Below, one piece after another: positions 1 through 64,000 of a stretch of 64,000 nt of DNA; the first letter of the stretch is position 1; the number at the start of each line of letters is the position of its first letter. The stretch covers positions 620,001 to 684,000 of the forward strand of contig NZ_VSLZ01000001.1 in the NCBI RefSeq assembly GCF_010747475.1, read 5' to 3'. The position numbers and the translations under genes were made by a program. Below the pieces are notes generated by a model that was given only the letters and a program-made list of their open reading frames with translations, was not told the origin of the DNA and ran no database searches. Source of the stretch: Halorussus sp. MSC15.2. GTDB lineage: Archaea > Halobacteriota > Halobacteria > Halobacteriales > Haladaptataceae.

Positions 1-807
1 GGCGAACGCCAGCACCACCGTGAGCGCGTTGAGCCACGAGAAGTTGCCCGTCACCATCAGCCAGCCCTGAAACAGGATGGTCGCCACACCCGCCAGCGCG
101 GCCACCGGTTGAGGCGCGAAGTAGAGGAAGGGGACCGCGAGTTCCACGACGTGATTGACCGCGACCGCGGCGCGGTGGACCGGTCTCGGCAGGTGATGGA
201 CGTACCAACTCGTCGGGTTGGGCATCGGTTGGGTCTCGTAGTGGTACTCCATGCACGTCAGGTCCCGCCAGCACTCGTCGCCCCGGATTTTGATGAGACC
301 CGCGCCGAACATGTTGCGAAAGAGGAGCCACCGCAGGAGCCAGACGACCGGCCACGGCGCGGCGAACTGCCCCGCGCCGAGGAAGACGGCGAGGAACCCG
401 GTCTCCAACAGCATCGACTCCCAGCCGAAGCCGTAGAACACGCGCCCGGCGTTGACGAACGAGAGGTAGAGGAGCCACAGGGTCGTCCAGAGCAGCATCG
501 ACGCCGGGAGGACGTAGGCCCGCGGGAGCCACGAGGGCGCGCCCGCGAGCGCCAGCGCCGAGAGACCGACGCCCGCCCACGCCGCGACACCCATCGCGCG
601 GTCGGAGGGCAGGAGGTAGAAGAGGCTCGGTCGCCGGCGGAACTCGGCGTACTCGACGTACTCCGAGACGGGGAGCAGGCCGTCTTCGCCGACGAGCGCC
701 CGGAACTGGGTGGCGGCCACGAGGAACGCGAGCAGGTAGACGACGGCGAGTCCGCGGTGGACGAGCAACCGGACGAGCCAGTAGCTCTCGGGACCCCAGA
801 GGGCCAT
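1..807 (-). CDS. Lipase maturation factor family membrane protein (C-terminus cut by window edge)
   Basis: The ATG at 807 opens a frame that runs off the left edge, giving 269 codons of the N-terminal part. Several hydrophobic segments alternate with short loops. The stretch around residues 170-215 (RWLLFRNMFGAG, then IRGDECWRDLTCMEYHYET and the tryptophan-rich PNPTSWYVHHLP) is the signature of the LMF1-type DUF1222 family. In animals LMF1 helps lipases fold in the ER. The haloarchaeal members are uncharacterised multi-spanning membrane proteins, so a role in exported-protein maturation is only inferred. The family assignment is confident and the function is not. Confidence 0.8.
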   Translation of the reverse strand, partial: MALWGPESYWLVRLLVHRGLAVVYLLAFLVAATQFRALVGEDGLLPVSEYVEYAEFRRRPSLFYLLPSDRAMGVAAWAGVGLSALALAGAPSWLPRAYVLPASMLLWTTLWLLYLSFVNAGRVFYGFGWESMLLETGFLAVFLGAGQFAAPWPVVWLLRWLLFRNMFGAGLIKIRGDECWRDLTCMEYHYETQPMPNPTSWYVHHLPRPVHRAAVAVNHVVELAVPFLYFAPQPVAALAGVATILFQGWLMVTGNFSWLNALTVVLAFA

Positions 808-956
808 GTGTGTCGTTGTGCGGACGGACGTTCAAAGGAGTACGGGAGGACGGTGACGGAGTAACAGAACGACAGTGGTCGGTGTCCCGTTCGGACGGTC
901 GAGGCTGAACCCCGCGGCGGTCGGGCGTCGGCGTCACCCGTCGGGCGGCGACGCTA

Positions 957-1265
957 CTACCGTTCGGTGACGGTCACAAGTCCGTCGCTGCTGACGGTCA
1001 CTTCGTGGCCGGAGTACGCGAATTCGACCGTGCCCGACCGGGGTTCGTCGGTCGTATCGCGGAAGATTGCGTCGAGCGAGTCGGGGTCTATCGTCCCGTA
1101 GAGCGGTTCGAGCGCCTCGTCGGCGTCGCTCCCCACGGAACTTCGGTCAGAGAACGCCGAGACAGCGGCCACGACCGCCTCCGAAAGCGGCTCGCCGCCG
1201 GACGCTCGGTAGTAGTACGTGTCCTCGGTCTGCCACCCGTCGCTTGCGTTGCTCGCAGATGTCAT
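957..1265 (-). CDS. HalOD1 output domain protein
   Basis: This 102-residue protein shows the HalOD1 pattern: LSEAVVAAVSAFSD, then a central LEPLYGTIDPDSLDAIF segment, and a C-terminal beta hairpin FAYSGHEVTVSSDGLVTV. HalOD1 is a small haloarchaeal domain found alone or at the end of signal-transduction proteins, where it is predicted to act as an output module. Here it stands alone, upstream (in transcription order) of nothing obvious. It lies between an LMF-like gene and a Bat-type regulator on the same strand. Family membership is clear and the molecular function is unknown. Confidence 0.8.
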   Translation of the reverse strand: MTSASNASDGWQTEDTYYYRASGGEPLSEAVVAAVSAFSDRSSVGSDADEALEPLYGTIDPDSLDAIFRDTTDEPRSGTVEFAYSGHEVTVSSDGLVTVTER

Positions 1266-1320
1266 AGTATAGCCTACGGTACCGACGGCCGAACACCGCG
1301 GGGTTCACCCAGTCATCGAT

Positions 1321-1989
1321 TTAAGTAGTCGTCTGCAGGGCGAGGGTGTTCCGGAGGAGGTTGCGCTGGCCGCGCCGGAGTCGCCTCGACAGCGCCGTGG
1401 TCGAGACGCCCATCTCGTCGGCTATCGCCGCCATCTTCGTCTCGCGCGGCACGTCGAAGTAGCCCGCCTCCAGCGCGCGCAACAGCGCCTCGCGCTGGGG
1501 TTCCGTGACGCCGTACCGGCTCTCGACGCCCCCGTCGTTCGCGACCGACTCCTCGTCGTAGAGCTGTTCGAGGTGGAACTCCATGTCGCGTTCGCGGCAG
1601 GCGTCGCGGAGCGCGGCCAGCGCCTCGCGAGAGGGAAACCGAGCGAGGAGGCGCAGCCTCTCGGCCGTCATCGTGAGGTCGAGAATCGTGATGTCCTGCT
1701 CGACGACTATCGGGTGGAGCGCTCGGGGGTTGGTGTTTCCGGCGAGCGTGACGCCATAGAGGCGTCGGTCCGGCAGTTCGGTCAGGAGTTCGTAGCCCGC
1801 CACGTCCGGGTCGTCGGCGAGCGCGGCCTCGTACGCCTCGAAGTCGTCGCCGGACGCCCAGAAGATGACCCGCCACTCGCTGTCGTGGTCCGAGCGAATG
1901 TCTTCGAGTCGTAGTATCATGTCCGGGACGGCCTGAAGTGCCCCCTGTCCGGGCTGGGAGTCGGTCTCGACCCTGCCGATGAGAGCCAT
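1321..1989 (-). CDS. Bat-type helix-turn-helix transcriptional regulator
   Basis: 222 residues from the ATG at 1989. An in-frame start 54 nt upstream exists, but family members begin close to this Met. The N-terminal ~150 residues form the bacterio-opsin-activator sensor-like domain (VIFWASGDDFEAYEAALADDP resembles its paralogues here). The C-terminus (about 165-215) is the HTH_10 DNA-binding domain, with VTEPQREALLRALEAGYFDVPRET followed by a recognition helix GVSTTALSRRLRRGQRNLL. Such proteins regulate haloarchaeal stress and metabolic genes; the target is unknown. Two paralogues lie at 22718-24154. Confidence 0.88.
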   Translation of the reverse strand: MALIGRVETDSQPGQGALQAVPDMILRLEDIRSDHDSEWRVIFWASGDDFEAYEAALADDPDVAGYELLTELPDRRLYGVTLAGNTNPRALHPIVVEQDITILDLTMTAERLRLLARFPSREALAALRDACRERDMEFHLEQLYDEESVANDGGVESRYGVTEPQREALLRALEAGYFDVPRETKMAAIADEMGVSTTALSRRLRRGQRNLLRNTLALQTTT

Positions 1990-2084
1990 TACCGTTCGTA
2001 GTGGTCGCAGTGGGGTGAGTATTTCGCCGGAGAGAACGCCCACGAGTATACGACTGTTCCGACTGTTCGGTCAGTGCGACGCGT

Positions 2085-2414
2085 CTAGCTGTATTCGCGC
2101 CAGCGGTGGCCGCACTCCTGACACTTGAAGAAGCGCGTCGGCGGTTCGTCGGCCGACCCGGTCTGCTTGATGGTGTACCACGCCTTCCCGTGGCCGCACT
2201 CGTCGCAAATCACGTCGTCGGCGGTGGGCTTGCCCTCGAAGTTGGCGTCCTCGGAGGTCTCTATCACCTCGGAGTCGCCCTGTTCCTCGGTCGAGACGAA
2301 CTCCGCGGCCTTCTCCTCGTCCTTGTCGGTGGTGTCCTGACAGTCGTCGTTCGTACAGACCATCTTGGACCCCATGGACTTCATCATGGAACCGCACTCG
2401 TCGCAGAATTGCAT
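2085..2414 (-). CDS. tfs: Transcription factor S (TFS), archaeal transcript cleavage factor
   Basis: 109 residues starting MQFCDECGSMM at the ATG ending at 2414. It has two zinc ribbons: an N-terminal one with CDEC and CTNDDC cysteines like RNA polymerase subunit RPB9, and a C-terminal TFIIS-like one with CDECGHG and CQECGHRW. Between them is the acidic tip (SADEPPTRFFKC), whose Asp-Glu pair reaches into the polymerase active site to promote cleavage of backtracked RNA. The linker of ~40 residues is acidic, as expected for halophiles. Length and motifs match the family well. It acts in rescue and proofreading of RNA polymerase. Confidence 0.95.
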   Translation of the reverse strand: MQFCDECGSMMKSMGSKMVCTNDDCQDTTDKDEEKAAEFVSTEEQGDSEVIETSEDANFEGKPTADDVICDECGHGKAWYTIKQTGSADEPPTRFFKCQECGHRWREYS

Positions 2415-2507
2415 GGCCGAGTGTAACGGTCGGTTCCTGATAAGCGCCACGCTCGGGCGCTCTCCGGAACGCTGGGCTGCTCGTGGGCCGCATCAGCCGT
2501 GACCTCG

Positions 2508-3038
2508 TCACGCGATGCCGACCAGACGCAGGCCGGTCTCCACGGCTATCGCCACGAGTGCCCCGAACGCCACCGCGCCCGTCGCGGAGTAGAGCGTGAA
2601 CTTCCAGCGTGCCATCCCCGCGAGACCCGCGGGGACCGAGACCACCGAACGTAGAATCGGGAGCAAGCGACCCCAGAGGACCGAACTCTCGCCCCACCGC
2701 CTGAACCACGCGGTCGCGCGCTCCAGTCGGTCCTCCGAGACGCGGAACCGGCCGCCGCGGCCCGACAGCGCAGAGCGCCCGCGCTCGCCGAAGACGTGGA
2801 ACGCGAACAGACTCCCCGCCGTCGTGCCGACGCCGACCGACGCGACGAACAGCGCGCCCGTCGCGGGACCGCCGACGAGGAGCGCCGCCGCGCCCGGCAC
2901 GACCACCTCGCTCGGCAGGAGCGGAAACAGCAGCGACGCCTCCAGAAAGGTGAACAGCGCCACCGCGAGGTAGCCGTACTGCTCGACCAGATTCAGCGCC
3001 ACCTCGCCGAGGGTCTGGAACACGGTGGGAGTTGGCAC
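2508..3038 (-). CDS. DedA/SNARE-associated (VTT domain) membrane protein
   Basis: About 176 residues if the GTG at 3038 is the start (another GTG lies at 3023; no ATG fits). The sequence has the VTT/DedA layout: an amphipathic N-terminus, FLEASLLFPLLPSEVVVPGAAALL with the conserved re-entrant P-S/T-E motif, then GRGRSALSGRGGRF and RRWGESSVLWGRLLPILRSVVSVPAGLAGM with the characteristic arginine-proline motif. A hydrophobic C-terminal helix ends it. DedA proteins are integral membrane proteins tied to lipid flipping and membrane homeostasis in bacteria. The role in archaea is inferred from the family. Confidence 0.85.
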   Translation of the reverse strand: MPTPTVFQTLGEVALNLVEQYGYLAVALFTFLEASLLFPLLPSEVVVPGAAALLVGGPATGALFVASVGVGTTAGSLFAFHVFGERGRSALSGRGGRFRVSEDRLERATAWFRRWGESSVLWGRLLPILRSVVSVPAGLAGMARWKFTLYSATGAVAFGALVAIAVETGLRLVGIA

Positions 3039-3063
3039 TCGGTCGGGATAATCCGGTCGGCCG

Positions 3064-3702
3064 TCACTCCTCGCCGTTCGCGTTCCCGGCGGTGATGTCG
3101 CCGATGTCCTCCTCGCCCTCCACCACCATCGGGCAGTCGGCCACCCGGAAGTGCTCGGTGTCGGGCATCGCCAGAATCTCGGTCCCATCGTGTGTGCAGG
3201 CGAGTTCCGGCGGGTCGCCGAAGTGCGGACAGCCGTGACACGTCGCCTTGGGAATCGTCCGTACGTCGCGGTCGTCCGCCGGTTCGGCCGGGTCGGCGGC
3301 GTCGGACGGGACCGCCACCGCCGGCCCGTCGGTCTCGCCTTCGGCCAATCGGTCCCAGAGTTCCTCGCCGTCCAGCGCCCCGACCTCGACCGACTCGAAG
3401 GCGTCGGTCTCGTCCGTACCCTCGCGCCGTCGCTCGTCCACCTCGGAGGCCACGTCGGCGAGCGGGCCGTCCCTGTCGGCACCGTCCGCCTGCTCGCCCG
3501 AGTCGGTCGAGGCGCTGTCGGTTGGGAGGCGGTCGTTCGAGGGACTGTCCCCCGAACGGTGACCGGACGAACGCCGGTTCCCGGTGCGCTTCCGGACCTC
3601 CGCGGCGAGGTCGCCGAGCGGTTCGTCGGGACGGTCGCGCTCGTCCCGGTCACGGTGCTCGTTGCCCTCAGCCTCGTCGCTCTGGTCCTCGTCGTCGCTC
3701 AT
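3064..3702 (-). CDS. Acidic haloarchaeal protein with C-terminal Cys/His cluster (unknown function)
   Basis: 212 residues from the ATG at 3702, whose ATGA overlaps the stop of the upstream gene, so the two are cotranslated. Residues 1 to ~150 are low-complexity, rich in Asp, Glu, Arg and Ser, and look disordered. The last 55 residues hold the only compact part: TCHGCPHF, then ACTHDGTEILAMPDTEHF and DCPMVVEGEED. The pattern CxxC, C-x-H and a final Cys suggests one metal site (zinc or Fe-S). I do not recognise a named family. Its coupling to the zinc-ribbon coiled-coil protein suggests a shared function. Confidence 0.75.
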   Translation of the reverse strand: MSDDEDQSDEAEGNEHRDRDERDRPDEPLGDLAAEVRKRTGNRRSSGHRSGDSPSNDRLPTDSASTDSGEQADGADRDGPLADVASEVDERRREGTDETDAFESVEVGALDGEELWDRLAEGETDGPAVAVPSDAADPAEPADDRDVRTIPKATCHGCPHFGDPPELACTHDGTEILAMPDTEHFRVADCPMVVEGEEDIGDITAGNANGEE

Positions 3703-4604
3703 TCGTCGCCGCCCTCCCCGAGGATGTCGTCGAGTCCGTCGCCGACCTCCGGGCCGTCGGCGTCCGTCACGCTGCCGAGGTCCCAGTCGGCGCGCTCGCC
3801 CTCCAGCGCGGGCGGGTCGCCCACCACGAGTTTGGCCGACCCGAACAGCCCCTGCTTGGGTTCCACGTCGTTGAAGGTGCTGGCACAGTGGGGGCACTTA
3901 GGTTCGGCCAGCAGACCGACGTGGACCGTCTCCTTGCAGTGACCGCACTTCGCGCTCTCGACGCCCCGGCGGTTGGCGAGGTGGGCGAGTTCGTCGGCCG
4001 CCGCCCGCGCGGCGTGACGCGCGGTCAGCGTCTTGGTCTGGTCGCGCAACTCGACGGTCACCTCCGCCAGCGTCGCGAGTTTGGTTTCGATGTCGTCGGT
4101 CGCGTCGGTCAGGTACTCCAGCACGTCCTCGTAGTTCTCGAACCCGGTCTCGACCTGCTCGTCGAGGTCCCGGACCGTCTCGGACAGCGCGTCGAGTTCG
4201 TCGGCGAGGCGGTCGGCCCGGTCGGCCACCGCCTCGGTCCGCTCGCGGAGGTCGGCGTGGTCGTGGTCGGCGGGGGCCTTCCCGTCGGTCTCGCGTTTGA
4301 CCTGTACCACCCGCTCGCGGACGTCCTGAATCTTCTGGTCGAAGTCGCTCTCGGCGTCGGCGAGGTCGCTCTCCACCTCGGCCAGTTGGGTCTCGAACTC
4401 CTCTTTGGTGGCCGAGAGACGTTCGCCGAACTCCCGGCGGAGCGCGGCGAACGCCTCGCCGTCGTCGCCCTCGGCGTCGCCGTCGCGGAGGCGCGCGAGC
4501 AGTTCCGTTCGGCTCACGCCCAACTCCTCGGCCTTCCGGTCGAGCCACCCCTCCAGCGAATCGTCGGGCGCATCCGACGACTCGCTGACATCTTCGCCAG
4601 CCAT
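3699..4604 (-). CDS. Coiled-coil protein with N-terminal ribbon-helix-helix-like segment and C-terminal zinc ribbon
   Basis: 301 residues. The N-terminal LEGWLDRKAEELGVSRTELLARL resembles a CopG/ribbon-helix-helix or similar short DNA-binding helix pair. Residues ~55-205 are predicted coiled coil (repeated DLADAESDFDQKI, DRADRLADELDALSETV heptads). A zinc ribbon follows (KCGHCKETVHVGLL and KCPHCASTF), then an acidic tail. Haloarchaeal relatives are often labelled CopG-like, but the function is untested. The four-base overlap (ATGA, 3699-3702) with the next gene defines an operon. A chromatin or scaffold role is possible but is speculation. Confidence 0.78.
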   Translation of the reverse strand: MAGEDVSESSDAPDDSLEGWLDRKAEELGVSRTELLARLRDGDAEGDDGEAFAALRREFGERLSATKEEFETQLAEVESDLADAESDFDQKIQDVRERVVQVKRETDGKAPADHDHADLRERTEAVADRADRLADELDALSETVRDLDEQVETGFENYEDVLEYLTDATDDIETKLATLAEVTVELRDQTKTLTARHAARAAADELAHLANRRGVESAKCGHCKETVHVGLLAEPKCPHCASTFNDVEPKQGLFGSAKLVVGDPPALEGERADWDLGSVTDADGPEVGDGLDDILGEGGDE

Positions 4605-4713
4605 TCGGTTTCAGTTATCACAGCCCCGACTTAATGGTTGGCCTCTTTCGGAACCCGTGCGGTCGGCTATCGACACGATTTTTCACCGTGCGGCCTGACT
4701 GCCGATAGACGAC

Positions 4714-5490
4714 ATGTCCGCGGACGACCACACATCCGACGACGAATCCGCGCTTACCGACGATTCCACCTCGGGCGACTCCACGTCCGGCGACCGAGTC
4801 GCCGACGACCGAACGTCCGGCGACGTGGATGCAGTCCTCTTCGACCTCGACGGGACGCTGGTGGAGTACGAGCGCTCGACCGAGCGACTGCTCGAACTCG
4901 CCTTCGAGTCCGCGGGCGTCGAACCGTTCTTCGACGTGACCGAGTACTTCGACCGATTCGGCGACCACGTCACGCCCGGCGTCTCCATCGCCGAGGGTCG
5001 GGCGAACTGCTTCGCGGAAATCGCCGAGGGTCACGGGCGCGACCCCGACCTCGGCCGCCGGGTCGCCGACGCCTTCGCCGCAGAGCGCGACCAGTCGCGG
5101 GTCGAGTGCCTGCCGGGCGCGGTCGAAGTCGTGGACGCGCTGGCCGACGACCACGCGCTCGGCGTCGTGACCAACGGTCCGCCGGAGATGCAGACCACGA
5201 AACTGGAGGCCGCCGGACTGGCCGACCGCTTCGAGACGGTGGTGTTCGCGGGCCACGACGCCGCCGCGAAACCCGACCCCGAACCCTTCGAGGTCGCGCT
5301 GACGGAGTTGGACTCCTCGGCGGACCGCGCGGTCCACGTCGGCAACTCCCTATCGTCGGACGTGGCCGGGGCGCACGCGGCGGGACTGCAGTCGGTCTGG
5401 GTGCCCGCCGAGGCGGACGCGGAACCGGACCCCGAACCGCACTACTCGCTACCGTCGCTCGCGGAACTCCGAGAGGTGCCGTGGCGGTAG
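4714..5490 (+). CDS. HAD superfamily hydrolase
   Basis: 258 residues with the four HAD motifs: I FDLDGT at residues 43-48 (nucleophile Asp44), II VVTNGP, III the lysine in AAKPDPEPFE, IV VGNSLSSDVAGAHAAG. A helical cap lies between motifs I and II, as in phosphoglycolate phosphatase-type and haloacid dehalogenase-type enzymes. The first ~37 residues are an acidic Ser/Thr/Asp-rich tail with TSGDSTSGD repeats, unusual for the family. The true start could be later, but no better in-frame Met precedes VDAVLFDLD. Substrate unknown, probably a small phosphorylated metabolite. A second HAD gene is at 36987. Confidence 0.88.
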   Translation: MSADDHTSDDESALTDDSTSGDSTSGDRVADDRTSGDVDAVLFDLDGTLVEYERSTERLLELAFESAGVEPFFDVTEYFDRFGDHVTPGVSIAEGRANCFAEIAEGHGRDPDLGRRVADAFAAERDQSRVECLPGAVEVVDALADDHALGVVTNGPPEMQTTKLEAAGLADRFETVVFAGHDAAAKPDPEPFEVALTELDSSADRAVHVGNSLSSDVAGAHAAGLQSVWVPAEADAEPDPEPHYSLPSLAELREVPWR

Positions 5491-5847
5491 TTACTCCGGG
5501 AAAACGTCGAACAGGAGGCCCAGAATCATCGCCGCACCTGCGACCATCGACAGCAGGTGGAATCGGTCGCCGGACGTGAGGTACTGGGCCAGACTGAAGA
5601 CGACCAGTCCGCCGAAGAAGGCGGCCTGCCAGCGCCGGGTGGCTGTCGCGCCGCGGAGGACACCGACTGCGAGCGTCCCGGTGACGTAGAGCGAGGCCAC
5701 GCTGGTCAGCAGTGAATCGGTAGCGAAGTCTCCGGCCAGAACCTGCGAGACCGCGGCCGCCAGCGCGACCAGAAAGAGCAGGCTCACGAGGACTTTCGAG
5801 AGCGTCGTCACGTCGAACTGCGCTCGTCCGGGAGGGCGTCGAACCAT
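5491..5847 (-). CDS. Small four-helix membrane protein, paralogue of the next gene
   Basis: 118 residues from the ATG at 5847. Four hydrophobic helices are visible: VLVSLLFLVALAAAVS, LTSVASLYVTGTLAVGVL, WQAAFFGGLVVFSLAQYL and LLSMVAGAAMILGLLFDV. It aligns along its length with the protein encoded at 5894-6214 (shared pattern YxTGxLxxGVLRxATxxRxWQxAFFGG), so the two arose by tandem duplication. I do not recognise a named family. The 46-bp spacing and common strand suggest coexpression. Confidence 0.75.
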   Translation of the reverse strand: MVRRPPGRAQFDVTTLSKVLVSLLFLVALAAAVSQVLAGDFATDSLLTSVASLYVTGTLAVGVLRGATATRRWQAAFFGGLVVFSLAQYLTSGDRFHLLSMVAGAAMILGLLFDVFPE

Positions 5848-5893
5848 GTCGGAGTGTGAGAACGCTGACGTGAAAAGCGTCGGTGTCTCAGTG

Positions 5894-6214
5894 TTATCGG
5901 AGGTCACGCAGGTTCGCGGCGACCATCGCGACTCCGACCACCGCGAGCAACAGCGAGAACAGGTCGCTCGTCGTCGCGTACTCGTAGCCGCCCCAGACCG
6001 CGACGCCGCCGAAGAACGCGAGTTGCCAGCCCCGCGCGTTCGTCGCGTCCCGGAGGACGCCCGCGAGCAGGAGTCCCGTGAGGTAGACCCCGAACAGCGC
6101 CGAGACGACTCCGTCGCCGCTCCGGACCGCGACGACGAGACCGATTGCACTCAGGACGAACAGGACGCCGGCGAGAAGTACCGTGGCCAGTTCGACGGCG
6201 CGGTCTCGGTCCAC
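5894..6214 (-). CDS. Small four-helix membrane protein, tandem paralogue
   Basis: 106 residues with four hydrophobic helices (VELATVLLAGVLFVLSAIGL, VVSALFGVYLTGLLLAGVL, WQLAFFGGVAVWGGYEYA, LLLAVVGVAMVAANL). It shares the GVLRDATNARGWQLAFFGG core with the 5491-5847 protein. It follows the GTPBP1-like gene by only 3 bp, so it is probably in that transcript. No catalytic residues are evident. Function unknown. Confidence 0.75.
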   Translation of the reverse strand: MDRDRAVELATVLLAGVLFVLSAIGLVVAVRSGDGVVSALFGVYLTGLLLAGVLRDATNARGWQLAFFGGVAVWGGYEYATTSDLFSLLLAVVGVAMVAANLRDLR

Positions 6215-6217
6215 GGG

Positions 6218-7903
6218 TCAGTCGTCGGACCCGGAGTCGTCGCCCGGATTTAGTCCCGTCACGGTGCCGACGCCCTTGCTCTGGCCCTCGCGGAAGACGA
6301 ATCGCTGGCCCTCCTCGACGAGGTAGGGTCGGAACTTGAACCGGACCGTGGTAGCGCCCGAGTCGCCCGGCAGGAGTTGGCCGCCCTTGGGGTGGAACTC
6401 CGCGGCCTCGCTGATGGTTTCGAGGTGGACGACGGGTTCGTAGCCGTCGCCGATGCGAGTTGGGTGGTTCAGCACCACGACCTCGGCCTCGAACTCCCGG
6501 ACCGGTTCGGGGTCGGCGTCCGCGGGGAGCAGGACCATCCCGCGCTCCACGTCGGCCTCGCGGACGCCCTTCAGCGCGATGCCGACGATGCGGCCCGCCT
6601 TGGCCTTGTCCACCCGGTGGTAGTGCATCTCGATGGACCGGACCTCGACCTCGCGGAACGCACCGTCGGCCATCGGGCCGAGCAGGAGTTCGTCGCCCGC
6701 CTCGACCTCGCCCGACATGATAGTCCCGGAGGCCACCGCGCCGACGCCGGTCACCGAGTAGGTCCGGTCGATGTACATCCGGAAGTCGCCCGAGTCGGCG
6801 GTGGTCTTCGGGAGGCGTTCGAACAGTTCGTCGAGCGCGTCCAGTCCCTCCATCGTGACCGCGCTGGTCGTGATGACCGGCACGACGTTCTCGTCTATCT
6901 CCTCGACGGCGGCGTCCACGCCGTGGCGCTCGACGCGGAGCGGCGTCTTGTCCACGTCGCGGAGGAGGCGCTCGACTTCGCGCTCGACCTCCGCCACGCG
7001 CTCGTCGTCCACGATATCGGCCTTCGTGATGGCCACCATGGTCGGGAGTTCGGTGGCGAGCAGGACGCCGAGGTGTTCGCGGGTCGTCTTGGTCGGCCCG
7101 TCGTCGGCGGCGACGGTCAGCAGGCCGTAGTCGAGTTTCTGACCCACGAGTCCGCGAATCGTGGTCCGGAGCCACGGTTCGTGGCCCACGGTATCCACGA
7201 ACGAGACTAATCGGTCGCTCTCCTCGACCACGCGAGCGCGGTCGGACTTCCGGTGGGGGTTGTCCATCCGGACCGGCCCCTCGCCGTCGAAACCGTAGAC
7301 GCCGTAGGAGAGGTCGGCCGACAGGCCGCGCTCGACTTCGTGCGGTTGCACGTCGAGGTAGCCCCGCGTGCCACCCTCGCCGTCGTCGGACTGCCCGGTC
7401 ACGAGCGTGCCGACGAGCGTCGATTTGCCGTGGTCCACGTGGCCCGCCGTCCCGACCACGATGTGTTCGCTGTCGGTGTCGAGCATCGCGCCCTCGCGGA
7501 CGGTGGCGACGCCGACCAGTCCGTCGGCGTCGTGGCCCTCGCTGCGGTTGCTCACGAACAGTTCGTCGCGCTCGGTCGCGGACCCGTCGTCGGCGATGCC
7601 CCACGTCTGGACGTCCTCGATGTGCGCGCCCGCCTCCTCGGCGAGCAGGCTCAGCACGTCCATCGACTCCGAGAAGTCCTCGTGGCTGATTCCGGCGATG
7701 CCGCCGTCGTCGGTCACGCCAACGACGTACGTGGCCTCGCCGTCGCCGGACAGCACTCGATGTCGGAGTTGGGCCGCGAGACTCTCCATCCGACCCTCGG
7801 CGAGGTGGAGTTCCTTGGTGAGTCGCTCTTTGAACTCGACGCTGCCGCCCTCCTGTTCGCCGCGTTCGAGGGCGCTTTGCAATACGGCCCGGTTAGGGCA
7901 CAT
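6218..7903 (-). CDS. GTPBP1-like translational GTPase (EF-Tu superfamily)
   Basis: 561 residues. The first ~145 residues are a family-specific N-terminal domain. The G domain follows with G1 GHVDHGKS (154-161), G3 DTVGHE (237-242) and G4 TKAD (293-296). EF-Tu-like beta barrels II and III make up the rest (MYIDRTYSVTGVGAVASGTIMSGEV is typical of barrel II). The archaeal proteins of this type resemble eukaryotic GTPBP1/2, which have been linked to ribosome rescue and mRNA turnover. The archaeal role is inferred. An upstream promoter should lie in 7904-7991. Two small membrane proteins follow in the same direction. Confidence 0.9.
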   Translation of the reverse strand: MCPNRAVLQSALERGEQEGGSVEFKERLTKELHLAEGRMESLAAQLRHRVLSGDGEATYVVGVTDDGGIAGISHEDFSESMDVLSLLAEEAGAHIEDVQTWGIADDGSATERDELFVSNRSEGHDADGLVGVATVREGAMLDTDSEHIVVGTAGHVDHGKSTLVGTLVTGQSDDGEGGTRGYLDVQPHEVERGLSADLSYGVYGFDGEGPVRMDNPHRKSDRARVVEESDRLVSFVDTVGHEPWLRTTIRGLVGQKLDYGLLTVAADDGPTKTTREHLGVLLATELPTMVAITKADIVDDERVAEVEREVERLLRDVDKTPLRVERHGVDAAVEEIDENVVPVITTSAVTMEGLDALDELFERLPKTTADSGDFRMYIDRTYSVTGVGAVASGTIMSGEVEAGDELLLGPMADGAFREVEVRSIEMHYHRVDKAKAGRIVGIALKGVREADVERGMVLLPADADPEPVREFEAEVVVLNHPTRIGDGYEPVVHLETISEAAEFHPKGGQLLPGDSGATTVRFKFRPYLVEEGQRFVFREGQSKGVGTVTGLNPGDDSGSDD

Positions 7904-7991
7904 ACGACCGGATTAGGGCGGCGACATGAAAAGCTTGCCGCCCAATAGCGCGTTAACTGGTCGCAAACAGGGTCTCCTGCGGTTCTGCGGA

Positions 7992-9016
7992 TTACCGCCG
8001 CGTCACGTTGATGGCCATGCTCGAATCCCGGGTGAACTCGACCGTGACGGGGTCGTCGGTGACGTTGTAGTCGTAGGTCAAGGTGGCCGTCGTTCCCTCG
8101 GGAACCGAGAAGACCGTCCACCCGGGGTAGCGGTTCCCGGGCGAGATGGGGAAGTCCACGAAGCCGTCGAAGTCGTGGAGTGGCTGATGGCGGTAGGTCC
8201 GCTCGTCGGTTCGGAGTCTGAACCCGGACTCTTTCACCGTGACCTTCTGGCCGCCGGTGTTGTTGATGCTCATCTTTACGAGGACGAACTGCTCGCCCTC
8301 CGGCGGGTAGAAGGCTTTGCCGTCGCTCTCGTTGGGGTCGATTTCGTCCACGACCTTCGCGTTCCACGTGACGCTGAGTGTGGTCGTGCTGTTGGCCGGT
8401 GCGACCGACTCGGCGGAGACGGGACCGCCACTACCGCCGCCGAGGAAGGGCAGCGACGGGCCGAAGAGGACGCCCGTGGCCAACAGGCCGACGACGACCA
8501 CGACGGCGAGTACGGGTTTCGTCGGGATTCCGCCGCCGAGCGCGCCGGAGACGAGCGACGATACGCGCGACCCGACCGCCCGTAATCGGTCTATCGGCGA
8601 GTCGCCGTCGCCGCCCTCGCTCGACGAGTCGTCGGTATCGGCGCTCTCGCCGTACTGCTCCGCAAGGTCCGTCCACTCCTTCCGCTGGAGTATCTGTGCG
8701 ATGCCGTCGCCGTCGAGCAGTTCGACGCCGGACCCCTCCGAGACCTTGCTGGCGTGGTCGGAGATGCTGCCCGCGGTGACGATAGCCGACTCGTCCACCT
8801 CGTACTGCTGGCAGAGCGAGGCGAACTGCTGGACCTGTTGGCCGCCGATTTCGCCGTCGGGGATGGCCCACAGGAGGCCTTCCTCGCCGGTCGCGGGTCG
8901 CTGGACCGCGACGAACACCCGTCCGTCGTCGCGCTTGACCTGTGCTTGCCAGCCCTGCCGCTCCCAGAGGCCGCCACGAACTCGCCGAACTCCGACTGGT
9001 CCAATCCCTGCAACAT
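7992..9016 (-). pseudogene. Mrr-like (degenerate restriction endonuclease-fold) domain + TM + DUF4352-like exodomain, one frameshift
   Basis: Translation from the ATG at 9016 gives MLQGLDQSEFGEFVAA, then the frame breaks. The frame giving LWERQGWQAQVKRDDGRVFVAVQRP continues to the stop at 7992. The break is near 8969-8971, and one missing C (GCC-CTC read as GCCTC) would restore a 341-residue protein. The N-terminal part matches Mrr-type folds (VTAGSISDHASKVSEGSGVELLDGDGI), but the catalytic Asp/QxK residues are not evident. A single TM helix (VLAVVVVVGLLATGVLFG) leads to an outer beta domain like DUF4352. It is probably an intact gene in the organism. Confidence 0.78.
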
Positions 9017-9081
9017 GGTTTCACCGCGGGGGCACCGTATTCGGCTTCATATCCTCAGTCCCCGTATAAAAAACATCGGCC

Positions 9082-10536
9082 CTAGCTCCTCCGGGTGGCC
9101 AACAGGGCGGCCGCCAACGCCGCGACGACGCCCGCCGACGCGCCGAATCCGGGGACCGGAACGAGACCGCCGTTGTCCTCCTCGTCCGCGGACCCCTTCT
9201 CGGCTTGCTGGCTCAGCGGTCGCTCGGTACCGCGCATCGCCGCCTGCGTGAGACCCTCTGCGGTAGTGGTAGTCGTCGTCGCTGTCGTCGTCACCGTTGT
9301 CGTGGTGGTGATGGCGGCCGTCGTGGTAGTCGGTGGCGGCGTAGTCGTCTCCTTCTTCGCGACCATCGCCGGGATGGTCCGTTTCTGGTCGACGAGTCGA
9401 ATCTCGAAGTTCCGTCCGGGTTCCAACTCCGAGAAGTCGAACGTGGTCTGGAACGTCCTGTCCTTCCCGACCGTGACGGTCCGGGGGTAGAGGAAGGGGG
9501 GCGTTCCCGTGTCGCGGGCCGAGATGTTGATGGTCGTTCCGGGCGTCAGCGTCGTCTTGCCGGTGATAGCGGTCTCGTCCTCCACGATTACCTTCTCTCC
9601 GGGACCGTTGCGCGCGACGTTCACCCGCCGTTCCGCCACCCGGAACTCCGTCGAGACGTTCTCGCGCTTCTCCGCGAGCGGACTCTTTGCCGGGACGACG
9701 AACGAGACGCGATACCTGTCGCCGGGTTCGATGCCCTCGTCCCCGGTGTCCACGACGAGGTAGAACCCCTCGTGGTCGTTGCCGGTGACGAGTCGCTCGA
9801 CGGATGCACCGGTAAACTCGTTCCCGTCGCCGTTCATCGGCGGGTTCGTCTGGGCGAAATCGACTCGGAGGGCCGCCTCGCCGTCACCGTCCAATCGCGG
9901 TCGCTTCAGCGCACCGCGGACGCCGGTGGCGTTGACGTGCAGGAGCAACCAGTCGTCGTGGGCGACCGACTCGTTCCACGGCGGCACCGACACCTCCTGT
10001 AGCGCGGCCTTCGAGTTCCGTTCGGTCATGCTGACCTGTCGCGGTGCGATGCGCGCGGTCACGCCGTTCGTCGAACGTTCCTTGACCACGAACGTGCCGA
10101 GCGCCCGTTCCTGTCCCTGTATGGTGACGTTCATCTGATACTCGGCGGTGTCGAGGGGCGCGTCTATCGGGGCGGTCCGCAGAGTACGGCTCTGAATCGA
10201 GCCTTTGGACGCCCACACCATCTCCGAGAGGGGGTACTTCGTGGACTCGCCGGCTTTGTATGTGTTGAGTCGAAGTCTAGTCGTCCCCTTGCCCACCTGT
10301 AACTGCATCCAGAAACTGTCCTCGGCCGACCCCAGATTCACCGTCGCTGCCTGTGACGTTTGGATGGTGATGTTCGCCACGTCGCCGCGCTGTTCGTAGA
10401 CGACGGTCTTCTCGAACGAGGCACTGCTCGCGGCGGTCGCCGCGGCCGAACCCGTTCCGAGCGACGGGGCGACTGCCGCCGCGAGCAGGAGCGTCACGAC
10501 CGCGACGGTGCGGTACTTCGGGGGTCTCGCTGACAT
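9082..10536 (-). CDS. BGTF-type surface protein with PGF-CTERM-like anchor
   Basis: 484 residues: N-terminal Sec signal peptide (VAVVTLLLAAAVAPSLGTGSAAA), beta-rich extracellular region with many N-x-S/T sequons, a BGTF-like beta domain (ITGKTTLTPGTTINISARD, then TFDFSELEPGRNFEI), a threonine-rich stalk around residues 390-430, and a C-terminal VPVPGFGASAGVVAALAAALLATRRS. That end matches PGF-CTERM sorting signals, which archaeosortase A removes before lipid attachment. The protein should sit in or on the S-layer. The Thr stalk is a likely O-glycosylation site. Role unknown; adhesion or S-layer structure is plausible. Confidence 0.88.
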   Translation of the reverse strand: MSARPPKYRTVAVVTLLLAAAVAPSLGTGSAAATAASSASFEKTVVYEQRGDVANITIQTSQAATVNLGSAEDSFWMQLQVGKGTTRLRLNTYKAGESTKYPLSEMVWASKGSIQSRTLRTAPIDAPLDTAEYQMNVTIQGQERALGTFVVKERSTNGVTARIAPRQVSMTERNSKAALQEVSVPPWNESVAHDDWLLLHVNATGVRGALKRPRLDGDGEAALRVDFAQTNPPMNGDGNEFTGASVERLVTGNDHEGFYLVVDTGDEGIEPGDRYRVSFVVPAKSPLAEKRENVSTEFRVAERRVNVARNGPGEKVIVEDETAITGKTTLTPGTTINISARDTGTPPFLYPRTVTVGKDRTFQTTFDFSELEPGRNFEIRLVDQKRTIPAMVAKKETTTPPPTTTTAAITTTTTVTTTATTTTTTAEGLTQAAMRGTERPLSQQAEKGSADEEDNGGLVPVPGFGASAGVVAALAAALLATRRS

Positions 10537-10693
10537 GGCGGGGTGAAAGTTAGCGAGGTGTTATGACCCATCCGTAATAAATCCGATTGGTGAGAGTCGG
10601 GGACAGCGCCCGTGGTGAGTCGCGACGCGAATCCGCCTCGTCGCCGGTCGGACCGCTCCCGACTGGACACCTTTCGGTCGAAGCGTCCTCGGT

Positions 10694-11251
10694 TCAGTTC
10701 CGGTCGTCCAGCACCTCGTACGCCTCTTTGACGCGCTTGAACTCTTCCTCGTCGCCGGACTCGCGGTCGGGGTGGACCGCCTTGACCTTCTCGCGGTAGG
10801 CCCGACGCACCGCCTCGCTGTCGGCGTCGGCGTCGAGTCCGAGGACGCGATAGGCCTCGGCCGCGGTCGGTCCAGAGCCGCCGACCGTGCGCGCGCCGCC
10901 CGCCCGCTGCCCGCGAGCGCCTCTCGCACCCCGCCGCTCGCCGGAGCCTCGCGCCCCGAACCCGTCGCGGCCGTCGTCGAACCCGCCCCGACGGCCGGAG
11001 AACGAATCGCGGGGTCCCGCGCCGAACCCGCCGGTCTCGGACTCGGCCCGGCGGTACTCTCTGGCCCGGCCGCTCACGACCTGTTCGCGTAGCCGACCGC
11101 TGGCGTGGTACCACACGAGGTAGGCGGCCACCGCGAACGGGACGGCGATGGCGAACAGCGCGGGAGTGTAGACGAACGCCAGTACGAACTCCAGCGTGGC
11201 GATGCCCGCGAGGACCGCCGCCAGTCCGAACAGGAGCCGGTCTTGCTGCAC
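10694..11251 (-). CDS. Membrane-anchored J-domain (DnaJ-like) protein
   Basis: 185 residues if translation starts at the GTG ending at 11251, which puts VQQDRLLFGLAAVLAG at the N-terminus. The open frame extends upstream but lacks hydrophobic or conserved sequence there. Two TM helices (LLFGLAAVLAGIATLEFVLAFV; PALFAIAVPFAVAAYLVWY) are followed by a Gly/Arg-rich linker and a C-terminal J domain with AYRVLGLDADADSEAVRRAYREKVKAVHPDRESG; the HPD triad that stimulates DnaK is intact. It probably recruits DnaK to the membrane. Very similar domain orders are common in haloarchaea. Confidence 0.87.
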   Translation of the reverse strand: MQQDRLLFGLAAVLAGIATLEFVLAFVYTPALFAIAVPFAVAAYLVWYHASGRLREQVVSGRAREYRRAESETGGFGAGPRDSFSGRRGGFDDGRDGFGARGSGERRGARGARGQRAGGARTVGGSGPTAAEAYRVLGLDADADSEAVRRAYREKVKAVHPDRESGDEEEFKRVKEAYEVLDDRN

Positions 11252-11729
11252 GAGTCGTCCTTCGTGGTACGGGATTGTAAGCGTCCCGCTAGGGCGAACG
11301 TTCGGGTCGTAAATCACGTCTCGAACCGCAGGTGAACGGGGATTGAACGACCGACCGTCGCGTCCCGGCCACGACAGCACCTTTAAGTACGAGAAGGCGA
11401 AACACCCATCTGAGATTCTGCGGGCGGTGTTAGTCGTGTCGTGTGTCTGGCGGCGTACCGCCCGATAGCCGCGAGTTCACGGACCACGGGGTCGGCCCGA
11501 TGATGCCGTCCGGCGGAGGGCACCCTGCAGTCGCGTTCGCGGAAGGACTTCGGCGACCGTTTCGGCGCGTCCGCGCTGGCCGCGTCTCCGCGGTCCTTCT
11601 GCTCTTTTGCCCTTTCGTCACTCCGAGGACCGCGAGGCCGTAGCGGCGACTCCGCGCGTCTCGTCGCCTCCTCGCGTTCTCGCCGACATAGCAAGACCCA
11701 TCCCGGCCCGTTCCCAACCTCCACGTATC
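11252..11729. other. 478-bp intergenic region, no confident gene
   Basis: It separates the divergent J-domain and DUF255 genes. A TATA-like CTTTAAGTA lies at 11381-11389. A short plus-strand frame at 11443-11643 starts with GTG and begins with Gly/Pro-rich sequence, but its second half is Arg-rich and its end looks non-coding, so I do not call it. Part of the region must hold the promoter of the 11730 gene. No tRNA or known RNA family was recognised. Confidence 0.5.
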
Positions 11730-13565
11730 ATGAATCAAAGCGCCGAGGAGACCAAAGTCGAGTGGCGCGAGTGGGGCGAGGCGGCCTTCGAGGAGGCCCG
11801 CGAGACCGACCGACCCGTCCTGCTCTCGCTGTCGGCGACATGGTGTTCGTGGTGCCACGAGATGGACCGCGAGGCGTACAGCAACCCCATGGTCGCCGCG
11901 AACGTCAACGACTCGTTCGTCCCGGTCCGGGTGGACATCGACCGACAACCCCGGGTTCGGGAGCGGTACAACATGGGCGGGTTCCCCTCGACGGTGTTCA
12001 CCACGCCGGACGGCGACCTGCTCACCGGCGCGACGTACCTCGACGTGGACGCCACGCGGCAGGTCGTCCAGCGCGTCCGCGACCTCTGGACCCACAAGGG
12101 CGAGGACGCCGCCCGCATCCCGCGGAGTCTCCGCGAGGACCCGCCCGCCGGGGAACTCTCGCCCGAAATCGAGCGCCTCGTCGCCGGGCAGTTGGGCGAC
12201 AAGTTCGACGACCAGTTCGGCGGGTGGGGCGACAGCGAGAAGTTCCCGCTGCCCCGGACCGTGGAGTTCGCGCTCAAGCGCGAGCGCGAACAGGCCCTCG
12301 CAACGCTTCAGGCCGTCAGCCAGTACCTCTACGACGACTACGACGGCGGCTTCTTCCGGTTCGCCGAGGGCCGCGACTGGACCGACGTCCACCACGAGAA
12401 ACTGCTCTCGACCAACGCCGCGCTGGTCCGGGCGTTCGCCAACGCCTACCTCTACACGGGCGACGACGACTACCGCGACCCGGCCGAGCGGACCGTCGAG
12501 TACCTGACGACCACCCTCTGGAATAGCGCGGAACGGAGTTCCGCGGACAACGTGAGCGGGCAAGGCCCGCGAGCGGGCGGCGACGCCTTCGCCGGAAGTC
12601 AAGCGCCGGGCGACTCGCCGGACGTGCCCGACAGCGCGGGCGAAAATGGCGGTATCGGCGAAGACGGGGACGACAGCGGCGACGGAGTGACCGGCGAGGC
12701 AGACGTCGGCGAGTCCGAGTCCGCCGACGACCCCGACTACTACGCACTCGAACCGAGCGACCGCGAGGCGGCCGACGCGCCCGCGGTGGACCCGACCGCC
12801 TTCGCAGACTCGAACGCGATGGCCGCCGACGCCCTGCTGACCTACCACGCCTACACGGACGACGAACGCGCACGCACGTACGCCGAACGCGCGCTCGACT
12901 ACCTCACCTCCGAACTGGTCGAGGACGGCGAGGTGACCCACTTCGACGCCACCGAGAGCGATTCGAGCGAGCGCAGTGAGTCGGGACTGCTCGCCGACCA
13001 CGCCCACCTCCTCTCGGCGCTCACGACCGCCCGGCAGGTCACCGGCGACGAGGCGTACCTCGACGCGGCGCGCGACGTGGCCGACTACGCGCTCGACGAA
13101 CTCCGTGAAGACGGCGAGTCGGGCGCGTTCGTGGACGGTCCCCGCGAGGGACCGGGCCTGCTCGACCGGCCGCTGCGACCGCTCGACCACAACGCCGAAA
13201 TCGCCGACGCGCTCGTGGACCTCGCAATCCTGACCGGCGAGGACCGCTACCGGGAGGCTGCCGAGGGTGCCGTCGCGGCGTTCGCCGACGCGGCTGACCG
13301 CTTCGGGGTGCAGGTCGCGGCCTACGCCACCGCCGCGGCCCGCCTCTGTCGGGACCCCCTCGTGGTGGAAGTCGCCGACGACGCCGGGTCGGACCTCCAC
13401 CGCGCCGCGATGCGCGTGGCCGACCACGAGAAGGTCGTGATTCCGGGCGTCTCGGGCGACGAGTACGAGCGCGGTAGCGCCTACGTGGTCGTCGATGGCG
13501 AACGCTCGAATCCCGTGAATACGCCCGAGGAACTGAGCGAACGCGTCGCCGAACTGACCGAGTAG
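11730..13565 (+). CDS. DUF255 thioredoxin-domain protein (YyaL/spermatogenesis-associated 20-like)
   Basis: 611 residues from the ATG at 11730. The N-terminus is a thioredoxin fold of the DUF255 type, with ATWCSWCHEMDREAY holding the C39-x-x-C42 pair. The remainder is an (alpha/alpha)6-like helical domain (FGGWGDSEKFPLPRTVEFAL, LLSTNAALVRAFANAYLYTGDDDY, LRPLDHNAEIADALVDL). Between the two halves, about residues 265-345, is an acidic Gly/Ser/Asp-rich insert that family members usually lack; its DNA contains short palindromes (see repeats). The biochemical function is not established; a redox or sugar-processing role has been suggested for the family. Confidence 0.9.
   Translation: MNQSAEETKVEWREWGEAAFEEARETDRPVLLSLSATWCSWCHEMDREAYSNPMVAANVNDSFVPVRVDIDRQPRVRERYNMGGFPSTVFTTPDGDLLTGATYLDVDATRQVVQRVRDLWTHKGEDAARIPRSLREDPPAGELSPEIERLVAGQLGDKFDDQFGGWGDSEKFPLPRTVEFALKREREQALATLQAVSQYLYDDYDGGFFRFAEGRDWTDVHHEKLLSTNAALVRAFANAYLYTGDDDYRDPAERTVEYLTTTLWNSAERSSADNVSGQGPRAGGDAFAGSQAPGDSPDVPDSAGENGGIGEDGDDSGDGVTGEADVGESESADDPDYYALEPSDREAADAPAVDPTAFADSNAMAADALLTYHAYTDDERARTYAERALDYLTSELVEDGEVTHFDATESDSSERSESGLLADHAHLLSALTTARQVTGDEAYLDAARDVADYALDELREDGESGAFVDGPREGPGLLDRPLRPLDHNAEIADALVDLAILTGEDRYREAAEGAVAAFADAADRFGVQVAAYATAAARLCRDPLVVEVADDAGSDLHRAAMRVADHEKVVIPGVSGDEYERGSAYVVVDGERSNPVNTPEELSERVAELTE
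12527..12578. repeat. Cluster of triloop palindromes inside the DUF255 linker
   Basis: Within coding sequence: CGCGGAAC-GGA-GTTCCGCG at 12527-12545, GCGGGC-AAG-GCCCGC at 12556-12570, and the overlapping GCCCGC-GA-GCGGGC at 12565-12578. They encode the start of the low-complexity linker that interrupts the protein. Palindromes with three-base loops recur elsewhere in this window. Confidence 0.6.
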
Positions 13566-13662
13566 GAGGTCTCTCGTAGCCCGTTGGGCGGGTGTTTTTC
13601 GGTTCGTGGATTCTCTGGAGCGTCTCCCGGTAGAAATCGCGTCACCCCTAGAACTAAGTACG

Positions 13663-13714
13663 TGTGTAAAACATCCTTTACTGTAAAGCACGCTTTACGA
13701 CAGGTGCGCTTTAC
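13663..13714. promoter_or_regulatory. Probable operator array for the XRE regulator
   Basis: Five half-sites GTAAA/TTTAC lie within 52 bp upstream of the 13727 start: GTAAA 13666-13670, TTTAC 13677-13681, GTAAA 13683-13687, TTTAC 13694-13698 and TTTAC 13710-13714. They pair as CTTTAC-T-GTAAAG (13676-13688) and GTAAAGC-AC-GCTTTAC (13683-13698). The spacing of about 16-17 bp between like half-sites fits a dimeric HTH protein binding along one helix face. The downstream XRE gene is the obvious candidate, giving autorepression. Confidence 0.65.
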
Positions 13715-13726
13715 ATCTACGCAACC

Positions 13727-14146
13727 ATGTCACGAGCTACGACGTCCCGACGAAGTCCACTCGCGAAGAAACGCCTGTATCGTCGCCTGATGGTCGGATT
13801 CGTGGGTGGCGGAGTCGCGCTCGCCCTCCTTCTCCGGGAGGTGCTGAACTACCCGATAGTCAGCGAGGCGGTCTACTGGGTCGGCATCCTCGGGTTCCTC
13901 GCCGTCTGGTTGGGGAGTTCACAGACGCTGTTCGACGAGCGCGACCGAGCGCTCGAACGGCGCGCCAGTCAACTCACGCTGACCATCCTCGCGCCAATAC
14001 TGGTCGTCTCGGCGTCCGTCACGCGCCTTCTTCCGAAAGTCAGCGACTACGCCGTCCCGGCCGAAATAGTCCATGCACTGTACGGGTTGGTCGCCGTATA
14101 CGTCGTGTTCGGCGTCGCCTACGTCGTGGTCCGCTCTCACTCATGA
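13727..14146 (+). CDS. DUF2178 family membrane protein
   Basis: 139 residues with four TM helices (LMVGFVGGGVALALLLREVL, AVYWVGILGFLAVWLGSS, LTLTILAPILVVSASVTRLL, ALYGLVAVYVVFGVAYVVV) and the cytosolic loop FDERDRALERRASQ, characteristic of DUF2178-type proteins paired with a small XRE regulator. Its stop codon overlaps the start of the regulator gene (ATGA at 14143-14146), so the two are translationally coupled. In such pairs the membrane protein may sense membrane state or control the regulator, but this has not been shown. Confidence 0.85.
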   Translation: MSRATTSRRSPLAKKRLYRRLMVGFVGGGVALALLLREVLNYPIVSEAVYWVGILGFLAVWLGSSQTLFDERDRALERRASQLTLTILAPILVVSASVTRLLPKVSDYAVPAEIVHALYGLVAVYVVFGVAYVVVRSHS

Positions 14147-14361
14147 GGAACGAAATCCGAGACCGGCGGGACGCCGAAGGCATCAGTCAGGCCGACCTCG
14201 CCGAGGCGGTCGGGGTCACTCGCCAGACGATAAACGCCATCGAGCGCGAGCGCTACGACCCGTCGATAGAACTGGCGTTCAAGTTGGCCCGCCACTTCGA
14301 CTGCCGAATCGAGGACCTGTTCGACCCCGAACTCGACGGCAACGGTACGGCCGAAGAGTAG
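14143..14361 (+). CDS. XRE-family helix-turn-helix regulator (YozG-like)
   Basis: 72 residues, essentially one HTH_3 domain: ISQADLAEAVGVTRQTINAIERERYDPS with the recognition helix TRQTINAIE, then ELAFKLARHFDCRIEDLFDPEL. This compact form is typical of YozG/YgzD-like repressors cotranscribed with DUF2178 membrane proteins. It overlaps the upstream gene by 4 bp. The palindromic array at 13663-13714 is its most likely target. Confidence 0.92.
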   Translation: MRNEIRDRRDAEGISQADLAEAVGVTRQTINAIERERYDPSIELAFKLARHFDCRIEDLFDPELDGNGTAEE

Positions 14362-14474
14362 TCCTGCGTTCGCGGTTCACGACGCCGAACGCAGTACACG
14401 ATGTGGAATGTACGAGTACGTTTAAACTGAAAACGACACGAGAGTTTATAGGGACAGAGCGTCTGGCCACTCAC

Positions 14475-15287
14475 ATGGCAAGTCTACGAGACCTCGGTCT
14501 TTCGGAGTACGAGGCGCGGGCGTATCGGGCACTGTTGGACGCGGGACCGACCACCGCCAAGGAGTTGTCTCGCGCGAGCGACGTGCCGATGGGTCGCATC
14601 TACGACGTGCTGAGCAGTCTGGAGACCCACAACCTCGCGCGCTCGCAGAGCGCGAGTCGGCCCAAGAAGTACGTCGCGGTCGAACCCGACACCGCGCTGA
14701 ACCGCCTGCTGGAGGACAAACTCGCCGAACTCGAAGAGCAGGCCCAGCAGTACGAGGACATCGTGGACGACCTCACCGACGAACTCGACGCGACCGAACC
14801 CGTCGAGGAGGGGTTCTGGACCGCCGCGGTCGGTGCCGAGGAGTCGGTGGACCTGCTGGTCGAACGCCTCGACGCGGCCGACGACCGTATCGCGATGGTC
14901 GCCGGGACCTCGTCGGCCCAGTTCGACCTCGGCGACGTGGGCGAACTCGTCTCCCGGCACCTCGAAGCGGCGCTCGACCGGGGCGTGGAGGTGTCGCTGC
15001 TCATGTCGCCCGAACTCGTGGAGACGCTCCCGCCGAGCGTGGGAAAGCGTTACACCGAGAGCCTCTCGGACCATCCGAAGTTCGCGGTCCGAACCACCGA
15101 GGGACTGCAGGGGACGTTCAACTTCATCGACGACGTGGAAGTGTGCATCGAGGTGGCCAACCCCCTGAATCCGGGCGAGGCGTTCGCCATGATAGACATG
15201 AAGGACCCCGAGTTCGCGGCGGGCGTCCGCGAGAAGTTTGCGCCCCGGTGGGAGTCGGCCGAACCCCTCTCGTTCGACGGTCGCTGA
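14475..15287 (+). CDS. TrmB-family transcriptional regulator
   Basis: 270 residues from the ATG at 14475. An N-terminal winged helix (LGLSEYEARAYRALLDAGPTTAKELSRASDVPMGRIYDVLSSLE) is followed by a coiled-coil helix (LEEQAQQYEDIVDDLTDEL) and an effector domain (IAMVAGTSSAQFDLGDVGELVSRHLEAALDRGVEVSLLM). TrmB proteins are archaeal sugar- or metabolite-responsive regulators. The effector here is of the shorter PLD-like type, so the ligand cannot be named. A TATA-like TTTAAACTG and GTTTATAGGG lie at about 14420-14455. The following gene is convergent. Confidence 0.9.
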   Translation: MASLRDLGLSEYEARAYRALLDAGPTTAKELSRASDVPMGRIYDVLSSLETHNLARSQSASRPKKYVAVEPDTALNRLLEDKLAELEEQAQQYEDIVDDLTDELDATEPVEEGFWTAAVGAEESVDLLVERLDAADDRIAMVAGTSSAQFDLGDVGELVSRHLEAALDRGVEVSLLMSPELVETLPPSVGKRYTESLSDHPKFAVRTTEGLQGTFNFIDDVEVCIEVANPLNPGEAFAMIDMKDPEFAAGVREKFAPRWESAEPLSFDGR

Positions 15288-15354
15288 GGTACTCAGTCTG
15301 ACGCTCTCTCGGCGCCGAGACCGCTCGGTCCTCGACCGTCCCGGCAGACGGAGT

Positions 15355-17732
15355 CTACCCGAACACCTTCCGCACGTACCGACTCACGGGGAACAGCGTC
15401 TCGCTGACCCGGTCTCTGAGACCGGTCGGTTTGGCGTAGACGACCACGGGGACGCCGAGGTCGTCGGCCCGGTCGATGACCCGGTCGGGCGTCGAACCGA
15501 GAACCCACCGTCGGAGGAGTCGGGTTCGGGACGCGCCGATGAACAGCGGCCCGCCGTTCTCGGCGGCCGTCGTGACCAGTCCCTCGGCCACGGTGTCGGC
15601 CTCGACCTCGTGGACTTCGACCGGTAGGTCCGACGGAAACGCGTCGAGGGTCCGCTGGACGTCCTCGGCGGTCCCACCGCCACCGCGGGGAGTGACCGCG
15701 ACGACGTGGACGTTCGTCCCTAACTCACCGAGCGCGCCCACCAGCGCGACCATCGAGTCGTGGTGCGGACCGCCGCCCGCGCCGATGGTGACGGTCTCCA
15801 TGTCGTCGAGGTCCTCGACCTCGAAGCCTTGGACGAACACCACGTCGCAGGGAGCGTCGTACTCCACGGTCTCGGTGACCTCGTAGTGCTCCTCGGGATA
15901 GCCCATCAGGATGAGTTCCGCGTCGTCGTCGCGGGCGGTCTTGTTGATGTCGAAGCCGATGTCGCGCGAGATGTGCCCCTCGACCGTGTACTCGGCGTCC
16001 ACGCCCGCGGATTCGAGGCGCTCGACGAGTCTGTCGGCGCGCTTCTCGGCGTCCTCTTGGACCATCTCGTAGGGCGTCTGGTCGGGGATGTGCGTGACGT
16101 TGACGACCTGCAGTATCGGATTCTCGCCCGCGCGTTCGCAAGCGCCGCGGCCAGTTCGACGTGAACCGGCGCGCGCTCGATGCGGGCCACCGGAACGAGA
16201 ACCCGATACCGGTCCTCGGTATCGGAGACTCCTTCGGACTCGACGGCTTCGGTCTCCCGAGGTTCGACCGGTCCGGTCTCCTCGGATTCGCGGCCACGAG
16301 TGGCCTCCACACCGCTCCGGTTGACCGACTCGCCGCCGCTGGTCCGGACGGGTTGATGTCTGCCCACGGCCTCCTTGGTGAGTTCCTCCACGTCGGGTGC
16401 GCCGCCCCACGCGAGGTACGCGCCGACGAGCGCGAGTTCGACGCCGAGACCGATGACGATGCCTCTCGGCGGGAGGTTCGTGATGAGCGCGAGGTTAGCG
16501 AGGATACCGACAATCGGGACCCACGGCGTCAGCGGCACCTCCAGCGGTCGGTCCATGTCGGGGAACCGCCGCCGAGAGACGATGAGCGCGACGTTGACGA
16601 CGGCGAGCGGAGCGAGCAGGTTGAGGTTGGCGAACCCCGTCAGCGCGTCGAGTCCGAGGTGGAGCAGGCCGAGTCCGCCCTCCGCCGGGAACAGCGACAT
16701 GAACACGAGAATGAGAGTCGAAATCGTGCCCGTCACCGTGACGACGCTCCAGAACGGCGTCCCGTACTCGGGGTGGATGCGGCTGAATCGCCGAGGCGCT
16801 TGGCCCTGTCGTCCCATCAGCGACCCGATACCGGACGCCGCCAGAATCGAGGCGTTCGACGCCGACACCATGCTGAAGACGGCCCCGGCGACGATGAGCC
16901 ACTTGCCGAAACTCCCGAGGAACGCCGCGGCGACCTTCCCCATCGCGGTTTCGCCCTGCCGTGCGACGACCGCCGCCGGAATCGGCGAGTTGACCATCGC
17001 CACGATGACGAAGATGTAGAGTATCGTCACCGTCAGGATGCTCGCGCCGATGGCTTTCGGGACGACCCTTCGCGGGTCGATTATCTCGCCCGCGCTGGCC
17101 GCGATGGCCGAGAACCCGAAGAAGGTGATGAACGCGACTGCGGCGATGGAGACGATGCCGCCGGCGTTCGTCTTGAACTCCCCGGCGAAGGTGCCGACCG
17201 CCTCGGTCGGTCCCTGAAACGCGAACGCGCCGCCGATGAACACCAACAGGACCGCCACCTTCGCCGCGGTCACGATGACCTGAAACGTCCCGCTCTCCTC
17301 GGTCCCCTGCGCGTTGAGGTAGCCGAGCAGGACCGCGGTCGTGATTGCGACCGCCCCGTGCGGAATCGGAATCCCGTGCGGGATGATGAACTGGTGGAAC
17401 CACTCGCCCATCGTGGCGAGGTAGAACGCCGTGGTCGCGCAGTAGCCCATGAACAGCGACGCGCCGACCGCGAACAGGAGTCTGTCGTCCTCGAAGGTGC
17501 GCGACGAGAAGAGGTAGCCGCCGCCGTTCTCGCTGTAGATGGACGCGAACTCCGAGTAGGAGGCCGCGGTGATGCCCGCGATGACCGCGGCGATGACGAA
17601 CGAGACGACTGCGCTGCTACCCACGACCGCCACCGCGGTCCCCGACAGCGAGAAGATACCCGCCGCTATCATCGTGCCCAGTCCCAGTGCGAACGCGACC
17701 CTGAATCCGAGTGTCCGAGTGTGTTCCGCCAT
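15355..17732 (-). pseudogene. APC amino acid permease fused to two UspA domains, one frameshift
   Basis: From the ATG at 17732 the frame encodes ~12 TM helices of an amino acid permease (LGTMIAAGIFSLSGTAVAVVGSS at the N-terminus). An acidic linker and RYRVLVPVARIERAPVHVELAAALANAR of a Usp domain follow, then the frame is lost near 16128-16131. The next frame continues ENPILQVVNVTHIPDQTPYE through a second Usp domain (IGASRTRLLRRWVLGSTPDRVI) to the stop at 15355. Adding one G to the GGG run restores a 792-residue protein. Permease-Usp fusions of this size are standard in haloarchaea, so the gene is probably intact in vivo. Confidence 0.85.
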
Positions 17733-18102
17733 CCCGCACCCCTCGAAGGGGGTACTCGACGCGTGCTAACTAATGTGGTGGCCCGATTCGGCTCTCCCGG
17801 CCGTCCCACGACCGCGGTTCGAGTGCGCAACTGTCGCCGTTCGCCAACTCCGGTAGCCACTCGGCCTCCGTGCAGACACCGACCGAAATCTGGTCGGCGG
17901 AGTTCCGTCCGGTTAGCGGGGTCCTCGACCGCTGGGCGCGGAAATCAGCCGTGGCGGTAGTTCCATCACGTGTTGCGTCCGGAAACGAAGCGTTTCTCGA
18001 TTGAATCCGAATTAAGTCGGTCTCAAGGCGGCGAAATCTGGATTGAGGAGCGTCCGGCTTGAAACCGATAGCGACCGCACGTGTGGACGGGGTGTGGAAC
18101 GA
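17733..18102. other. 370-bp divergent intergenic region
   Basis: It lies between the permease and the Tat-secreted protein genes and must carry both promoters. A small palindrome GAAACG-AAG-CGTTTC is at 17982-17996. No RNA gene or convincing open frame was seen. Confidence 0.5.
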
Positions 18103-18732
18103 ATGACCGACGCGGAGAGAGACGACGAATCGACCGACGCGAGAATCGACCGACGCACCGTCCTGAAGGGGACCGCGGCCGCGGGCGTCGCGGGGACCGG
18201 ACTGGCCGGAACTGCGAGCGCGAGCGGTGACGACCAGCGCGAGATAACGTTCTGCGCGGCCGAGGAGGAGACGTTCAGCTACTTCGTGCGCGTGTCCGGG
18301 AGCCTCGAACGCGGCGGGACCCACGAGAGCGACGAGTACGACGCGGTGGGCGAGGACTTCGCCGAAGGTGCGGTCAGCGCCGAGCGGTGCGACAGTTTCG
18401 TGTTCACCGGGGACGTCGAGAACGTGAAACTCGACGGGCCGGGCAAGGTGTTCGTGGACGGTGACCTCTTGGAGGACACGACGACCGAGGACGAGGAGAA
18501 ACTCTCGAACCAGATAACCATCCAAGGGAAGGGGACGAGAGTGGAGTACAAGTTCAGAGTGAGCGGTCGGGTCGAACCGGACGACAGCATCGAAGCCAGT
18601 GACGAGGTGTCCGATAGCGTCGTCAGAGGTGCGGTCAACTCCGGGTCCGACGTGTTCCGCTACTCGGGCGCCATCGCGTTCGACGAGGCCGACGGACCGG
18701 TGACCGTGACGCTCGACGTGAACCCGGACTGA
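18103..18732 (+). CDS. Tat-exported haloarchaeal protein of unknown function
   Basis: 209 residues from the ATG at 18103. The acidic N-terminus precedes a twin-arginine signal, DRRTVLKGTAAAGVAGTGLAGTASASG, with likely cleavage after TASAS. The mature protein is beta-rich and built of two similar halves: EITFCAAEEETFSYFVRVSGSLERG and ITIQGKGTRVEYKFRVSGRVEPDDS, each followed by a SGxV/SGDVENV-type strand. The halves look like an internal repeat, as in other haloarchaeal secreted proteins with a YxFxVSG motif. No enzyme motif. Followed 83 bp later by another Tat protein. Confidence 0.8.
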   Translation: MTDAERDDESTDARIDRRTVLKGTAAAGVAGTGLAGTASASGDDQREITFCAAEEETFSYFVRVSGSLERGGTHESDEYDAVGEDFAEGAVSAERCDSFVFTGDVENVKLDGPGKVFVDGDLLEDTTTEDEEKLSNQITIQGKGTRVEYKFRVSGRVEPDDSIEASDEVSDSVVRGAVNSGSDVFRYSGAIAFDEADGPVTVTLDVNPD

Positions 18733-18815
18733 GCGAGCGTGACACTGGCGTCGAAACCGGAACTCACGGCGAATCGGGACGAAAGCATAAACCGACGCGC
18801 GCCGTGTCAGACACC

Positions 18816-19649
18816 ATGAATCGGGAGCGACGAGCGGTCCTGCGAGGGGTGGCCGCTCTGACGGGAGTAGCGGTCGGAAGCAATGGGGCAGTCGGGAGCG
18901 GAGCAGCGGCCGGGAGTGAAACCGTCGTCGGAAGCGACTCGACGGCCGACGCGGCGACGACCGGCGATAGCGGTCCCAACGACCGGTCGGCCCGCCAAGA
19001 GGTGGACACGTCGCTCTCGCCGGGCGTCACGCTGTTCGACCTGAACGGCGACGGCGCGTACACCGCGACGGTGGAGGCGGCGTCGGAGTCGATGCGAGAC
19101 GACGCCCATCCCCGCCCGATACACGTCACCTCGGACGGGAACTCCACCGTCGATTACGCGGCGTCGATAGCCGCCCCGAGCGCCGGGACGACCCTCGGCG
19201 GTCTCGGCGGCCTCAGCTACGACTACTACGAGGGACCGAACAACGTCAATCCGGACGACTCCGGCGGACTCGCGCCCGACGAGACGTTTCTGGTGGTCGA
19301 GAACGGCGACGGGCGACACGGGATGTACCTCACGTACGACGCGGGCGGCGACCCCGCCGAGGAGTGGGCGACGTTCGACGTGCTGGCCCGGATGCGGGGC
19401 GACACCGGCGGAACGAGTCGCTGGTTCGAGTACACCGACGTCGAATCCGGCTACGACGGCCGGACCTTCGACGACGTCGTTGCCCGGTTCGGCGAGGACG
19501 CGAGACTCGTCCGGGTCGGAGTCGGCCACGGCAACGCGGTCAATCCGGCCACGCTCGACCTCTACTACGACAACCTCGTGATAAACGACACCACCAAGCG
19601 GTTCCCGGTCTCGGTGACGAAACGGACGGCGCACGCGCCGTCCTTCTGA
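18816..19649 (+). CDS. Tat-exported haloarchaeal protein of unknown function
   Basis: 277 residues from the ATG at 18816; a GTG twelve bases upstream is a possible alternative. The Tat signal is NRERRAVLRGVAALTGVAVGSNG, then a Gly/Ser/Ala-rich linker and a beta-sandwich-like mature region (GVTLFDLNGDGAYTATVEAAS, SYDYYEGPNNVNPDDSGGLAPDE, LDLYYDNLVINDTTKRFPVSV). The pattern of Asp/Asn-rich loops and a final DLYYDNLVI strand resembles extracellular carbohydrate-binding or concanavalin-like domains, but no catalytic residues are evident. Same direction as the preceding Tat protein. Confidence 0.8.
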   Translation: MNRERRAVLRGVAALTGVAVGSNGAVGSGAAAGSETVVGSDSTADAATTGDSGPNDRSARQEVDTSLSPGVTLFDLNGDGAYTATVEAASESMRDDAHPRPIHVTSDGNSTVDYAASIAAPSAGTTLGGLGGLSYDYYEGPNNVNPDDSGGLAPDETFLVVENGDGRHGMYLTYDAGGDPAEEWATFDVLARMRGDTGGTSRWFEYTDVESGYDGRTFDDVVARFGEDARLVRVGVGHGNAVNPATLDLYYDNLVINDTTKRFPVSVTKRTAHAPSF

Positions 19650-19785
19650 GGTGCAGACGACGGCGAGAGGCGTCCCGATGCGGTTGCGATTCTACGCCGA
19701 CCCGCCGATTCTCGGCCCGTGCGAGAAAGGAAATAATCATACGGTGGGCCTTGTAAAGGGTTTCAACAACTGGAGTTAGCTACTG

Positions 19786-21129
19786 ATGCGTGTTATCATC
19801 GTCGGGGCGGGCGAGGTCGGGTCTTCCATCGCGTCGAGTCTCGCCGACACCCACGAGGTCGTGGTCGTGGACGTGGACGGGGAGCGAGTGGACGCGCTGA
19901 CCTACTCGGAGGACGTCCTCGCCATTCAGGGCGACGGCACGTCGATTTCGACGCTCCGAGAGGCTGGCATCGAGGAGGCCGACATGATGATAGCCAGTAC
20001 CGACGACGACGAGACGAATCTGGTCGCCTGCGGCACCGCGAAGACGGTGGACGACCCGTTCACCATCGCGCGAGTCAAGAACGTCGATTACCTCGAAACG
20101 TGGCAGCACGCGGCCGACCGGACCGCGTTCGGCGTCGACTTCATGGTGTGCACGAACCTGCTCACGGCGCAGGACATCGTGCGCGTCATCGGCCTGCCCG
20201 CCGCGCGCGACGTGGACCCCTTCGCCGGGGGTGCCGTCCAGATGGCCGAGTTCGGGGTCAGCGCCGACAGTCCGCTGGCCGACCAGACCGTCAGCGAGGC
20301 CGACCGGTTCGACTCGCTGACGTTCGCCGCCATCCTCCGAAACGGCGACGTCGAGATACCTCGCGGGGGAACCCGCATCCGGGCCGACGACAAGGTGGTC
20401 GTCATCGGGAACCCCGAGAGCGTGCAGGAGTTCGCCCGCGAAATCGCGCCGCGAGAGACGCCCTCCAGCAACGAGGACCTCGTCATCATCGGCGGGAGCG
20501 ACATCGGCTACCACGTCGCCCGACTGCTGGAGGAGCGCGGTCTCAGTCCGCGACTCATCGAACGGGACGCCGACCGCGCCCGCGAACTCGCCGAGAAGCT
20601 GCCCAACACAGTCGTCATGGAGAGCGACGCGACCGACGCCGAGTTCCTCGCGCGCGAACACGTGGACGAGGCCGACGCCGTGGTCGCCGCCCTTGAGAGC
20701 GACGAGAAGAACCTGCTGGTCTCGGTGTTGGCCAAGCAACTCGGCGCGCGCCGGACCGTCGCGGTGGTCGAGACCACCGAGTACGTCAGCCTCTTCGAGA
20801 CGGTGGGCGTGGACGTGGGCGTCAACCCCCGCGAGGTCACCGCCGAGGAGATAACCCGGTTCACTCGCGAACTCCACACCGAGAACGTCTCGCTCATCGA
20901 AGACGACCGGGCAGAGGTCATCGAGGTCGAGGTGGACGACGACTCGATTCTCGTGGGCAGACCGATACGCGAGTCGGTCGCCGACCTCCCGGAGGGGTTC
21001 GTCGTCGGTGCCATCACCCGCGACGACCAGTTCGTCGTTCCGCGGGGCGACACCGTGGTCGAGTCGGGCGACCACGTGGTCGCCTTCGTGGAGAGAGACG
21101 CGCTGGAAGCCGTGACCGAACAACTATGA
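19786..21129 (+). CDS. trkA: Trk system potassium uptake regulatory subunit TrkA
   Basis: 447 residues made of two RCK modules. The first Rossmann fold starts MRVIIVGAGEVGSSIASSL, the second LVIIGGSDIGYHVARLLEERG near residue 230. Each ends with a TrkA_C domain (AEFGVSADSPLADQTVSEAD; IEVEVDDDSILVGRPIRESV). The cytosolic ring binds NAD(H)/ATP and gates the TrkH channel encoded 55 bp downstream. Potassium uptake is central to the salt-in strategy of haloarchaea. Confidence 0.95.
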   Translation: MRVIIVGAGEVGSSIASSLADTHEVVVVDVDGERVDALTYSEDVLAIQGDGTSISTLREAGIEEADMMIASTDDDETNLVACGTAKTVDDPFTIARVKNVDYLETWQHAADRTAFGVDFMVCTNLLTAQDIVRVIGLPAARDVDPFAGGAVQMAEFGVSADSPLADQTVSEADRFDSLTFAAILRNGDVEIPRGGTRIRADDKVVVIGNPESVQEFAREIAPRETPSSNEDLVIIGGSDIGYHVARLLEERGLSPRLIERDADRARELAEKLPNTVVMESDATDAEFLAREHVDEADAVVAALESDEKNLLVSVLAKQLGARRTVAVVETTEYVSLFETVGVDVGVNPREVTAEEITRFTRELHTENVSLIEDDRAEVIEVEVDDDSILVGRPIRESVADLPEGFVVGAITRDDQFVVPRGDTVVESGDHVVAFVERDALEAVTEQL

Positions 21130-21184
21130 CGCGGGGAGCGACGGGGACTCGCGTGCCTTCGTCTACGCTACGGGTGAGTCGCCG

Positions 21185-22707
21185 ATGAACCTGCGCGTGG
21201 ACTGGCGGGCGAGTTGCAGTCTGGTCGGTACTGTCGTCAAGTGGCTGGCGGTCGCGATGGTGTTCCCGCTCGCGCTCGCGGTGTTCTACGGTGAGGGCGT
21301 GGCGACGTTCCTCGCGTCGATGGCGCTGGCGGTCGGTATCGGGTGGTCCCTCGAACGCTTGGACGACGACCCCGACCTCGGGGCGCGCGAGGGGTTCCTG
21401 ATGGTCGCGCTGACGTGGCTCGTGGTGTCGTTCGTCGGCGCGTCGCCCTACGTCATCGCCGGACAGGGGACGGTCGGCCAACCGGTCAACGCGCTCTTCG
21501 AGTCGATGAGCGGGTTCACGACCACCGGAGCGACCGTGATGGGCGACATCGGCTTCGGGACGCACTCGCGGGCGCTGATGATGTGGCGACAGCAGACCCA
21601 GTGGCTCGGCGGGATGGGTATCGTGGTGTTGGCGGTCGCCATCCTGCCCGAACTCTCGGTCGGGGGCGCGCAACTGATGGACGCGGAAGCGCCCGGCCCG
21701 GGAATCCAGAAGCTCACGCCCCGCATCGCCGAGACCGCTCGCGCGCTCTGGGGCATCTACCTCGCCGTCACCGCGCTGGAGATGGTCCTGCTGTACTCGC
21801 TCCACCTCGCTGGTCTCGCGCCGAACATGACCTTCTACAACGCGGTCGCTCACGCGCTGACGACGATGCCGACCGGCGGATTCTCGCCGGCGGCCCGGAG
21901 CATCGAGGCGTTCTCGGCGGCGGTCCAGTGGGTGATAATCCCGTTCATGGTGGCCGCGGGGACCAACTTCGCGCTGTTCTGGCACCTGCTCAACGGCGAC
22001 TTCGACACGTTCCGCGAGGACACCGAGTTCCGGTTCTACGCCGGCGTGTTGGCGGTCTTCTCCGGACTCGTGGCGGTGCTGCTGTTCACCGGCGGCACGC
22101 CCGAACTCACCGCCGTCGGACCGCTCTCCGGAAACGCCGAGAAGGCGCTCCGGCAAGCCGTCTTTCAGGTCGTCTCGCTCGTGACGACCACCGGGTACGC
22201 CAGCATGGACTTCGCCCAGTGGGGGACGCCGGCCCAGTACGTGCTGTTCGTGATGCTGTTCGTCGGCGGGTCGGCGGGTTCGACCGGTGGCGCGGTCAAA
22301 ATCGTGCGCTGGCTGGTCATCCTCAAGTCCATCAAGCGCGAACTGTTCACCACGGTCCACCCCGAGGCGGTCCGGCCGGTCCGACTCGCGACCGGGCGCT
22401 GGACGAACGTGCGGTCCGGGGCATCTACGCGTTCACCCTACTGTATCTCGTCATCTTCTTCGTCGGCACCCTCGTCGTGTACGTCATCGGGGTCCCCACC
22501 GTGGACCTCGTCGCGCTCGACGCGATGAGTGCGGTCGCGGCGACGCTCGGCAACGTCGGTCCGGGATTCGGCATCGTCGGGCCGATGGCGAGCTACCTCC
22601 GGTTCCCGCCGACGACGAAGCTGTTCATGGTGTTCCTGATGTGGATAGGCCGACTCGAAATCCTGCCGGTGCTGGTCCTGCTCACCCCGGCGTACTGGCA
22701 GTCCTGA
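21185..22707 (+). pseudogene. trkH: Trk potassium channel subunit TrkH, one frameshift
   Basis: The ATG at 21185 opens an eight- to ten-helix K+ channel with four P-loop repeats, two of them clear: SMSGFTTTGATVMGDI and VSLVTTTGYASMDFAQW. The frame breaks at about 22388. CGACTCGCGACC needs one extra G (RLGDRALDERAVRGIYAF) to join the second frame, which encodes the last P-loop (ATLGNVGPGFGIVGP) and ends at 22707. The restored protein has 507 residues, the normal TrkH length. Because TrkA upstream is intact and TrkH is essential for the pair, a sequencing error is more likely than a null allele. Confidence 0.88.
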
Positions 22708-22717
22708 AGACTCCGTC

Positions 22718-23374
22718 CTACTCCCGGCCTTTTCCGAGGAAGTCCGCGACCAGTAGCTCGTGACCGCGGCGGAGTCGTTCCGAGACCGCCTGCCGCGAGA
22801 TGTCGAGTCGGTCGCCGACCGCTTCGAGGTCCACGCTCCGCGGCACGCTGTAGTACCCCATCTCGTAGGCGGTCGAGAGCGTTCGACGCTGTTTGTCCGT
22901 CAGGCCGCTTTCGGCGGTCAGCGTCTCGTCCGACCCGTAGAGTCGGGTTACGGTCGCCTCGTACTCCCTGCGGAACTCGTCGTCGAACACCTCGCCCACG
23001 TCGTCGTGGTCGGCGAACCGGAGCTGGAACCGCCAGACGCCGTCGGTGGCGGTCGCGCCGAGTATCACGCCGTCGCGGTCGAAGATGCGCTCGGCGAACC
23101 GGCAGATGGCCGCGTCGAACCGAATCTCGAACAGGTCGGCGTCGCCGTCCTCGCCGAGTCGCTGCGCGTCCGCGACCGACGAGTCGGTCGTAAACAGGTC
23201 GGGGAGGCGGTCGGACTCGACGCCCGAAACCCACGCGAACGACCCGGTTCGGTCGCCCGCCCCGCCGACGGTTCGCTCCATCCGCAACGCCGCGTCCGGA
23301 GCGCGCTCGAACGTCTCCGCCAGCGCGAGCGTCGATGCGGGAACGGCTATCTCGAACGCGGTCGCTACGCCCAT
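22718..23374 (-). CDS. Bat-type helix-turn-helix regulator
   Basis: 218 residues. The N-terminal domain (EIAVPASTLALAETFERAPDAALRMERTV) is the bacterio-opsin-activator sensor-like module. The C-terminal HTH_10 domain reads LTDKQRRTLSTAYEMGYYSVPRSV, then LEAVGDRLDISRQAVSERLRRGHELLV. It is convergent with trkH (10-bp gap) and lies 141 bp downstream of a second paralogue on the same strand. Regulatory target unknown; neither protein has a recognisable ligand site. Confidence 0.88.
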   Translation of the reverse strand: MGVATAFEIAVPASTLALAETFERAPDAALRMERTVGGAGDRTGSFAWVSGVESDRLPDLFTTDSSVADAQRLGEDGDADLFEIRFDAAICRFAERIFDRDGVILGATATDGVWRFQLRFADHDDVGEVFDDEFRREYEATVTRLYGSDETLTAESGLTDKQRRTLSTAYEMGYYSVPRSVDLEAVGDRLDISRQAVSERLRRGHELLVADFLGKGRE

Positions 23375-23515
23375 GTGTCTCCGGACCCCTCCGCCCCCGT
23401 CGAACGACGACTCGGCGCTCGCGACGTGACTGATGGCATCACTCTCATCGTCCCCACTGTTGACAGAACGCTAGCATAAGAACTCGGTCTCGATATTAAT
23501 GCTCCAATCGGCGCG

Positions 23516-24154
23516 TCACTGCCCGTTGACGAGTAGGGTGTTGCGGACCAGCGCGTCGTGACCCCGTCGGAGGCGCTGGGAGACCGAGTTCGTGGAGATG
23601 CCGAGGCGGTCGGCGATGTCCTCGACGGTGGCCTCGCGCGGCACCGAGAAGTAGCCCAGTTCCGACGCCAGCACCAGCGTCTCGCGCTGCTCGGGCGTCA
23701 GGCCGAACTCGCCCTCCTTGGGTTCGGTCGTCCGGTACTTCCGGTGGAGTTCGAACTCCGATTCCAGTTCCTCGTAGAACGCCGAGAGCCTGTCCTCGTC
23801 TGCGAACCGGAGTTTGAGGAACCACTCGTCGTCCGCGACCGCCTCCTGCACGATGGCGTGTTCGTCTATCATCGCGTCCACCTGTCGCTCGACGGGTTCG
23901 CTCCACTCTATCATGTAGAGGGCCGTCCCGTCGAGTCGGTCGAGCGTCGCCACCTCCGAGACGGTCTCGTCGTCCTCCATCGCCGCCTCGAACGCACCGA
24001 GGTCGCCGCCCGACGCCCAGAGGAACGGCATCACCCACTCCCTGCTGTGTGTGGCGAGACGCTCCACCTCGACCCGCATCTCCGGAGCGGCGTCGAGGGC
24101 CGTCCCGAGCGCGAAGTCGTCGGTCGGAATCGAGAACTCCGCGATGAAACTCAT
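23516..24154 (-). CDS. Bat-type helix-turn-helix regulator
   Basis: 212 residues from the ATG at 24154 (MSFIAEFSIPTDDFALGTALDAAP). The upstream in-frame extension is unlike the family and was rejected. Sensor-like domain 1-~150, then HTH_10: LTPEQRETLVLASELGYFSVPREATVEDIADRLGISTNSVSQRLRRGHDALV. It resembles its neighbour at 22718 and the protein at 1321, making three paralogues in the window. A shared ancestral duplication explains the tandem pair. Confidence 0.9.
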   Translation of the reverse strand: MSFIAEFSIPTDDFALGTALDAAPEMRVEVERLATHSREWVMPFLWASGGDLGAFEAAMEDDETVSEVATLDRLDGTALYMIEWSEPVERQVDAMIDEHAIVQEAVADDEWFLKLRFADEDRLSAFYEELESEFELHRKYRTTEPKEGEFGLTPEQRETLVLASELGYFSVPREATVEDIADRLGISTNSVSQRLRRGHDALVRNTLLVNGQ

Positions 24155-24344
24155 GCTATCCGAGTTGGACCCCCGGACGGAAACCTCGTGTGGCTGGTCG
24201 GCGACCTCCCGCGACGACCGGCGCGGTGGCGTGCTGACTACCTCTCCCGCGACGAGACCGACCGCGACTGATTCAGCTCCGACCGCCGCGCTGGCCCGTG
24301 CAGACCGGCAACAGTACTTTGGTCGCACTCGGCGTACCGGTGGC

Positions 24345-24575
24345 ATGGTTCGCGCGTACGTAGCGATAATCACTGGGACCGGAGCGTCGGAGGACGCCGT
24401 GGCCGCCGTCCGCGACCTCCCGGGAGTCGCGTCGGCTCACATCGTCTCGGGCGACTTCGATATCGTGGCCGAAATCGAAGGCGAGACGGTGCGTGACCTC
24501 CAGCGAATCGTCACCGACGGGATTCACGAGGTGGCGGGCGTCGGGACCACCCGGACGTACGTCCAACTGGACTGA
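24345..24575 (+). CDS. Stand-alone Lrp/AsnC effector (RAM) domain protein
   Basis: 76 residues: VRAYVAIITGTGASEDAVAAVRDLPGVASAHIVSGDFDIVAEIEG and then a final VGTTRTYVQLD strand. This is the ACT-like RAM domain of Lrp/AsnC regulators without a DNA-binding domain. Such SraA-type proteins can bind amino acids or assemble with full-length Lrp partners. No HTH gene of the Lrp type is adjacent; two Bat regulators are. Confidence 0.88.
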   Translation: MVRAYVAIITGTGASEDAVAAVRDLPGVASAHIVSGDFDIVAEIEGETVRDLQRIVTDGIHEVAGVGTTRTYVQLD

Positions 24576-24577
24576 GA

Positions 24578-24979
24578 CTACCCGTCGAGCGAAATGAACG
24601 ACACGTCGCGCCGGAGCATGTACTCTCGGAAATCGGCCACGACGTCGGGTAAAACCGGGAGAATCCCGCGCTCGAAGCTCGCTATCACTACCTCGTCATC
24701 CACGAATCCCGTGAACAGTATCTTGGTGTCGGCGACCTTGATTATCTGGTTCACGTTGTCGGCGTTCATCAGTTCCTCGTAGCTCTCGCTGGCGACGAGT
24801 TCGAGGAGTTCCGACTCGACCTCGCGCTGGCGGCGGTCGGTCCAGTCGAGGTCGTCCCGGAGGTGGAGGAGTTCGACGTCGTCGGTCTCGCCCGTCTCGG
24901 GGTCGGTGCGGACGAAGTAGCGGAGTTTGTCGTCCGCGTGGTCGAGCGTAATCGAACACATGTCCTCGCAGATAGTCAT
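24578..24979 (-). CDS. Haloarchaeal protein of unknown function
   Basis: 133 residues from the ATG at 24979 (MTICEDMCSITLDHADDK). The frame extends further upstream but without conserved sequence. It is a mixed alpha/beta domain with ELLHLRDDLDWTDRRQREVESELLELVAS, IIKVADTKILFTGFVDDEVVIASFERGILPVLPDVVADFREYML. The order of an RDD-type helix start, a beta hairpin and an amphipathic C-terminal helix resembles small haloarchaeal sensor domains, but I cannot name the family with confidence. The stop lies 2 bp from that of the convergent RAM gene. Confidence 0.7.
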   Translation of the reverse strand: MTICEDMCSITLDHADDKLRYFVRTDPETGETDDVELLHLRDDLDWTDRRQREVESELLELVASESYEELMNADNVNQIIKVADTKILFTGFVDDEVVIASFERGILPVLPDVVADFREYMLRRDVSFISLDG

Positions 24980-25023
24980 ACTGCTTTCCGTGGACGCGCC
25001 GGAGATAAATCCCGTGAACCGAG

Positions 25024-25496
25024 TCAGACCGCGCCGACCCACGCCCGGAACGACTCGGGTTGGTCGTACACCTCGCGGAAGATGCGCTCGACGCACTGGG
25101 CGACTCGGTTCGGGTCGGCGAGCGCCGACACCCGGACGTTGACGCCCTCGGTCTCCTCGGGCCGGACGAGGTCGTCGATTTTGAATGCCGGAAACTCACC
25201 GAGGACTGACTTGAGGGCGTCCAACTCCGCGTCGGTGCAGTCGAGGTTGAGCGTCCCGTCGCCGAACTGGACCCACGGCGGCGCTCGCTCGGGGTCGTCC
25301 GCCGGTTCGTCGGCGTCCGCGTCTTCGGTTTCGTCCGCGTCGGCGTCCCCGGTTTCGTCCGCGTCGGCGTCGAACGCGACGCGTCCGCGTCGGCCTCGAA
25401 CGTGGTGAAGGCGCTCCCGCGCTCGCGGTGGGCGGTGATGGCCTCCGCGAACAGTCGCTGGCGCTCCTCCGGCGTCTCGGCGTCGAATCTGGTCAT
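25024..25496 (-). pseudogene. Conserved haloarchaeal acidic protein, one frameshift
   Basis: The ATG ending at 25496 starts MTRFDAETPEERQRLFAEA, TAHRERGSAFTTFEADAD. The frame then breaks at 25380-25382 and continues VAFDADADETGDADADE, acidic repeats, and a compact C-terminal domain (WVQFGDGTLNLDCTDAELDALKSVLGEFPAFKIDDLV, then RVAQCVERIFREVYDQPESFRAWVG). One extra base (GCGTCG to GCGGTCG) gives a 157-residue protein. The C-terminal domain looks like a small alpha/beta fold with one conserved Cys. Function unknown. It diverges from nurA with an 79-bp gap. Confidence 0.72.
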
Positions 25497-25575
25497 GGCC
25501 CGTGGTACGCGGGCGGCCCTGAAAAAGGCCACCCGAACGGCGGGGTTTTTGCCGCTGCAATCGCATGCGGATGGT

Positions 25576-26832
25576 ATGACGCTCGACCCGGTGCACTTCG
25601 ACGGCATCGCGGGGTTGGCCGACCGCATCGACTACGACGCCGAGGACCAGGACCACCGGGACGCCGCCGAGACGGTCTGGGAGAACTTCCTCGACCCGCT
25701 GGTCGGCGACGACGGGGCGATTCTCGAACCCATCGACGAACTGGCCCGCCGGCAGGTCGATACCGAGGAGATAGCCCTCGAAGACGCCCCGTTCGAGACC
25801 ACCCACGGTCTCGACGCCGGGACGCTCAACCCCAAGCCGTTCAAGAACGGTCTGGTCCTCGACGTGGCCCACGCCGCGATGAGCGCGACGCCGTCGGACC
25901 TCGACCTCCACGACTCCCGGACCGTGGTGAAGGCGCTCCACTCGAACGACACCTCGAAGAACTTCGGCACCGAGTGGGAGGAGTACGACGACGGGAGTCA
26001 GCGCAGAATCGTCCACACGCACCTTCCCCAGAACCAGTACGAGGAGGACGTGGTCCACGCCCTCGCGCTCTACCTCGCCGAGAGCAGTCACGCCCTCGAA
26101 CACGCCGAGCGCGTCTCGGAGTTCCTCCTGCTCGACGGCCCCATCTATCCGAAGGGCGTCCTCCGGTGGAAGTACCGGAGTTCGGTCCTGACCGACCTGT
26201 TCGAGGAGTCGCCGCTCGTCCGACAGATTCTGGACAACTACGTCGAACTGGTCGAGACGTTCGCCGACCGGGGCGTTCCGCTTGCTGGATTCGTCAAGAA
26301 CGTCTCGTCGAAGTCGGTGGTCCGCACGCTCAAGCGCGAGACCGACTTCGGGCCGGTGCCGTGGGCGCACGACGCCGGTCTGTTCGCCCAGATTCTCGAA
26401 CGCCGGGAACTCGTGGACGGCGAGTTCGAGCGCCTGACCGACGACCTGACGCTAACCAACTGGTTCGTCTCGACGGGCGGCATGGACGAGTTCTTCGCGG
26501 CGGAAGGCGGCCACAATCTCGACCGGGGTCTCGACCCCGAGCAGTATCAGGTCACGTTCTGCGTGGTGTACGACCCCCGAAGGGACCTCGTGTTCAAGGT
26601 CGAAGCCCCGAGGGTGTTCACCGACGACCCGGAACTCCGCGAGGCCATCGAGCGCCAGATTCTCGGGGAAATCGCGGTCCACCGCGGACCGCCCCGTGCC
26701 ATCTCGAAGGCCGACGACCTCGCGGCCATCGACCGCGGGAGCGTCGATTCGCTGGTCACGTCGTTCGAGCGCTCGCTCGACACCGAACTCGACGAGAACT
26801 ACAACGCGGTCCGGTGGGGACGCGGTTACTGA
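25576..26832 (+). CDS. nurA: DNA double-strand break repair nuclease NurA
   Basis: 418 residues from the ATG at 25576 (an ATG five bases upstream meets a stop at once). The NurA domain is recognisable by VLDVAHAAMSATPSDLDLHDSRTVV near the start, DGPIYPKGVLRWKYRSS, AGFVKNVSSKSVVRTL, and the C-terminal IFxxDDPELREAI/IGEIAVHRGPPRAISKADDLA block with metal-binding acidic and histidine residues. NurA is a 5'-3' exonuclease that works with the HerA translocase and Mre11-Rad50 in resection of DNA ends. HerA is encoded 555 bp downstream. Confidence 0.92.
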   Translation: MTLDPVHFDGIAGLADRIDYDAEDQDHRDAAETVWENFLDPLVGDDGAILEPIDELARRQVDTEEIALEDAPFETTHGLDAGTLNPKPFKNGLVLDVAHAAMSATPSDLDLHDSRTVVKALHSNDTSKNFGTEWEEYDDGSQRRIVHTHLPQNQYEEDVVHALALYLAESSHALEHAERVSEFLLLDGPIYPKGVLRWKYRSSVLTDLFEESPLVRQILDNYVELVETFADRGVPLAGFVKNVSSKSVVRTLKRETDFGPVPWAHDAGLFAQILERRELVDGEFERLTDDLTLTNWFVSTGGMDEFFAAEGGHNLDRGLDPEQYQVTFCVVYDPRRDLVFKVEAPRVFTDDPELREAIERQILGEIAVHRGPPRAISKADDLAAIDRGSVDSLVTSFERSLDTELDENYNAVRWGRGY

Positions 26833-26846
26833 GACCGAAAAGAGAG

Positions 26847-27197
26847 TTACTGCGGTTCGGCGGTCTCGATTTCCTGCTTCTCGACGGTCACCTCGACGTC
26901 CTCGGGGTCGATGCCGATGCGGGCGAACTGGGTCTTGACGTGTTCGCGGGCGGCCTCGGTCGCCTGCTCGCGCGTGTCGAACCCGCGGGGCATCGGCGAC
27001 TCGAAGGCCACGTTGACGTCCTCGCCGTCCACCTGCTGGACCGTCCCGCCGCTCTCGACCTGATAGAACTCGTCGCAGACCCAGACGTACGGGGCGTCCT
27101 CGTCGGGCGCACCCTTGAACCGCGGCGCTCGCTCGCCCCGCTCGTACAGCGTGCCAGTCAGCGTCGTGCCCCCGGCGTCGCCACGGATGAGTAGCAT
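26847..27197 (-). CDS. Conserved haloarchaeal protein of unknown function
   Basis: 116 residues: MLLIRGDAGGTTLTGTLYERGERAPRFKGAPDEDAPYVWVCDEFYQVESGG, then a helical RGFDTREQATEAAREHVKTQFARIGID and a short final strand. It is a compact alpha/beta protein that I believe is widespread in haloarchaea (I associate it with family DUF7113 but could not verify that). It sits on the opposite strand between nurA and herA, an arrangement that may be conserved. Confidence 0.8.
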   Translation of the reverse strand: MLLIRGDAGGTTLTGTLYERGERAPRFKGAPDEDAPYVWVCDEFYQVESGGTVQQVDGEDVNVAFESPMPRGFDTREQATEAAREHVKTQFARIGIDPEDVEVTVEKQEIETAEPQ

Positions 27198-27386
27198 GAG
27201 CGGACGTAGGGCGCGGGCAGATAAAAGCGGTCCGCCTCCGCGAAGTATGCCCCGTGGGTCGCGCTATCTCGACCGTGGTCGAGCGCCGCGGCGACCGGGA
27301 CTGCGACCGGCGGGCAGTCCGACGACGACTCTCCGCCCGCACCGGAGGGAAACCTGTTTGTCCCATGCGCCCATTGCCGGGGAACG

Positions 27387-29311
27387 ATGACCGACCTCGG
27401 CGACTTCAGCAGGGACGACTCGGATGCCTCCGAGTCCGACGACTTCGAGACGGACCCCTCCGACCGCTCGGACGACGATTTCTCGGGCTTCGAGTCCGAC
27501 GACCCGGACTCCGACGTCCCGGGACCGACCTCGACGGCGTGGGCGACTTCGACACCGGCACGTCGAGCGCCGCGACGCGGGGCGACGACCGCTTCGACTC
27601 GATGGCCACCGACCCCGTGGGCACCGACCGCGGCATCGGCACCCTCTCGGCGGCCGAGGGCCTGCGAATCGGCGAGGAGGAGGACGAGACCCACCTGCAG
27701 GCGTACGTGACCGCCGACAACCGCGAGGACGTGCGGGTCGGCAAGTACCTGCTCGTGGGCTACCCCGACGGCGAGAAACTGTTCTGTCGCATCTGCGCGC
27801 TGGAGTACCGACAGGAGTACCGGGTGGACGACGCCACCGAAATCCACTCCAAGCGCGCGATGCGCCGCGAGGACATCGAGGAGACCGACTACAAACTGAT
27901 GGCGGACCTCGAACCCGTCGCGATTCTCTACGAGGACGGCGACGGTTCCGAGGTCGAACTGAAGCGCCGGATGACCGACCGGGTGCCCAAGCCCAAGTCG
28001 GTCGTCCGCGAGGCCAGCGACAAGTCCGAAATCAAGACCGGCCTGAAGATGCCGGGCGACGGCGTGTTCCTCGGCCACCTCTCGGTCGGCGGCGAGAAGG
28101 TCCGGACCGCGGCCGAACCGCCGACCATCGACTACCGCCTGAAGGACGACTACGAGGACGGCGACCCCCTCGTCTTCCGACACACCCTCGTCGCGGGGGG
28201 CACCGGGTCCGGGAAGACCCACGGCGCGAAGAACGTCCTCCGGCAGTTCCTCGCCGACGAGCGCCGCTACGAGATGGAGGACGGCGCGAACCGCCGGGCG
28301 GCAGTCGTCCAGTTCGACCCGCAGGACGAGTACGCCCAGATGCACGACGACAACCCGGACGTGACGGCCGAGGACGAGCGCCGGTGGGAGTCCGAGAACG
28401 TCGCCCACGGCGGCCACGACGACACGAAGGCGTTCGTCCCGAAGGTCGAGGGCGGGTCCTACGCCGCCGACCACCACCGGGCCGAGCAGGTCGCGTTCAC
28501 GATTCCGTTCTCGATGGTCGCGCGCCGCCCGTGGCTGGTCGCGGGCGCGAGCCTCAACGACAACCAGTACAACGCCCTGCGCCTGCTGCTCGACCGCTTC
28601 TTCGACCAGTACGGCGAGGCGGGCACCTACGAGGACTTCGTGGACTACATCGACGACCCCGCGCTCCGCGAGGAACTCGACGAGAGCGGTCGGGTCCACG
28701 AGGCGACCTACGACGCGGTGAAGCGCCGGGCCATCAGTTCGGCGTTCTACAGCGTGTTTGACCAAGACGCCCGGCCCATCACCGACCAGATACAGCAGTT
28801 CGTCAAACCCGGCCAGTTGAGCGTCGTGCCGACCTACCACCTCAACGACTCGCGTGCGACCGAGGTGGTCGTGCTGGCGCTCGCCAGTCTGCTCGTGGAC
28901 GAGAAACTCTCGAACGACCCGACCTACACCCGAATCAAGGAGACGCCGCTCGTGGTCGGGATGGACGAGGCTCACAACTTCCTGACCGACGCCGACAGCG
29001 TGCAGTCCCGGAAGGTCATCACGAAGTTCACGGAGGCCGCGAAGCAGGGTCGCAAGGAGCGCCTCGGCCTGTTCCTCATCACGCAGGACCCCCAAGACAT
29101 CGACGACGCCGTCTTCAAGCAGATAAACACCACCGTCGTCCTGAATCTGGGCGACGAGGACGCCATCAAGAGCGTCAACATCCCGGCCGAACTCGAAGGG
29201 AAGGTCCCCTACATGGAGAAGGGCCAGATGGTCGTCTACTCGCCCGACAACTCCGAACCCGTCGAGATAATCGGTCTCTCGAAGTGCGTGACGAAGCACG
29301 GCCGGGACTGA
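27387..29311 (+). pseudogene. herA: HerA-type ATP-dependent DNA translocase, one frameshift near the N-terminus
   Basis: The ATG at 27387 opens an acidic leader (MTDLGDFSRDDSDASESDD). The frame breaks at 27521-27523 (CCCGGG, one G short) and continues TDLDGVGDFDTGTSSAA to the stop at 29311, 641 residues when repaired. The core has the HAS beta-barrel, Walker A AGGTGSGKTHGAKNVL, Walker B VVGMDEAHNFL and a sensor/arginine region (LFLITQDPQDIDDAVFKQINT). HerA is a hexameric dsDNA translocase that partners NurA. A downstream in-frame start (for example MATDPVG at about 27602) could still give a functional protein even if the shift is real. Confidence 0.87.
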
Positions 29312-29405
29312 CCTCCGCGTCGGGTGTCTCACTTCCTGCCGCACTCCGTCCGCCCGACGCCTCCGGCCTACCTTTTTGTCGGTTGGGTCTCTCGTAGCAA
29401 CCGAG

Positions 29406-31109
29406 ATGGACCTGTCACCGACGTGGCTGGCGCTGGGACCCCTCGCGGCGTTCGCCATGTCGCTGTACTTCCTGCGACACCTCTGGCCCTACCGGGCGGA
29501 ACCCGGCGGGTGGCTGTTCATCGCCACCATCGTCTGCGAAGCCATCTGGACCGGCGCGTACGGCGTCGCGCTCACGGTTCACGACCCCTCGCTCCGATGG
29601 CTGTTCGAGATTCCCATCTGGTTCGGCAAGAGTTTCATCACGGTGTTCTTCCTCGCGTTCGTCCTCGAATACACCGGGCGGGGCGAACTCGTGCGTTCGA
29701 AGTGGATGGGTCTCGTCGCCGCGATGCAGACCGCGTCGGTCCTGTTGGTGGCGACTAATCCGCTCCACCACCTCGCGTGGAGTAACTACCACGTCGAACC
29801 GGTGTTCGGTGCGGCCACGGTCGCCTACACACATCAACCGTGGCTGTTCGCGACCATGCTGACCTTCTACTTCCTCGGCGGGGGCGCGATGGTCGTCCTC
29901 GTGGACGCGTTCGTCAGTTACGGGGAACTCTACCGCGGCCAGACCATCGCGGTGGCGCTCTCGCTCGTCGCGCCGTTCGCGGCGAATCTGGCGTGGCTGT
30001 TCGAGATGGGTCCCGCTCCGGCCTTGGACCTGACTACCTCCGCGCTGGCCATTCACCTCGGGTTCGACTTCTACGCGTTCTTCCGCCGGAACATGTTCGA
30101 GCAGACGCCCGCGGCCAGACGCATCGGCGAGCGCGCGGCCATCCACGACCTCGGCACTCCGGTCGTCATCGCGGACCGCGAGGGCCGGGTCATCGACGTC
30201 AACGAGGAGGCCGAGCGCGTGTTCGACCCCGACGCGACCGCCGGGGTCGGTGACACGCTCGACAGCCTCGTGGACGCGCAACTCGACCTGTCGGCGGACG
30301 AGCAGTCCGCGACCGTCCGTACCGACGGCGAGCGGCGAGAGTACAGCGTCACCAGTTCACCGGTGTCGGACTCGACGGGGACTCGCGTCGGCTACACGCT
30401 GGTCTTTCAGGACGTGACCGCGGACAGGCGGCGCGAACAGCGCCTCGAAGTCCTCAACCGCGTCCTGCGGCACAACCTCCGCAACGACCTCTCGAAGATA
30501 AACGGCTACGCCGAGTTGATTCGGGACGGTACCGACGACCCCGCAATCGAGGGCCACGCCGAGACGGTGCTGACGAACGGCCGCGGACTGGCCGAACTCG
30601 GCGACAAGGCCCGGGAGTTCGAGCGGGCGATGGACGGCGAGCGCCACCGCAAACGGGTCGAACTGAGCGCACTCGTCACAGACGTGACCGACGGCTTCCG
30701 GACCGAGTACCCCGACGGTCGAATCGAGACCGACGTGCCCGTGGGACTCGAACTGGAGACCGACCCCGCAATCGTCCGACTCCTGCTCTCGAACCTCGTG
30801 GAGAACGCGCTCGAACACGGCGGGGACGACCCTCGCGTCGAAATCGCTCTCGCGGACGCCGAGGCGGACTCGCGCTCGGCGACGCTGGAAGTCCGCGACG
30901 ACGGGCCGGGCATCCCCGACCACGAGGTGGCGGTCCTGACCGAGGGCGGCGAGAACGACCTCGAACACGGCAGCGGTCTCGGTCTCTGGGTGGTCGAGTG
31001 GAGCGCGAGCGCCCTCGGCGGCGACGTGTCGTTCGAGCGCGACGGCGGCACCGCCGTCACCGTCAGGCTACCCGGCGTGGTCACACGTCCGACACCGTCG
31101 GCGTCCTGA
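29406..31109 (+). CDS. Seven-TM sensor histidine kinase (HisKA_7TM-PAS-HATPase)
   Basis: 567 residues from the ATG at 29406. Seven hydrophobic helices cover residues 1-~225 (histidine kinase N-terminal 7TM domain). A PAS domain follows (LGTPVVIADREGRVIDVNEEAERVFD), then a dimerisation helix with the H-box LNRVLRHNLRNDLSKINGYAEL (phosphoacceptor His356). The HATPase domain has the N-box NLVENALEHGG and G-box DDGPGIPDHEV. No receiver is fused and no response regulator gene is adjacent, which is common in haloarchaea. Possible substrates are HalX or other stand-alone receivers. uspA follows after 32 bp. Confidence 0.93.
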   Translation: MDLSPTWLALGPLAAFAMSLYFLRHLWPYRAEPGGWLFIATIVCEAIWTGAYGVALTVHDPSLRWLFEIPIWFGKSFITVFFLAFVLEYTGRGELVRSKWMGLVAAMQTASVLLVATNPLHHLAWSNYHVEPVFGAATVAYTHQPWLFATMLTFYFLGGGAMVVLVDAFVSYGELYRGQTIAVALSLVAPFAANLAWLFEMGPAPALDLTTSALAIHLGFDFYAFFRRNMFEQTPAARRIGERAAIHDLGTPVVIADREGRVIDVNEEAERVFDPDATAGVGDTLDSLVDAQLDLSADEQSATVRTDGERREYSVTSSPVSDSTGTRVGYTLVFQDVTADRRREQRLEVLNRVLRHNLRNDLSKINGYAELIRDGTDDPAIEGHAETVLTNGRGLAELGDKAREFERAMDGERHRKRVELSALVTDVTDGFRTEYPDGRIETDVPVGLELETDPAIVRLLLSNLVENALEHGGDDPRVEIALADAEADSRSATLEVRDDGPGIPDHEVAVLTEGGENDLEHGSGLGLWVVEWSASALGGDVSFERDGGTAVTVRLPGVVTRPTPSAS

Positions 31110-31141
31110 AAGTTTAACGCGACGCCGGTCGAATATCCGCT

Positions 31142-31570
31142 ATGACCAAACGCATTCTCGTTCCCATCGACGGTTCGTCCCAGTCCGACGACGCGCTCGA
31201 ACACGCACTGAAGGAGTTCGGCGACCACGACCTCACGGTCCTCCACGTCATCGACCCCGTCGATACGGGGTACAGCGGCCCGGTCGGCATCCCCGGCGGG
31301 TCCGAGGAGTGGTACGAGAAGGCCAAGCAGGAGAGCGAGGAACTGTTCGAGGACGCCCAAGCGGTCGCCGACGAGTACGGCGTCACCCTCGACACCGCCG
31401 CCGAACCCGGTCGCCCCGCTCGGACTATCGTGGAGTACGCGGACGACGAAGGGTTCGACCAGATAGTGATGGGGAGCCACGGTCGCTCGGGCGTCTCGCG
31501 CATCCTGCTCGGGAGCGTCGCCGAGACGGTGGTGCGACGCGCGACGATGCCGGTGACGGTGGTGCGCTGA
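31142..31570 (+). CDS. Universal stress protein UspA
   Basis: 142 residues, single Usp domain: KRILVPIDGSSQSDDALEHALKEF at the N-terminus and the ATP-binding GSHGRSGVSRILLGSVAETVVRRATMPVTVV motif (G-x2-G-x9-G-S/T) at the end. This is the ATP-binding class. Same strand and 32 bp behind the histidine kinase, so possibly cotranscribed. The downstream region has poly-T runs. Confidence 0.95.
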   Translation: MTKRILVPIDGSSQSDDALEHALKEFGDHDLTVLHVIDPVDTGYSGPVGIPGGSEEWYEKAKQESEELFEDAQAVADEYGVTLDTAAEPGRPARTIVEYADDEGFDQIVMGSHGRSGVSRILLGSVAETVVRRATMPVTVVR

Positions 31571-31650
31571 GTCGGCGAACGAGCGAGCGCAGACCCGTCT
31601 TTCCACGGCGAAGACCGAGCGTCGGACCCCAGTCGAGTATCAGCAGTTGC

Positions 31651-31740
31651 ACCGCGAGCGAACGAGCGAAGCGAGTGAGCGAGCGGCCTTTTTTTGGTGC
31701 AGATTTTTTCGAGGAGTGGCGTCCGCAGCGCCGAAGGCGC
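31651..31740. repeat. GCGA-rich repeat tract and GAA triloop palindrome
   Basis: Between convergent uspA and the KaiC-like gene lies a purine-rich tract of near-repeated GCGA/GAGC units (about 31651-31685) containing the motif GCGAAGC, then GCGCC-GAA-GGCGC at 31728-31740. Such tracts are commonplace in haloarchaeal intergenic DNA. No coding potential seen. Confidence 0.5.
31689..31709 (+). terminator. Poly-T terminator region for the uspA transcript
   Basis: Seven T residues (31689-31695) and six T residues (31704-31709) follow the uspA stop by about 120 bp. Archaeal termination typically needs only such U-runs. Confidence 0.55.
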
Positions 31741-31757
31741 GAGGACACCCGACGAAG

Positions 31758-31763
31758 AAAAAA
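31758..31763 (-). terminator. Poly-T terminator after the KaiC-like gene
   Basis: On the minus strand a run of six T follows the stop codon of the 31768-33066 gene by 4 bp. It is the mirror of the uspA terminators, as expected for convergent genes. Confidence 0.5.
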
Positions 31764-31767
31764 GGTG

Positions 31768-33066
31768 CTAGAATATGTTCGCCTGCCGGTAGACGCTGAT
31801 GCCCTCGTTCGTGATGGAGTAGGGTTTGATTTCGCGGGAGTGGTTCGCGTCCCGAATCTTCTGAATCTCGACCGCCAGCCTCGTCTCGCGGAAGTCGTCG
31901 GAACTCCGGATGTACCGCAGGATGAACACCGCGTCCACGAGGTACTCGATGATGCCGTGCCGGGAGGCGTAGGCGTTGTCCTCGCTGGCCTCGCTGGTGA
32001 GCATCGTCGTCACCCCGGCCTCCTTCAGGCTCTTGGTGAAGTCGTAAATCTCGTTCCGACGGGTGGCTTGGTCGTCGTACATCATCTCCAGCAGCGACAC
32101 CGAGTCCAGCACGAGGCGGGTCGCGCCGAACTCCTCGACCAGTCGCGGCAGGTCGTTGCGGATGGAGGTCAGACTGTTCGCCATCTCGATGGGGTCGAGG
32201 TCGATGACCGCGAGACTGCCCCCTTCCTCGTACTCGTCGAACGCCCAGCCTTTCTCGGTCGCCGTGCTGACGATGCGGTCGTGACTCTCTTCGAGGGTGA
32301 TGAACACCGCGTTCTCGCCCTGCTCCAGCGCCTCGTGGAGGAACTGGAGACCGAAGGTGGTCTTCCCGGTCCCGGCCGACCCGACGGTCGTCATGAGCGA
32401 CCGCTGGGGGACACCGCCCTGAATCATGCTGTCGAGACCTTCGATGCCGACGTCGATGCGGGGGATGTCGGACTCGAACTCCTCGTCGTCGAACTCCTCG
32501 CTCTCGAAGGGTTCGCCGCCGCCGAATCCACCGCCGAACCCCTCCGCGTCGCCGGACCCCATGCCGAACTCGCCGCCTCCGCCGAAACCGCCGTCCGAGT
32601 CGCCTCCGGTCGCGTCGGCGGGGCCGCCCCCTGCCGGTCCTCCCCCGCTTCCCGTCGGTCCTGTCCCGCCACCTGCCGGACCTGCACCGCCGCCGGGCGC
32701 GTTCTCGAACGCGCTGGCGAAGTCCTCGTCGAAGAGGTCGCCGTCCTCCTGCTCGGCGTCGTACGGGTCGGCGTCCGCGAATCCGCCGGAGGGTGCGCTC
32801 CCGGACGATTCGGTCGTCGCGTCCGAGTCGCCCGCGAGCGCGTTCGCGTCGTCGCTCCGGCCGGCGCCGAAGTTCGCCGGGTCGTCTCCGCCGGAGTCGC
32901 CGATTTGGTCCGTCTCGGGGTCCGCAGGTTCGGTGTCGTCAGCTTCGGCGTCTGGGCGGTCCGTCTCCCCGGTTTCGGCGTCGGCAGTCGGGGACTCGTC
33001 GCCCTCAGCGCCGTCTTCGTCGTCCTCGTGGAGTGCGCGCTCGAACCAGTCGTCGTCCTCGGTCAC
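31768..33066 (-). CDS. KaiC/RAD55-like ATPase with long disordered acidic N-terminus
   Basis: 432 residues from the GTG at 33066 (a GTG at 33075 is equally possible). Residues 1-~205 are disordered: first Asp/Glu/Ala-rich, then a Gly-rich stretch of about 60 residues with GGG blocks. The C-terminal RecA/KaiC domain begins IPRIDVGIEGLDSMIQGGVP, with Walker A GSAGTGKTT and the Walker B-like strand RLVLDSVSLLEMM. It has single-copy KaiC architecture, close to the haloarchaeal RAD55 family. These ATPases are usually linked to signalling or motility control. No partner is next door: nadK is divergent. Confidence 0.85.
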   Translation of the reverse strand: MTEDDDWFERALHEDDEDGAEGDESPTADAETGETDRPDAEADDTEPADPETDQIGDSGGDDPANFGAGRSDDANALAGDSDATTESSGSAPSGGFADADPYDAEQEDGDLFDEDFASAFENAPGGGAGPAGGGTGPTGSGGGPAGGGPADATGGDSDGGFGGGGEFGMGSGDAEGFGGGFGGGEPFESEEFDDEEFESDIPRIDVGIEGLDSMIQGGVPQRSLMTTVGSAGTGKTTFGLQFLHEALEQGENAVFITLEESHDRIVSTATEKGWAFDEYEEGGSLAVIDLDPIEMANSLTSIRNDLPRLVEEFGATRLVLDSVSLLEMMYDDQATRRNEIYDFTKSLKEAGVTTMLTSEASEDNAYASRHGIIEYLVDAVFILRYIRSSDDFRETRLAVEIQKIRDANHSREIKPYSITNEGISVYRQANIF

Positions 33067-33186
33067 GGGAGCCACCTCCTCGTCGGTCGAGCGCGGCGCA
33101 TACCGGCCACCTCGGACCGACCGCATTTCAATGTTTCTCGCCGGCGCGTCGGCGGACTTTTGACGGGCGGGCGAGAAGGGCCAACG

Positions 33187-34008
33187 ATGAGAGTCGGCAT
33201 CGTCGCCCAGAAAGGGAACTCCCGCGCCGCGGTTCTGGCCGAACGGATACGCGAGACCCTCCCCGAGGAGGTGACCGTCCGACTGGACGACGCGACCGCT
33301 CGGCGCTTGGACGAGGAAGGGCACCCGGTCGAGCAGATGGACGCCTGCGACCTCGTGGTCTCCATCGGGGGCGACGGCACGTTCCTCTTCGCGGCGCGCG
33401 GTGCCGGACCGACGCCGATTCTGGGCGTCAACCTCGGCGAAGTCGGGTTCCTCAACGGCGTCGCGCCCGAGGACGCGGTCGAGACCGTCGAGGCGGTCGT
33501 GGCGGGCTATCGAGAGACCGATACGATTCCCTCGCGGGAGGTTCCCCGACTCCGGGCCACCGGCGAGGGCGACTGGTCGGTCCACCCGGCGCTCAACGAA
33601 ATCGTCGTGCAGGGGCCACAGCGCGGCCACGGCAACGGACTCGACTACGAGGTCCGGGTGGACGACCGCGTCTTCACCGCCGGACGCGGCGACGGCGTGC
33701 TGGTCTCGACGCCGACCGGAAGCACGGCGTACAACCTGAGCGAGGGCGGGCCGCTGGTCCACCCCGACGCCGACGCGCTCGTGATTACCGAGATGTGCGC
33801 CGGCGAGTCGATGCCGCCGCTGGCAGTTCCCAGCGACAGCGTGGTCGAAGTTCGGGCCGACGGCGCGGCGTTCGGCTACGTCAGCAGCGACAGTACGCGC
33901 GAGCGATTCGAGACGCCGGAGACGGTCACGGTTCGACCGGACCCGGACCCGACCCGCATCGCCGAACCCTCCAGCGACTTCTTCCAAGCGCTCGGGAAAC
34001 TCGATTGA
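33187..34008 (+). CDS. nadK: NAD(+)/NADH kinase
   Basis: 273 residues. The ATP-grasping GGDGT motif is at residues 61-65 ([16 protein letters not shown]). Then [15 protein letters not shown] and the NAD-binding NEIVVQGP, and [26 protein letters not shown] that forms the second conserved block. It makes NADP(H) from NAD(H). The length is typical. It diverges from the KaiC-like gene across 120 bp. Confidence 0.95.
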
Positions 34009-34165
34009 GAGGGTCGGTCGTAACTCCGTTCACCACTGGGCCGCCACGACTGCGTATCGCGCGCCACCGTCCGACGCCCGGCCAGATTGGGTCGAAATCA
34101 CGACCGACCACCCGATTCTGCCGAAAGGGAAAGTCCTAATCCTGCGGGTTCGCTACGCTCAGGTA

Positions 34166-35095
34166 ATGGAAGAACAACTGCCGGACGTACAAGCCTCCGA
34201 ACCGGACGTGACCGTGGGGCTGAACCGCGTTGGCGTGACCGGCGTCACGAAGTTAGTGGAACTGGCCCGCCCCGACAAGCGGCCCATCGTGCTGACCGCG
34301 GAGTTCGAGGTGTTGGTGGACCTGCCGAGTTGGCGGAAGGGCGCGGACATGAGTCGCAACATGGAGGTCGTGGACGAGATTCTGGAGGACGCCGTGAGCG
34401 AACCGACCTACTCCGTCGAGGACCTCTGCGGCGAGGTGGCCGAGCAACTGCTCGACAAACACGACTACACCTCGAAGGCCGAGGTCAAGATGGAGGCCGA
34501 GTACATGATAAAGGACCGGACGCCCGAGAGCGACCGCCCGACGCAGGCCACGGCGGACATCATCGCCAGCGCGACGGCGACCGAGGACGGTACTCGCGAG
34601 GAAATCGGTGCGCGCGTGACCGGGATGACGGTCTGTCCCTGCTCGCAGGGGATGATGAGTCAGACCGCCCGCGAGAAACTCGAAGACCTCGGGGTCGGCG
34701 ACGAGGAAGTCAGGGAGTTCCTGCAGGAGGTCCCGCAGGCGGGCCACTCCCAGCGGGGTCACGCCACGCTCACGGTCGAGAGCGACGGCGCGCCCGAGGC
34801 CGACCTGATGGACCTCATCGAGGTGGCGCGCGACTCGATGAGCGCCCGCATCTACAACCTCGCCAAGCGCCCCGACGAGGACCACATGACCTTCGAGGCC
34901 CACGCGAACGCCAAGTTCGTGGAGGACTGCGTGCGCGACATGGCCGAGGGTGTGGTCAACGAGTTCCCGGACCTGCCCGACGACGCGGTGGTGACGATGA
35001 AACAGAGCAACGACGAGTCCATCCACCAGCACAACGCCCACGCCGAACGCGTCGCCGAAGTTGGGGCGCTCCGCGAGGAACTCGCCGACGACTGA
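34166..35095 (+). CDS. mptA: GTP cyclohydrolase MptA (type IV/FolE2 family)
   Basis: 309 residues. The T-fold signature is clear: [15 protein letters not shown] at the start, [12 protein letters not shown], and the metal-site motif VCPCSQGMM, with the histidine [12 protein letters not shown] later. The length and the CPCS cysteine match MptA, the archaeal GTP cyclohydrolase that forms 7,8-dihydroneopterin cyclic phosphate. In haloarchaea it feeds folate/pterin synthesis and tRNA archaeosine precursors. It is a monocistron or is followed by the membrane protein gene. Confidence 0.93.
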
Positions 35096-35148
35096 CCGCG
35101 CTCGACGAAACCGACGGATTTTCCCTCTCAGTTTTCGATAATTTTCGT

Positions 35149-35619
35149 ATGGCCGACAGCTTCACCTTCGCCCTGACGACCGTCGCAGTCGGCGTCGCCG
35201 CACTGGTCCACGCCGTCTTCACGTGGCCGCTCGACGCGACGGTCGCGCTGTTCGTCGGTGGTGCCGCCGTGGCGTTCGTCGCCGAGGCGGTCGCCATCGG
35301 TCTCGGATGGCTCGAACACCACATCGGTCCGAAGCTTCTGGGCGTCCCGCTCTACGTCCTCCTCGGCTGGACGGGCGTCATCTACGTCGTGTTCCGGGTC
35401 GGTCTCCTCGTCACCGACGGAGCGGCCGCGGTCGCAGTCGCGGCCCTGCTCGCCACCGGATACGACCTGCTGGCCGACCACCACGGCGTTGAGGACGGAC
35501 ACTGGACGTACACCGACGACCTCCCCGGTCCACGGCGCCGCGGCGTCCCGTGGTGGAACTACGCCGGGTGGACGGTCATCAGTGCGGTCACGGCGGGCCT
35601 CGCCCTTCCGCTCCTCTGA
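35149..35619 (+). CDS. CruF/DUF422-family membrane protein, carotenoid biosynthesis-like
   Basis: 156 residues with four to five TM segments. Sequence hallmarks are AVAIGLGWLEHHIGPKLLGVPLYVLLGWTGVIYVVFRV, LLATGYDLLADHHG and GHWTYTDDLPGPRRRGVPWWNYAGW. The last resembles the GVPWxNFxGW motif of bisanhydrobacterioruberin hydratase CruF, although CruF is longer (about 270 residues), so this is a half-length homologue. It may act on C50 carotenoids or be a non-enzymatic relative. The neighbouring genes give no support. Confidence 0.72.
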   Translation: MADSFTFALTTVAVGVAALVHAVFTWPLDATVALFVGGAAVAFVAEAVAIGLGWLEHHIGPKLLGVPLYVLLGWTGVIYVVFRVGLLVTDGAAAVAVAALLATGYDLLADHHGVEDGHWTYTDDLPGPRRRGVPWWNYAGWTVISAVTAGLALPLL

Positions 35620-35772
35620 CTCGCCCCGAACTGGTCGCCGACGCGGTGCGGCCCGCCGATTCGAGACGGCAGCCCGGAGAGCCGGACCGACGCTTCCTTC
35701 GAGGGTATCCCGCGACTGTTACTCCCACACACTCATACGCCTCGATACCCTATCGAAACGAGTGAGAACCCG

Positions 35773-35979
35773 ATGAGCGTCACAGGTCTCTGCCAGATTT
35801 GCGAGCAGAACGACGCCGAACACTCGTGTCCGAACTGCGGGACGCTGGCCTGCGAGAAGCACTGGGACGAGGCGACCGGTCTCTGTGCGCAGTGCGCCGC
35901 GGCCGTCGAGCGCGGCGGCGGCGACGAGAGCGCGGTCCGGCCCGACGACCTCGACGACGACGAAGTGATGCGATTCTGA
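35773..35979 (+). CDS. Small HIT-type/treble-clef zinc finger protein
   Basis: 68 residues with eight metal ligands in four pairs: C7-x2-C10, C19-x2-C22, C27-x2-H30 and C38-x2-C41, the pattern of a HIT-type zinc finger binding two zinc ions. The tail of 27 residues is acidic. Haloarchaea encode dozens of such short zinc finger proteins; a few (such as HVO_2753 of Haloferax) affect motility and biofilm. A DNA- or protein-binding adaptor role is inferred. Confidence 0.85.
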   Translation: MSVTGLCQICEQNDAEHSCPNCGTLACEKHWDEATGLCAQCAAAVERGGGDESAVRPDDLDDDEVMRF

Positions 35980-36001
35980 GCGCGGACGTCCGCCTCGTCG
36001 G

Positions 36002-36871
36002 TCAGCGATGGCGGTTCAGTTGCCCCGCGAGTCGCCCGGCGGCCTGTCGGGCCGCCGCGGCGTAGTCGTCCTGCCCCCGCCGACGTCCGCGTCCGGCGGT
36101 CTCCCCGGCGTAGAGGACCTCCCGCGAGGTCTCCACCAGTCCGAGGCCCTCGTTCGCGCCGCTCGCGGGACCGACGTGCGCGGCGACCTCCGGGTCGTTT
36201 CTCGCGCCGCCGACCGCGAAGAAGGGCCGGTCGGGCGCGCGCTCGCGGAGGGTTTCGACCGTCTCGCCGTCGCCGCCGACCAAGAGACCCACGTCCGCCG
36301 CGGCGTCGGCGGCCCACGACGCCCCGAGTTCGGCCGCGCGCCCCGCGAGCGTCGGCTTCTCGTCCTCGTCGTCCGTCTGCTCGTCTTCGCCGTTGTGGTC
36401 CGTCATCTCGCCCTCCGCCACTTCGCGGTCCTGTAGGTCCGCCGCACCGGCGTTCGGCGTCCGGCAGGTCACGAACACGCCGAGGTCGCGGTCGAGGACG
36501 GGCGCGAGCGCGTCCCGGCCGAGATACGGCGAGACCGTCACGGCATCTACGCTGTCGAGCAGGTCGGCGTCTGGACTCGGGATTTCGGCGTACTTCGCGT
36601 CGAGGACGACCGGGACGCCCCGACCGCGGGCGTACGCGACGGTCTCGGCCAGCGCGGTCCACCCTTCGGGGTCGGCGTAGTAGGCGGGCGCGACCGAGTA
36701 CGCCGCGACGCCCTCGTAAGTCGCGTCCACGATTCGGCGGTTGAACGCCCGCCGGGGGTAGTCGTACTCCCGGCAGTCGTCTGGGAGGCGTGCGGGGTCG
36801 GGGTTCAAGCCCACCGCGAGGACGCCGCCGGTCGTCCGGATTCGCTCGCGCAGGCGGTCGAAGAAGGTCAT
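36002..36871 (-). CDS. pyrF: Orotidine 5'-phosphate decarboxylase with acidic insertion
   Basis: 289 residues from the ATG at 36871, last step of UMP synthesis. The TIM-barrel motifs are VGLNPDPARLP and VVLDAKYAEIPS (the catalytic Asp-Lys pair). Between VTCRTPNAGAADLQ and ASWAADAAADVGLLVG is an acidic insertion of ~25 residues not expected in the barrel loop (next to AEGEMTDHNGED). The C-terminal FAVGGARNDPEVAAHV phosphate loop is intact. The insertion lies on the active-site side and may be halophile-specific. Divergent from a HAD gene. Confidence 0.92.
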   Translation of the reverse strand: MTFFDRLRERIRTTGGVLAVGLNPDPARLPDDCREYDYPRRAFNRRIVDATYEGVAAYSVAPAYYADPEGWTALAETVAYARGRGVPVVLDAKYAEIPSPDADLLDSVDAVTVSPYLGRDALAPVLDRDLGVFVTCRTPNAGAADLQDREVAEGEMTDHNGEDEQTDDEDEKPTLAGRAAELGASWAADAAADVGLLVGGDGETVETLRERAPDRPFFAVGGARNDPEVAAHVGPASGANEGLGLVETSREVLYAGETAGRGRRRGQDDYAAAARQAAGRLAGQLNRHR

Positions 36872-36986
36872 ACCGAGCGTTGCGATGGGTCCGACAAGGC
36901 TCTTGCCTTCGACGCTCCCGTACGTGTTCCGCGTCAGTTCGGTCGCTCCCGTAGGTCTCAAGAGGCCGTTGGGCCAAGAGAAGCGC

Positions 36987-37643
36987 GTGACCATCTCCGC
37001 CGTCATCTTCGACTTCGACGAGACGCTGGCCGTGCCCGCTCGCTCGCGCGAGGCGGTGCTGGCCGAGAGTACCGAGGCGGTCGGCGCGCCCGACCTGTCC
37101 CGCGAGGCGTACCTCGAAGCCCACGCGAAGCACCTCGACAGCGAGAGTCGGACGCCCATCTTCGCCGAGATGCTGCCCGAGGACAGCGACACCGACCCCG
37201 AGGAACTCGCCGACGCCTACCGCCAGAAGGTCGCCGAGTCGCTCCGGCCGGTCGAGGGCGTGCCCGGCCTGCTGGCGGACCTCCGCGAGGAGTACGCGCT
37301 CGGACTCCTCACCAACGGTCCGTCGAAGGCCCAGTGGAGCAAACTCGACCAGTTCGACTGGATAGACCGCTTCGACGCCACCGCGATTACGGGCGACCTC
37401 GAGGCCGGGAAACCCGACGTGCGCGCGTTCGAGGCCGTCCTCGACGACCTCGGCGTCGACCCCGACGAGGCGGTCTACGTCGGCGACGACCCCGAGGCCG
37501 ACGTGGAGGGCGCGCGGAACGCCGGACTGTACGCCGTCCAGGTCCTCTACGAGGGCAGCCCCGACCGACATCCGGACGCCAACGCCTACGTCGAACGCGA
37601 CTCGCTGGCGGCCGACCTCCCCGGAATCGTCCGCGACCTCTGA
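36987..37643 (+). CDS. HAD superfamily hydrolase
   Basis: 218 residues from the GTG at 36987. The upstream in-frame extension overlaps the divergent promoter region of pyrF and is not conserved. Motifs: I FDFDET (nucleophile Asp9), II LLTNGPSKAQ, III GKPDVRAFE, IV YVGDDPEADVEGARNAG. It belongs to the phosphatase branch with a C1 helical cap and resembles the HAD protein at 4714 in layout. Substrate unknown. Confidence 0.86.
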   Translation: MTISAVIFDFDETLAVPARSREAVLAESTEAVGAPDLSREAYLEAHAKHLDSESRTPIFAEMLPEDSDTDPEELADAYRQKVAESLRPVEGVPGLLADLREEYALGLLTNGPSKAQWSKLDQFDWIDRFDATAITGDLEAGKPDVRAFEAVLDDLGVDPDEAVYVGDDPEADVEGARNAGLYAVQVLYEGSPDRHPDANAYVERDSLAADLPGIVRDL

Positions 37644-37730
37644 CCGGTTCCGCCGTCGTTCGAACCGCTCGCCTCTCCCCGTTCTTCGGACCGTCGAACC
37701 GCAGTACTGTCCGCCGCACTGCCGACTGGC

Positions 37731-38141
37731 TCACTCCGCGCTCTCCGCGTGCTCGGCGGTCTCTACCACCGAGACGAACACGTCGGTCGCGCGCTTGACC
37801 TCCGCGCCGTCCTCGACGAAGACCAGCGTCCGCGGGGGCCGAACCGCCTTCGGCCTGACGCGCAGGCCCACCGACTCCGCGCTCTCGGCCGCGGCGTCGG
37901 CTTCCTCGCGGAACTCGACGCGGACTCGGTCCTCGTGGACGTAGACCTCCGCCAGAACGTCGGACTGCCCGCCGGACTCGCGGGCGACCTCGTAGGCCAG
38001 TTCGCCGTCGGCCGACCCCTCCACGTCGGCGTCGGCGTTGACGACTTCGAGGGCGTCGAGACCGGAGTCCTCGCGACTCGACACCTCCGAAGAGAGCAGT
38101 TGGGCGATGCGCTTGCCGTCGGTAGTTCGCTCCTCGACCAT
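37731..38141 (-). CDS. Haloarchaeal protein of unknown function
   Basis: 136 residues. The predicted fold is a helix followed by a beta sheet: IAQLLSSEVSSREDSGLDALEVVNADADVEGSADGELAYEVARESG, AEVYVHEDRVRVEFREEADAAAESAESVGLRVRPKAVRPPRTLVFVEDGAEVKRATDVFVSV. No catalytic residues or named family recognised. It is separated from DUF2240 by 66 bp on the same strand. Confidence 0.7.
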   Translation of the reverse strand: MVEERTTDGKRIAQLLSSEVSSREDSGLDALEVVNADADVEGSADGELAYEVARESGGQSDVLAEVYVHEDRVRVEFREEADAAAESAESVGLRVRPKAVRPPRTLVFVEDGAEVKRATDVFVSVVETAEHAESAE

Positions 38142-38207
38142 ACCCGACGATTGGCGCGGGACCGAATCAGCCTTCGGCTTTCGAGCGTTCGCGGTCGGCC
38201 CGCGGAC

Positions 38208-38660
38208 TCAGTCGTCTCCTTTCAGTTCCTCGCGGGCCTCGGCGGCCTCGCGGCCGACGTCCACGCCGCGCCGCCGGGCGTACACGACCGCGGCGGCCTC
38301 GATGGTCACGCCGAGGCGACTCTGGAGGTCGTTGATTTCGGCCACCGCGGTCTGCTTGTCGGTGCCCGCCGAGACCACCTTGTCCAGCAGTTTCTCGAAG
38401 GTGGACTGCTCCTGCAGGATGGACTCGTCGGGCACGAACTCCTCGGCGATTTCGACGGCCGCGACGTCGAACTCCGCGACCACCTCGCCGTCGTCGTGCG
38501 CGAGCAGTCCCTGTCCGGCCGCCACGTCGATGAGACGCTCGGCTTGGTCGGGCGAGAACCAGTCACGGTCCAACGATAGCGCGACGACGAACTCGCTCTC
38601 GGGCATCGATTCGGTGCCCTTCTGCTGGAACGGGGCGGCGACTGCACTCCGGAGACTCAT
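38208..38660 (-). CDS. DUF2240 family archaeal protein
   Basis: 150 residues: VAAPFQQKGTESMPESEFVVALSLDRDWFSPDQAERLIDVAAGQGLL (winged-helix-like), followed by FEKLLDKVVSAGTDKQTAVAEINDLQSRLGVTIEAAAVVYARRRGVDV. This layout matches DUF2240, a euryarchaeal family of unknown function, possibly DNA- or RNA-binding. The start at 38660 fits the family. Confidence 0.88.
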   Translation of the reverse strand: MSLRSAVAAPFQQKGTESMPESEFVVALSLDRDWFSPDQAERLIDVAAGQGLLAHDDGEVVAEFDVAAVEIAEEFVPDESILQEQSTFEKLLDKVVSAGTDKQTAVAEINDLQSRLGVTIEAAAVVYARRRGVDVGREAAEAREELKGDD

Positions 38661-38879
38661 CGCTCGAAAGCGAGTGGGTAATCTGCGTAAAGGTGGCGGT
38701 TCTGCGGCGGGGAGCTGTCGGCTACTCTGCGTGATGATGCGTTGCGGGAATCGACGGCGAAACCAGCGTAACGACGTGTTAGAAAGCCCCCGTCCGCTCG
38801 CGGTCGATAGGCGCGCTACTGGTAGTCTGGATAGACGCGCGCATCTCGGTGGTCCGTCGAGTCCACCGAAAGCTTGGGG

Positions 38880-38884
38880 TTTAA
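38880..38884 (+). promoter_or_regulatory. TATA-like element for the HFX_2341-type gene
   Basis: GGGTTTAACCCC centred at 38882 is 28 bp before the ATG at 38910, the spacing of a haloarchaeal TATA box driving a leaderless transcript. Confidence 0.5.
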
Positions 38885-38909
38885 CCCCCCTTCGGCGCTA
38901 CGGGGCCAT

Positions 38910-39836
38910 ATGCAGACCCACATCGTCCCGGTCGGGTTCGACTACGACCGGCTCATCGCGCCACTCGTGCGCGACCAGTTGGACGTGGACCGCGTCATCC
39001 TGCTGGAGGGCGCGGTCGGGAGCGAGGCCAACGTCGAGTACTCGCGGAACCTCTCCCAGAAGCTGGAGCAGGACTTCCAGAACCTGCTCGGCGCGACCAC
39101 CGAGCGCGTGGTCGTCGCGGACGTGTACGACTACGACGCCGCCTTCGAGCAGGCGTACGACCTCATCAACGCGGAACTCGACGAGGGCCGGGAGGTCTGG
39201 GTCAACATCTCCGCGATGCCCCGGACCGTCAGCTTCGCGTTCGCCACCGCGGCCCACTCGGTGATGGTCGAGCGCGAGGAGGACCGCGAGAAGATACACA
39301 CCTACTACACCGCCCCGGAGAAGTACCTCGAAACCGAACTCGCCGAGGAACTCCGGCGACAGGCGGACCTGCTCGAAGACCTCTCCGGGGACGCCGGGGC
39401 CGCCGACGGAGTCGAGACCGACCGCATCGACGAGCGCCTCGACAGCGCCCGGGACCTCCTCTCGGAGTTCGACGAGCGCGGGACGACCATCGGCGCGAAG
39501 CGCGTCGGCGACGGCCACATCGCGGAAATTCCGGTCGCCTCGTTCTCCAACGTCAAGCCCTTCGAGGAGGTCATCCTGTTCCAACTCGGTGAAGAGGGCG
39601 AGTTCGAGTCGGTCTCGGAACTCGCGGAGGCGCTGGCCAGCGAACTCGACGAGGAGTACACCGACAGCTTCCGGTCGAAGGTCATCTACAACGTGGACCG
39701 GTTGGGTCCGGGCGGAAAGGGGTACATCGAACAGGAGGAACACGGGAAGTCGTACCGGACGCGCCTGTCTCGAATCGGGGAGTTGTGGGTCCGGGCGCAC
39801 GCGAACGGGGAGCCGCCACGCGGCTCGGACACGTGA
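38910..39836 (+). CDS. HFX_2341-type transcriptional regulator (CARF/Csa3-like N-terminal domain)
   Basis: 308 residues from the ATG at 38910. The N-terminal ~150 residues (HIVPVGFDYDRLIAPLVRDQLDVDRVILLEG, VWVNISAMPRTVSFAFATAAHSVM) have the Rossmann-like fold of DUF6293/Csa3-type domains. The C-terminal ~100 residues form a winged helix (LFQLGEEGEFESVSELAEALASELDEEYTDSFRSKVIYNVDRL). CARF-like domains bind cyclic oligonucleotides in CRISPR regulators, but there is no CRISPR locus here. The last residues are encoded by palindromic DNA (see repeat at 39810). Confidence 0.85.
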   Translation: MQTHIVPVGFDYDRLIAPLVRDQLDVDRVILLEGAVGSEANVEYSRNLSQKLEQDFQNLLGATTERVVVADVYDYDAAFEQAYDLINAELDEGREVWVNISAMPRTVSFAFATAAHSVMVEREEDREKIHTYYTAPEKYLETELAEELRRQADLLEDLSGDAGAADGVETDRIDERLDSARDLLSEFDERGTTIGAKRVGDGHIAEIPVASFSNVKPFEEVILFQLGEEGEFESVSELAEALASELDEEYTDSFRSKVIYNVDRLGPGGKGYIEQEEHGKSYRTRLSRIGELWVRAHANGEPPRGSDT

Positions 39837-39849
39837 GCGGCGAAGCCGC
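39810..39849. repeat. Two triloop palindromes across a stop codon
   Basis: GAGCCGC-CAC-GCGGCTC at 39810-39826 lies in the last codons of the HFX_2341-type gene. GCGGC-GAA-GCCGC at 39837-39849 lies just after its stop and contains GCGAAGC. They resemble the palindromes inside the histidine kinase gene at 57.9 kb. Confidence 0.55.
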
Positions 39850-39920
39850 GAACGAGGAGTAGGCGCGAACGGAGCGAGCGACAGAATTATCACGGTTCTG
39901 AACATCCGGGAAGTCGAGTC

Positions 39921-40154
39921 ATGGACCAGAGCGAACTCTCAGAACTCGTCTCGTCGCTGACGCCGTACGAGTCCGCTGGCACCGTCAACACGTACCGGAA
40001 CACGGTCAGCATCGCCTGTCCGGCCTGCGAGGAGTCGTTCGACGATATGGTCGTCTGCGAGGGCGAGTACGACAGCCTCGAACTCAGCCGGTTGCTCGAC
40101 CTCTGCGTGACCACCGCCGGTGACGACGTGGTGCTGTTCACGCATCAGGAGTAA
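39921..40154 (+). CDS. Small zinc-ribbon-like haloarchaeal protein
   Basis: 77 residues. The middle VSIACPACEESFDDMVVCEG holds a CPxC pair and a third Cys; the flanks NTYRNTVSIACP and DDVVLFTHQE recall the small haloarchaeal proteins historically named flagella cluster protein (DUF7385-like). The resemblance is from memory and not verified. A single zinc or structural site is likely. The convergent DUF1405 gene starts 12 bp beyond its stop. Confidence 0.72.
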   Translation: MDQSELSELVSSLTPYESAGTVNTYRNTVSIACPACEESFDDMVVCEGEYDSLELSRLLDLCVTTAGDDVVLFTHQE

Positions 40155-40166
40155 CGGCCGGAACGC

Positions 40167-40871
40167 TCACCGCGCTTCCAACTTCTTCACCCGCGTCGCC
40201 AGCGCCAGAAACGTCGCGCCAATCGTGATTACGACCGCTCCGGCCGCCGCGATTTCGTGGGCCGGCGAGGGGTGCGAGAATCCGTTCACCAGCGCCTCTT
40301 GGCCGGGAAGCGTCGTGTGGTGGGGCGTGCCGACTAACGGCACGAAGTAGTCCACCACGTCGTTGAACCCGTACCAGACCACCGCGACCAGCACCGCGCC
40401 GACCGGGAAGTCGCTGTAGCGGTGGATGACGAACGCCTCGGCGACCATGCCGAGGTGGCTCCAGAACAGGAAGTTGTACATCAGCACCGAGTTGTACGAG
40501 AACCCCTCCATGAACGCCAGCAGGACGAACGGCGTCCAGAGACCGAGTTTGAGACAACCGAAGAACGCGAGGGCGTTGACCACCTCCGAGTTCCGTCCGA
40601 GTTTCCAGAGCGCGAGACTGGCCGCGATGAACAGGGTCGCCACCGGACTGTCGGGGACGAACGGCCACATTACGGGCGGTTCGACGCCGAACTGTAGGGT
40701 TATCAGCGGGTCCGACAGCGGGAGCGGGTGGAAGCCGTAGTACCAGAAGCCGAACGCTGTCCCGGCGAGGTTGACCGCGACGATGACCCACGCGTACCGC
40801 AACGCGAGGTCCTCCAGCGACTCCGGGAGGGGCGCGACGTAGCCCGGCAGGTCGGCCCGGTCGGGGAGCAT
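40167..40871 (-). CDS. DUF1405 family membrane protein
   Basis: 234 residues with seven TM helices, including WVIVAVNLAGTAFGFWYYG near the start, MWPFVPDSPVATLFIAASLALW, LGMVAEAFVIHRYSDFPVGAVLVAVVWYGFNDVVDYFVP and GAVVITIGATFLALATRV. The FYYGxxPLxxSDPLITLQFG and WPFVPDSPVATLF motifs are diagnostic of DUF1405 (YpjA-like in Bacillus). Function unknown; helices carry charged and histidine residues in the middle of the protein. Confidence 0.88.
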   Translation of the reverse strand: MLPDRADLPGYVAPLPESLEDLALRYAWVIVAVNLAGTAFGFWYYGFHPLPLSDPLITLQFGVEPPVMWPFVPDSPVATLFIAASLALWKLGRNSEVVNALAFFGCLKLGLWTPFVLLAFMEGFSYNSVLMYNFLFWSHLGMVAEAFVIHRYSDFPVGAVLVAVVWYGFNDVVDYFVPLVGTPHHTTLPGQEALVNGFSHPSPAHEIAAAGAVVITIGATFLALATRVKKLEAR

Positions 40872-40960
40872 ACCGGAGTCGTCTCACGTCCGGCGCAAAG
40901 CTTTGGCGGTCTCGGGGCACGCCCTCGACGTATAAGTAACCTGTCTGACTACGCTCGCGC

Positions 40961-41701
40961 GTGAAACTAACCCGCCTCGCAGTCGCTCTCGCGTTGCTCG
41001 GTTACGCCGTCGCGCTGGCGGGGTCGCTGGTGTTCCCGGTCGCGTCGTTCGACACGGCGGTGCGACCGGGGTTGCGCTCCTCCTGGGTGGCGTCGCCGCG
41101 CTCATCGGGACCGGGAAGGTCGCGTACGCGCTGGGACGATACGCGACCACGGACCTCGCGAGCGTCGATTCGGTGACCTCGCTCCCGACGGGCGACCACT
41201 GGATTCGGGTCGAAGGGTAGCGCGTCGGGAGGGCGACCCCGTCGACCCGCCGCTGTCACCCGACCCCGCAGTCGCCCAGTCGGTGGCCGACGGTCCGTTC
41301 CGGTTCCGGGTCGACGCCGACGAGCGCCTGAAAGTGCTCGACTCGTGGCGGGACGGGTGCGGGGAGACGGTCGGTCCGGACGACGACCCGCCAGCGTCGC
41401 TGGGGCGCTTTCTCGACCGGCACGGACGCGACTCGCTCGGACGGTGCCGTCTTCGACCACGCCCTGCGGGTAGCCGAAGCGACGGTCCCCGAGGGCGAGA
41501 CCGTTCGCCTGTTCGGTCGCCGGGACCGAGGACGCGGTCGAACCGCGGGGCGAGGGCCTGACTGGAGTCGTCGCGACGACGAGTTCGTGGCAGACGATTC
41601 CGCTCCGCTACCTCCGGGACTCGCTGTGGGGACTGTTCGGAACCGCGTTCCTGCTCGCGGCCGGAACGTTCCTGCTGTCGCTCGCGACCGGAGTCGCGTA
41701 G
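40961..41701 (+). pseudogene. Membrane protein gene with four frame breaks
   Basis: The GTG at 40961 begins VKLTRLAVALALLGYAVALAGSLVFPVASFDTA, then coding sequence continues in other frames: TGVALLLGGVAALIGTGKVAYALGRYAT from ~41061, VARREGDPVDPPLSPDP after ~41217, AVFDHALRVAEATVPEGETVRLFG from ~41440, and GTEDAVEPRGEGLTGVVATTSSWQTIPLRYLRDSLWGLFGTAF from ~41522 to the stop at 41699-41701. It would be a protein with two N-terminal TM helices, a soluble domain and a C-terminal TM helix. Two breaks fit loss of a G; two are +1 (or two bases lost). Real decay and poor sequence are both possible. Confidence 0.68.
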
Positions 41702-41771
41702 CGTCCCGACGAATCCGGCAGAGGGACTGACAATCGGTACGCATTAACCGCTCGCGTCGCAATTCACTCGC

Positions 41772-42680
41772 ATGGCCGACGAGACAGACATCGAGGAACT
41801 CAAGCGAGGAAGCGAACTCGTCAAGCGCGGGTTCGCCCGGATGCAGAAAGGCGGCGTCATCATGGACGTAGTGAACCGCGAACAGGCCCGCATCGCCGAG
41901 GACGCGGGCGCGGTCGCGGTGATGGCGCTGGAAGCCGTCCCGGCCGACATCCGCAAGCGCGGCGGCGTCGCGCGGATGGCCGACCCCGCGGACGTCGAGG
42001 AGATAATCGACGAGGTGTCGATTCCGGTGATGGGCAAGTCGCGCATCGGCCACACCAAGGAGGCCGAGATTCTGGCGGCCATCGGCGTGGACATGATAGA
42101 CGAGTCGGAGGTCCTCACTCCGGCCGACGACAAGTACCACATCGACAAGCGCGAGTTCACTTCGCCGTTCGTCTGCGGCGCGCGCAACCTCGGCGAGGCC
42201 CTGCGTCGCATCGAGGAAGGCGCGGCGATGATTCGGACGAAGGGCGAGGCGGGCACGGGCGACGTGAATCAGGCGGTCCACCACCAGCGCAACATCAAGA
42301 GCGCGATTCGCAAAATCGAGGGGATGACCCACGAGGAGCGCGAGGCCTTCGCCCGCGACATCGAGGCTCCCGCGCCGCTGGTCCACGAGACCGCCGAGGA
42401 GGGGCGTCTGCCGGTCGTCAACTTCGCGGCGGGCGGCATTGCTACGCCCGCGGACGCCGCGCTGATGATGCACCACGGCTGTGACGGCATCTTCGTCGGG
42501 TCGGGCATCTTCGGCGCGGAGGACCCCGAAGCGATGGCCGACGCCATCGTGGAGGCGACGAACAACTGGGACGACCCCGAACGCCTCGCCGCCATCAGCA
42601 AGGACATCGGGTCGGGTATGAAGGGTGAGGCCAACGCCGACCTGCCCGAGGAAGAGAAGCTTCAGGGCCGCGGAAACTGA
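41772..42680 (+). CDS. pdxS: Pyridoxal 5'-phosphate synthase lyase subunit PdxS
   Basis: 302 residues, highly conserved: [46 protein letters not shown], then [19 protein letters not shown] with the Schiff-base lysine, and [31 protein letters not shown] for phosphate binding. It condenses ribose 5-phosphate, glyceraldehyde 3-phosphate and ammonia to PLP with the PdxT glutaminase. pdxT is not adjacent. The downstream 25-bp inverted repeat may end its transcript. Confidence 0.97.
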
Positions 42681-42694
42681 GCGAGCGGAGGACC

Positions 42695-42719
42695 GTCGTT
42701 CGAGCGAGCGTCGAACGAC
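42695..42719. repeat. Inverted repeat downstream of pdxS
   Basis: GTCGTTCGA (42695-42703), a seven-base loop of GCGAGCG, then TCGAACGAC (42711-42719): a perfect nine-pair stem 14 bp after the pdxS stop. It could assist termination or RNA stability; a T-run is not adjacent. Confidence 0.5.
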
Positions 42720-42792
42720 AGGAACGGTATCAACCCTTCTACATCACCCCTGCACGGAAAGTGTTAAAAATACTCGATGTGTTCGTCGTAAC

Positions 42793-42981
42793 ATGGATTC
42801 CCCCTTCGAGAACCCGGCCATCCGATACGGGATGGGTCTCAGTAGTGCCGCAGTACTCGTGTTCGTCGCGCTCTCGTTCCTCGACGGAATCACTCGGTGG
42901 CTCGTGTTGGGTATGGCGGTCCTCGAAGTCGTCCTCGTTCCGCAACTACTGAAGCGAGCGATGGCGCAGGATAACGCCTGA
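42793..42981 (+). CDS. Small two-TM membrane protein
   Basis: 62 residues from the ATG at 42793. Two hydrophobic helices (YGMGLSSAAVLVFVALSFL and GITRWLVLGMAVLEVVLVPQLL) and a short polar tail. An AT-rich stretch (AAAGTGTTAAAAATAC) upstream at 42760-42775 fits a promoter for a nearly leaderless transcript. Unrecognised family; probable small haloarchaeal membrane protein. Confidence 0.7.
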   Translation: MDSPFENPAIRYGMGLSSAAVLVFVALSFLDGITRWLVLGMAVLEVVLVPQLLKRAMAQDNA

Positions 42982-43035
42982 CCGACTGGAAACGCACTCG
43001 ACGATACTGTCGGCACGCACCCGACAGCGACCGAC

Positions 43036-43920
43036 TTATTCCCGGAGTATCTCCGTTCCGCTACCGATTTCGGTCTGGTACGCTCGCGCGTCCACGCCCG
43101 CCTCACCGAAGGCCCCGACCATCCCGGCGGCGACCGCCCGGCGCTGGTCGCGGTCGCGACAGACCGCCAGCACGCCGGGACCCGCCCCGGAGACGGTCAC
43201 GCCGGTCGCGCCCGCCTCGCGGGCGGCGTCGGCCACCGCGTCGTAGCCGTCGATGAGGTCGGCGCGGGCGGGCGTGACCACCGGGTCGGTCAGCCCTCGG
43301 CCGACGAGTTCCGAGTCGTCGCGGCACATCCCCGCGACCAGCGTCGAGGCGTTGCCGACCGTCTCGACCATCTGGTCCATCTCGACCGATTCGGGAAGGA
43401 CGCCGCGGGCGTCGCGGGTCGAGACGACGGTCTCCGGCAGGCAGACCACGACCGGCAGACTGGCGTCGAGTTGCGTGATGCCGTCGTCGGTGACGATGGT
43501 GAATCCGCCCAGAATCGACGGTGCCACGTTGTCGGCGTGGGCTTCGCCCGAGACGACTGCCTCGCCCTCCGCGGCTAACCACACTAGTTCTTCGCGGGAG
43601 AGACCGCGGTCGTAGAGTTCGTTCAGTGCGACTGCCGCACCCGCGGCGCTCGCGGCCGAAGAGCCGAGTCCGGACGACGGCCGGACACCCTTGTCTATCT
43701 CGATGTGGGCCGGGGCGTCGAGTTCGCGCGCGACCACTCCCGCGGTGTTCTCTGCAGGGTCGGTCGGGACGAACTCCGCGCCCGCGCCGGACACCTCGAT
43801 GGTGGTCTCGTTCGCGCGCTCGACCCGGACGACGTCGGCCGGGCGGGTCAGTGCCACCCCGAACACGTCGAAACCGCTCCCGAGGTTCGCACTCGTCGCC
43901 GGCGCCCGCACCGTAAGCAT
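43036..43920 (-). CDS. thrB: Homoserine kinase
   Basis: 294 residues, GHMP kinase family. The N-terminal VRAPATSANLGSGFDVFGVAL and the ATP-binding loop PSSGLGSSAASAAGAAVALNELYDRG at 81-106 are typical of ThrB. Then EAHADNVAPSILGGFTIV and a C-terminal GVTVSGAGPGVLAVCR. It phosphorylates homoserine in threonine synthesis. The start MLTVRAPATS fits the family. It diverges from adk with a 130-bp gap. Confidence 0.95.
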   Translation of the reverse strand: MLTVRAPATSANLGSGFDVFGVALTRPADVVRVERANETTIEVSGAGAEFVPTDPAENTAGVVARELDAPAHIEIDKGVRPSSGLGSSAASAAGAAVALNELYDRGLSREELVWLAAEGEAVVSGEAHADNVAPSILGGFTIVTDDGITQLDASLPVVVCLPETVVSTRDARGVLPESVEMDQMVETVGNASTLVAGMCRDDSELVGRGLTDPVVTPARADLIDGYDAVADAAREAGATGVTVSGAGPGVLAVCRDRDQRRAVAAGMVGAFGEAGVDARAYQTEIGSGTEILRE

Positions 43921-44014
43921 GACCGTGCATTGTAAGGGCCAAATGAAAAACCTGCCGGGGCGCGTCGGGTAGTGGTACCTATTGACATTCCCCGAGTTGC
44001 GGTCGTCCGCTTTC

Positions 44015-44028
44015 TTTAAGCCTTTATG
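44015..44028 (+). promoter_or_regulatory. Core promoter of adk
   Basis: TTTAAGCCTTTATG at 44015-44028 contains TTTAAG and CTTTATG; its centre is 26-33 bp before the adk ATG, consistent with a TATA box for a leaderless mRNA. Confidence 0.5.
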
Positions 44029-44050
44029 GGTGGGCGATGCATCCCTACGC

Positions 44051-44689
44051 ATGAACCCGCACATTCTGATACTCGGTGCGCCGGGCGCAGGCAAGGGAAC
44101 CCAGAGCGACAACATCGTCGAGGAGTTCGGCGTCGAACACGTCACGACGGGCGACGCCCTCCGGGCGAACAAGGAGATGGACATCAGCCACCTCGGTCTG
44201 GAGTACGACACACCGGGCGAGTACATGGACCGCGGCGAACTCGTCCCCGACGAGGTCGTCAACGAAATCGTCGAGACGGCTCTCGACGAGGCCGACGGTT
44301 ACGTTCTCGACGGCTATCCGCGTAACCTCGACCAGGCCGAGACCCTCTCGGAGATGACCGACCTCGACGCGGTACTCTACCTCGACGTGGACGAGGACGT
44401 GCTGGTCGAGCGACTCACCGGCCGTCGTCTCGACCCCGAGACGGGCGATATCTACCACGTCGAGTTCGACATGCCCGACGACGAGGAGGTGCGCGAGCGA
44501 CTCGTCCAGCGCGAGGACGACACCGAGGAGACCGTCCGCGAGCGCATCCGCGTCTACGAGGAGAACACCGAACCCGTCGTCGAGTTCTACGACGAGGAAG
44601 GCGACCTCGTCCGCATCGACGGCGAGCAGACTCCCGACGAAGTGTGGGAGGACGTGAAGGACGCCATCGAAGCGAACGCCGACGCCTGA
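44051..44689 (+). CDS. adk: Adenylate kinase
   Basis: 212 residues from the ATG at 44051. P-loop [11 protein letters not shown] at 9-19, NMP-binding helices, [18 protein letters not shown]-like segment [26 protein letters not shown]. It regenerates ADP from AMP and ATP. It begins the archaeal adk-(DUF106)-cmk-cbf5 gene order, although a lipoprotein gene on the other strand splits it here. Confidence 0.96.
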
Positions 44690-44837
44690 ACGCCCGTCGG
44701 CAGAACGTCCGAATTCACGGTCGCCACTCTTCCGGACTCGCGTTTCTTCACATCTGCTTCCTCGCATCTACTTCTTCGAGTGTCTCGGCAGTGGAGTCGG
44801 TCGAATTCTCTCCGAACCCCGGTCTCTCCGGAGTCGG

Positions 44838-46555
44838 TCAGGCCGACCACGACACGAAGACGTCGCCGTCGGACGAACAGCGCACGGAGAGTTCGCCGGC
44901 GGACGCGTCGTCGGGGACCTGAAACACCAGCCATCCGGTGTGGGTCGCTCCCGGGTCGGACTCTGATTCGGGGGCGTAGAATCGGCCATCGACGGGCGAA
45001 GCGAGTCCGTCGCCGTCGTCGGACGACTGGTGGAACACCGAGTAGGACTGGCCGCCGACGGCGACCGAGAACGCGCTCGCGTTCGGGAACTCGACCGACT
45101 CGGCCGCGGTGTTCTCGGCCGTCACGGAGACGAACGCGAACGTCTTGCCCGGCGGTGCGCGGTACGTCTCGTTCCCGCCCGCGTCGTAGATGTACGAGGC
45201 GAGCAGTCCGTCGAAGTGGTCGTTTCCGAGTTCTACGCGGAGGTTCGCTCCCTCCGGCGTCGTGAACGACTCCGTCAGCGCTCGCGTCGCCGGGTGAACC
45301 GCCACGCTCGCCGCGGCCGACCCCGGCCGGAGACGATACCGGGCACTGCCGGGTTTCGGCGGTTCGACTTCGGTCGTCCGCGTCGCGCTCGCCCCGGGGG
45401 ACAGGTCCAGTTCGAGCGTCTCGCTCGGGTGCCAGTCGGTCGCGTCGGCGTATCGGTGTTCGAGACCGCCGCGGTACGTCCCCGCCACCGACCCAGCGTT
45501 CTCGACGGTCGCAGTCGCGGTGACCGACTCGCCGAACTCCACGTCGGTAGGCATCCGCAGTTCGGTGACCTCGAACCGCGGAAACTCGACTGGGTCGAAC
45601 CGCCACCGCGCCTCCGGAATCGGGTCGCCGTCCGCGCTCGTGCCGTCCGCGGTGGTGCTGTCGGCGGTCGTTTCGCTGGCGACCGCCGTTTCGCCGCCGA
45701 CGGTCGTCTCGCTCTCGTCGGCGTCCTCGCCCGCGGGCGAGACCGTCTCGTTTCGGGTTTCCGACTCGGTTCGCGCTCGATTCCACGCGAACTCAGGTCC
45801 CGCGGTCGCCCGCTCGCGGGGGACCTCCGCGAGGAGCCATCCCGTTCGCGCCTCGTCGGGTTCTATCGCCCCCCGGGCCAACGGCCGCCGTCGATGCCGT
45901 CGAGGCTCGCGAGGTCGCCTTCGGTCCGGGCGAGGACGGCGATTACCTCGCCTCCAGCGACGGAGAAGTCCTCGGGTGAGACGCGAACGCGGCTATCGCT
46001 TCGGTTCTCCACCGATGCCTCGACGGTCACGAGGACCGAGTCGGAGTCCAGTGCGAGGACGGACCGACCGTTCGCGGTGTCGTAGAACAGGCCCGAGTGC
46101 GAGGACAACCCCGTGAGGACGACCGCGGGACCGCCGTCGAGGGCGAACTGCTCGCCGCCGCGCAGCGACCGACCCGAAGCCGAGACGAGGTGAGACGCGC
46201 CGGTCTCGGCGAGTTTGAATCGGTAGTCTCCGGCGTGCCCGAGCGAGAACGGGCCTGTCTCGACCGTTCTGGACTCCGAGGACGCCACGTCCGAGATTCG
46301 GACTCGCGTCCCGGACGCGGCGGCGTCGCCGCCGACGGTCAGCGCGTCGGCGAAATCGCCCGACTGTCCGCCCGCGTTCGTCACCGACACCGACAGCGAG
46401 AACCGTTCGCCGACCACGACGTTGTTCGGACCCGACACCGTGACGTCCTCGAACCGAGCAGGATTCTGACGGAGCGCACCGCCGAACGCCTGACAGCCCG
46501 CGAGAGACGGTAGAGCGGTCACACCGACGAGGGAGAGTACTTTCCGACGGTTCAT
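44838..46555 (-). pseudogene. Tat-exported lipoprotein with beta-sandwich domains, one frameshift
   Basis: The ATG at 46555 gives MNRRKVLSLVGVTALPSLAGCQAFGG, a twin-arginine signal with a lipobox (LAGC). The frame stops at about 45863 in one reading, while ARGAIEPDEARTGWLLAEVPRERAT continues in the next. Restoring one C at 45882-45884 (GGCCG to GGCCCG) gives a 572-residue protein. Two repeated beta domains are seen: FSLSVSVTNAGGQSGDFADALTVGGD and ATVENAGSVAGTYRGGLEH, CARDB-like. A membrane-anchored extracellular protein with unknown ligand. It interrupts the adk-cmk gene order. Confidence 0.75.
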
Positions 46556-46690
46556 ACGCCCACGTCTGACAGCCGACGTATAATTCCATTGGCCATCGAC
46601 GGCGAAGGACGGTCGGCAGGCAGTGAGTCGGCGGTTGGAGTCGGGCACAGAGCGAAAGTTGATTAACCGGGGGATTCCAAATCTGTCACA

Positions 46691-47608
46691 ATGGCACGGA
46701 CCGCGGACAAGATAGAGTCGCTCATCGCCGACGATTCGGGGATGGCCGACGCCTTAGCGGTCGTCTACGACCGCACCGACGCCGGCTCCGAGCGAATCGC
46801 GTGGGCCGACGTGAACGACGAACTCACGAGCGGTCAGTGGGGTCGCCTCATCGAGAAGGACGTCCTCGAAAGCGTGGGCGACGAGTTCCGACTCTCGGAC
46901 CCCGACGCGGTCGAGGCGGCGCTGGACGACGAACCGACGACCACCGTCACGACGACCGACGTGGACACCGACGTCGCGGACGTGGACGCCGACGAGTCGT
47001 CGTGGACGAAGTGGGACAAACTCGCGGCGGTCGGGGCCGGCGGCCTGTTCCTCGGCTACTCTCAGACGTCGGTCCGGGACGTCGTCGGCGGGACGGTCGA
47101 TATCGTCCTCGGCCCCATCGACGCGGTGGTACCGTTCTACCTCGTCGTGCTGACCGTGGCGCTACTGACGGGGCTGTTCACCACCCTCCTGCAGGCGAAC
47201 CTGATGGACATGGACAAGATGAGCCAGTATCAGGAGCGCATGAAGGCCATTCAGGAGAAGCGCAAGGAGGCCAAGGAGCGCGGCGACGACGAGGCGCTCG
47301 AACAGATTCGCGACGAGCAGATGGACGCCATGGGCGACCAGCTCGGCATGTTCAAAGAGCAGTTCCGCCCGATGGTCTGGACGATGTTCTTCACCATCCC
47401 GGTGTTCCTGTGGATATACTGGATGGTGCTGGACGGCCACGTCAGCACGGGCGAGTGGACCATCGTCGCGCCGCTCATCGGCGAGGCGCGGTGGACCTCG
47501 AAGATTCTCGGCCCGATGCAGCTCTGGATTGTCTGGTACTTCCTCTGCTCGATGAGCTTCACTCAGCTCATCCGGAAGTCGCTGAACATCCAGACGACGC
47601 CGACGTAG
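46691..47608 (+). CDS. DUF106 family membrane protein (archaeal Oxa1/YidC-EMC3-like)
   Basis: 305 residues. The N-terminus (1-~85) is a soluble, partly helical acidic extension with a winged-helix-like start (IESLIADDSGMADALAVVYDRTD). The DUF106 core follows: VPFYLVVLTVALLTGLFTTLLQANLMDMDKMSQYQERMKAIQEKRKEAKERGDDEAL, a cytosolic coiled coil, then MFKEQFRPMVWTMFFTIPVFLWIYWMVL and C-terminal helices. DUF106 is the archaeal member of the Oxa1/EMC3/TMCO1/GET1 insertase superfamily. Its position between adk and cmk is conserved in euryarchaea, next to genes for ribosome and translocon function. Confidence 0.92.
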   Translation: MARTADKIESLIADDSGMADALAVVYDRTDAGSERIAWADVNDELTSGQWGRLIEKDVLESVGDEFRLSDPDAVEAALDDEPTTTVTTTDVDTDVADVDADESSWTKWDKLAAVGAGGLFLGYSQTSVRDVVGGTVDIVLGPIDAVVPFYLVVLTVALLTGLFTTLLQANLMDMDKMSQYQERMKAIQEKRKEAKERGDDEALEQIRDEQMDAMGDQLGMFKEQFRPMVWTMFFTIPVFLWIYWMVLDGHVSTGEWTIVAPLIGEARWTSKILGPMQLWIVWYFLCSMSFTQLIRKSLNIQTTPT

Positions 47609-47814
47609 ACGACTGCTTCCGCGTTCGTTTCTGAGTCGCTCGACGGTGCGGCCCTCTTCTACGGAGTTTCGCGACACGCGGTAGGATTTCGTTCGAAGCG
47701 CGGCCGACGCGTCGGCGGCGTCAGTGTCGGCAGTCGGAGGAGGTCGCGTTTCGAGGAACCCGGGGAACGCGACGAGTTCAAAACCTCTTTCATACCTCCA
47801 CTCGGAGATGAGAT

Positions 47815-48390
47815 ATGCTAATTACAGTCTCCGGACCGCCGGGGAGCGGGAAGAGTACGACCGCCTCCAAACTGGCGGACGCGCTCGACCTCGACCACGT
47901 CAGCGGCGGCGACATCTTCCGGGAACTCGCGGACGAACGCGGCTACACCACGCTGGAGTTCAACAAACTCGCCGAGGAGGACGACCAGATAGACCGCGAC
48001 CTCGACCGACGCCTCCGGTCCATCGCGGCCGAGCGCGAGGACGTGGTGCTGGAGTCCCGACTCGCGGGCTGGTTGGCGGGCGAACACGCCGACTTCCGCA
48101 TCTGGCTCGACGCGCCGCTGGACGTGCGGGCCGAGCGTATCGCCGAGCGCGAGGACAAGTCCGTCGCGGAGACCCGCGAGGAGACCGCCGCGCGGCAGGG
48201 GAGCGAGGCCGACCGCTATCGGGAGTACTACGACATCGACATCACCGACCTCACCATCTACGACCTCTCGGTGAACACCGCGCGGTGGAACGCCGACTCG
48301 GTGCTGGAGATGCTCGTGACCGCCGTGGGCGACTACGACCCGGCCACCGACGAGGGGAAGTATCCCGTCGAAGCAACCTACGACTTCTGA
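47815..48390 (+). CDS. cmk: Cytidylate kinase
   Basis: 191 residues. P-loop [21 protein letters not shown] at 6-26 and [45 protein letters not shown]. It makes CDP/dCDP. Its stop codon precedes the Cbf5 start by 4 bp, so the two are cotranslated; a role near tRNA/rRNA modification machinery is a known archaeal arrangement. Confidence 0.95.
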
Positions 48391-48394
48391 CGCC

Positions 48395-49264
48395 ATGCTC
48401 CGCGGACCTCCAGACGAACGAACCCCCGACGAACTGCTCGCCTTCGGCGTCGTGAACCTCGACAAACCGCCCGGTCCCTCGGCCCATCAGGTCGCGGCGT
48501 GGGTCCGCGACCGAGCGAGGGTAGACCAAGCCGCCCACGCCGGGACGCTCGACCCGAAGGTCACGGGCTGTCTGCCGGTGCTGACCGGCGCGGCGACCCG
48601 CCTCTCGCAGGTGTTTCTGGAGGGCGCGAAGGAGTACGTCGCGGTGCTGGAACTCCACGACGACCCGCCGGGCGACGTCGAGGCCATCGTCTCGGAGTTC
48701 GAGGGACCGCTCTACCAGAAGCCCCCTCGAAAGAGCGCGGTGGCGCGCAAGCTCCGCGTGCGGGAAATCTACGACTTGGACGTGTTGGAGGTGAGAGACC
48801 GTCAGGCGCTCCTCCGCATTCGGTGTGAGAGCGGGACCTACATCCGGAAGCTCTGTCACGACCTCGGTCTCGCGCTCGGGACCGGCGCGCACATGGGCCA
48901 CCTCCGCCGGACGGGAACCGACCCCTTCGACGACTCGACGCTGGTGACGATGGAGGACCTCACGGACGCGCTCGCTCGATGGAGAGAGGATGGAGAAGAC
49001 GACTGGCTCCGGGAGGTCGTCAGTCCGGCCGAGCGCGCGCTGACCCACATCCCGGCGGTCACCGTCGCGCCGAGCGCGGCCGAACAGGTCGCGCAGGGCG
49101 CGCAGGTGTACGCACCGGGAGTCATCGACGCCGAGGAGGCCGACGAGGGGCAGTTGGTCGCCTGCTACACGCCGGACGGGGCCGCGGTCTGTCTCGGGAC
49201 GATGGTCGGGGACCCGGACGCCGAGTCCGGCGTCGTCGTGGAACTGGAACGCGTGCTGGTGTAG
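48395..49264 (+). CDS. truB: tRNA/rRNA pseudouridine synthase Cbf5
   Basis: 289 residues. The catalytic motif HAGTLDPKVTGCLPV carries Asp53. The conserved CESGTYIRKLCHDLGLALGTGAHM and LRRTGTDPFDD follow, and the C-terminal PUA domain (PAVTVAPSAAEQVAQGAQVYAPGVI) closes the protein. Cbf5 works in the H/ACA ribonucleoprotein with Nop10, Gar1 and L7Ae to pseudouridylate rRNA, and alone at tRNA position 55. No other H/ACA subunit is in the window. Confidence 0.96.
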   Translation: MLRGPPDERTPDELLAFGVVNLDKPPGPSAHQVAAWVRDRARVDQAAHAGTLDPKVTGCLPVLTGAATRLSQVFLEGAKEYVAVLELHDDPPGDVEAIVSEFEGPLYQKPPRKSAVARKLRVREIYDLDVLEVRDRQALLRIRCESGTYIRKLCHDLGLALGTGAHMGHLRRTGTDPFDDSTLVTMEDLTDALARWREDGEDDWLREVVSPAERALTHIPAVTVAPSAAEQVAQGAQVYAPGVIDAEEADEGQLVACYTPDGAAVCLGTMVGDPDAESGVVVELERVLV

Positions 49265-49321
49265 TCGGGATTCCGAGTTTCGATTTCTGTGTTCGGAGAG
49301 CCGCGCGGAGATAGTTCGAGA

Positions 49322-49372
49322 CGGACTGTAAGTCGGGGGAGACTGTGGGTCGGGGCGGACTGTAGGTCGAGA
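49322..49372. repeat. Three tandem 17-bp repeats
   Basis: Units at 49322-49338, 49339-49355 and 49356-49372 with consensus GACTGTRRGTCGGGG (R = A or G), differing at a few positions. Twelve-plus of 17 positions match between units. Meaning unknown. Confidence 0.6.
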
Positions 49373-49532
49373 CGAAGACCGACTACGGAGACGGAGGAGT
49401 CGTGGAAGCGAGCGTCAGACTCGAAACACGGAGTCGACCGCCCGGCACCGCGACCACGAGGACCTCGCGCCTCCCCAACCGCTTGCGTTGCTCGCTTCGC
49501 TGTCGCCGAAAATCGAAGCGTTTTCGGGGTGA

Positions 49533-49553
49533 CGAGGGAGCTTCGCTCTCTCG
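49533..49553. repeat. TTC triloop palindrome
   Basis: CGAGGGAGC-TTC-GCTCTCTCG at 49533-49553, one G-T pair in nine. Its centre is GCTTCGC, the complement of GCGAAGC. An imperfect AAG-loop palindrome (CCGAAAA..CG-AAG-CGTTTTCGG) lies just upstream at 49506-49527. Confidence 0.5.
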
Positions 49554-49580
49554 AACCACGCTACTCAGCCCTCGCGCGAT

Positions 49581-49607
49581 GGGCGCGTCGCCCACAGCGA
49601 CGCGCCC
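49581..49607. repeat. 11-bp-stem perfect inverted repeat
   Basis: GGGCGCGTCGC (49581-49591), loop CCACA, GCGACGCGCCC (49597-49607). A very stable stem without a following T-run, about 100 bp upstream of the aspartoacylase gene. It may be a regulatory hairpin or cruciform-prone DNA. Confidence 0.55.
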
Positions 49608-49705
49608 GCACGCGCCGGGCGGGAGTATCGAACCGGCGTCCGCTTCCCCGGTTCTCCCCTGCCGCCAAACTCAGCTTTTTCACGCCGCCCGGCCACCTGC
49701 AAGGC

Positions 49706-50800
49706 ATGCAACTCGGTACCGCCGAATCCGAACCCGGCGAACTCGTCACGGGGTGGCTCGACGCGACCGACCTCCCGACCGGCACCCCCGAACGACTCCC
49801 CGTCCTCGTCGCGGAGGGCGAGGAGGACGGCCCGACGCTCTGGATTACGGCCGCCATCCACGGCAACGAGGTGACTGGCCTCGCAGTCGCGCAGGACGTG
49901 ATGACCGACGACCTGCCCGGCGAAATCCGGGGCACCGTGGTCTGCATCCCGACCCTCAACCCCGCGGGCCTGCGCCGCAACACCCGCACCTCCTACTACG
50001 ACGACGAGGACCCCAACCGCTACTTCCCGGACCCCGAGACCGAGAGCAGTCGCCCGCCGAGCGTCCAGCAACTCGTGAACGAGCGCGTCTACGAGGCGTT
50101 CGCCGACTCCGCCGACGCGCTCGTGGACCTCCACACCGCCCACGTCGGGTCGATGCCGTTCCTGATTCGCGACAGGGTCCTCTACGGGGAGAAGCGGACC
50201 GAGGACGAGGCCCGGGACCTCGCGGCCGACCTCGAATCGCTCGTGGACGCCTTCGGGATGCCCGTGGTCAACGAGTACGCCGCCGAGGAGTACACCGAGC
50301 AGAACCTCCAGCGCTCGACCGCGGGCGCGGCGCTGAACAACGCCGGAATCCCGGCGTTCACCGCGGAACTCGGCGGTCACGACGTCGTCGAGGAGGACAC
50401 CCGCGAGGCGGGCGTCGCGGGCGTCCGGAACGTCATGCGCGAACTCGGCGTCCTCCCCGGCGACCCCGACCCGTCCGCGGTCGGTCCCGAGGCGCCGGTC
50501 GAGTACCCGGTCAAGCGCGCAGTTCACCCCCATACCGACGCGCCCGGTATCGCGCGCCACCGCGTCGAAGCGGGCGACATGGTGGCCGAGGGCGACGTAA
50601 TCGCCGACGTCTGCACGCCCCACGGCGACCGGAAGACCGCGGTCGAGACCGACCACGACGGCTACGTCCTCGGTCGGATGCACGGCGTCGCGGTCTACGA
50701 GAACGACGCGCTGGCGAGCGTGGCGGTCCGCGACGACGGCGACCTCGTAGTCCCCCGCGAGTCCAGCGGGGATGGGTCGGACGGGAACGAGGCGAAATAG
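49706..50800 (+). CDS. Succinylglutamate desuccinylase/aspartoacylase family protein
   Basis: 364 residues from the ATG at 49706. The zinc carboxypeptidase-like core has AAIHGNEVTGLAVAQDV (ligands His52 and Glu55) and VDLHTAHVGSMPF with the third ligand His. PTLNPAGLRRNTR and ETDHDGYVLGRMHGVAVYENDAL are typical of this family. The C-terminal beta domain resembles the biotinyl-like AstE fold. It cleaves N-acyl amino acids; the real substrate is unknown. Confidence 0.9.
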   Translation: MQLGTAESEPGELVTGWLDATDLPTGTPERLPVLVAEGEEDGPTLWITAAIHGNEVTGLAVAQDVMTDDLPGEIRGTVVCIPTLNPAGLRRNTRTSYYDDEDPNRYFPDPETESSRPPSVQQLVNERVYEAFADSADALVDLHTAHVGSMPFLIRDRVLYGEKRTEDEARDLAADLESLVDAFGMPVVNEYAAEEYTEQNLQRSTAGAALNNAGIPAFTAELGGHDVVEEDTREAGVAGVRNVMRELGVLPGDPDPSAVGPEAPVEYPVKRAVHPHTDAPGIARHRVEAGDMVAEGDVIADVCTPHGDRKTAVETDHDGYVLGRMHGVAVYENDALASVAVRDDGDLVVPRESSGDGSDGNEAK

Positions 50801-50952
50801 CGATTCGGCGTGTCGGTTCGGAGTGTACTCTATTATACTTCTGCCGGTGCGGTCGATTTGCCGCGGTCCATTCCGAGCGAAATCGCTCGACGTGAAACGA
50901 AGCGCTTAACTCAGGGACGGGCTTTTGTGGAAATGCACACGGAGTGCACTGC

Positions 50953-51023
50953 GGGACCGTGGGGTAGCGGTATCCTCAGCCGATGGGGTCGGTTGGACCT
51001 GAGTTCGAATCTCGGCGGTCCCA
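50953..51023 (+). tRNA. tRNA-Pro (anticodon GGG)
   Basis: Seven-pair acceptor stem GGGACCG/CGGTCCC, D-arm GGGGTAGCGGTATCCT, anticodon stem AGCCG/CGGTT with loop ATGGGGT (anticodon 50985-50987), a four-base variable region, and T-arm CTGAG-TTCGAAT-CTCGG. The discriminator A is at 51023 and no CCA is encoded. No intron. A short hairpin and T-run follow. Confidence 0.93.
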
Positions 51024-51039
51024 TACCAAACTGAAGGGT

Positions 51040-51062
51040 AGCGGCGCTCATCGCCGCTTTTT
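51040..51062 (+). terminator. Hairpin and U-run after tRNA-Pro
   Basis: AGCGGCG-CTCAT-CGCCGCT with four further T (51059-51062). It follows the tRNA 3' end by 17 bp and would end the transcript. Confidence 0.65.
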
Positions 51063-51082
51063 CACTGAATTATGGTGTCAGC

Positions 51083-51190
51083 GTGAGCCGCGCGTCCGGC
51101 TCCGACACCATCTGCGAGTTCTGTGGCTTCGTCATCGACAGACCCGAGAAGGACTGTCCCGCTCTCGCCGACGGGAGGTGCCAGCCGTGA
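51083..51190 (+). CDS. 35-residue candidate zinc-binding microprotein
   Basis: A GTG at 51083 opens a 35-codon frame encoding SGSDTICEFCGFVIDRPEKDC and ending CPALADGRCQP. Cys11, Cys14, Cys25 and Cys33 form a Cx2C-x10-C-x7-C set, the size and look of haloarchaeal CPxCG-type mini zinc proteins. No ATG fits, and only 20 bp separates it from the tRNA terminator. Its codon use is high-GC3. Real expression is unproven. Confidence 0.5.
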   Translation: MSRASGSDTICEFCGFVIDRPEKDCPALADGRCQP

Positions 51191-51323
51191 GGCGACACTC
51201 TCCAATTTCGGCGATTCGATACTGTGTTCCATCGGGGCGTCTGTAGTTGGTCTTCGCGAAATCCCTTCCTCATAGTTACTTTCATGTGTCCACTCTCCCG
51301 AGCGTCTCGTAATCGTGTTCGAT

Positions 51324-52409
51324 ATGCGGGCTGTCGCCGTCGTCGGTCTCGTGCTTCTGGCCGGGTGCAGCGGCGCGCTTCAGGAGACGACGCCGACTCC
51401 CACGACGGGAGAGACGACTACTTCCTCGGTCGATATCACTGTGACCGAGACGGCGGCGACGACCGCGGGCGCGACGACGACCGCCGAAGCGGAGGACGTC
51501 GAGAACCCGTGGGGAAAGCGGAACGTGACGGTCGCGGTGTGGAACACCGTCAACCAGTCCCGGAATATCGCACCGCTCGTGAACCGGACGCTGGCGTACT
51601 GGAACGGTAACGGGAGCGAGTACGCGGAGTACGACGTCACGTTCGTCCCCACGACGAACGTGTACGAGGCGGACATCACCGTCAGACTCGTCGCTCGGAT
51701 TACCGAGTGCGGCGACGGCGGGACGGACTCCACGGTCGGGTGTGCGCCGAAACTCGACTCGTGGGAGACGCCCGACGACCCCGTCCGGGTCGATATCGTC
51801 GCGGGCTACTCGAACCAATCGACGAGGCAGATTCTGCGACACGAGTTCGGCCACGTCGTCGGTCTCGACCACGGCGAAGAGCCGATGCCGACGATGCAGG
51901 CGATAGCCCGGCACACGTACCTGTCCCAACCCGACGTCGCCGACCGGCCGGTCCCGTGGCGCAACAGCACGCTCTCGGTCCACGTGGACGTCTCGACGCT
52001 CCCCGGCCACGACCGCGAGGACGCCCGCGAGCAGATTCAGCACGCGCTCGACTACTACGAGTCGGGTGCGGAGGGCGCGGTCCCGACCAACGTGTCGTTC
52101 GTGCGGACGTCGAATCAGTCGGCGGCGGACGTCCGAATCAGCTTCCCGGACGACCCGTTCGACTGTGCGGGCGAGCGCACTCGCGAAGGCTCCTGCGGAC
52201 TGCCGTGGGTGTACGACACGGACACGGACGACGCGCCCGAGTACTTCTCGGACTACGGAATCAAGCTACGCGGTCTCGACGCGGACGCGGTCGGCTGGCA
52301 CGTCGGCTACTGGCTCTCGGACGCGATGGGTCTTCGCGGGGACGAGTTGCCCGACCCGTTCGTCGATGGCGGTCGGGGCCAGCGCCAGAGCGACTGGTGG
52401 GAGAGCTAG
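51324..52409 (+). CDS. Extracellular metzincin-like (matrixin-type) metalloprotease lipoprotein
   Basis: 361 residues from the ATG at 51324; a GTG nine bases upstream is an alternative. The signal MRAVAVVGLVLLAGCSG has a lipobox with Cys15. A Thr/Ala-rich linker (to ~60) leads to the protease: YEADITVRLVARITECGDGG and the zinc motif HEFGHVVGLDH (173-183), whose three histidines and Glu174 fit metzincins. The C-terminal ~150 residues carry a second similar domain (ISFPDDPFDCAGERT, GWHVGYWLSDAMGLRG). It is anchored to the outer membrane face and is probably a surface protease. Confidence 0.85.
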   Translation: MRAVAVVGLVLLAGCSGALQETTPTPTTGETTTSSVDITVTETAATTAGATTTAEAEDVENPWGKRNVTVAVWNTVNQSRNIAPLVNRTLAYWNGNGSEYAEYDVTFVPTTNVYEADITVRLVARITECGDGGTDSTVGCAPKLDSWETPDDPVRVDIVAGYSNQSTRQILRHEFGHVVGLDHGEEPMPTMQAIARHTYLSQPDVADRPVPWRNSTLSVHVDVSTLPGHDREDAREQIQHALDYYESGAEGAVPTNVSFVRTSNQSAADVRISFPDDPFDCAGERTREGSCGLPWVYDTDTDDAPEYFSDYGIKLRGLDADAVGWHVGYWLSDAMGLRGDELPDPFVDGGRGQRQSDWWES

Positions 52410-52486
52410 CTGAGACCGCCGAACTCGATGCCCCAGAGTATCGAGACCGAGTCCGACTCGGGACGCGGTAGTCCCGAAACGCTCCG

Positions 52487-54595
52487 TCACGACCCAGAGT
52501 AGGCCGCGAGACTCGCGTCCGTCCGGTCGGCGAGGTACCGCGTGATATCGTCGCGCCGCCAGCCGACCGGCGAGAGGACGCTCTCGGCCGCCCGAAGCAA
52601 CGCCTCGGCGTAGAACTCCGCGTCGTACGTGGCGGCCTCGCTCGCCAACCGGACTCGGTCGCGCGACCGCTTCGAGTCGTCGGCGACCACGTAGCCGATT
52701 CTCTGCCCGGGCGAGAGGTCCCGGCCGCCGTCACCGGCGCGTTCCGCGGCGGCGACGGTGCGCGTCGAGCGGGCGTACTCCTCGGCGCGCTTCGAGGCCC
52801 GCTGCTCGACGACCAACTCCTCGGGGGCCACGCTACCGGCACGTAACTGGTTCAACGCCCGTCCTAAACGGTCGCAGACGGCCTCCGGGGACCGATACTC
52901 GTCGAAGGTCTCGACCAGCGTCTCCTGCACGTCGGCGACGAACGGCGGGGTGCTCCGCTGGCGGCACTCGACGCCGCGATACTTGTACTCGTCCGCCCCG
53001 GCGAGCGACCCGAAGTACTTCGTCAGCGCGCCCACGTCCGAGTCCCGCCGGGGGACGAACGCCACCCAGTCGTACTCGGCCTCGCGTTCGAGGCGAATCC
53101 CCGTGTCCGCGGTAATCTCCTCGGCCAGCGCGTCCAGCGACTCCTGTTCGACGCCCTCGCGCGGCGTCACCCAGATGCTGTCCACGATGCCGTGGACGAC
53201 GCGCCACCCGCCGTCCTCCAGCGCCTCCTTCGCGTCGAGCAGAATCTCCCGGGCGAACGCGTTGATGGCCTCGTGGCACTCGATGCGCCCGAACTTCGCG
53301 TTCGAGAAGCCCTGATAGCCGAAACACGAGACGAGAATCCACTTGATGGCCGCGGACCGCCCCTCCAACTCGGCCAGTCGCTCGGGGTCGTCGGTCTCCC
53401 GAATCTCGGCCTTGATGTCGTCGCGGTCGTCCACCAGCGGTTGCAGGACGTCCGGCAGGTAGCCGCGCTCGTCGCAGATGCCGTAGCCCAGTCCGGGAAC
53501 GTCCTCGCGGTCGGCGTGACAGTCGCACCGAACCGTCTCGGGCGAGACGTTGTACTCGCAGATGATGTTGGGGTAGAGCGACGAGAAGTCGAGTTCGTGG
53601 ACCGCCTCGTGAACCCCCGCGTCCGGCGCGAACGTGAACCCGCCGCGGTCGGCGTCGTGCAGTTGGCTCATCGTCTTGAACCGCTCCGAGCGCCACGCCT
53701 TCCAAGGCACCAGCACGTCGCGCGCCAGCGCCTCGCGTATCTGTATCGCGGTGAGGACGTTCCCGATGGACGCCCACGACAGTTCCTGTAAGGGTTTCCC
53801 CGACCGTTCGACGAGGTCGATGCATCCGGCGACGTTCGTCTCGTCGTAGAAGAACGTGTTCGAGCGGTCGATGACGACGCGGCCGGGCACGTTGTACCGG
53901 GCGGGCGAGTGGCCGACGCGTCCGTAACTGGTGTACGTCGATTCCCGGGCGAGTCGCTGGAAACCGGGCCGCCGACCGAGTCGGAGGTCGTAGCCCAGTC
54001 GGTCCGCAAGGTCGTGTAACTCGGCGAGGAGTTGCGCCGAGTCCACGACCAGCACGTCCGGGTCCTCGCGGTCGAGTATCTCCTCGACGCGCGGGAGCGC
54101 CATGTCCGGCGACCGCCCGACACGCTCGCCGCCGACCGTCAGCGGCGGAACCTCCCCGTCGCCGAACTCGTGCGCTCGGCCCTCGACCGAGAGCGTCGTC
54201 GGGGTCCTCGCGGGCGTCGGCGAGCGACCGCGTTCGAGGCAGTACCGGAACTCCCGTGAGAAGTCCACGTTGAAACACCGGAACTTGCCGGGGTCGCCCC
54301 ACTCGTGGACCCACCGCGCGAGGCGAGTCACCGACTCGACGCTCGCGCAGTCCACGCGAAGCGTTCGCTCGGCCTCGTGACGGAACCCCGGTCGCCACTC
54401 CTCGACGCGCGTCCGAGCGACGGTCGGGAACTGTTCCAGCGTTCGCCGGGCGTCTTCGAGCGATTCGTCGTCGCCTTCGCCGACGCCCACGTAGAACGTG
54501 GGCGTGTAGTCCGATACCCGCTCGCTGGTCGCGCCGTCGTCGGTCAGCGACCACTCTACGACCGCACCCTCGACGAAGTCGATTTTGTACGGCAT
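52487..54595 (-). CDS. PolB2-like family B DNA polymerase without proofreading domain
   Basis: 702 residues. Polymerase motif A DFSSLYPNII (336-345), motif B KWILVSCFGYQGFSNAKFG (418-436) and motif C GIVDSIWV (469-476). Motif C lacks the first Asp of the usual DTDS, but the second Asp (D472) and motif A D336 remain, so the two-metal site could work. The N-terminal ~300 residues retain an exonuclease-like fold but no ExoI-III acidic residues are apparent. This matches the archaeal PolB2 branch. It is the last gene of a three-gene operon (54605-54907 ends 9 bp upstream) with a RecA-fold protein. Confidence 0.88.
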   Translation of the reverse strand: MPYKIDFVEGAVVEWSLTDDGATSERVSDYTPTFYVGVGEGDDESLEDARRTLEQFPTVARTRVEEWRPGFRHEAERTLRVDCASVESVTRLARWVHEWGDPGKFRCFNVDFSREFRYCLERGRSPTPARTPTTLSVEGRAHEFGDGEVPPLTVGGERVGRSPDMALPRVEEILDREDPDVLVVDSAQLLAELHDLADRLGYDLRLGRRPGFQRLARESTYTSYGRVGHSPARYNVPGRVVIDRSNTFFYDETNVAGCIDLVERSGKPLQELSWASIGNVLTAIQIREALARDVLVPWKAWRSERFKTMSQLHDADRGGFTFAPDAGVHEAVHELDFSSLYPNIICEYNVSPETVRCDCHADREDVPGLGYGICDERGYLPDVLQPLVDDRDDIKAEIRETDDPERLAELEGRSAAIKWILVSCFGYQGFSNAKFGRIECHEAINAFAREILLDAKEALEDGGWRVVHGIVDSIWVTPREGVEQESLDALAEEITADTGIRLEREAEYDWVAFVPRRDSDVGALTKYFGSLAGADEYKYRGVECRQRSTPPFVADVQETLVETFDEYRSPEAVCDRLGRALNQLRAGSVAPEELVVEQRASKRAEEYARSTRTVAAAERAGDGGRDLSPGQRIGYVVADDSKRSRDRVRLASEAATYDAEFYAEALLRAAESVLSPVGWRRDDITRYLADRTDASLAAYSGS

Positions 54596-54604
54596 CGGGC
54601 GGCG

Positions 54605-54907
54605 TTACGTCGCCGACCGGTCGTCGGAGTCGTCGGAGTCGGCGCTCGTCGCCGCGGTCCGAGAACCTTCGAGTTCCGCTTCGAGGTCCTCGATGCGCTG
54701 CTGTTGGGCGAGGAGCATCGAGAACAGAACCACGACCATGGGGTTCTGATGGTTCAGATAGCCGCCCGCGTCGGCGTGTTCGTGGGCGTCCTCCCAGAGT
54801 CGGTCGAACCGGTCTTGGTCGGGACGCCGAAGCGCCCGCCGGTAGTCGGCCCAACTGTCCTCCAGCGACCGGAGCACGTCGCGGAACGTCGGGTTAGTAC
54901 GCCCCAT
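54605..54907 (-). CDS. Small operon partner of PolB2-like polymerase (unknown fold)
   Basis: 100 residues: PTFRDVLRSLEDSWADYRRALRRPDQDRFDRLWEDAHEHADAGGYLNHQNPMVVVLFSMLLAQQQRIEDLEAELEG and an acidic tail. It is helical with a coiled-coil end. Its start overlaps the stop of the upstream RecA-like gene by 14 bp, and it ends 9 bp before polB2, so all three are translated together. It could be an adaptor that holds polymerase and RecA-like subunit together. I do not recognise a named family, although I suspect it recurs with PolB2 in haloarchaea. Confidence 0.8.
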   Translation of the reverse strand: MGRTNPTFRDVLRSLEDSWADYRRALRRPDQDRFDRLWEDAHEHADAGGYLNHQNPMVVVLFSMLLAQQQRIEDLEAELEGSRTAATSADSDDSDDRSAT

Positions 54908-55595
54908 CGACAGTCACCTCCGGCGTCGGGGTTTCGGCGGCCCCCGGGGCCGACACGCGGGCCTGCAGGACTCGTTTCCAGAAGGCGAGCGTCGTCTGCA
55001 CCCCGCCGTTCGTCGTCGGGTAGACGAGGGTCTCGAACTCGTCGGCGACGAAGCGCGGACCGAACTTCGTCTGCTCGCACCGAATCGTCTCGTCGGCGGC
55101 CGCGGCGAGCGGTTCCGAGAACGAGTCGTGCGTCGAGCGAGTCACGAGGACCGGCACGTCGTGGCGGTGGGCGACGCCCGCGACCGTCGCTAGCGCCCGG
55201 AGCAGCAGGTCCTCACCTTCGTCGGCGTACGTTTCGGTCTCGCGGTAGAACCGGTCGAACGCCGGACAGACGACCAGCGATGTGTCGTCGTCTACCTGTT
55301 CGGGGAGTTCGCGGACGAGGTCGTAGTGCTGGTGGGCGGTGAACCCGCGGGCGACCCAAATCCGGTCGAGGGTCCGGGGACTCGGCGCGAGCGAGGCGAG
55401 CGACTGCGAGACCGCGTGGCCGCCCGCGTCCACCCACACCGCGGTTCCGCCGTTCGTCAGCAGGTGGTCGAGGACGAGCGAGTGTAGCGGCCCGGTCGCT
55501 CGTTCTTCGTCCGCCACGTCGAGGAGTCGAACTCCGGACGCTAACTCGGGCAGTTCGGGTTCTGGTCTCCCACCACTCCGTCGGTTTGCTGGCAT
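54894..55595 (-). CDS. RecA/RadA-fold protein with degenerate Walker A, polB2 operon
   Basis: 233 residues from the ATG at 55595. Beta strands and turns align with archaeal RadA/RadB: AVWVDAGGHAVSQSL (compare VDTEGRF of RadA), IWVARGFTAHQHYDLV (compare IYVARAFNSNHQ), SLVVCPAFDRFY as the Walker B strand, then VPVLVTRSTHDSF. The ATP loop, expected near ATGPLHSLVLDHLL (33-46), has no GKT/GKS. The fold is kept but ATP binding is probably lost, as in bacterial ImuA/SulA-type proteins. First gene of the operon; two TTCCGGA-type repeats lie upstream. Confidence 0.8.
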   Translation of the reverse strand: MPANRRSGGRPEPELPELASGVRLLDVADEERATGPLHSLVLDHLLTNGGTAVWVDAGGHAVSQSLASLAPSPRTLDRIWVARGFTAHQHYDLVRELPEQVDDDTSLVVCPAFDRFYRETETYADEGEDLLLRALATVAGVAHRHDVPVLVTRSTHDSFSEPLAAAADETIRCEQTKFGPRFVADEFETLVYPTTNGGVQTTLAFWKRVLQARVSAPGAAETPTPEVTVDGAY

Positions 55596-55639
55596 ACACA
55601 CGACTACTTCGGGTATCCCGATAAGCCTCGGCGCGCGTC

Positions 55640-55655
55640 TTCCGGAAGTTCCGGA
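55640..55655. promoter_or_regulatory. Candidate operator: tandem TTCCGGA upstream of the polB2 operon
   Basis: TTCCGGAAG-TTCCGGA starts at 55640, 45 bp upstream of the RecA-like gene. The first half with the preceding C is a perfect palindrome CTTCCGGAAG (55639-55648). Compare similar sites at 55715 and 59359. Confidence 0.45.
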
Positions 55656-55714
55656 CCGAGACCGTTCGTCCATCGAGGACCGCTGTGAACGGTCAGACGG
55701 GTACTCGCGGCTAC

Positions 55715-55731
55715 TTCCGGACGTTTCCAGA
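55715..55731. promoter_or_regulatory. Candidate operator: TTCCGGA-CGT-TTCCAGA
   Basis: TTCCGGA (55715-55721) and TTCCAGA (55725-55731), a direct repeat with 10-bp period, in the divergent region of the RecA-like and histidine kinase genes. Confidence 0.45.
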
Positions 55732-55876
55732 TACGGGTCTGTGAACCCTCGCCCGCGTGGAGGACCGACTCGGCGATGGTCGAGAGTCCGGTTCGACCTG
55801 GCAGTTCGTTTTCACTGATGATAATCGTACCACCATAATTATGCGTGGGGATTGTCTCTCACGGCGTAGAAACCGA

Positions 55877-58240
55877 ATGAGCCGGATAGCCGGAGGGAGT
55901 ATTCGCGTTCTCCACGTCGACGACGAACCTGCCTTCGCGGACACGGCCGCCGAGTTCCTCGAACGCGAGGACGACCGGTTCACCGTCGAGACGGCGAGCA
56001 GCGCGGGTGCGGGCGTGGCGCGACTCGCCGAACGGGAGTTCGATTGTATCGTGTCGGACTACGATATGCCGGGGAAGAACGGTCTGGAGTTCCTCGAAGC
56101 AGTCCGCGCGGACCACCCCGACCTGCCGTTCATCCTGTTCACCGGCAAGGGGAGCGAGGAAGTCGCCAGCGACGCTATCTCGGCGGGCGTGACCGACTAC
56201 CTCCAGAAAGAGCGGGGAACCGACCAGTACACGGTGCTGGCCAATCGCGTCCAGAACGCCGTCGAGCGGACCCGCGCCGAGTGGGAGCGCCAGCGCCAAC
56301 TCGACGCCATCGAAACCGCTCGGGAGGGCATCGGAATCCTCGACGAAGACGGTCACTTCCTCTACGTCAACGAGGCCTACGCCCGACTGTTCGGGTACCA
56401 GTCCGAGGAACTGCTCGGCGAACACTGGGAGTTGATATACCCCGACGAGGACGTCTCGCGGGTTCGTGAGGAGATTCTCCCGACGATTACGGAGACGGGT
56501 TCGTGGCAAGGGACGACGACCGGGCGGCGCGCCGACGGCAGTACGTTCGTCGCGAACCACACGCTCGCGACGACCGACCGGGGGGAACTCATCTGCACCG
56601 TCCGCAAGACGTCCGACTGCGAGGGGTTACAACAGAAACACGAGTTGGTGGTACGAGCCTCGACGGACGCGTTCTTCGACTGGGACCCGGAGACCGACGA
56701 GGTCACCCGCAACGACGAGTATCTCGCGCAGTTCGGCTACGACGCGTCCGATATCGAGAGCGACACCGACTGGTGGCGCGACCGAATCCACCCCGACGAC
56801 CGCGACCGCGTGTTCTCGGCGGTGGAACGGGCCGTAGAGAACCCCGAGATTTCGTACGACGAGACGTACCGCTTCCGGAAGAAAGACGGCACGTACGGCT
56901 TTCTCCGCACGCGCGGATACGTCGTCTACGACGAGCACGACGACCCTCAACGGATGGTGGGCGTCCACATCGACGTCACCGACCGTAAGGAACACGAGCG
57001 CGACCTCAACCGTCTCCACGACGCGACGAGCGACCTCATACAGGCCGACACTCACGAGGCCATCGCGGAGACTGCGGTCGAGACCGTCCGCGAGGTCCTC
57101 GACATGCCCAACAACGCGCTCTGGCTTCACGACGAGACCGACGACACCCTCGAACCGGTAGCCCTCACCGACGAGGCGGCCGACCTCGTGGGCGAACCGC
57201 CCGTCTTCGAGCCGGGCGAGAGCCTCTCGTGGGAGGTGTTCCAATCTCAGGAGAGCGAGGTGTTCGAGAACGTCGCCTCACAGCCCGGACGGCACAATCC
57301 CGAGACGCCCATCCGCAGCGAAATCATCCTGCCGCTGGGCGACCACGGCGTGATGAACATCGGTTCGACCGCGGTCGGCGCGTTCGACGAGACGGACGTC
57401 TCGCTGGCCCGGATTCTCGCGACGAACGTGGAGGCGGCACTGACTCGCGCCGACGGCCGCCGCGAACTGGCCCGGCAACACGAGCGACTCGACGAGTTCG
57501 CCAGCGTGGTCAGCCACGACCTCCGGAACCCGCTCAACGTGGCCAACGGACAACTGGACTTGGCCCGGAAGGAGTGTGACAGCGACCACCTCGACGAGGT
57601 GGCGGACGCCCACGACCGGATGCAGACGCTGATAGACGACCTGTTGACGCTCGCCCGCGAGGGAGACTCGGTCGTCGAGACGGAACCGGTCGCGCTCCGG
57701 GCGATAGCCGACACCTGCTGGGGAACCGTCCCGACGGACGGGGCGACCCTCGTCACCGACGCGACGCGGACGGTCCGGGCCGACCGCGGTCGCCTCGGGC
57801 AGTTGCTGGAGAACCTCTTCCGGAACGCCGTCGAACACGGTTCGACGAGTCCTCGTTCACAGGTTCACGAGGACGTTCATCAGACTTCGTCTGATGCAGC
57901 CCATCAGAACGCGAAGCGTTCTGAGGACGCCGTGGAGCATGGCTCCACGAGCAATCGTCCACGGGACGATGGCGCCGTCGAACACGGTTCGACGGACGTG
58001 CGGGTGACGGTCGGCGGATTAGACGACGGGTTCTTCGTCGCCGACGACGGGCCGGGAATCCCCGAGAGCGAGCACGGCGACGTGTTCCGGCGGGGGTACT
58101 CCACCGCGAGGGAGAACACCGGGTTCGGTCTCGCCATCGTCGAGCAGATTGCGGAGGCCCACGGCTGGAACGTCCGCGTCACCGAGAGCGCCGACGGCGG
58201 CGCGCGATTCGAGATTACCGGCGTCGCGTGCGTCGAGTAA
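55877..58240 (+). CDS. Receiver-PAS-PAS-GAF sensor histidine kinase
   Basis: 787 residues from the ATG at 55877; an in-frame TTG/GTG further upstream is less likely. Receiver domain with DD at 15-16, phosphoacceptor Asp61 in IVSDYDMPG and Lys111. Two PAS domains (about 145-240 and 260-370, second with PAC), GAF (375-525), H-box VVSHDLRNPLNVANGQ (His547), N-box NLFRNAVEHG (Asn650), G1 DDGPGIP (723-729) and G2 GFGLAI. Between N-box and G1 is a 60-residue expansion in which AVEHGST appears three times, encoded by seven palindromes (see repeat). Confidence 0.92.
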   Translation: MSRIAGGSIRVLHVDDEPAFADTAAEFLEREDDRFTVETASSAGAGVARLAEREFDCIVSDYDMPGKNGLEFLEAVRADHPDLPFILFTGKGSEEVASDAISAGVTDYLQKERGTDQYTVLANRVQNAVERTRAEWERQRQLDAIETAREGIGILDEDGHFLYVNEAYARLFGYQSEELLGEHWELIYPDEDVSRVREEILPTITETGSWQGTTTGRRADGSTFVANHTLATTDRGELICTVRKTSDCEGLQQKHELVVRASTDAFFDWDPETDEVTRNDEYLAQFGYDASDIESDTDWWRDRIHPDDRDRVFSAVERAVENPEISYDETYRFRKKDGTYGFLRTRGYVVYDEHDDPQRMVGVHIDVTDRKEHERDLNRLHDATSDLIQADTHEAIAETAVETVREVLDMPNNALWLHDETDDTLEPVALTDEAADLVGEPPVFEPGESLSWEVFQSQESEVFENVASQPGRHNPETPIRSEIILPLGDHGVMNIGSTAVGAFDETDVSLARILATNVEAALTRADGRRELARQHERLDEFASVVSHDLRNPLNVANGQLDLARKECDSDHLDEVADAHDRMQTLIDDLLTLAREGDSVVETEPVALRAIADTCWGTVPTDGATLVTDATRTVRADRGRLGQLLENLFRNAVEHGSTSPRSQVHEDVHQTSSDAAHQNAKRSEDAVEHGSTSNRPRDDGAVEHGSTDVRVTVGGLDDGFFVADDGPGIPESEHGDVFRRGYSTARENTGFGLAIVEQIAEAHGWNVRVTESADGGARFEITGVACVE
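57829..57994. repeat. Seven consecutive palindromes inside the histidine kinase N-box/ATP lid
   Basis: Stems with three-base loops: CGTCGAAC-ACG-GTTCGACG (57829-57847), CATCAGAC-TTC-GTCTGATG (57878-57896), TCAGAACGC-GAA-GCGTTCTGA (57904-57924), CGTGGAGC-ATG-GCTCCACG (57931-57949), ATCGTCC-ACG-GGACGAT (57954-57970), and CCGTCGAAC-ACG-GTTCGACGG (57975-57995). A longer loop stem GTCCTCGT/ACGAGGAC lies at 57849-57874. The first and last encode AVEHGST in the same frame. Confidence 0.85.
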
Positions 58241-58288
58241 ACGGGACGCGCCCGAAATCGCGCCGACGAACGGATAGGTACTCTCCGG

Positions 58289-59314
58289 CTACTCCACGTT
58301 CTCGAACGTCTCCGAGACCGACCGATACGTCCGGTCTCGACTCGTTCCCTCCGCCCGTATCACGTCGTACTGGTCCATCTTCGAGAGGTAGTTGCGGACC
58401 GTGCGGTCGGTCTTGGGGTCGTCCATCCGTTCGCGGTACTCCTCGTACAACTCGCTCGGCGAGACGGCGTCGCGTTCTTCGATGATTTCGTATAGCGTGC
58501 GCTGGTGGGGCGTCAGCGTGTCCACGTCCTTCTCGTGGCGCTCCGCGCGCGCTTCCGGAATCGACGCCGCCACGATGTCGTCCGTAATCTGCGACTCGTA
58601 GCTCTGGTGGGCCTGTCTCGCGGCGGTCCGGAGGATGCTGAGCGCGACCCGCGCGTCGCCTCCGGCGGCGTCGGCGATAGTCGCGAGTTGGTCGCGGTCG
58701 ATAGCGCCCTCTTCGAGTCCGGACTTGACGCGGGCGTCCATGATGGAGACGAGTTCGTCCGAGTCGTAGCGGTCGAAGCGCACGCGCTCGCACCCCGTCA
58801 GCCGACTGGTGAGGCGCTCGTCGGCGTTTCCGAACAGTTCTCGCTCGCGGTTGGCGACCAGCAGCATCGAGAACTGCGGGAGTTCGTGGAGGTGGTACAA
58901 CAGACTCTTGTCTTCGAGTTGGTCGGCCTCGTCGAGGATGACGACGCACGGCGGCCCGTCGTACTTGCGGAGACGCTCGTAGAGTTCGTCGCGGGGCGTG
59001 GACTGGCGGTGAATGTCCACGGTCTTGCCGAGTCCTTCGAGGATGCGATAGAGGGTGCGGAACTCCGAGAAGTTCTGCCAGCAGTTGACGTACTGGTACT
59101 CCACGTCGAGGACCTCCTGACGGAGTTGTTCGGCGGTGTACTTGGCGAGACACGTCTTTCCGACGCCCGAGGGGCCGAGCAGGAGTGTGGTATCGGCGGG
59201 GTTGCCGTCGGTGAGCGGGGCGAGGATTTCGGTGAGGTGGGTCACTTCGGCGTCTCGATGCTCGACCTCTCGGGGGACGAAGCCTGTTCGGAGAACGCGA
59301 GCATCGGTTATCAT
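58289..59314 (-). CDS. Orc1/Cdc6-family replication initiation protein
   Basis: 341 residues from the ATG at 59314; the frame continues upstream without conserved sequence. AAA+ domain: Walker A GPSGVGKT at 47-54, Walker B CVVILDEADQLEDKS, sensor region LLVANRERELFGNADERLTSRL. A C-terminal winged helix (LTPHQRTLYEIIEERDAVSPSELYEEYRERM) is present. It is shorter than typical ~400-residue Orc1, as in many haloarchaeal Cdc6 paralogues. Such paralogues often sit next to the origin they bind, but no clear AT-rich origin with ORB repeats was recognised here. Confidence 0.9.
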   Translation of the reverse strand: MITDARVLRTGFVPREVEHRDAEVTHLTEILAPLTDGNPADTTLLLGPSGVGKTCLAKYTAEQLRQEVLDVEYQYVNCWQNFSEFRTLYRILEGLGKTVDIHRQSTPRDELYERLRKYDGPPCVVILDEADQLEDKSLLYHLHELPQFSMLLVANRERELFGNADERLTSRLTGCERVRFDRYDSDELVSIMDARVKSGLEEGAIDRDQLATIADAAGGDARVALSILRTAARQAHQSYESQITDDIVAASIPEARAERHEKDVDTLTPHQRTLYEIIEERDAVSPSELYEEYRERMDDPKTDRTVRNYLSKMDQYDVIRAEGTSRDRTYRSVSETFENVE

Positions 59315-59358
59315 TAGTTCCGGTATCAGGCCGACGGGACTTAAAGGAGAAGGCTCGT

Positions 59359-59374
59359 TTCCGGAAATTCCAGA
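59359..59374. promoter_or_regulatory. Candidate operator: TTCCGGA-AA-TTCCAGA upstream of orc
   Basis: TTCCGGA (59359-59365) and TTCCAGA (59368-59374), the same direct repeat as found upstream of the polB2 operon, 45-60 bp before the orc start. Confidence 0.45.
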
Positions 59375-59505
59375 AGTGGACGAGTCAGGGTTTCGAGCGG
59401 CGAACGCTCGGTGCCGAACCTCGCGTCGCTCGTCGCCCGCAACTGTTCGCCGCACGGTAATAGCACCACACCGGACCGACTGCCTGTTATTTTCACTATA
59501 GAAAA

Positions 59506-59517
59506 TATTTAAGTATA
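59506..59517 (+). promoter_or_regulatory. TATA box of the BKACE gene
   Basis: TATTTAAGTATA at 59506-59517, centred 29 bp before the ATG at 59540; an AT-rich sequence in a GC-rich genome, matching a leaderless haloarchaeal promoter. Confidence 0.65.
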
Positions 59518-59539
59518 CCGTCGGGGAAGTCGATATGTA

Positions 59540-60607
59540 ATGTCTCCGCATAGGTCGAATTCGGACGCCGATAACGGTCGGCCGGACGGGAAGTCGCTCC
59601 ACAGGAACCTCTACGACGACCTCTCGTTCGACGAGTTAGAGCCATCGTCGACGTTCACCGAGGAGGTCGCCAAGCAGTTCTTCCCGGTCCACGAGGAGGA
59701 CCGAATCGAGACGATGGATAGCCCGGTCGTCGTCGAGTGCGCGTATCCGGGGTGGCAACCCGGCGGGGACCACTATCCGGCGGTCCCCGAGTCCAAAGAC
59801 GAGCAGATTCGGGAACTCGTCGAGAGCGTCGAAGCGGGGGCCGCCGCGGTTCACGTCCACCCGCGCGACGAGGACGGCCGCCCGCAGTGGAACGACAACG
59901 ACCTGCTGGTGGAGATTCTCGACCCGGTGTTCGAGGAGTGCGGCGACGTGGTGACGTTCAGTCAGGGGTGGACGACCAGTCCCCACGCCGACTACGTGTC
60001 GGGCGTCCGCGACCTGCTGGAACGCGGCGACGGCAACAAGTACTGTCAGGGCGGGGTCGTCCTGCCCCCGGGACTGTTCGGCGCGGGGTCGCTCCACTCG
60101 ATTTCGACCATCAAGGAGGCCGTCCGCTACTACGAGGAGAACGGGGTGAAGCCCATCTTCCAACTGTACGACACCCACGTCCTGCGCGACCTGAAACACC
60201 ACCTCATCGCGGACGACGAGTTGGAGTGGGACCCATACGTCTTGTGTCTGCGCGCCGGGTCTCACCACTCACAGACCACGACCAACGACCCGTGGTCGTA
60301 CTTCAAGGTCATCTCCGAGATATACAACGTGCGCCAGTCCGTCGAGGACAGCGTGGTCGGACTCTACCCCGGCGGACGGAACTGGCTTCCGATGCTGATG
60401 ATGGGCCTAATCGCCGGGGCCAACGTCGTCCGGGTCGGTATCGAGGACGCCTACTGGATGTATCCCCACGAAGACGAACTCGTCCGGAAGAACGCCGAGG
60501 TCGTCGAGACCGCCGTCGAAATCGCCGAGATGCTCGGCCGCGAGGTCATCACCGACCCCGACCGCGCGCGGGAGTTCCTCGGCATGAAGTACACGTCGCC
60601 GCGCTGA
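59540..60607 (+). CDS. Beta-keto acid cleavage enzyme (3-keto-5-aminohexanoate cleavage protein family)
   Basis: 355 residues. The DUF849/BKACE signature is present: VVVECAYPGWQPGG, the metal-binding AAAVHVHPRDEDGRP, FSQGWTTSPHADYVSG, and a C-terminal VVRVGIEDAYWMYPHEDELV with the catalytic Glu. The family cleaves beta-keto acids with acetyl-CoA, as in lysine degradation. The N-terminal ~40 residues form an acidic extension. The haloarchaeal substrate is not known. Divergent from orc. Confidence 0.9.
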   Translation: MSPHRSNSDADNGRPDGKSLHRNLYDDLSFDELEPSSTFTEEVAKQFFPVHEEDRIETMDSPVVVECAYPGWQPGGDHYPAVPESKDEQIRELVESVEAGAAAVHVHPRDEDGRPQWNDNDLLVEILDPVFEECGDVVTFSQGWTTSPHADYVSGVRDLLERGDGNKYCQGGVVLPPGLFGAGSLHSISTIKEAVRYYEENGVKPIFQLYDTHVLRDLKHHLIADDELEWDPYVLCLRAGSHHSQTTTNDPWSYFKVISEIYNVRQSVEDSVVGLYPGGRNWLPMLMMGLIAGANVVRVGIEDAYWMYPHEDELVRKNAEVVETAVEIAEMLGREVITDPDRAREFLGMKYTSPR

Positions 60608-60622
60608 CGCGACGAGTCGCCC

Positions 60623-61153
60623 TCACCAAGACACTTGGAAGGTGCAGGTCGTTCCCTCGCTGGTCTGTTCGACGCGAACGAACGCGCCGTCGTCACTGAA
60701 CTTCTCGGCGGTCGCCTGAATGAGTCCCTCGTCGAGTTCCGGCGGGTAGGGGTTCTTGCACTCCATCACGCCGCCGGAGTCGCCGGTCTTCTCGAACTCG
60801 TAGTAGCCGATTTCGCCGCCGCGGTGGTTCATCTGGTACACGTCGTCGAGCGCTTGCATCGCCGCTTCGACCGTCTCGACGTCCGATGGCCACTCGACGA
60901 CCTGCGGAATCTCGGACCCAATCTTCGCCACCGTCTTCGGGCCGACCGTCTCGGCGAGTTCGGCGAAGGCGTCGAGGTACGACTGCATCGAGTACCACTC
61001 GCCATCGGTCGGGTTGGGCAGGCCGTGGTTGTCGAGGATTTCGAGGACTCGCTGTTCGTACGTGCTGGAGAACTGTCCGACGCCGTCCACGATGGAGCGA
61101 ACTGACCGTCCGTTGACTTCCGCTTCGGAGTTGAACGCTTCGTACTGAGGCAT
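60623..61153 (-). CDS. Haloarchaeal protein of unknown function
   Basis: 176 residues from the ATG at 61153 (a GTG six bases upstream is possible). Single domain: VRSIVDGVGQFSSTYEQRVLEILDNHGLPNPTDGEWYSMQSYLDAFAELAETVGPKTVAKIGSEIPQVVEWPSDVETVEAAMQALDDVYQMNHRGG, then GYYEFEKTGDSGGVMECKNPYPPELDEGLIQATAEKF. The layout resembles heme-NO-binding/TIGR02265-like helical proteins with a conserved Cys and Tyr, but this is uncertain. An AT-rich region with a 23-bp palindrome precedes it. Confidence 0.72.
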   Translation of the reverse strand: MPQYEAFNSEAEVNGRSVRSIVDGVGQFSSTYEQRVLEILDNHGLPNPTDGEWYSMQSYLDAFAELAETVGPKTVAKIGSEIPQVVEWPSDVETVEAAMQALDDVYQMNHRGGEIGYYEFEKTGDSGGVMECKNPYPPELDEGLIQATAEKFSDDGAFVRVEQTSEGTTCTFQVSW

Positions 61154-61198
61154 AGTCACGAGTACGTGTTTATTTTACTTATTCTTACTGTTGTGATT

Positions 61199-61221
61199 TT
61201 ATCAATTATGATAATTGATAA
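61199..61221. promoter_or_regulatory. Perfect 23-bp palindromic operator candidate
   Basis: TTATCAATTAT (61199-61209), G, ATAATTGATAA (61211-61221). It sits in the only strongly AT-rich island of the window (about 61160-61240), between the divergent 60623-61153 gene and the methyltransferase. A dimeric regulator binding here could control either gene. Confidence 0.65.
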
Positions 61222-61306
61222 CCTGAGCCTGAATGAGATTATTATGTTCGGACTCATCGACGCCACCCGTTCGCCAGCCGGCGCTTACCACTTTTCCTAG
61301 ATTAAA

Positions 61307-61313
61307 TTTATAA
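61307..61313 (+). promoter_or_regulatory. TATA box of the methyltransferase gene
   Basis: TTTATAA at 61307-61313. Leaderless initiation about 25 bp downstream points to the ATG at 61337 as start. Confidence 0.6.
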
Positions 61314-61336
61314 TGAAAAATATGCATTCGATACGC

Positions 61337-62035
61337 ATGGGTAGTTCCGACAGGTACGCAATCGACGACGTGGCATTCATCGGTCGGACGGTGGCGGAGT
61401 ACGGGCGCATGTTCGACCTCGACCTCGCGGCGTGGGAGGGGAAGTCGGTCCTCGACTGTCCGGGCGGAGCGTGTGCCTTCGTCGCCGAGGCCAACGCGCG
61501 CGGCATCGACGCGGTCGGCGTCGATATGCTGTACGACACTCCGCCCGAGGAACTGCGCGCGCGGTGCGAGGCGGACATCGACACGGCTATCGCCGGATTC
61601 GAAGGTGTCGAGGACCAGTTCGTCTGGGAGTTCTACGACGACGTGGCCGACGTGCGCACCCACTGGACCGCCGCCGCCGAGCGATTCGTCGCGGACTACG
61701 CCGACCGGTTCGACACCGACCGCTACGTCGCGGCGCGACTGCCGGACCTGCCGTTCGCCGCCGACTCGTTCTCGTTGGTCCTCTCGGCACACCTCCTGTT
61801 CCTGTACATGGACGAACTCGGCGACGAGTTCCACGAGCGGTCGCTGCTGGAACTCGCCCGCGTGGCGAGCGAGGAGGTCCGCATCTACCCCCTCGTGCGC
61901 TTCGACGGGAAGCGATACCCTCGACTGGACGACCTGCGAGCGACGCTGGCCGACGAAGGGTACGAGACCGAGATTCGGTCGGTCCCGTTCGAGTTCCAGC
62001 GAGGGGCCGACGAACTACTGCGCATCGACGTCTGA
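61337..62035 (+). CDS. Class I SAM-dependent methyltransferase
   Basis: 232 residues if the ATG at 61337 is used; ATGs at 61313 and 61322 also lie in frame, but the TATA box at 61307-61313 would be inside or too close. The Rossmann motif I is KSVLDCPGGACAFVAEANARG, then AVGVDMLYDT, LSAHLLFLYMDELGDEFH and RIYPLVRFDG. The VLDCPGGACAF form of motif I (glycine-rich with Cys) is a distinct branch. The substrate is unknown. Confidence 0.87.
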   Translation: MGSSDRYAIDDVAFIGRTVAEYGRMFDLDLAAWEGKSVLDCPGGACAFVAEANARGIDAVGVDMLYDTPPEELRARCEADIDTAIAGFEGVEDQFVWEFYDDVADVRTHWTAAAERFVADYADRFDTDRYVAARLPDLPFAADSFSLVLSAHLLFLYMDELGDEFHERSLLELARVASEEVRIYPLVRFDGKRYPRLDDLRATLADEGYETEIRSVPFEFQRGADELLRIDV

Positions 62036-62084
62036 TACTCTCACTCCTGACATTTATTGGTGGTCGATGTGTCGTGCGAACGCA

Positions 62085-62691
62085 ATGTCCGGACCGACCT
62101 TCCTCGAAGGCGACCGCGTGACGCTTCGCGTCCCCGACGAGGACGACCTGACCTTCCTGCTCGAACACGAGAACGACCCCGACGTGCGCGCGACCCGGAG
62201 CGTCTCCCTTCCCAAGGGTCCCGACGACGTTCGCCGCCGGTTCGGCGGAACGCTCGGTCGGAACGACGACACGCTCGCGCTCGTCGTCCACGCCGACGGC
62301 GCGCCCGAGGGCGAGGCGACCGGTTCGCCGGACGACTCCGCCGCCGACAGAGTCGGTCACGTCTACCTCCTCCGCGAGCGACCGAACGACCGGACGTATC
62401 GGCGCGCCGAACTCGCGTACTGGGTCGCGCTGACGAGCAGGGGAACGGATACGCCACCGACGCCGCTCGGGCAGTCCTCGACCACGGGTTCGACCGCCTC
62501 GGTCTCAACAAGGTGACTGCCGAGCGTTCGCCTCGAACGAGGCGTCCGCTCGGGTGTTGGAGAAACTGGGATTCGCCGAGGAGGGTGTCTTCCGGGAAGA
62601 GGCGTTCGTCGGCGGCGAGTTTCGAGACGTGACTCGCTTCGGACTGCTGGCCGACGAGTGGCGCGACACCGAGCGAGATGGCGGGACCTGA
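62085..62691 (+). pseudogene. GNAT acetyltransferase (RimJ/RimL type), two frameshifts
   Basis: From the ATG at 62085: MSGPTFLEGDRVTLRVPDEDDLTFLLEHENDPDVRATRS, then the frame changes at 62434-62435 (ACGAGCAG, one G short) to EQGNGYATDAARAVLDHGFDRLGLNKVTAE, and again at 62524-62526 to FASNEASARVLEKLGFAEEGVFREEAFVGGEFRDVTRFGLLADEW. The acetyl-CoA loop (QGNGYATDA) and the typical ASNxASxRVLEKLGF end are intact. With both bases restored the protein has 202 residues. It is likely a functional N-acetyltransferase gene with sequence errors. Confidence 0.83.
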
Positions 62692-62777
62692 TGCAGTGCG
62701 CTGAGAAGCAGTTCGCGGGACGCCGAAGCGGCCACGCTCGCTCGTCACGTCGCGGAGTTCGGCGTTTCGGTACCTCT

Positions 62778-64000
62778 CTACTCGTCGCGCTTCACGCCCG
62801 GGTTCGTCACCGCACCGTTCGCCGCGGAACCGAACGTCGCGCCGTACTTCGCCAGCACGCCGTTCTGGTAGGACAGTTCCGGCTCCTCGCGGTCGGCGAG
62901 GCGCGACTCGATTTCCCCGTCCGAGAGGTCGGCTTCGAGGGTCCGGTCGGGGATGTCGATGGTGACGTGGTCGCCGTCCTCTAACGCGGCGATTGGGCCG
63001 CCGTCGAACGACTCCGGGGCGACGTGGCCAATCATCGGTCCCCGGGTCGCGCCCGAGAACCGTCCGTCGGTCACCATCGCCACGTCGTCCTCGTGGCCCG
63101 CGCCGACCACCGCGGAGGTGACCCCGAGCATCTCGCGCATGCCGGGACCGCCCCGCGGCCCCTCGTTGCGGATGACGATGACGTCGCCCGACTCGATGCG
63201 GCCCTCTTGGACGTACTGCATCGCGTCCTCCTCGGTCTCGAAGACCCGCGCCGGTCCCTCGTGGTGGAAGTCGTCCTCGCCGGTGACCTTCAGAACGCCG
63301 CCGTCGGGCGCGAGGTTGCCGGTGAGAATCTTGATGGCTCCCTCCTCGTGGAAGGGGTCCTCGACCGGGCGGATGAACTCGGCGTCGATGTCGTCGTCGG
63401 CGGGCAGGTCGAGTCGCTCCAACTCCTCGGAAATCGTCCGGCCCGTCACGGTCGCCGTGTCGCCGTCGAACAGGCCCGCTTCGACCAGTCGCCGAATCAC
63501 GACCGGGACGCCGCCCTGCTCGTAGAGGTCGAGCATCGTCTTCTGGCCGCCCGGCTGGAGGTTGGCGATTTTGGGCGTACGTCGGGATATCTCGTCGAAC
63601 TCCTCGATGTCGAGGTCGATACCCGCCTCCGCGGCCAGCGCGAGCAAGTGGAGCACGGCGTTGGTGGACCCACCGATTGCGACCTGCAGCGCGATGGCGT
63701 TCTCGAACGACCGCTTGTCGAGGATGTCGGAGGGGCGGCGCTCGTTCTCGATGGCGTCGAGCGCGAGTTCGCCCGCGCGCTCGGCGACCTCGTAGCGCTC
63801 GTCGGACTCGGCGGGAGCGCCCGCACTCCCGAGCGGCGCGAGACCGAGCGCCTCCGAAATCGACGCCATCGTGTTCGCGGTGAACATCCCGCCGCAGGAC
63901 CCCGCACCGGGGCAGGCGTGGCGCTCCAGTTCGTCCAACTCCTCCTCGCTCATCTCGCCTTCGGCGACGGCACCGACGCCCTCGAAGACGTTCTGGACGG
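62778..64000 (-). CDS. ilvD: Dihydroxy-acid dehydratase (5' end beyond window)
   Basis: The frame enters from the right edge and runs to the stop at 62778; 407 codons are visible. [32 protein letters not shown] carries the Fe-S cysteine, [22 protein letters not shown] and [54 protein letters not shown] complete the ILVD signatures. It catalyses the third step of valine/isoleucine synthesis. The C-terminus ends [12 protein letters not shown] as expected. Confidence 0.95.

Follow-up and report, generated by a model that had tools for sequence, protein, structure and literature searches.

How a row of back-to-back DNA palindromes came to lie, in frame, within the catalytic domain of a sensor kinase is the question raised by this locus. 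The window (the whole stretch of 64,000 nucleotides analysed, from Halorussus sp. MSC15.2) carries at positions 55877-58240 of the forward strand a kinase gene whose product has receiver, two PAS, GAF, HisKA and HATPase_c domains as judged by Pfam, and which is 90% identical in amino acids, over the best segment, to its orthologue in H. aquaticus XZYJ18, the closest named relative of this Halorussus genome. Seven inverted repeats occupy positions 57827-57994, in frame, in the interval from the N-box to the G1 box. The features of the locus are as follows.

55877..58240 (+): hybrid histidine kinase gene, 787 aa (open reading frame, Pfam domains and H. aquaticus orthologue)
57824..57826 (+): AAC codon for the N-box Asn, final host codon ahead of unit A (sequence; junction AAC^GCC)
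57827..57928 (+): 102 bp (A+C) missing in the H. aquaticus orthologue (pairwise alignment; ends uncertain to within a few bases)
57827..57874 (+): unit A, 48 bp, AVEHGST-SPRSQVHED, two hairpins (solo copies in AMP-ligase and HAD genes; covariation)
57829..57847 (+): hairpin 1, stem 8, loop 3 (repeat finder)
57849..57874 (+): hairpin 2, stem 8, loop 10 (repeat finder)
57875..57928 (+): unit C, 54 bp, VHQTSSDAAHQNAKRSED, two hairpins, GAGGAC at its end (solo copies elsewhere; covariation)
57878..57896 (+): hairpin 3, stem 8, loop 3 (repeat finder)
57904..57924 (+): hairpin 4, stem 9, loop 3 (repeat finder)
57929..57973 (+): unit B, 45 bp, AVEHGST-SNRPRDDG, two hairpins (B units of other kinases; covariation)
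57931..57949 (+): hairpin 5, stem 8, loop 3 (repeat finder)
57954..57970 (+): hairpin 6, stem 7, loop 3 (inverted-repeat scan)
57974..57994 (+): terminal AVEHGST copy (sequence, repeat finder)
57975..57995 (+): hairpin 7, stem 9, loop 3, palindrome shared with hairpin 1 (repeat finder)

The initial annotation had described seven inverted repeats, six of them with three-base loops, and all were located where it had put them; its placement of the array between the N-box and the G1 box was right by domains, alignment and structural model. AVEHGST is indeed encoded three times in frame, with the first and last palindromes identical in sequence, and the idea of a coding palindrome repeated in frame and bearing the N-box peptide is supported. 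The six hairpins with 3-nt loops have perfect stems of 7-9 bp.

That the array is a product of chance, or an assembly artefact, is scarcely credible. The array segment contains 6 perfect stems of at least 7 bp with a loop of 3, whereas 1000 synonymous-codon resamples of the same segment gave a mean of 0.28 such stems (maximum 3) and codon shuffles a mean of 0.02 (maximum 1), so that the palindromes are far more frequent than in randomised coding sequence; across 1.264 Mb of this contig, moreover, no other site brings together more than two such stems. These tests rule out chance. Misassembly is possible at repeats, and one kinase of this genome has a frameshift inside a unit (contig C1, 46.0 kb), but the same units recur in genomes assembled independently, one of them the complete chromosome of H. 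aquaticus. Genome-wide, hairpins with 3-nt loops were not in excess (281, with other loop sizes at about 300), and the effect is therefore local. Folded as single-stranded DNA, the segment reached -60.5 kcal/mol (z = -9.1, DNA parameters), and single units gave z values of -3.7 to -4.5.

Comparison of the array-bearing kinases of this genome and the genus revealed that the arrays are combinatorial, being built from three units that each contain two hairpins: A (48 bp, AVEHGST-SPRSQxHED), B (45 bp, AVEHGST-xNRPxDDx) and C (54 bp, VHQTxSDAAHQNxxRSED). Units A and B both open with GCCGTCGAACACGG, the N-box sequence (AVEHG), or with a synonymous form of it; unit C has no N-box sequence. The units mostly end in GAC, followed by G, though some B units end in GGC or AAC, and their junctions are mostly GAC^G, with AAC^G in kinases and GGC^G once, in a metallo-hydrolase gene. 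The (G/A)AC^G sites in these genes usually fall between codons, and the junctions are compatible either with target choice or with a short target duplication. In the window kinase the N-box Asn, which is invariant (N121) in the kinase-domain alignment, is kept in place, and the AVEHG that follows it comes from unit A and rebuilds the N-box; from its sequence, the terminal AVEHGST copy is probably the displaced remainder of the host N-box. A fourth, longer two-hairpin coding unit (EGRSPS..SSGxSPRED, end GAAGAC; L096 and L135, the latter at C1:802964-803025) occurs both in a LarC-like gene and in another kinase of this genome, where it lies in a different loop.

All presence/absence events reported here come from comparisons between species. 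In the window kinase gene the 102 bp formed by A and C are the only indel relative to the H. aquaticus orthologue, and this difference could be either a gain here or a loss in H. aquaticus. A second kinase (contig C8, 30 kb) has an empty N-box site, NAVEHGGSGVT, in this genome and a 93-bp A+B insert in its H. aquaticus orthologue, which is the only gap of at least 6 across 3.3 kb at 95% identity. Whole-unit differences separate three kinase orthologue pairs, two of them additional to those above, and a further pair has retained the same single unit. Copy number in relatives is thus not fixed: both copy number and content vary among close relatives. The window array is also 93% identical over 161 bp to the array of a non-orthologous H. 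aquaticus kinase, so that arrays pass between paralogues as well. In the kinase with the frameshift mentioned above, a single B unit is present and the frameshift lies within it, so that N-box and G1 box are split apart; H. aquaticus has an intact orthologue with a larger array. Across the class, matches to the VEHGST palindrome were present in 146 of the 194 sampled haloarchaeal genomes and 48 of the 65 genera, and the loci read from this search were mostly kinases with the insert after the N-box, with a few chance matches elsewhere.

Closely related units also lie in frame within otherwise intact genes of other families (assigned by Pfam), at sites that are empty in relatives. An AMP-ligase contains a 48-bp unit, VGED[AVEHGSTTPRSQTHED]EERERRDES, where the empty relative reads VGEDEERERRDES; a PEBP gene contains a 54-bp unit, DVPDD[VHRTTSDAAHQNLTDSED]AATLAV, against the empty DVPDDAAALAV. 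An adenylate kinase has a 57-bp unit in H. aquaticus and an empty site in this genome, and a rhodanese/metallo-hydrolase has the 54-bp unit C in one species only. A HAD hydrolase carries one 48-bp unit in H. aquaticus (SPED[AAGNGPASPRSQAHED]A) and four in tandem in this genome, and is empty in other relatives; the tandem suggests slippage or repeated insertion. The C kind of unit stands alone in the PEBP and metallo-hydrolase genes and is in frame in TnpB-like genes of other genera, assigned as such by a RuvC-like motif (the fragment itself gave no Pfam match), and in the fibrillarin of Natrinema thermotolerans. A search for an empty fibrillarin relative recovered none, and we infer that this copy is an insertion from its fit to the unit family. 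The initial annotation had proposed a slippage or recombination device. This accounts for later changes of the arrays, but slippage and recombination cannot have brought the same or related units to exact positions within genes of other families, and dispersal by insertion is therefore needed.

Inside intact genes the units measure 45, 48, 51, 54 or 57 bp and are free of stops, whereas a length of 56 bp was found for four copies on plasmids, which lie in or close to IS6-type transposase frames that appear disrupted. Multiples of 3 bp in the former against 56 bp in the latter fit a mobile element whose coding copies survive only if length and frame fit. These four C-like units (L339-L342) are on plasmids of Haloterrigena, Haloferax and Natrinema, and C-like matches were seen in 34 plasmid records from many genera.

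What is conserved in the units might be the peptide rather than the DNA, namely an acidic loop selected for regulating kinase activity, with the palindrome as by-product. All intragenic copies examined are in sense orientation and encode polar acidic peptides, which together with the restored N-box favours this reading, as do the VEHGST matches in three-quarters of the sampled genomes at what are mostly kinase loci. However, some orthologues lack the insert, the same peptides occur in non-kinase enzymes, and residues vary (HQNAKRSED, HQKSKISED, HQNLTDSED) while C stem 2 remains 100% paired. The share of paired cells was 98.6% in unit C, 98.6% in B and 91.1% in A; 8, 20 and 13 cells, respectively, were changed on both sides, numbers unmatched by any of 500 shuffles, although these are not counts of independent events as the copies are related by descent. 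Many of the two-sided changes in B and C alter amino acids, and G-U cells numbered only 0, 1 and 2 in C, B and A. Likewise, in 135 VEHGST 17-mers from across the class, among the matches listed, 80% had complementary bases at the third-codon partner positions 3-15, where shuffling gave a mean of 48% and a maximum of 59%, and 74% at positions 6-12 (shuffled mean 44%, maximum 57%), whereas non-partner positions were near expectation. Stems that covary while loops and residues change, with G-U nearly absent, indicate that the DNA hairpin is conserved and not the peptide, and we regard the peptide explanation as improbable. Still less probable is that hairpins in the mRNA act in expression or mRNA stability: the segment does fold strongly, albeit by DNA parameters, but G-U pairs are scarce despite the abundance of two-sided changes. 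Rfam families gave only chance-level hits over the array. A phage search gave no match.

A purely local origin deserves more weight, but is in our judgement unlikely. Here N-box DNA that is naturally palindromic would have been multiplied by slippage, hairpin-templated repair and gene conversion between paralogues, with no transposition. VEHGST is indeed palindromic by nature at the codon level, arrays have been swapped among paralogues, the HAD gene shows tandem expansion, templated repair would likewise keep stems paired, and in the kinase arrays a 14-bp repeat at both ends also permits plain recombination. Against this, A and C are precisely placed in unrelated genes whose relatives are empty, and C, although devoid of N-box sequence, is found in TnpB-like, fibrillarin and IS6-type transposase genes.

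We therefore think it likely that the window array consists of three tiny mobile elements stacked one behind another and belonging to a haloarchaeal family of protein-coding palindromic elements that resembles the RPEs of Rickettsia. Each unit of 45-57 bp with its two DNA hairpins would insert at a (G/A)AC^G site. As units mostly end in GAC and start with G, each insertion would remake the target and allow units to pile up; as A and B start with AVEHG, insertion directly after the N-box Asn would rebuild the N-box, and kinase N-boxes would be a hot spot because the units bring and restore this motif. Mobilisation may be of a single-stranded DNA type, supplied in trans, and ectopic recombination between N-box copies together with tandem slippage may then reshape the arrays. 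A more far-reaching version, in which ultra-small coding transposable units throughout the haloarchaea insert between codons at GAC^G, recreate their target, repair the N-box with their own sequence and have remodelled kinases class-wide, is put forward tentatively, and we would not quite give it even odds. An obligatory Y1 transposase partner was considered and rejected: the enzyme (PF01797) was detected in only 10 of 18 Halorussus genomes, and none was detected in G200 and G162, both of which have lineage-specific insertions. Conserved hairpin clusters between genes also contain the C hairpin (CATCAGAACGC..GCGTTCTGAGGACGC), and two of these clusters are directly upstream of tnpB. Four such clusters (L050, L054, L176 and L178) consist of several short-loop hairpins including that of unit C; the L054 cluster gave a weak sot0042 match.

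Most known protein-coding palindromic elements come from Rickettsia and Wolbachia, and we know of no settled account of how they move. RPEs are palindromic stretches that enter unrelated protein genes without breaking the frame, for the most part in regions that tolerate them (PMC10969869, PMC2996958), and the haloarchaeal units share in-frame palindrome insertion into unrelated genes with them, with the Wolbachia WPE and with the coding palindromes of Methanocaldococcus jannaschii. They are shorter (45-57 bp, against the roughly 150 bp quoted for RPEs) and, unlike RPEs, pile up at one conserved site of a kinase family, with A and B carrying N-box sequence of their own target. By analogy, the haloarchaeal units work like RPEs; the likeness is one of behaviour, membership of the named family aside. 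PARCEL elements, tandem coding repeats with dyad symmetry that are thought to be mobile and occur in membrane proteins, with none reported in Archaea (PMC2996958), are similar in their tandem coding repeats and dyad symmetry when compared by description alone.

With two subterminal hairpins, a short specific target ((G/A)AC^G junctions) and a length of 45-57 bp, the units also resemble non-autonomous IS200/IS605 derivatives such as REPINs and PATEs (PMC3733652, PMC3119063). The PATEs of Haloquadratum walsbyi and the IS200/IS605 (IS1341) elements are small, with near-terminal palindromes, a short target and no target duplication (PMC3119063). Size, near-terminal palindromes, a short target and a haloarchaeal host are thus shared, and C hairpin 2 lies just upstream of tnpB and unit C inside some TnpB-like genes. 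However, PATEs are not described as in-frame coding inserts in PMC3119063, and tnpA was not detected in 8 of 18 Halorussus genomes. CGTC-tagged REP elements, which have 4-5 nt loops, a CCA tail and intragenic copies (PMC3733652), are alike in their stems of 7-9 bp, their intragenic copies and the lack of a known dedicated transposase. GACG, the reverse complement of the CGTC tag, is present at most unit junctions but may belong to the target. Assignment to this class, defined by an 8-9 bp stem, a 4-5 nt loop and a CCA tail, fails on loop length, as the haloarchaeal loops are 3 (or 10) nt, and a CCA tail was not recognised; nor are CGTC-REPs described as haloarchaeal in PMC3733652.

In the protein the insert is predicted to be accommodated as a disordered loop. 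An AlphaFold2 model, taken with 52 haloarchaeal kinase domains, shows the insert, at about residues 127-179 of 257, as a loop of low confidence between the N-box helix (108-126) and a strand (180-186); pLDDT is about 46-66 in the loop and averages 83.8 over the model. The ATP lid of HATPase domains lies between the G1 and G2 boxes. The suggestion that the array tunes the lid was consequently abandoned, as the predicted structure puts the insert between the N-box helix and the next strand, outside the lid.

We found no earlier account of haloarchaeal coding palindromes or VEHGST repeats in the open-licence literature. The units would explain the odd AVEHGST repeats of haloarchaeal kinases, and suggest that a mobile element can enter a catalytic motif by bringing a copy of that motif. 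Because empty and filled sites are cleanly told apart, the junction can be recognised, the units can be counted and many of the species can be cultured, the family makes the mechanism testable. Further in-frame hairpins were seen in other genes. In the window, a thioredoxin-domain gene (11607-13565) has a hairpin pair at 12527-12570 (CGCGGAACGGAGTTCCGCG and GCGGGCAAGGCCCGC), the second hairpin of which is missing in H. aquaticus and both of which are missing in several other species. Two other genes have in-frame hairpin pairs at C1:62129-62169 and C1:127217-127257 (L102 and L105; DTVEGTSTSLQPPVED and EASEPRSEDSRASPDA), and the N-terminus of a TrmB-like regulator (L055) carries three tandem units of the VERSSTSNRTQSDD type.
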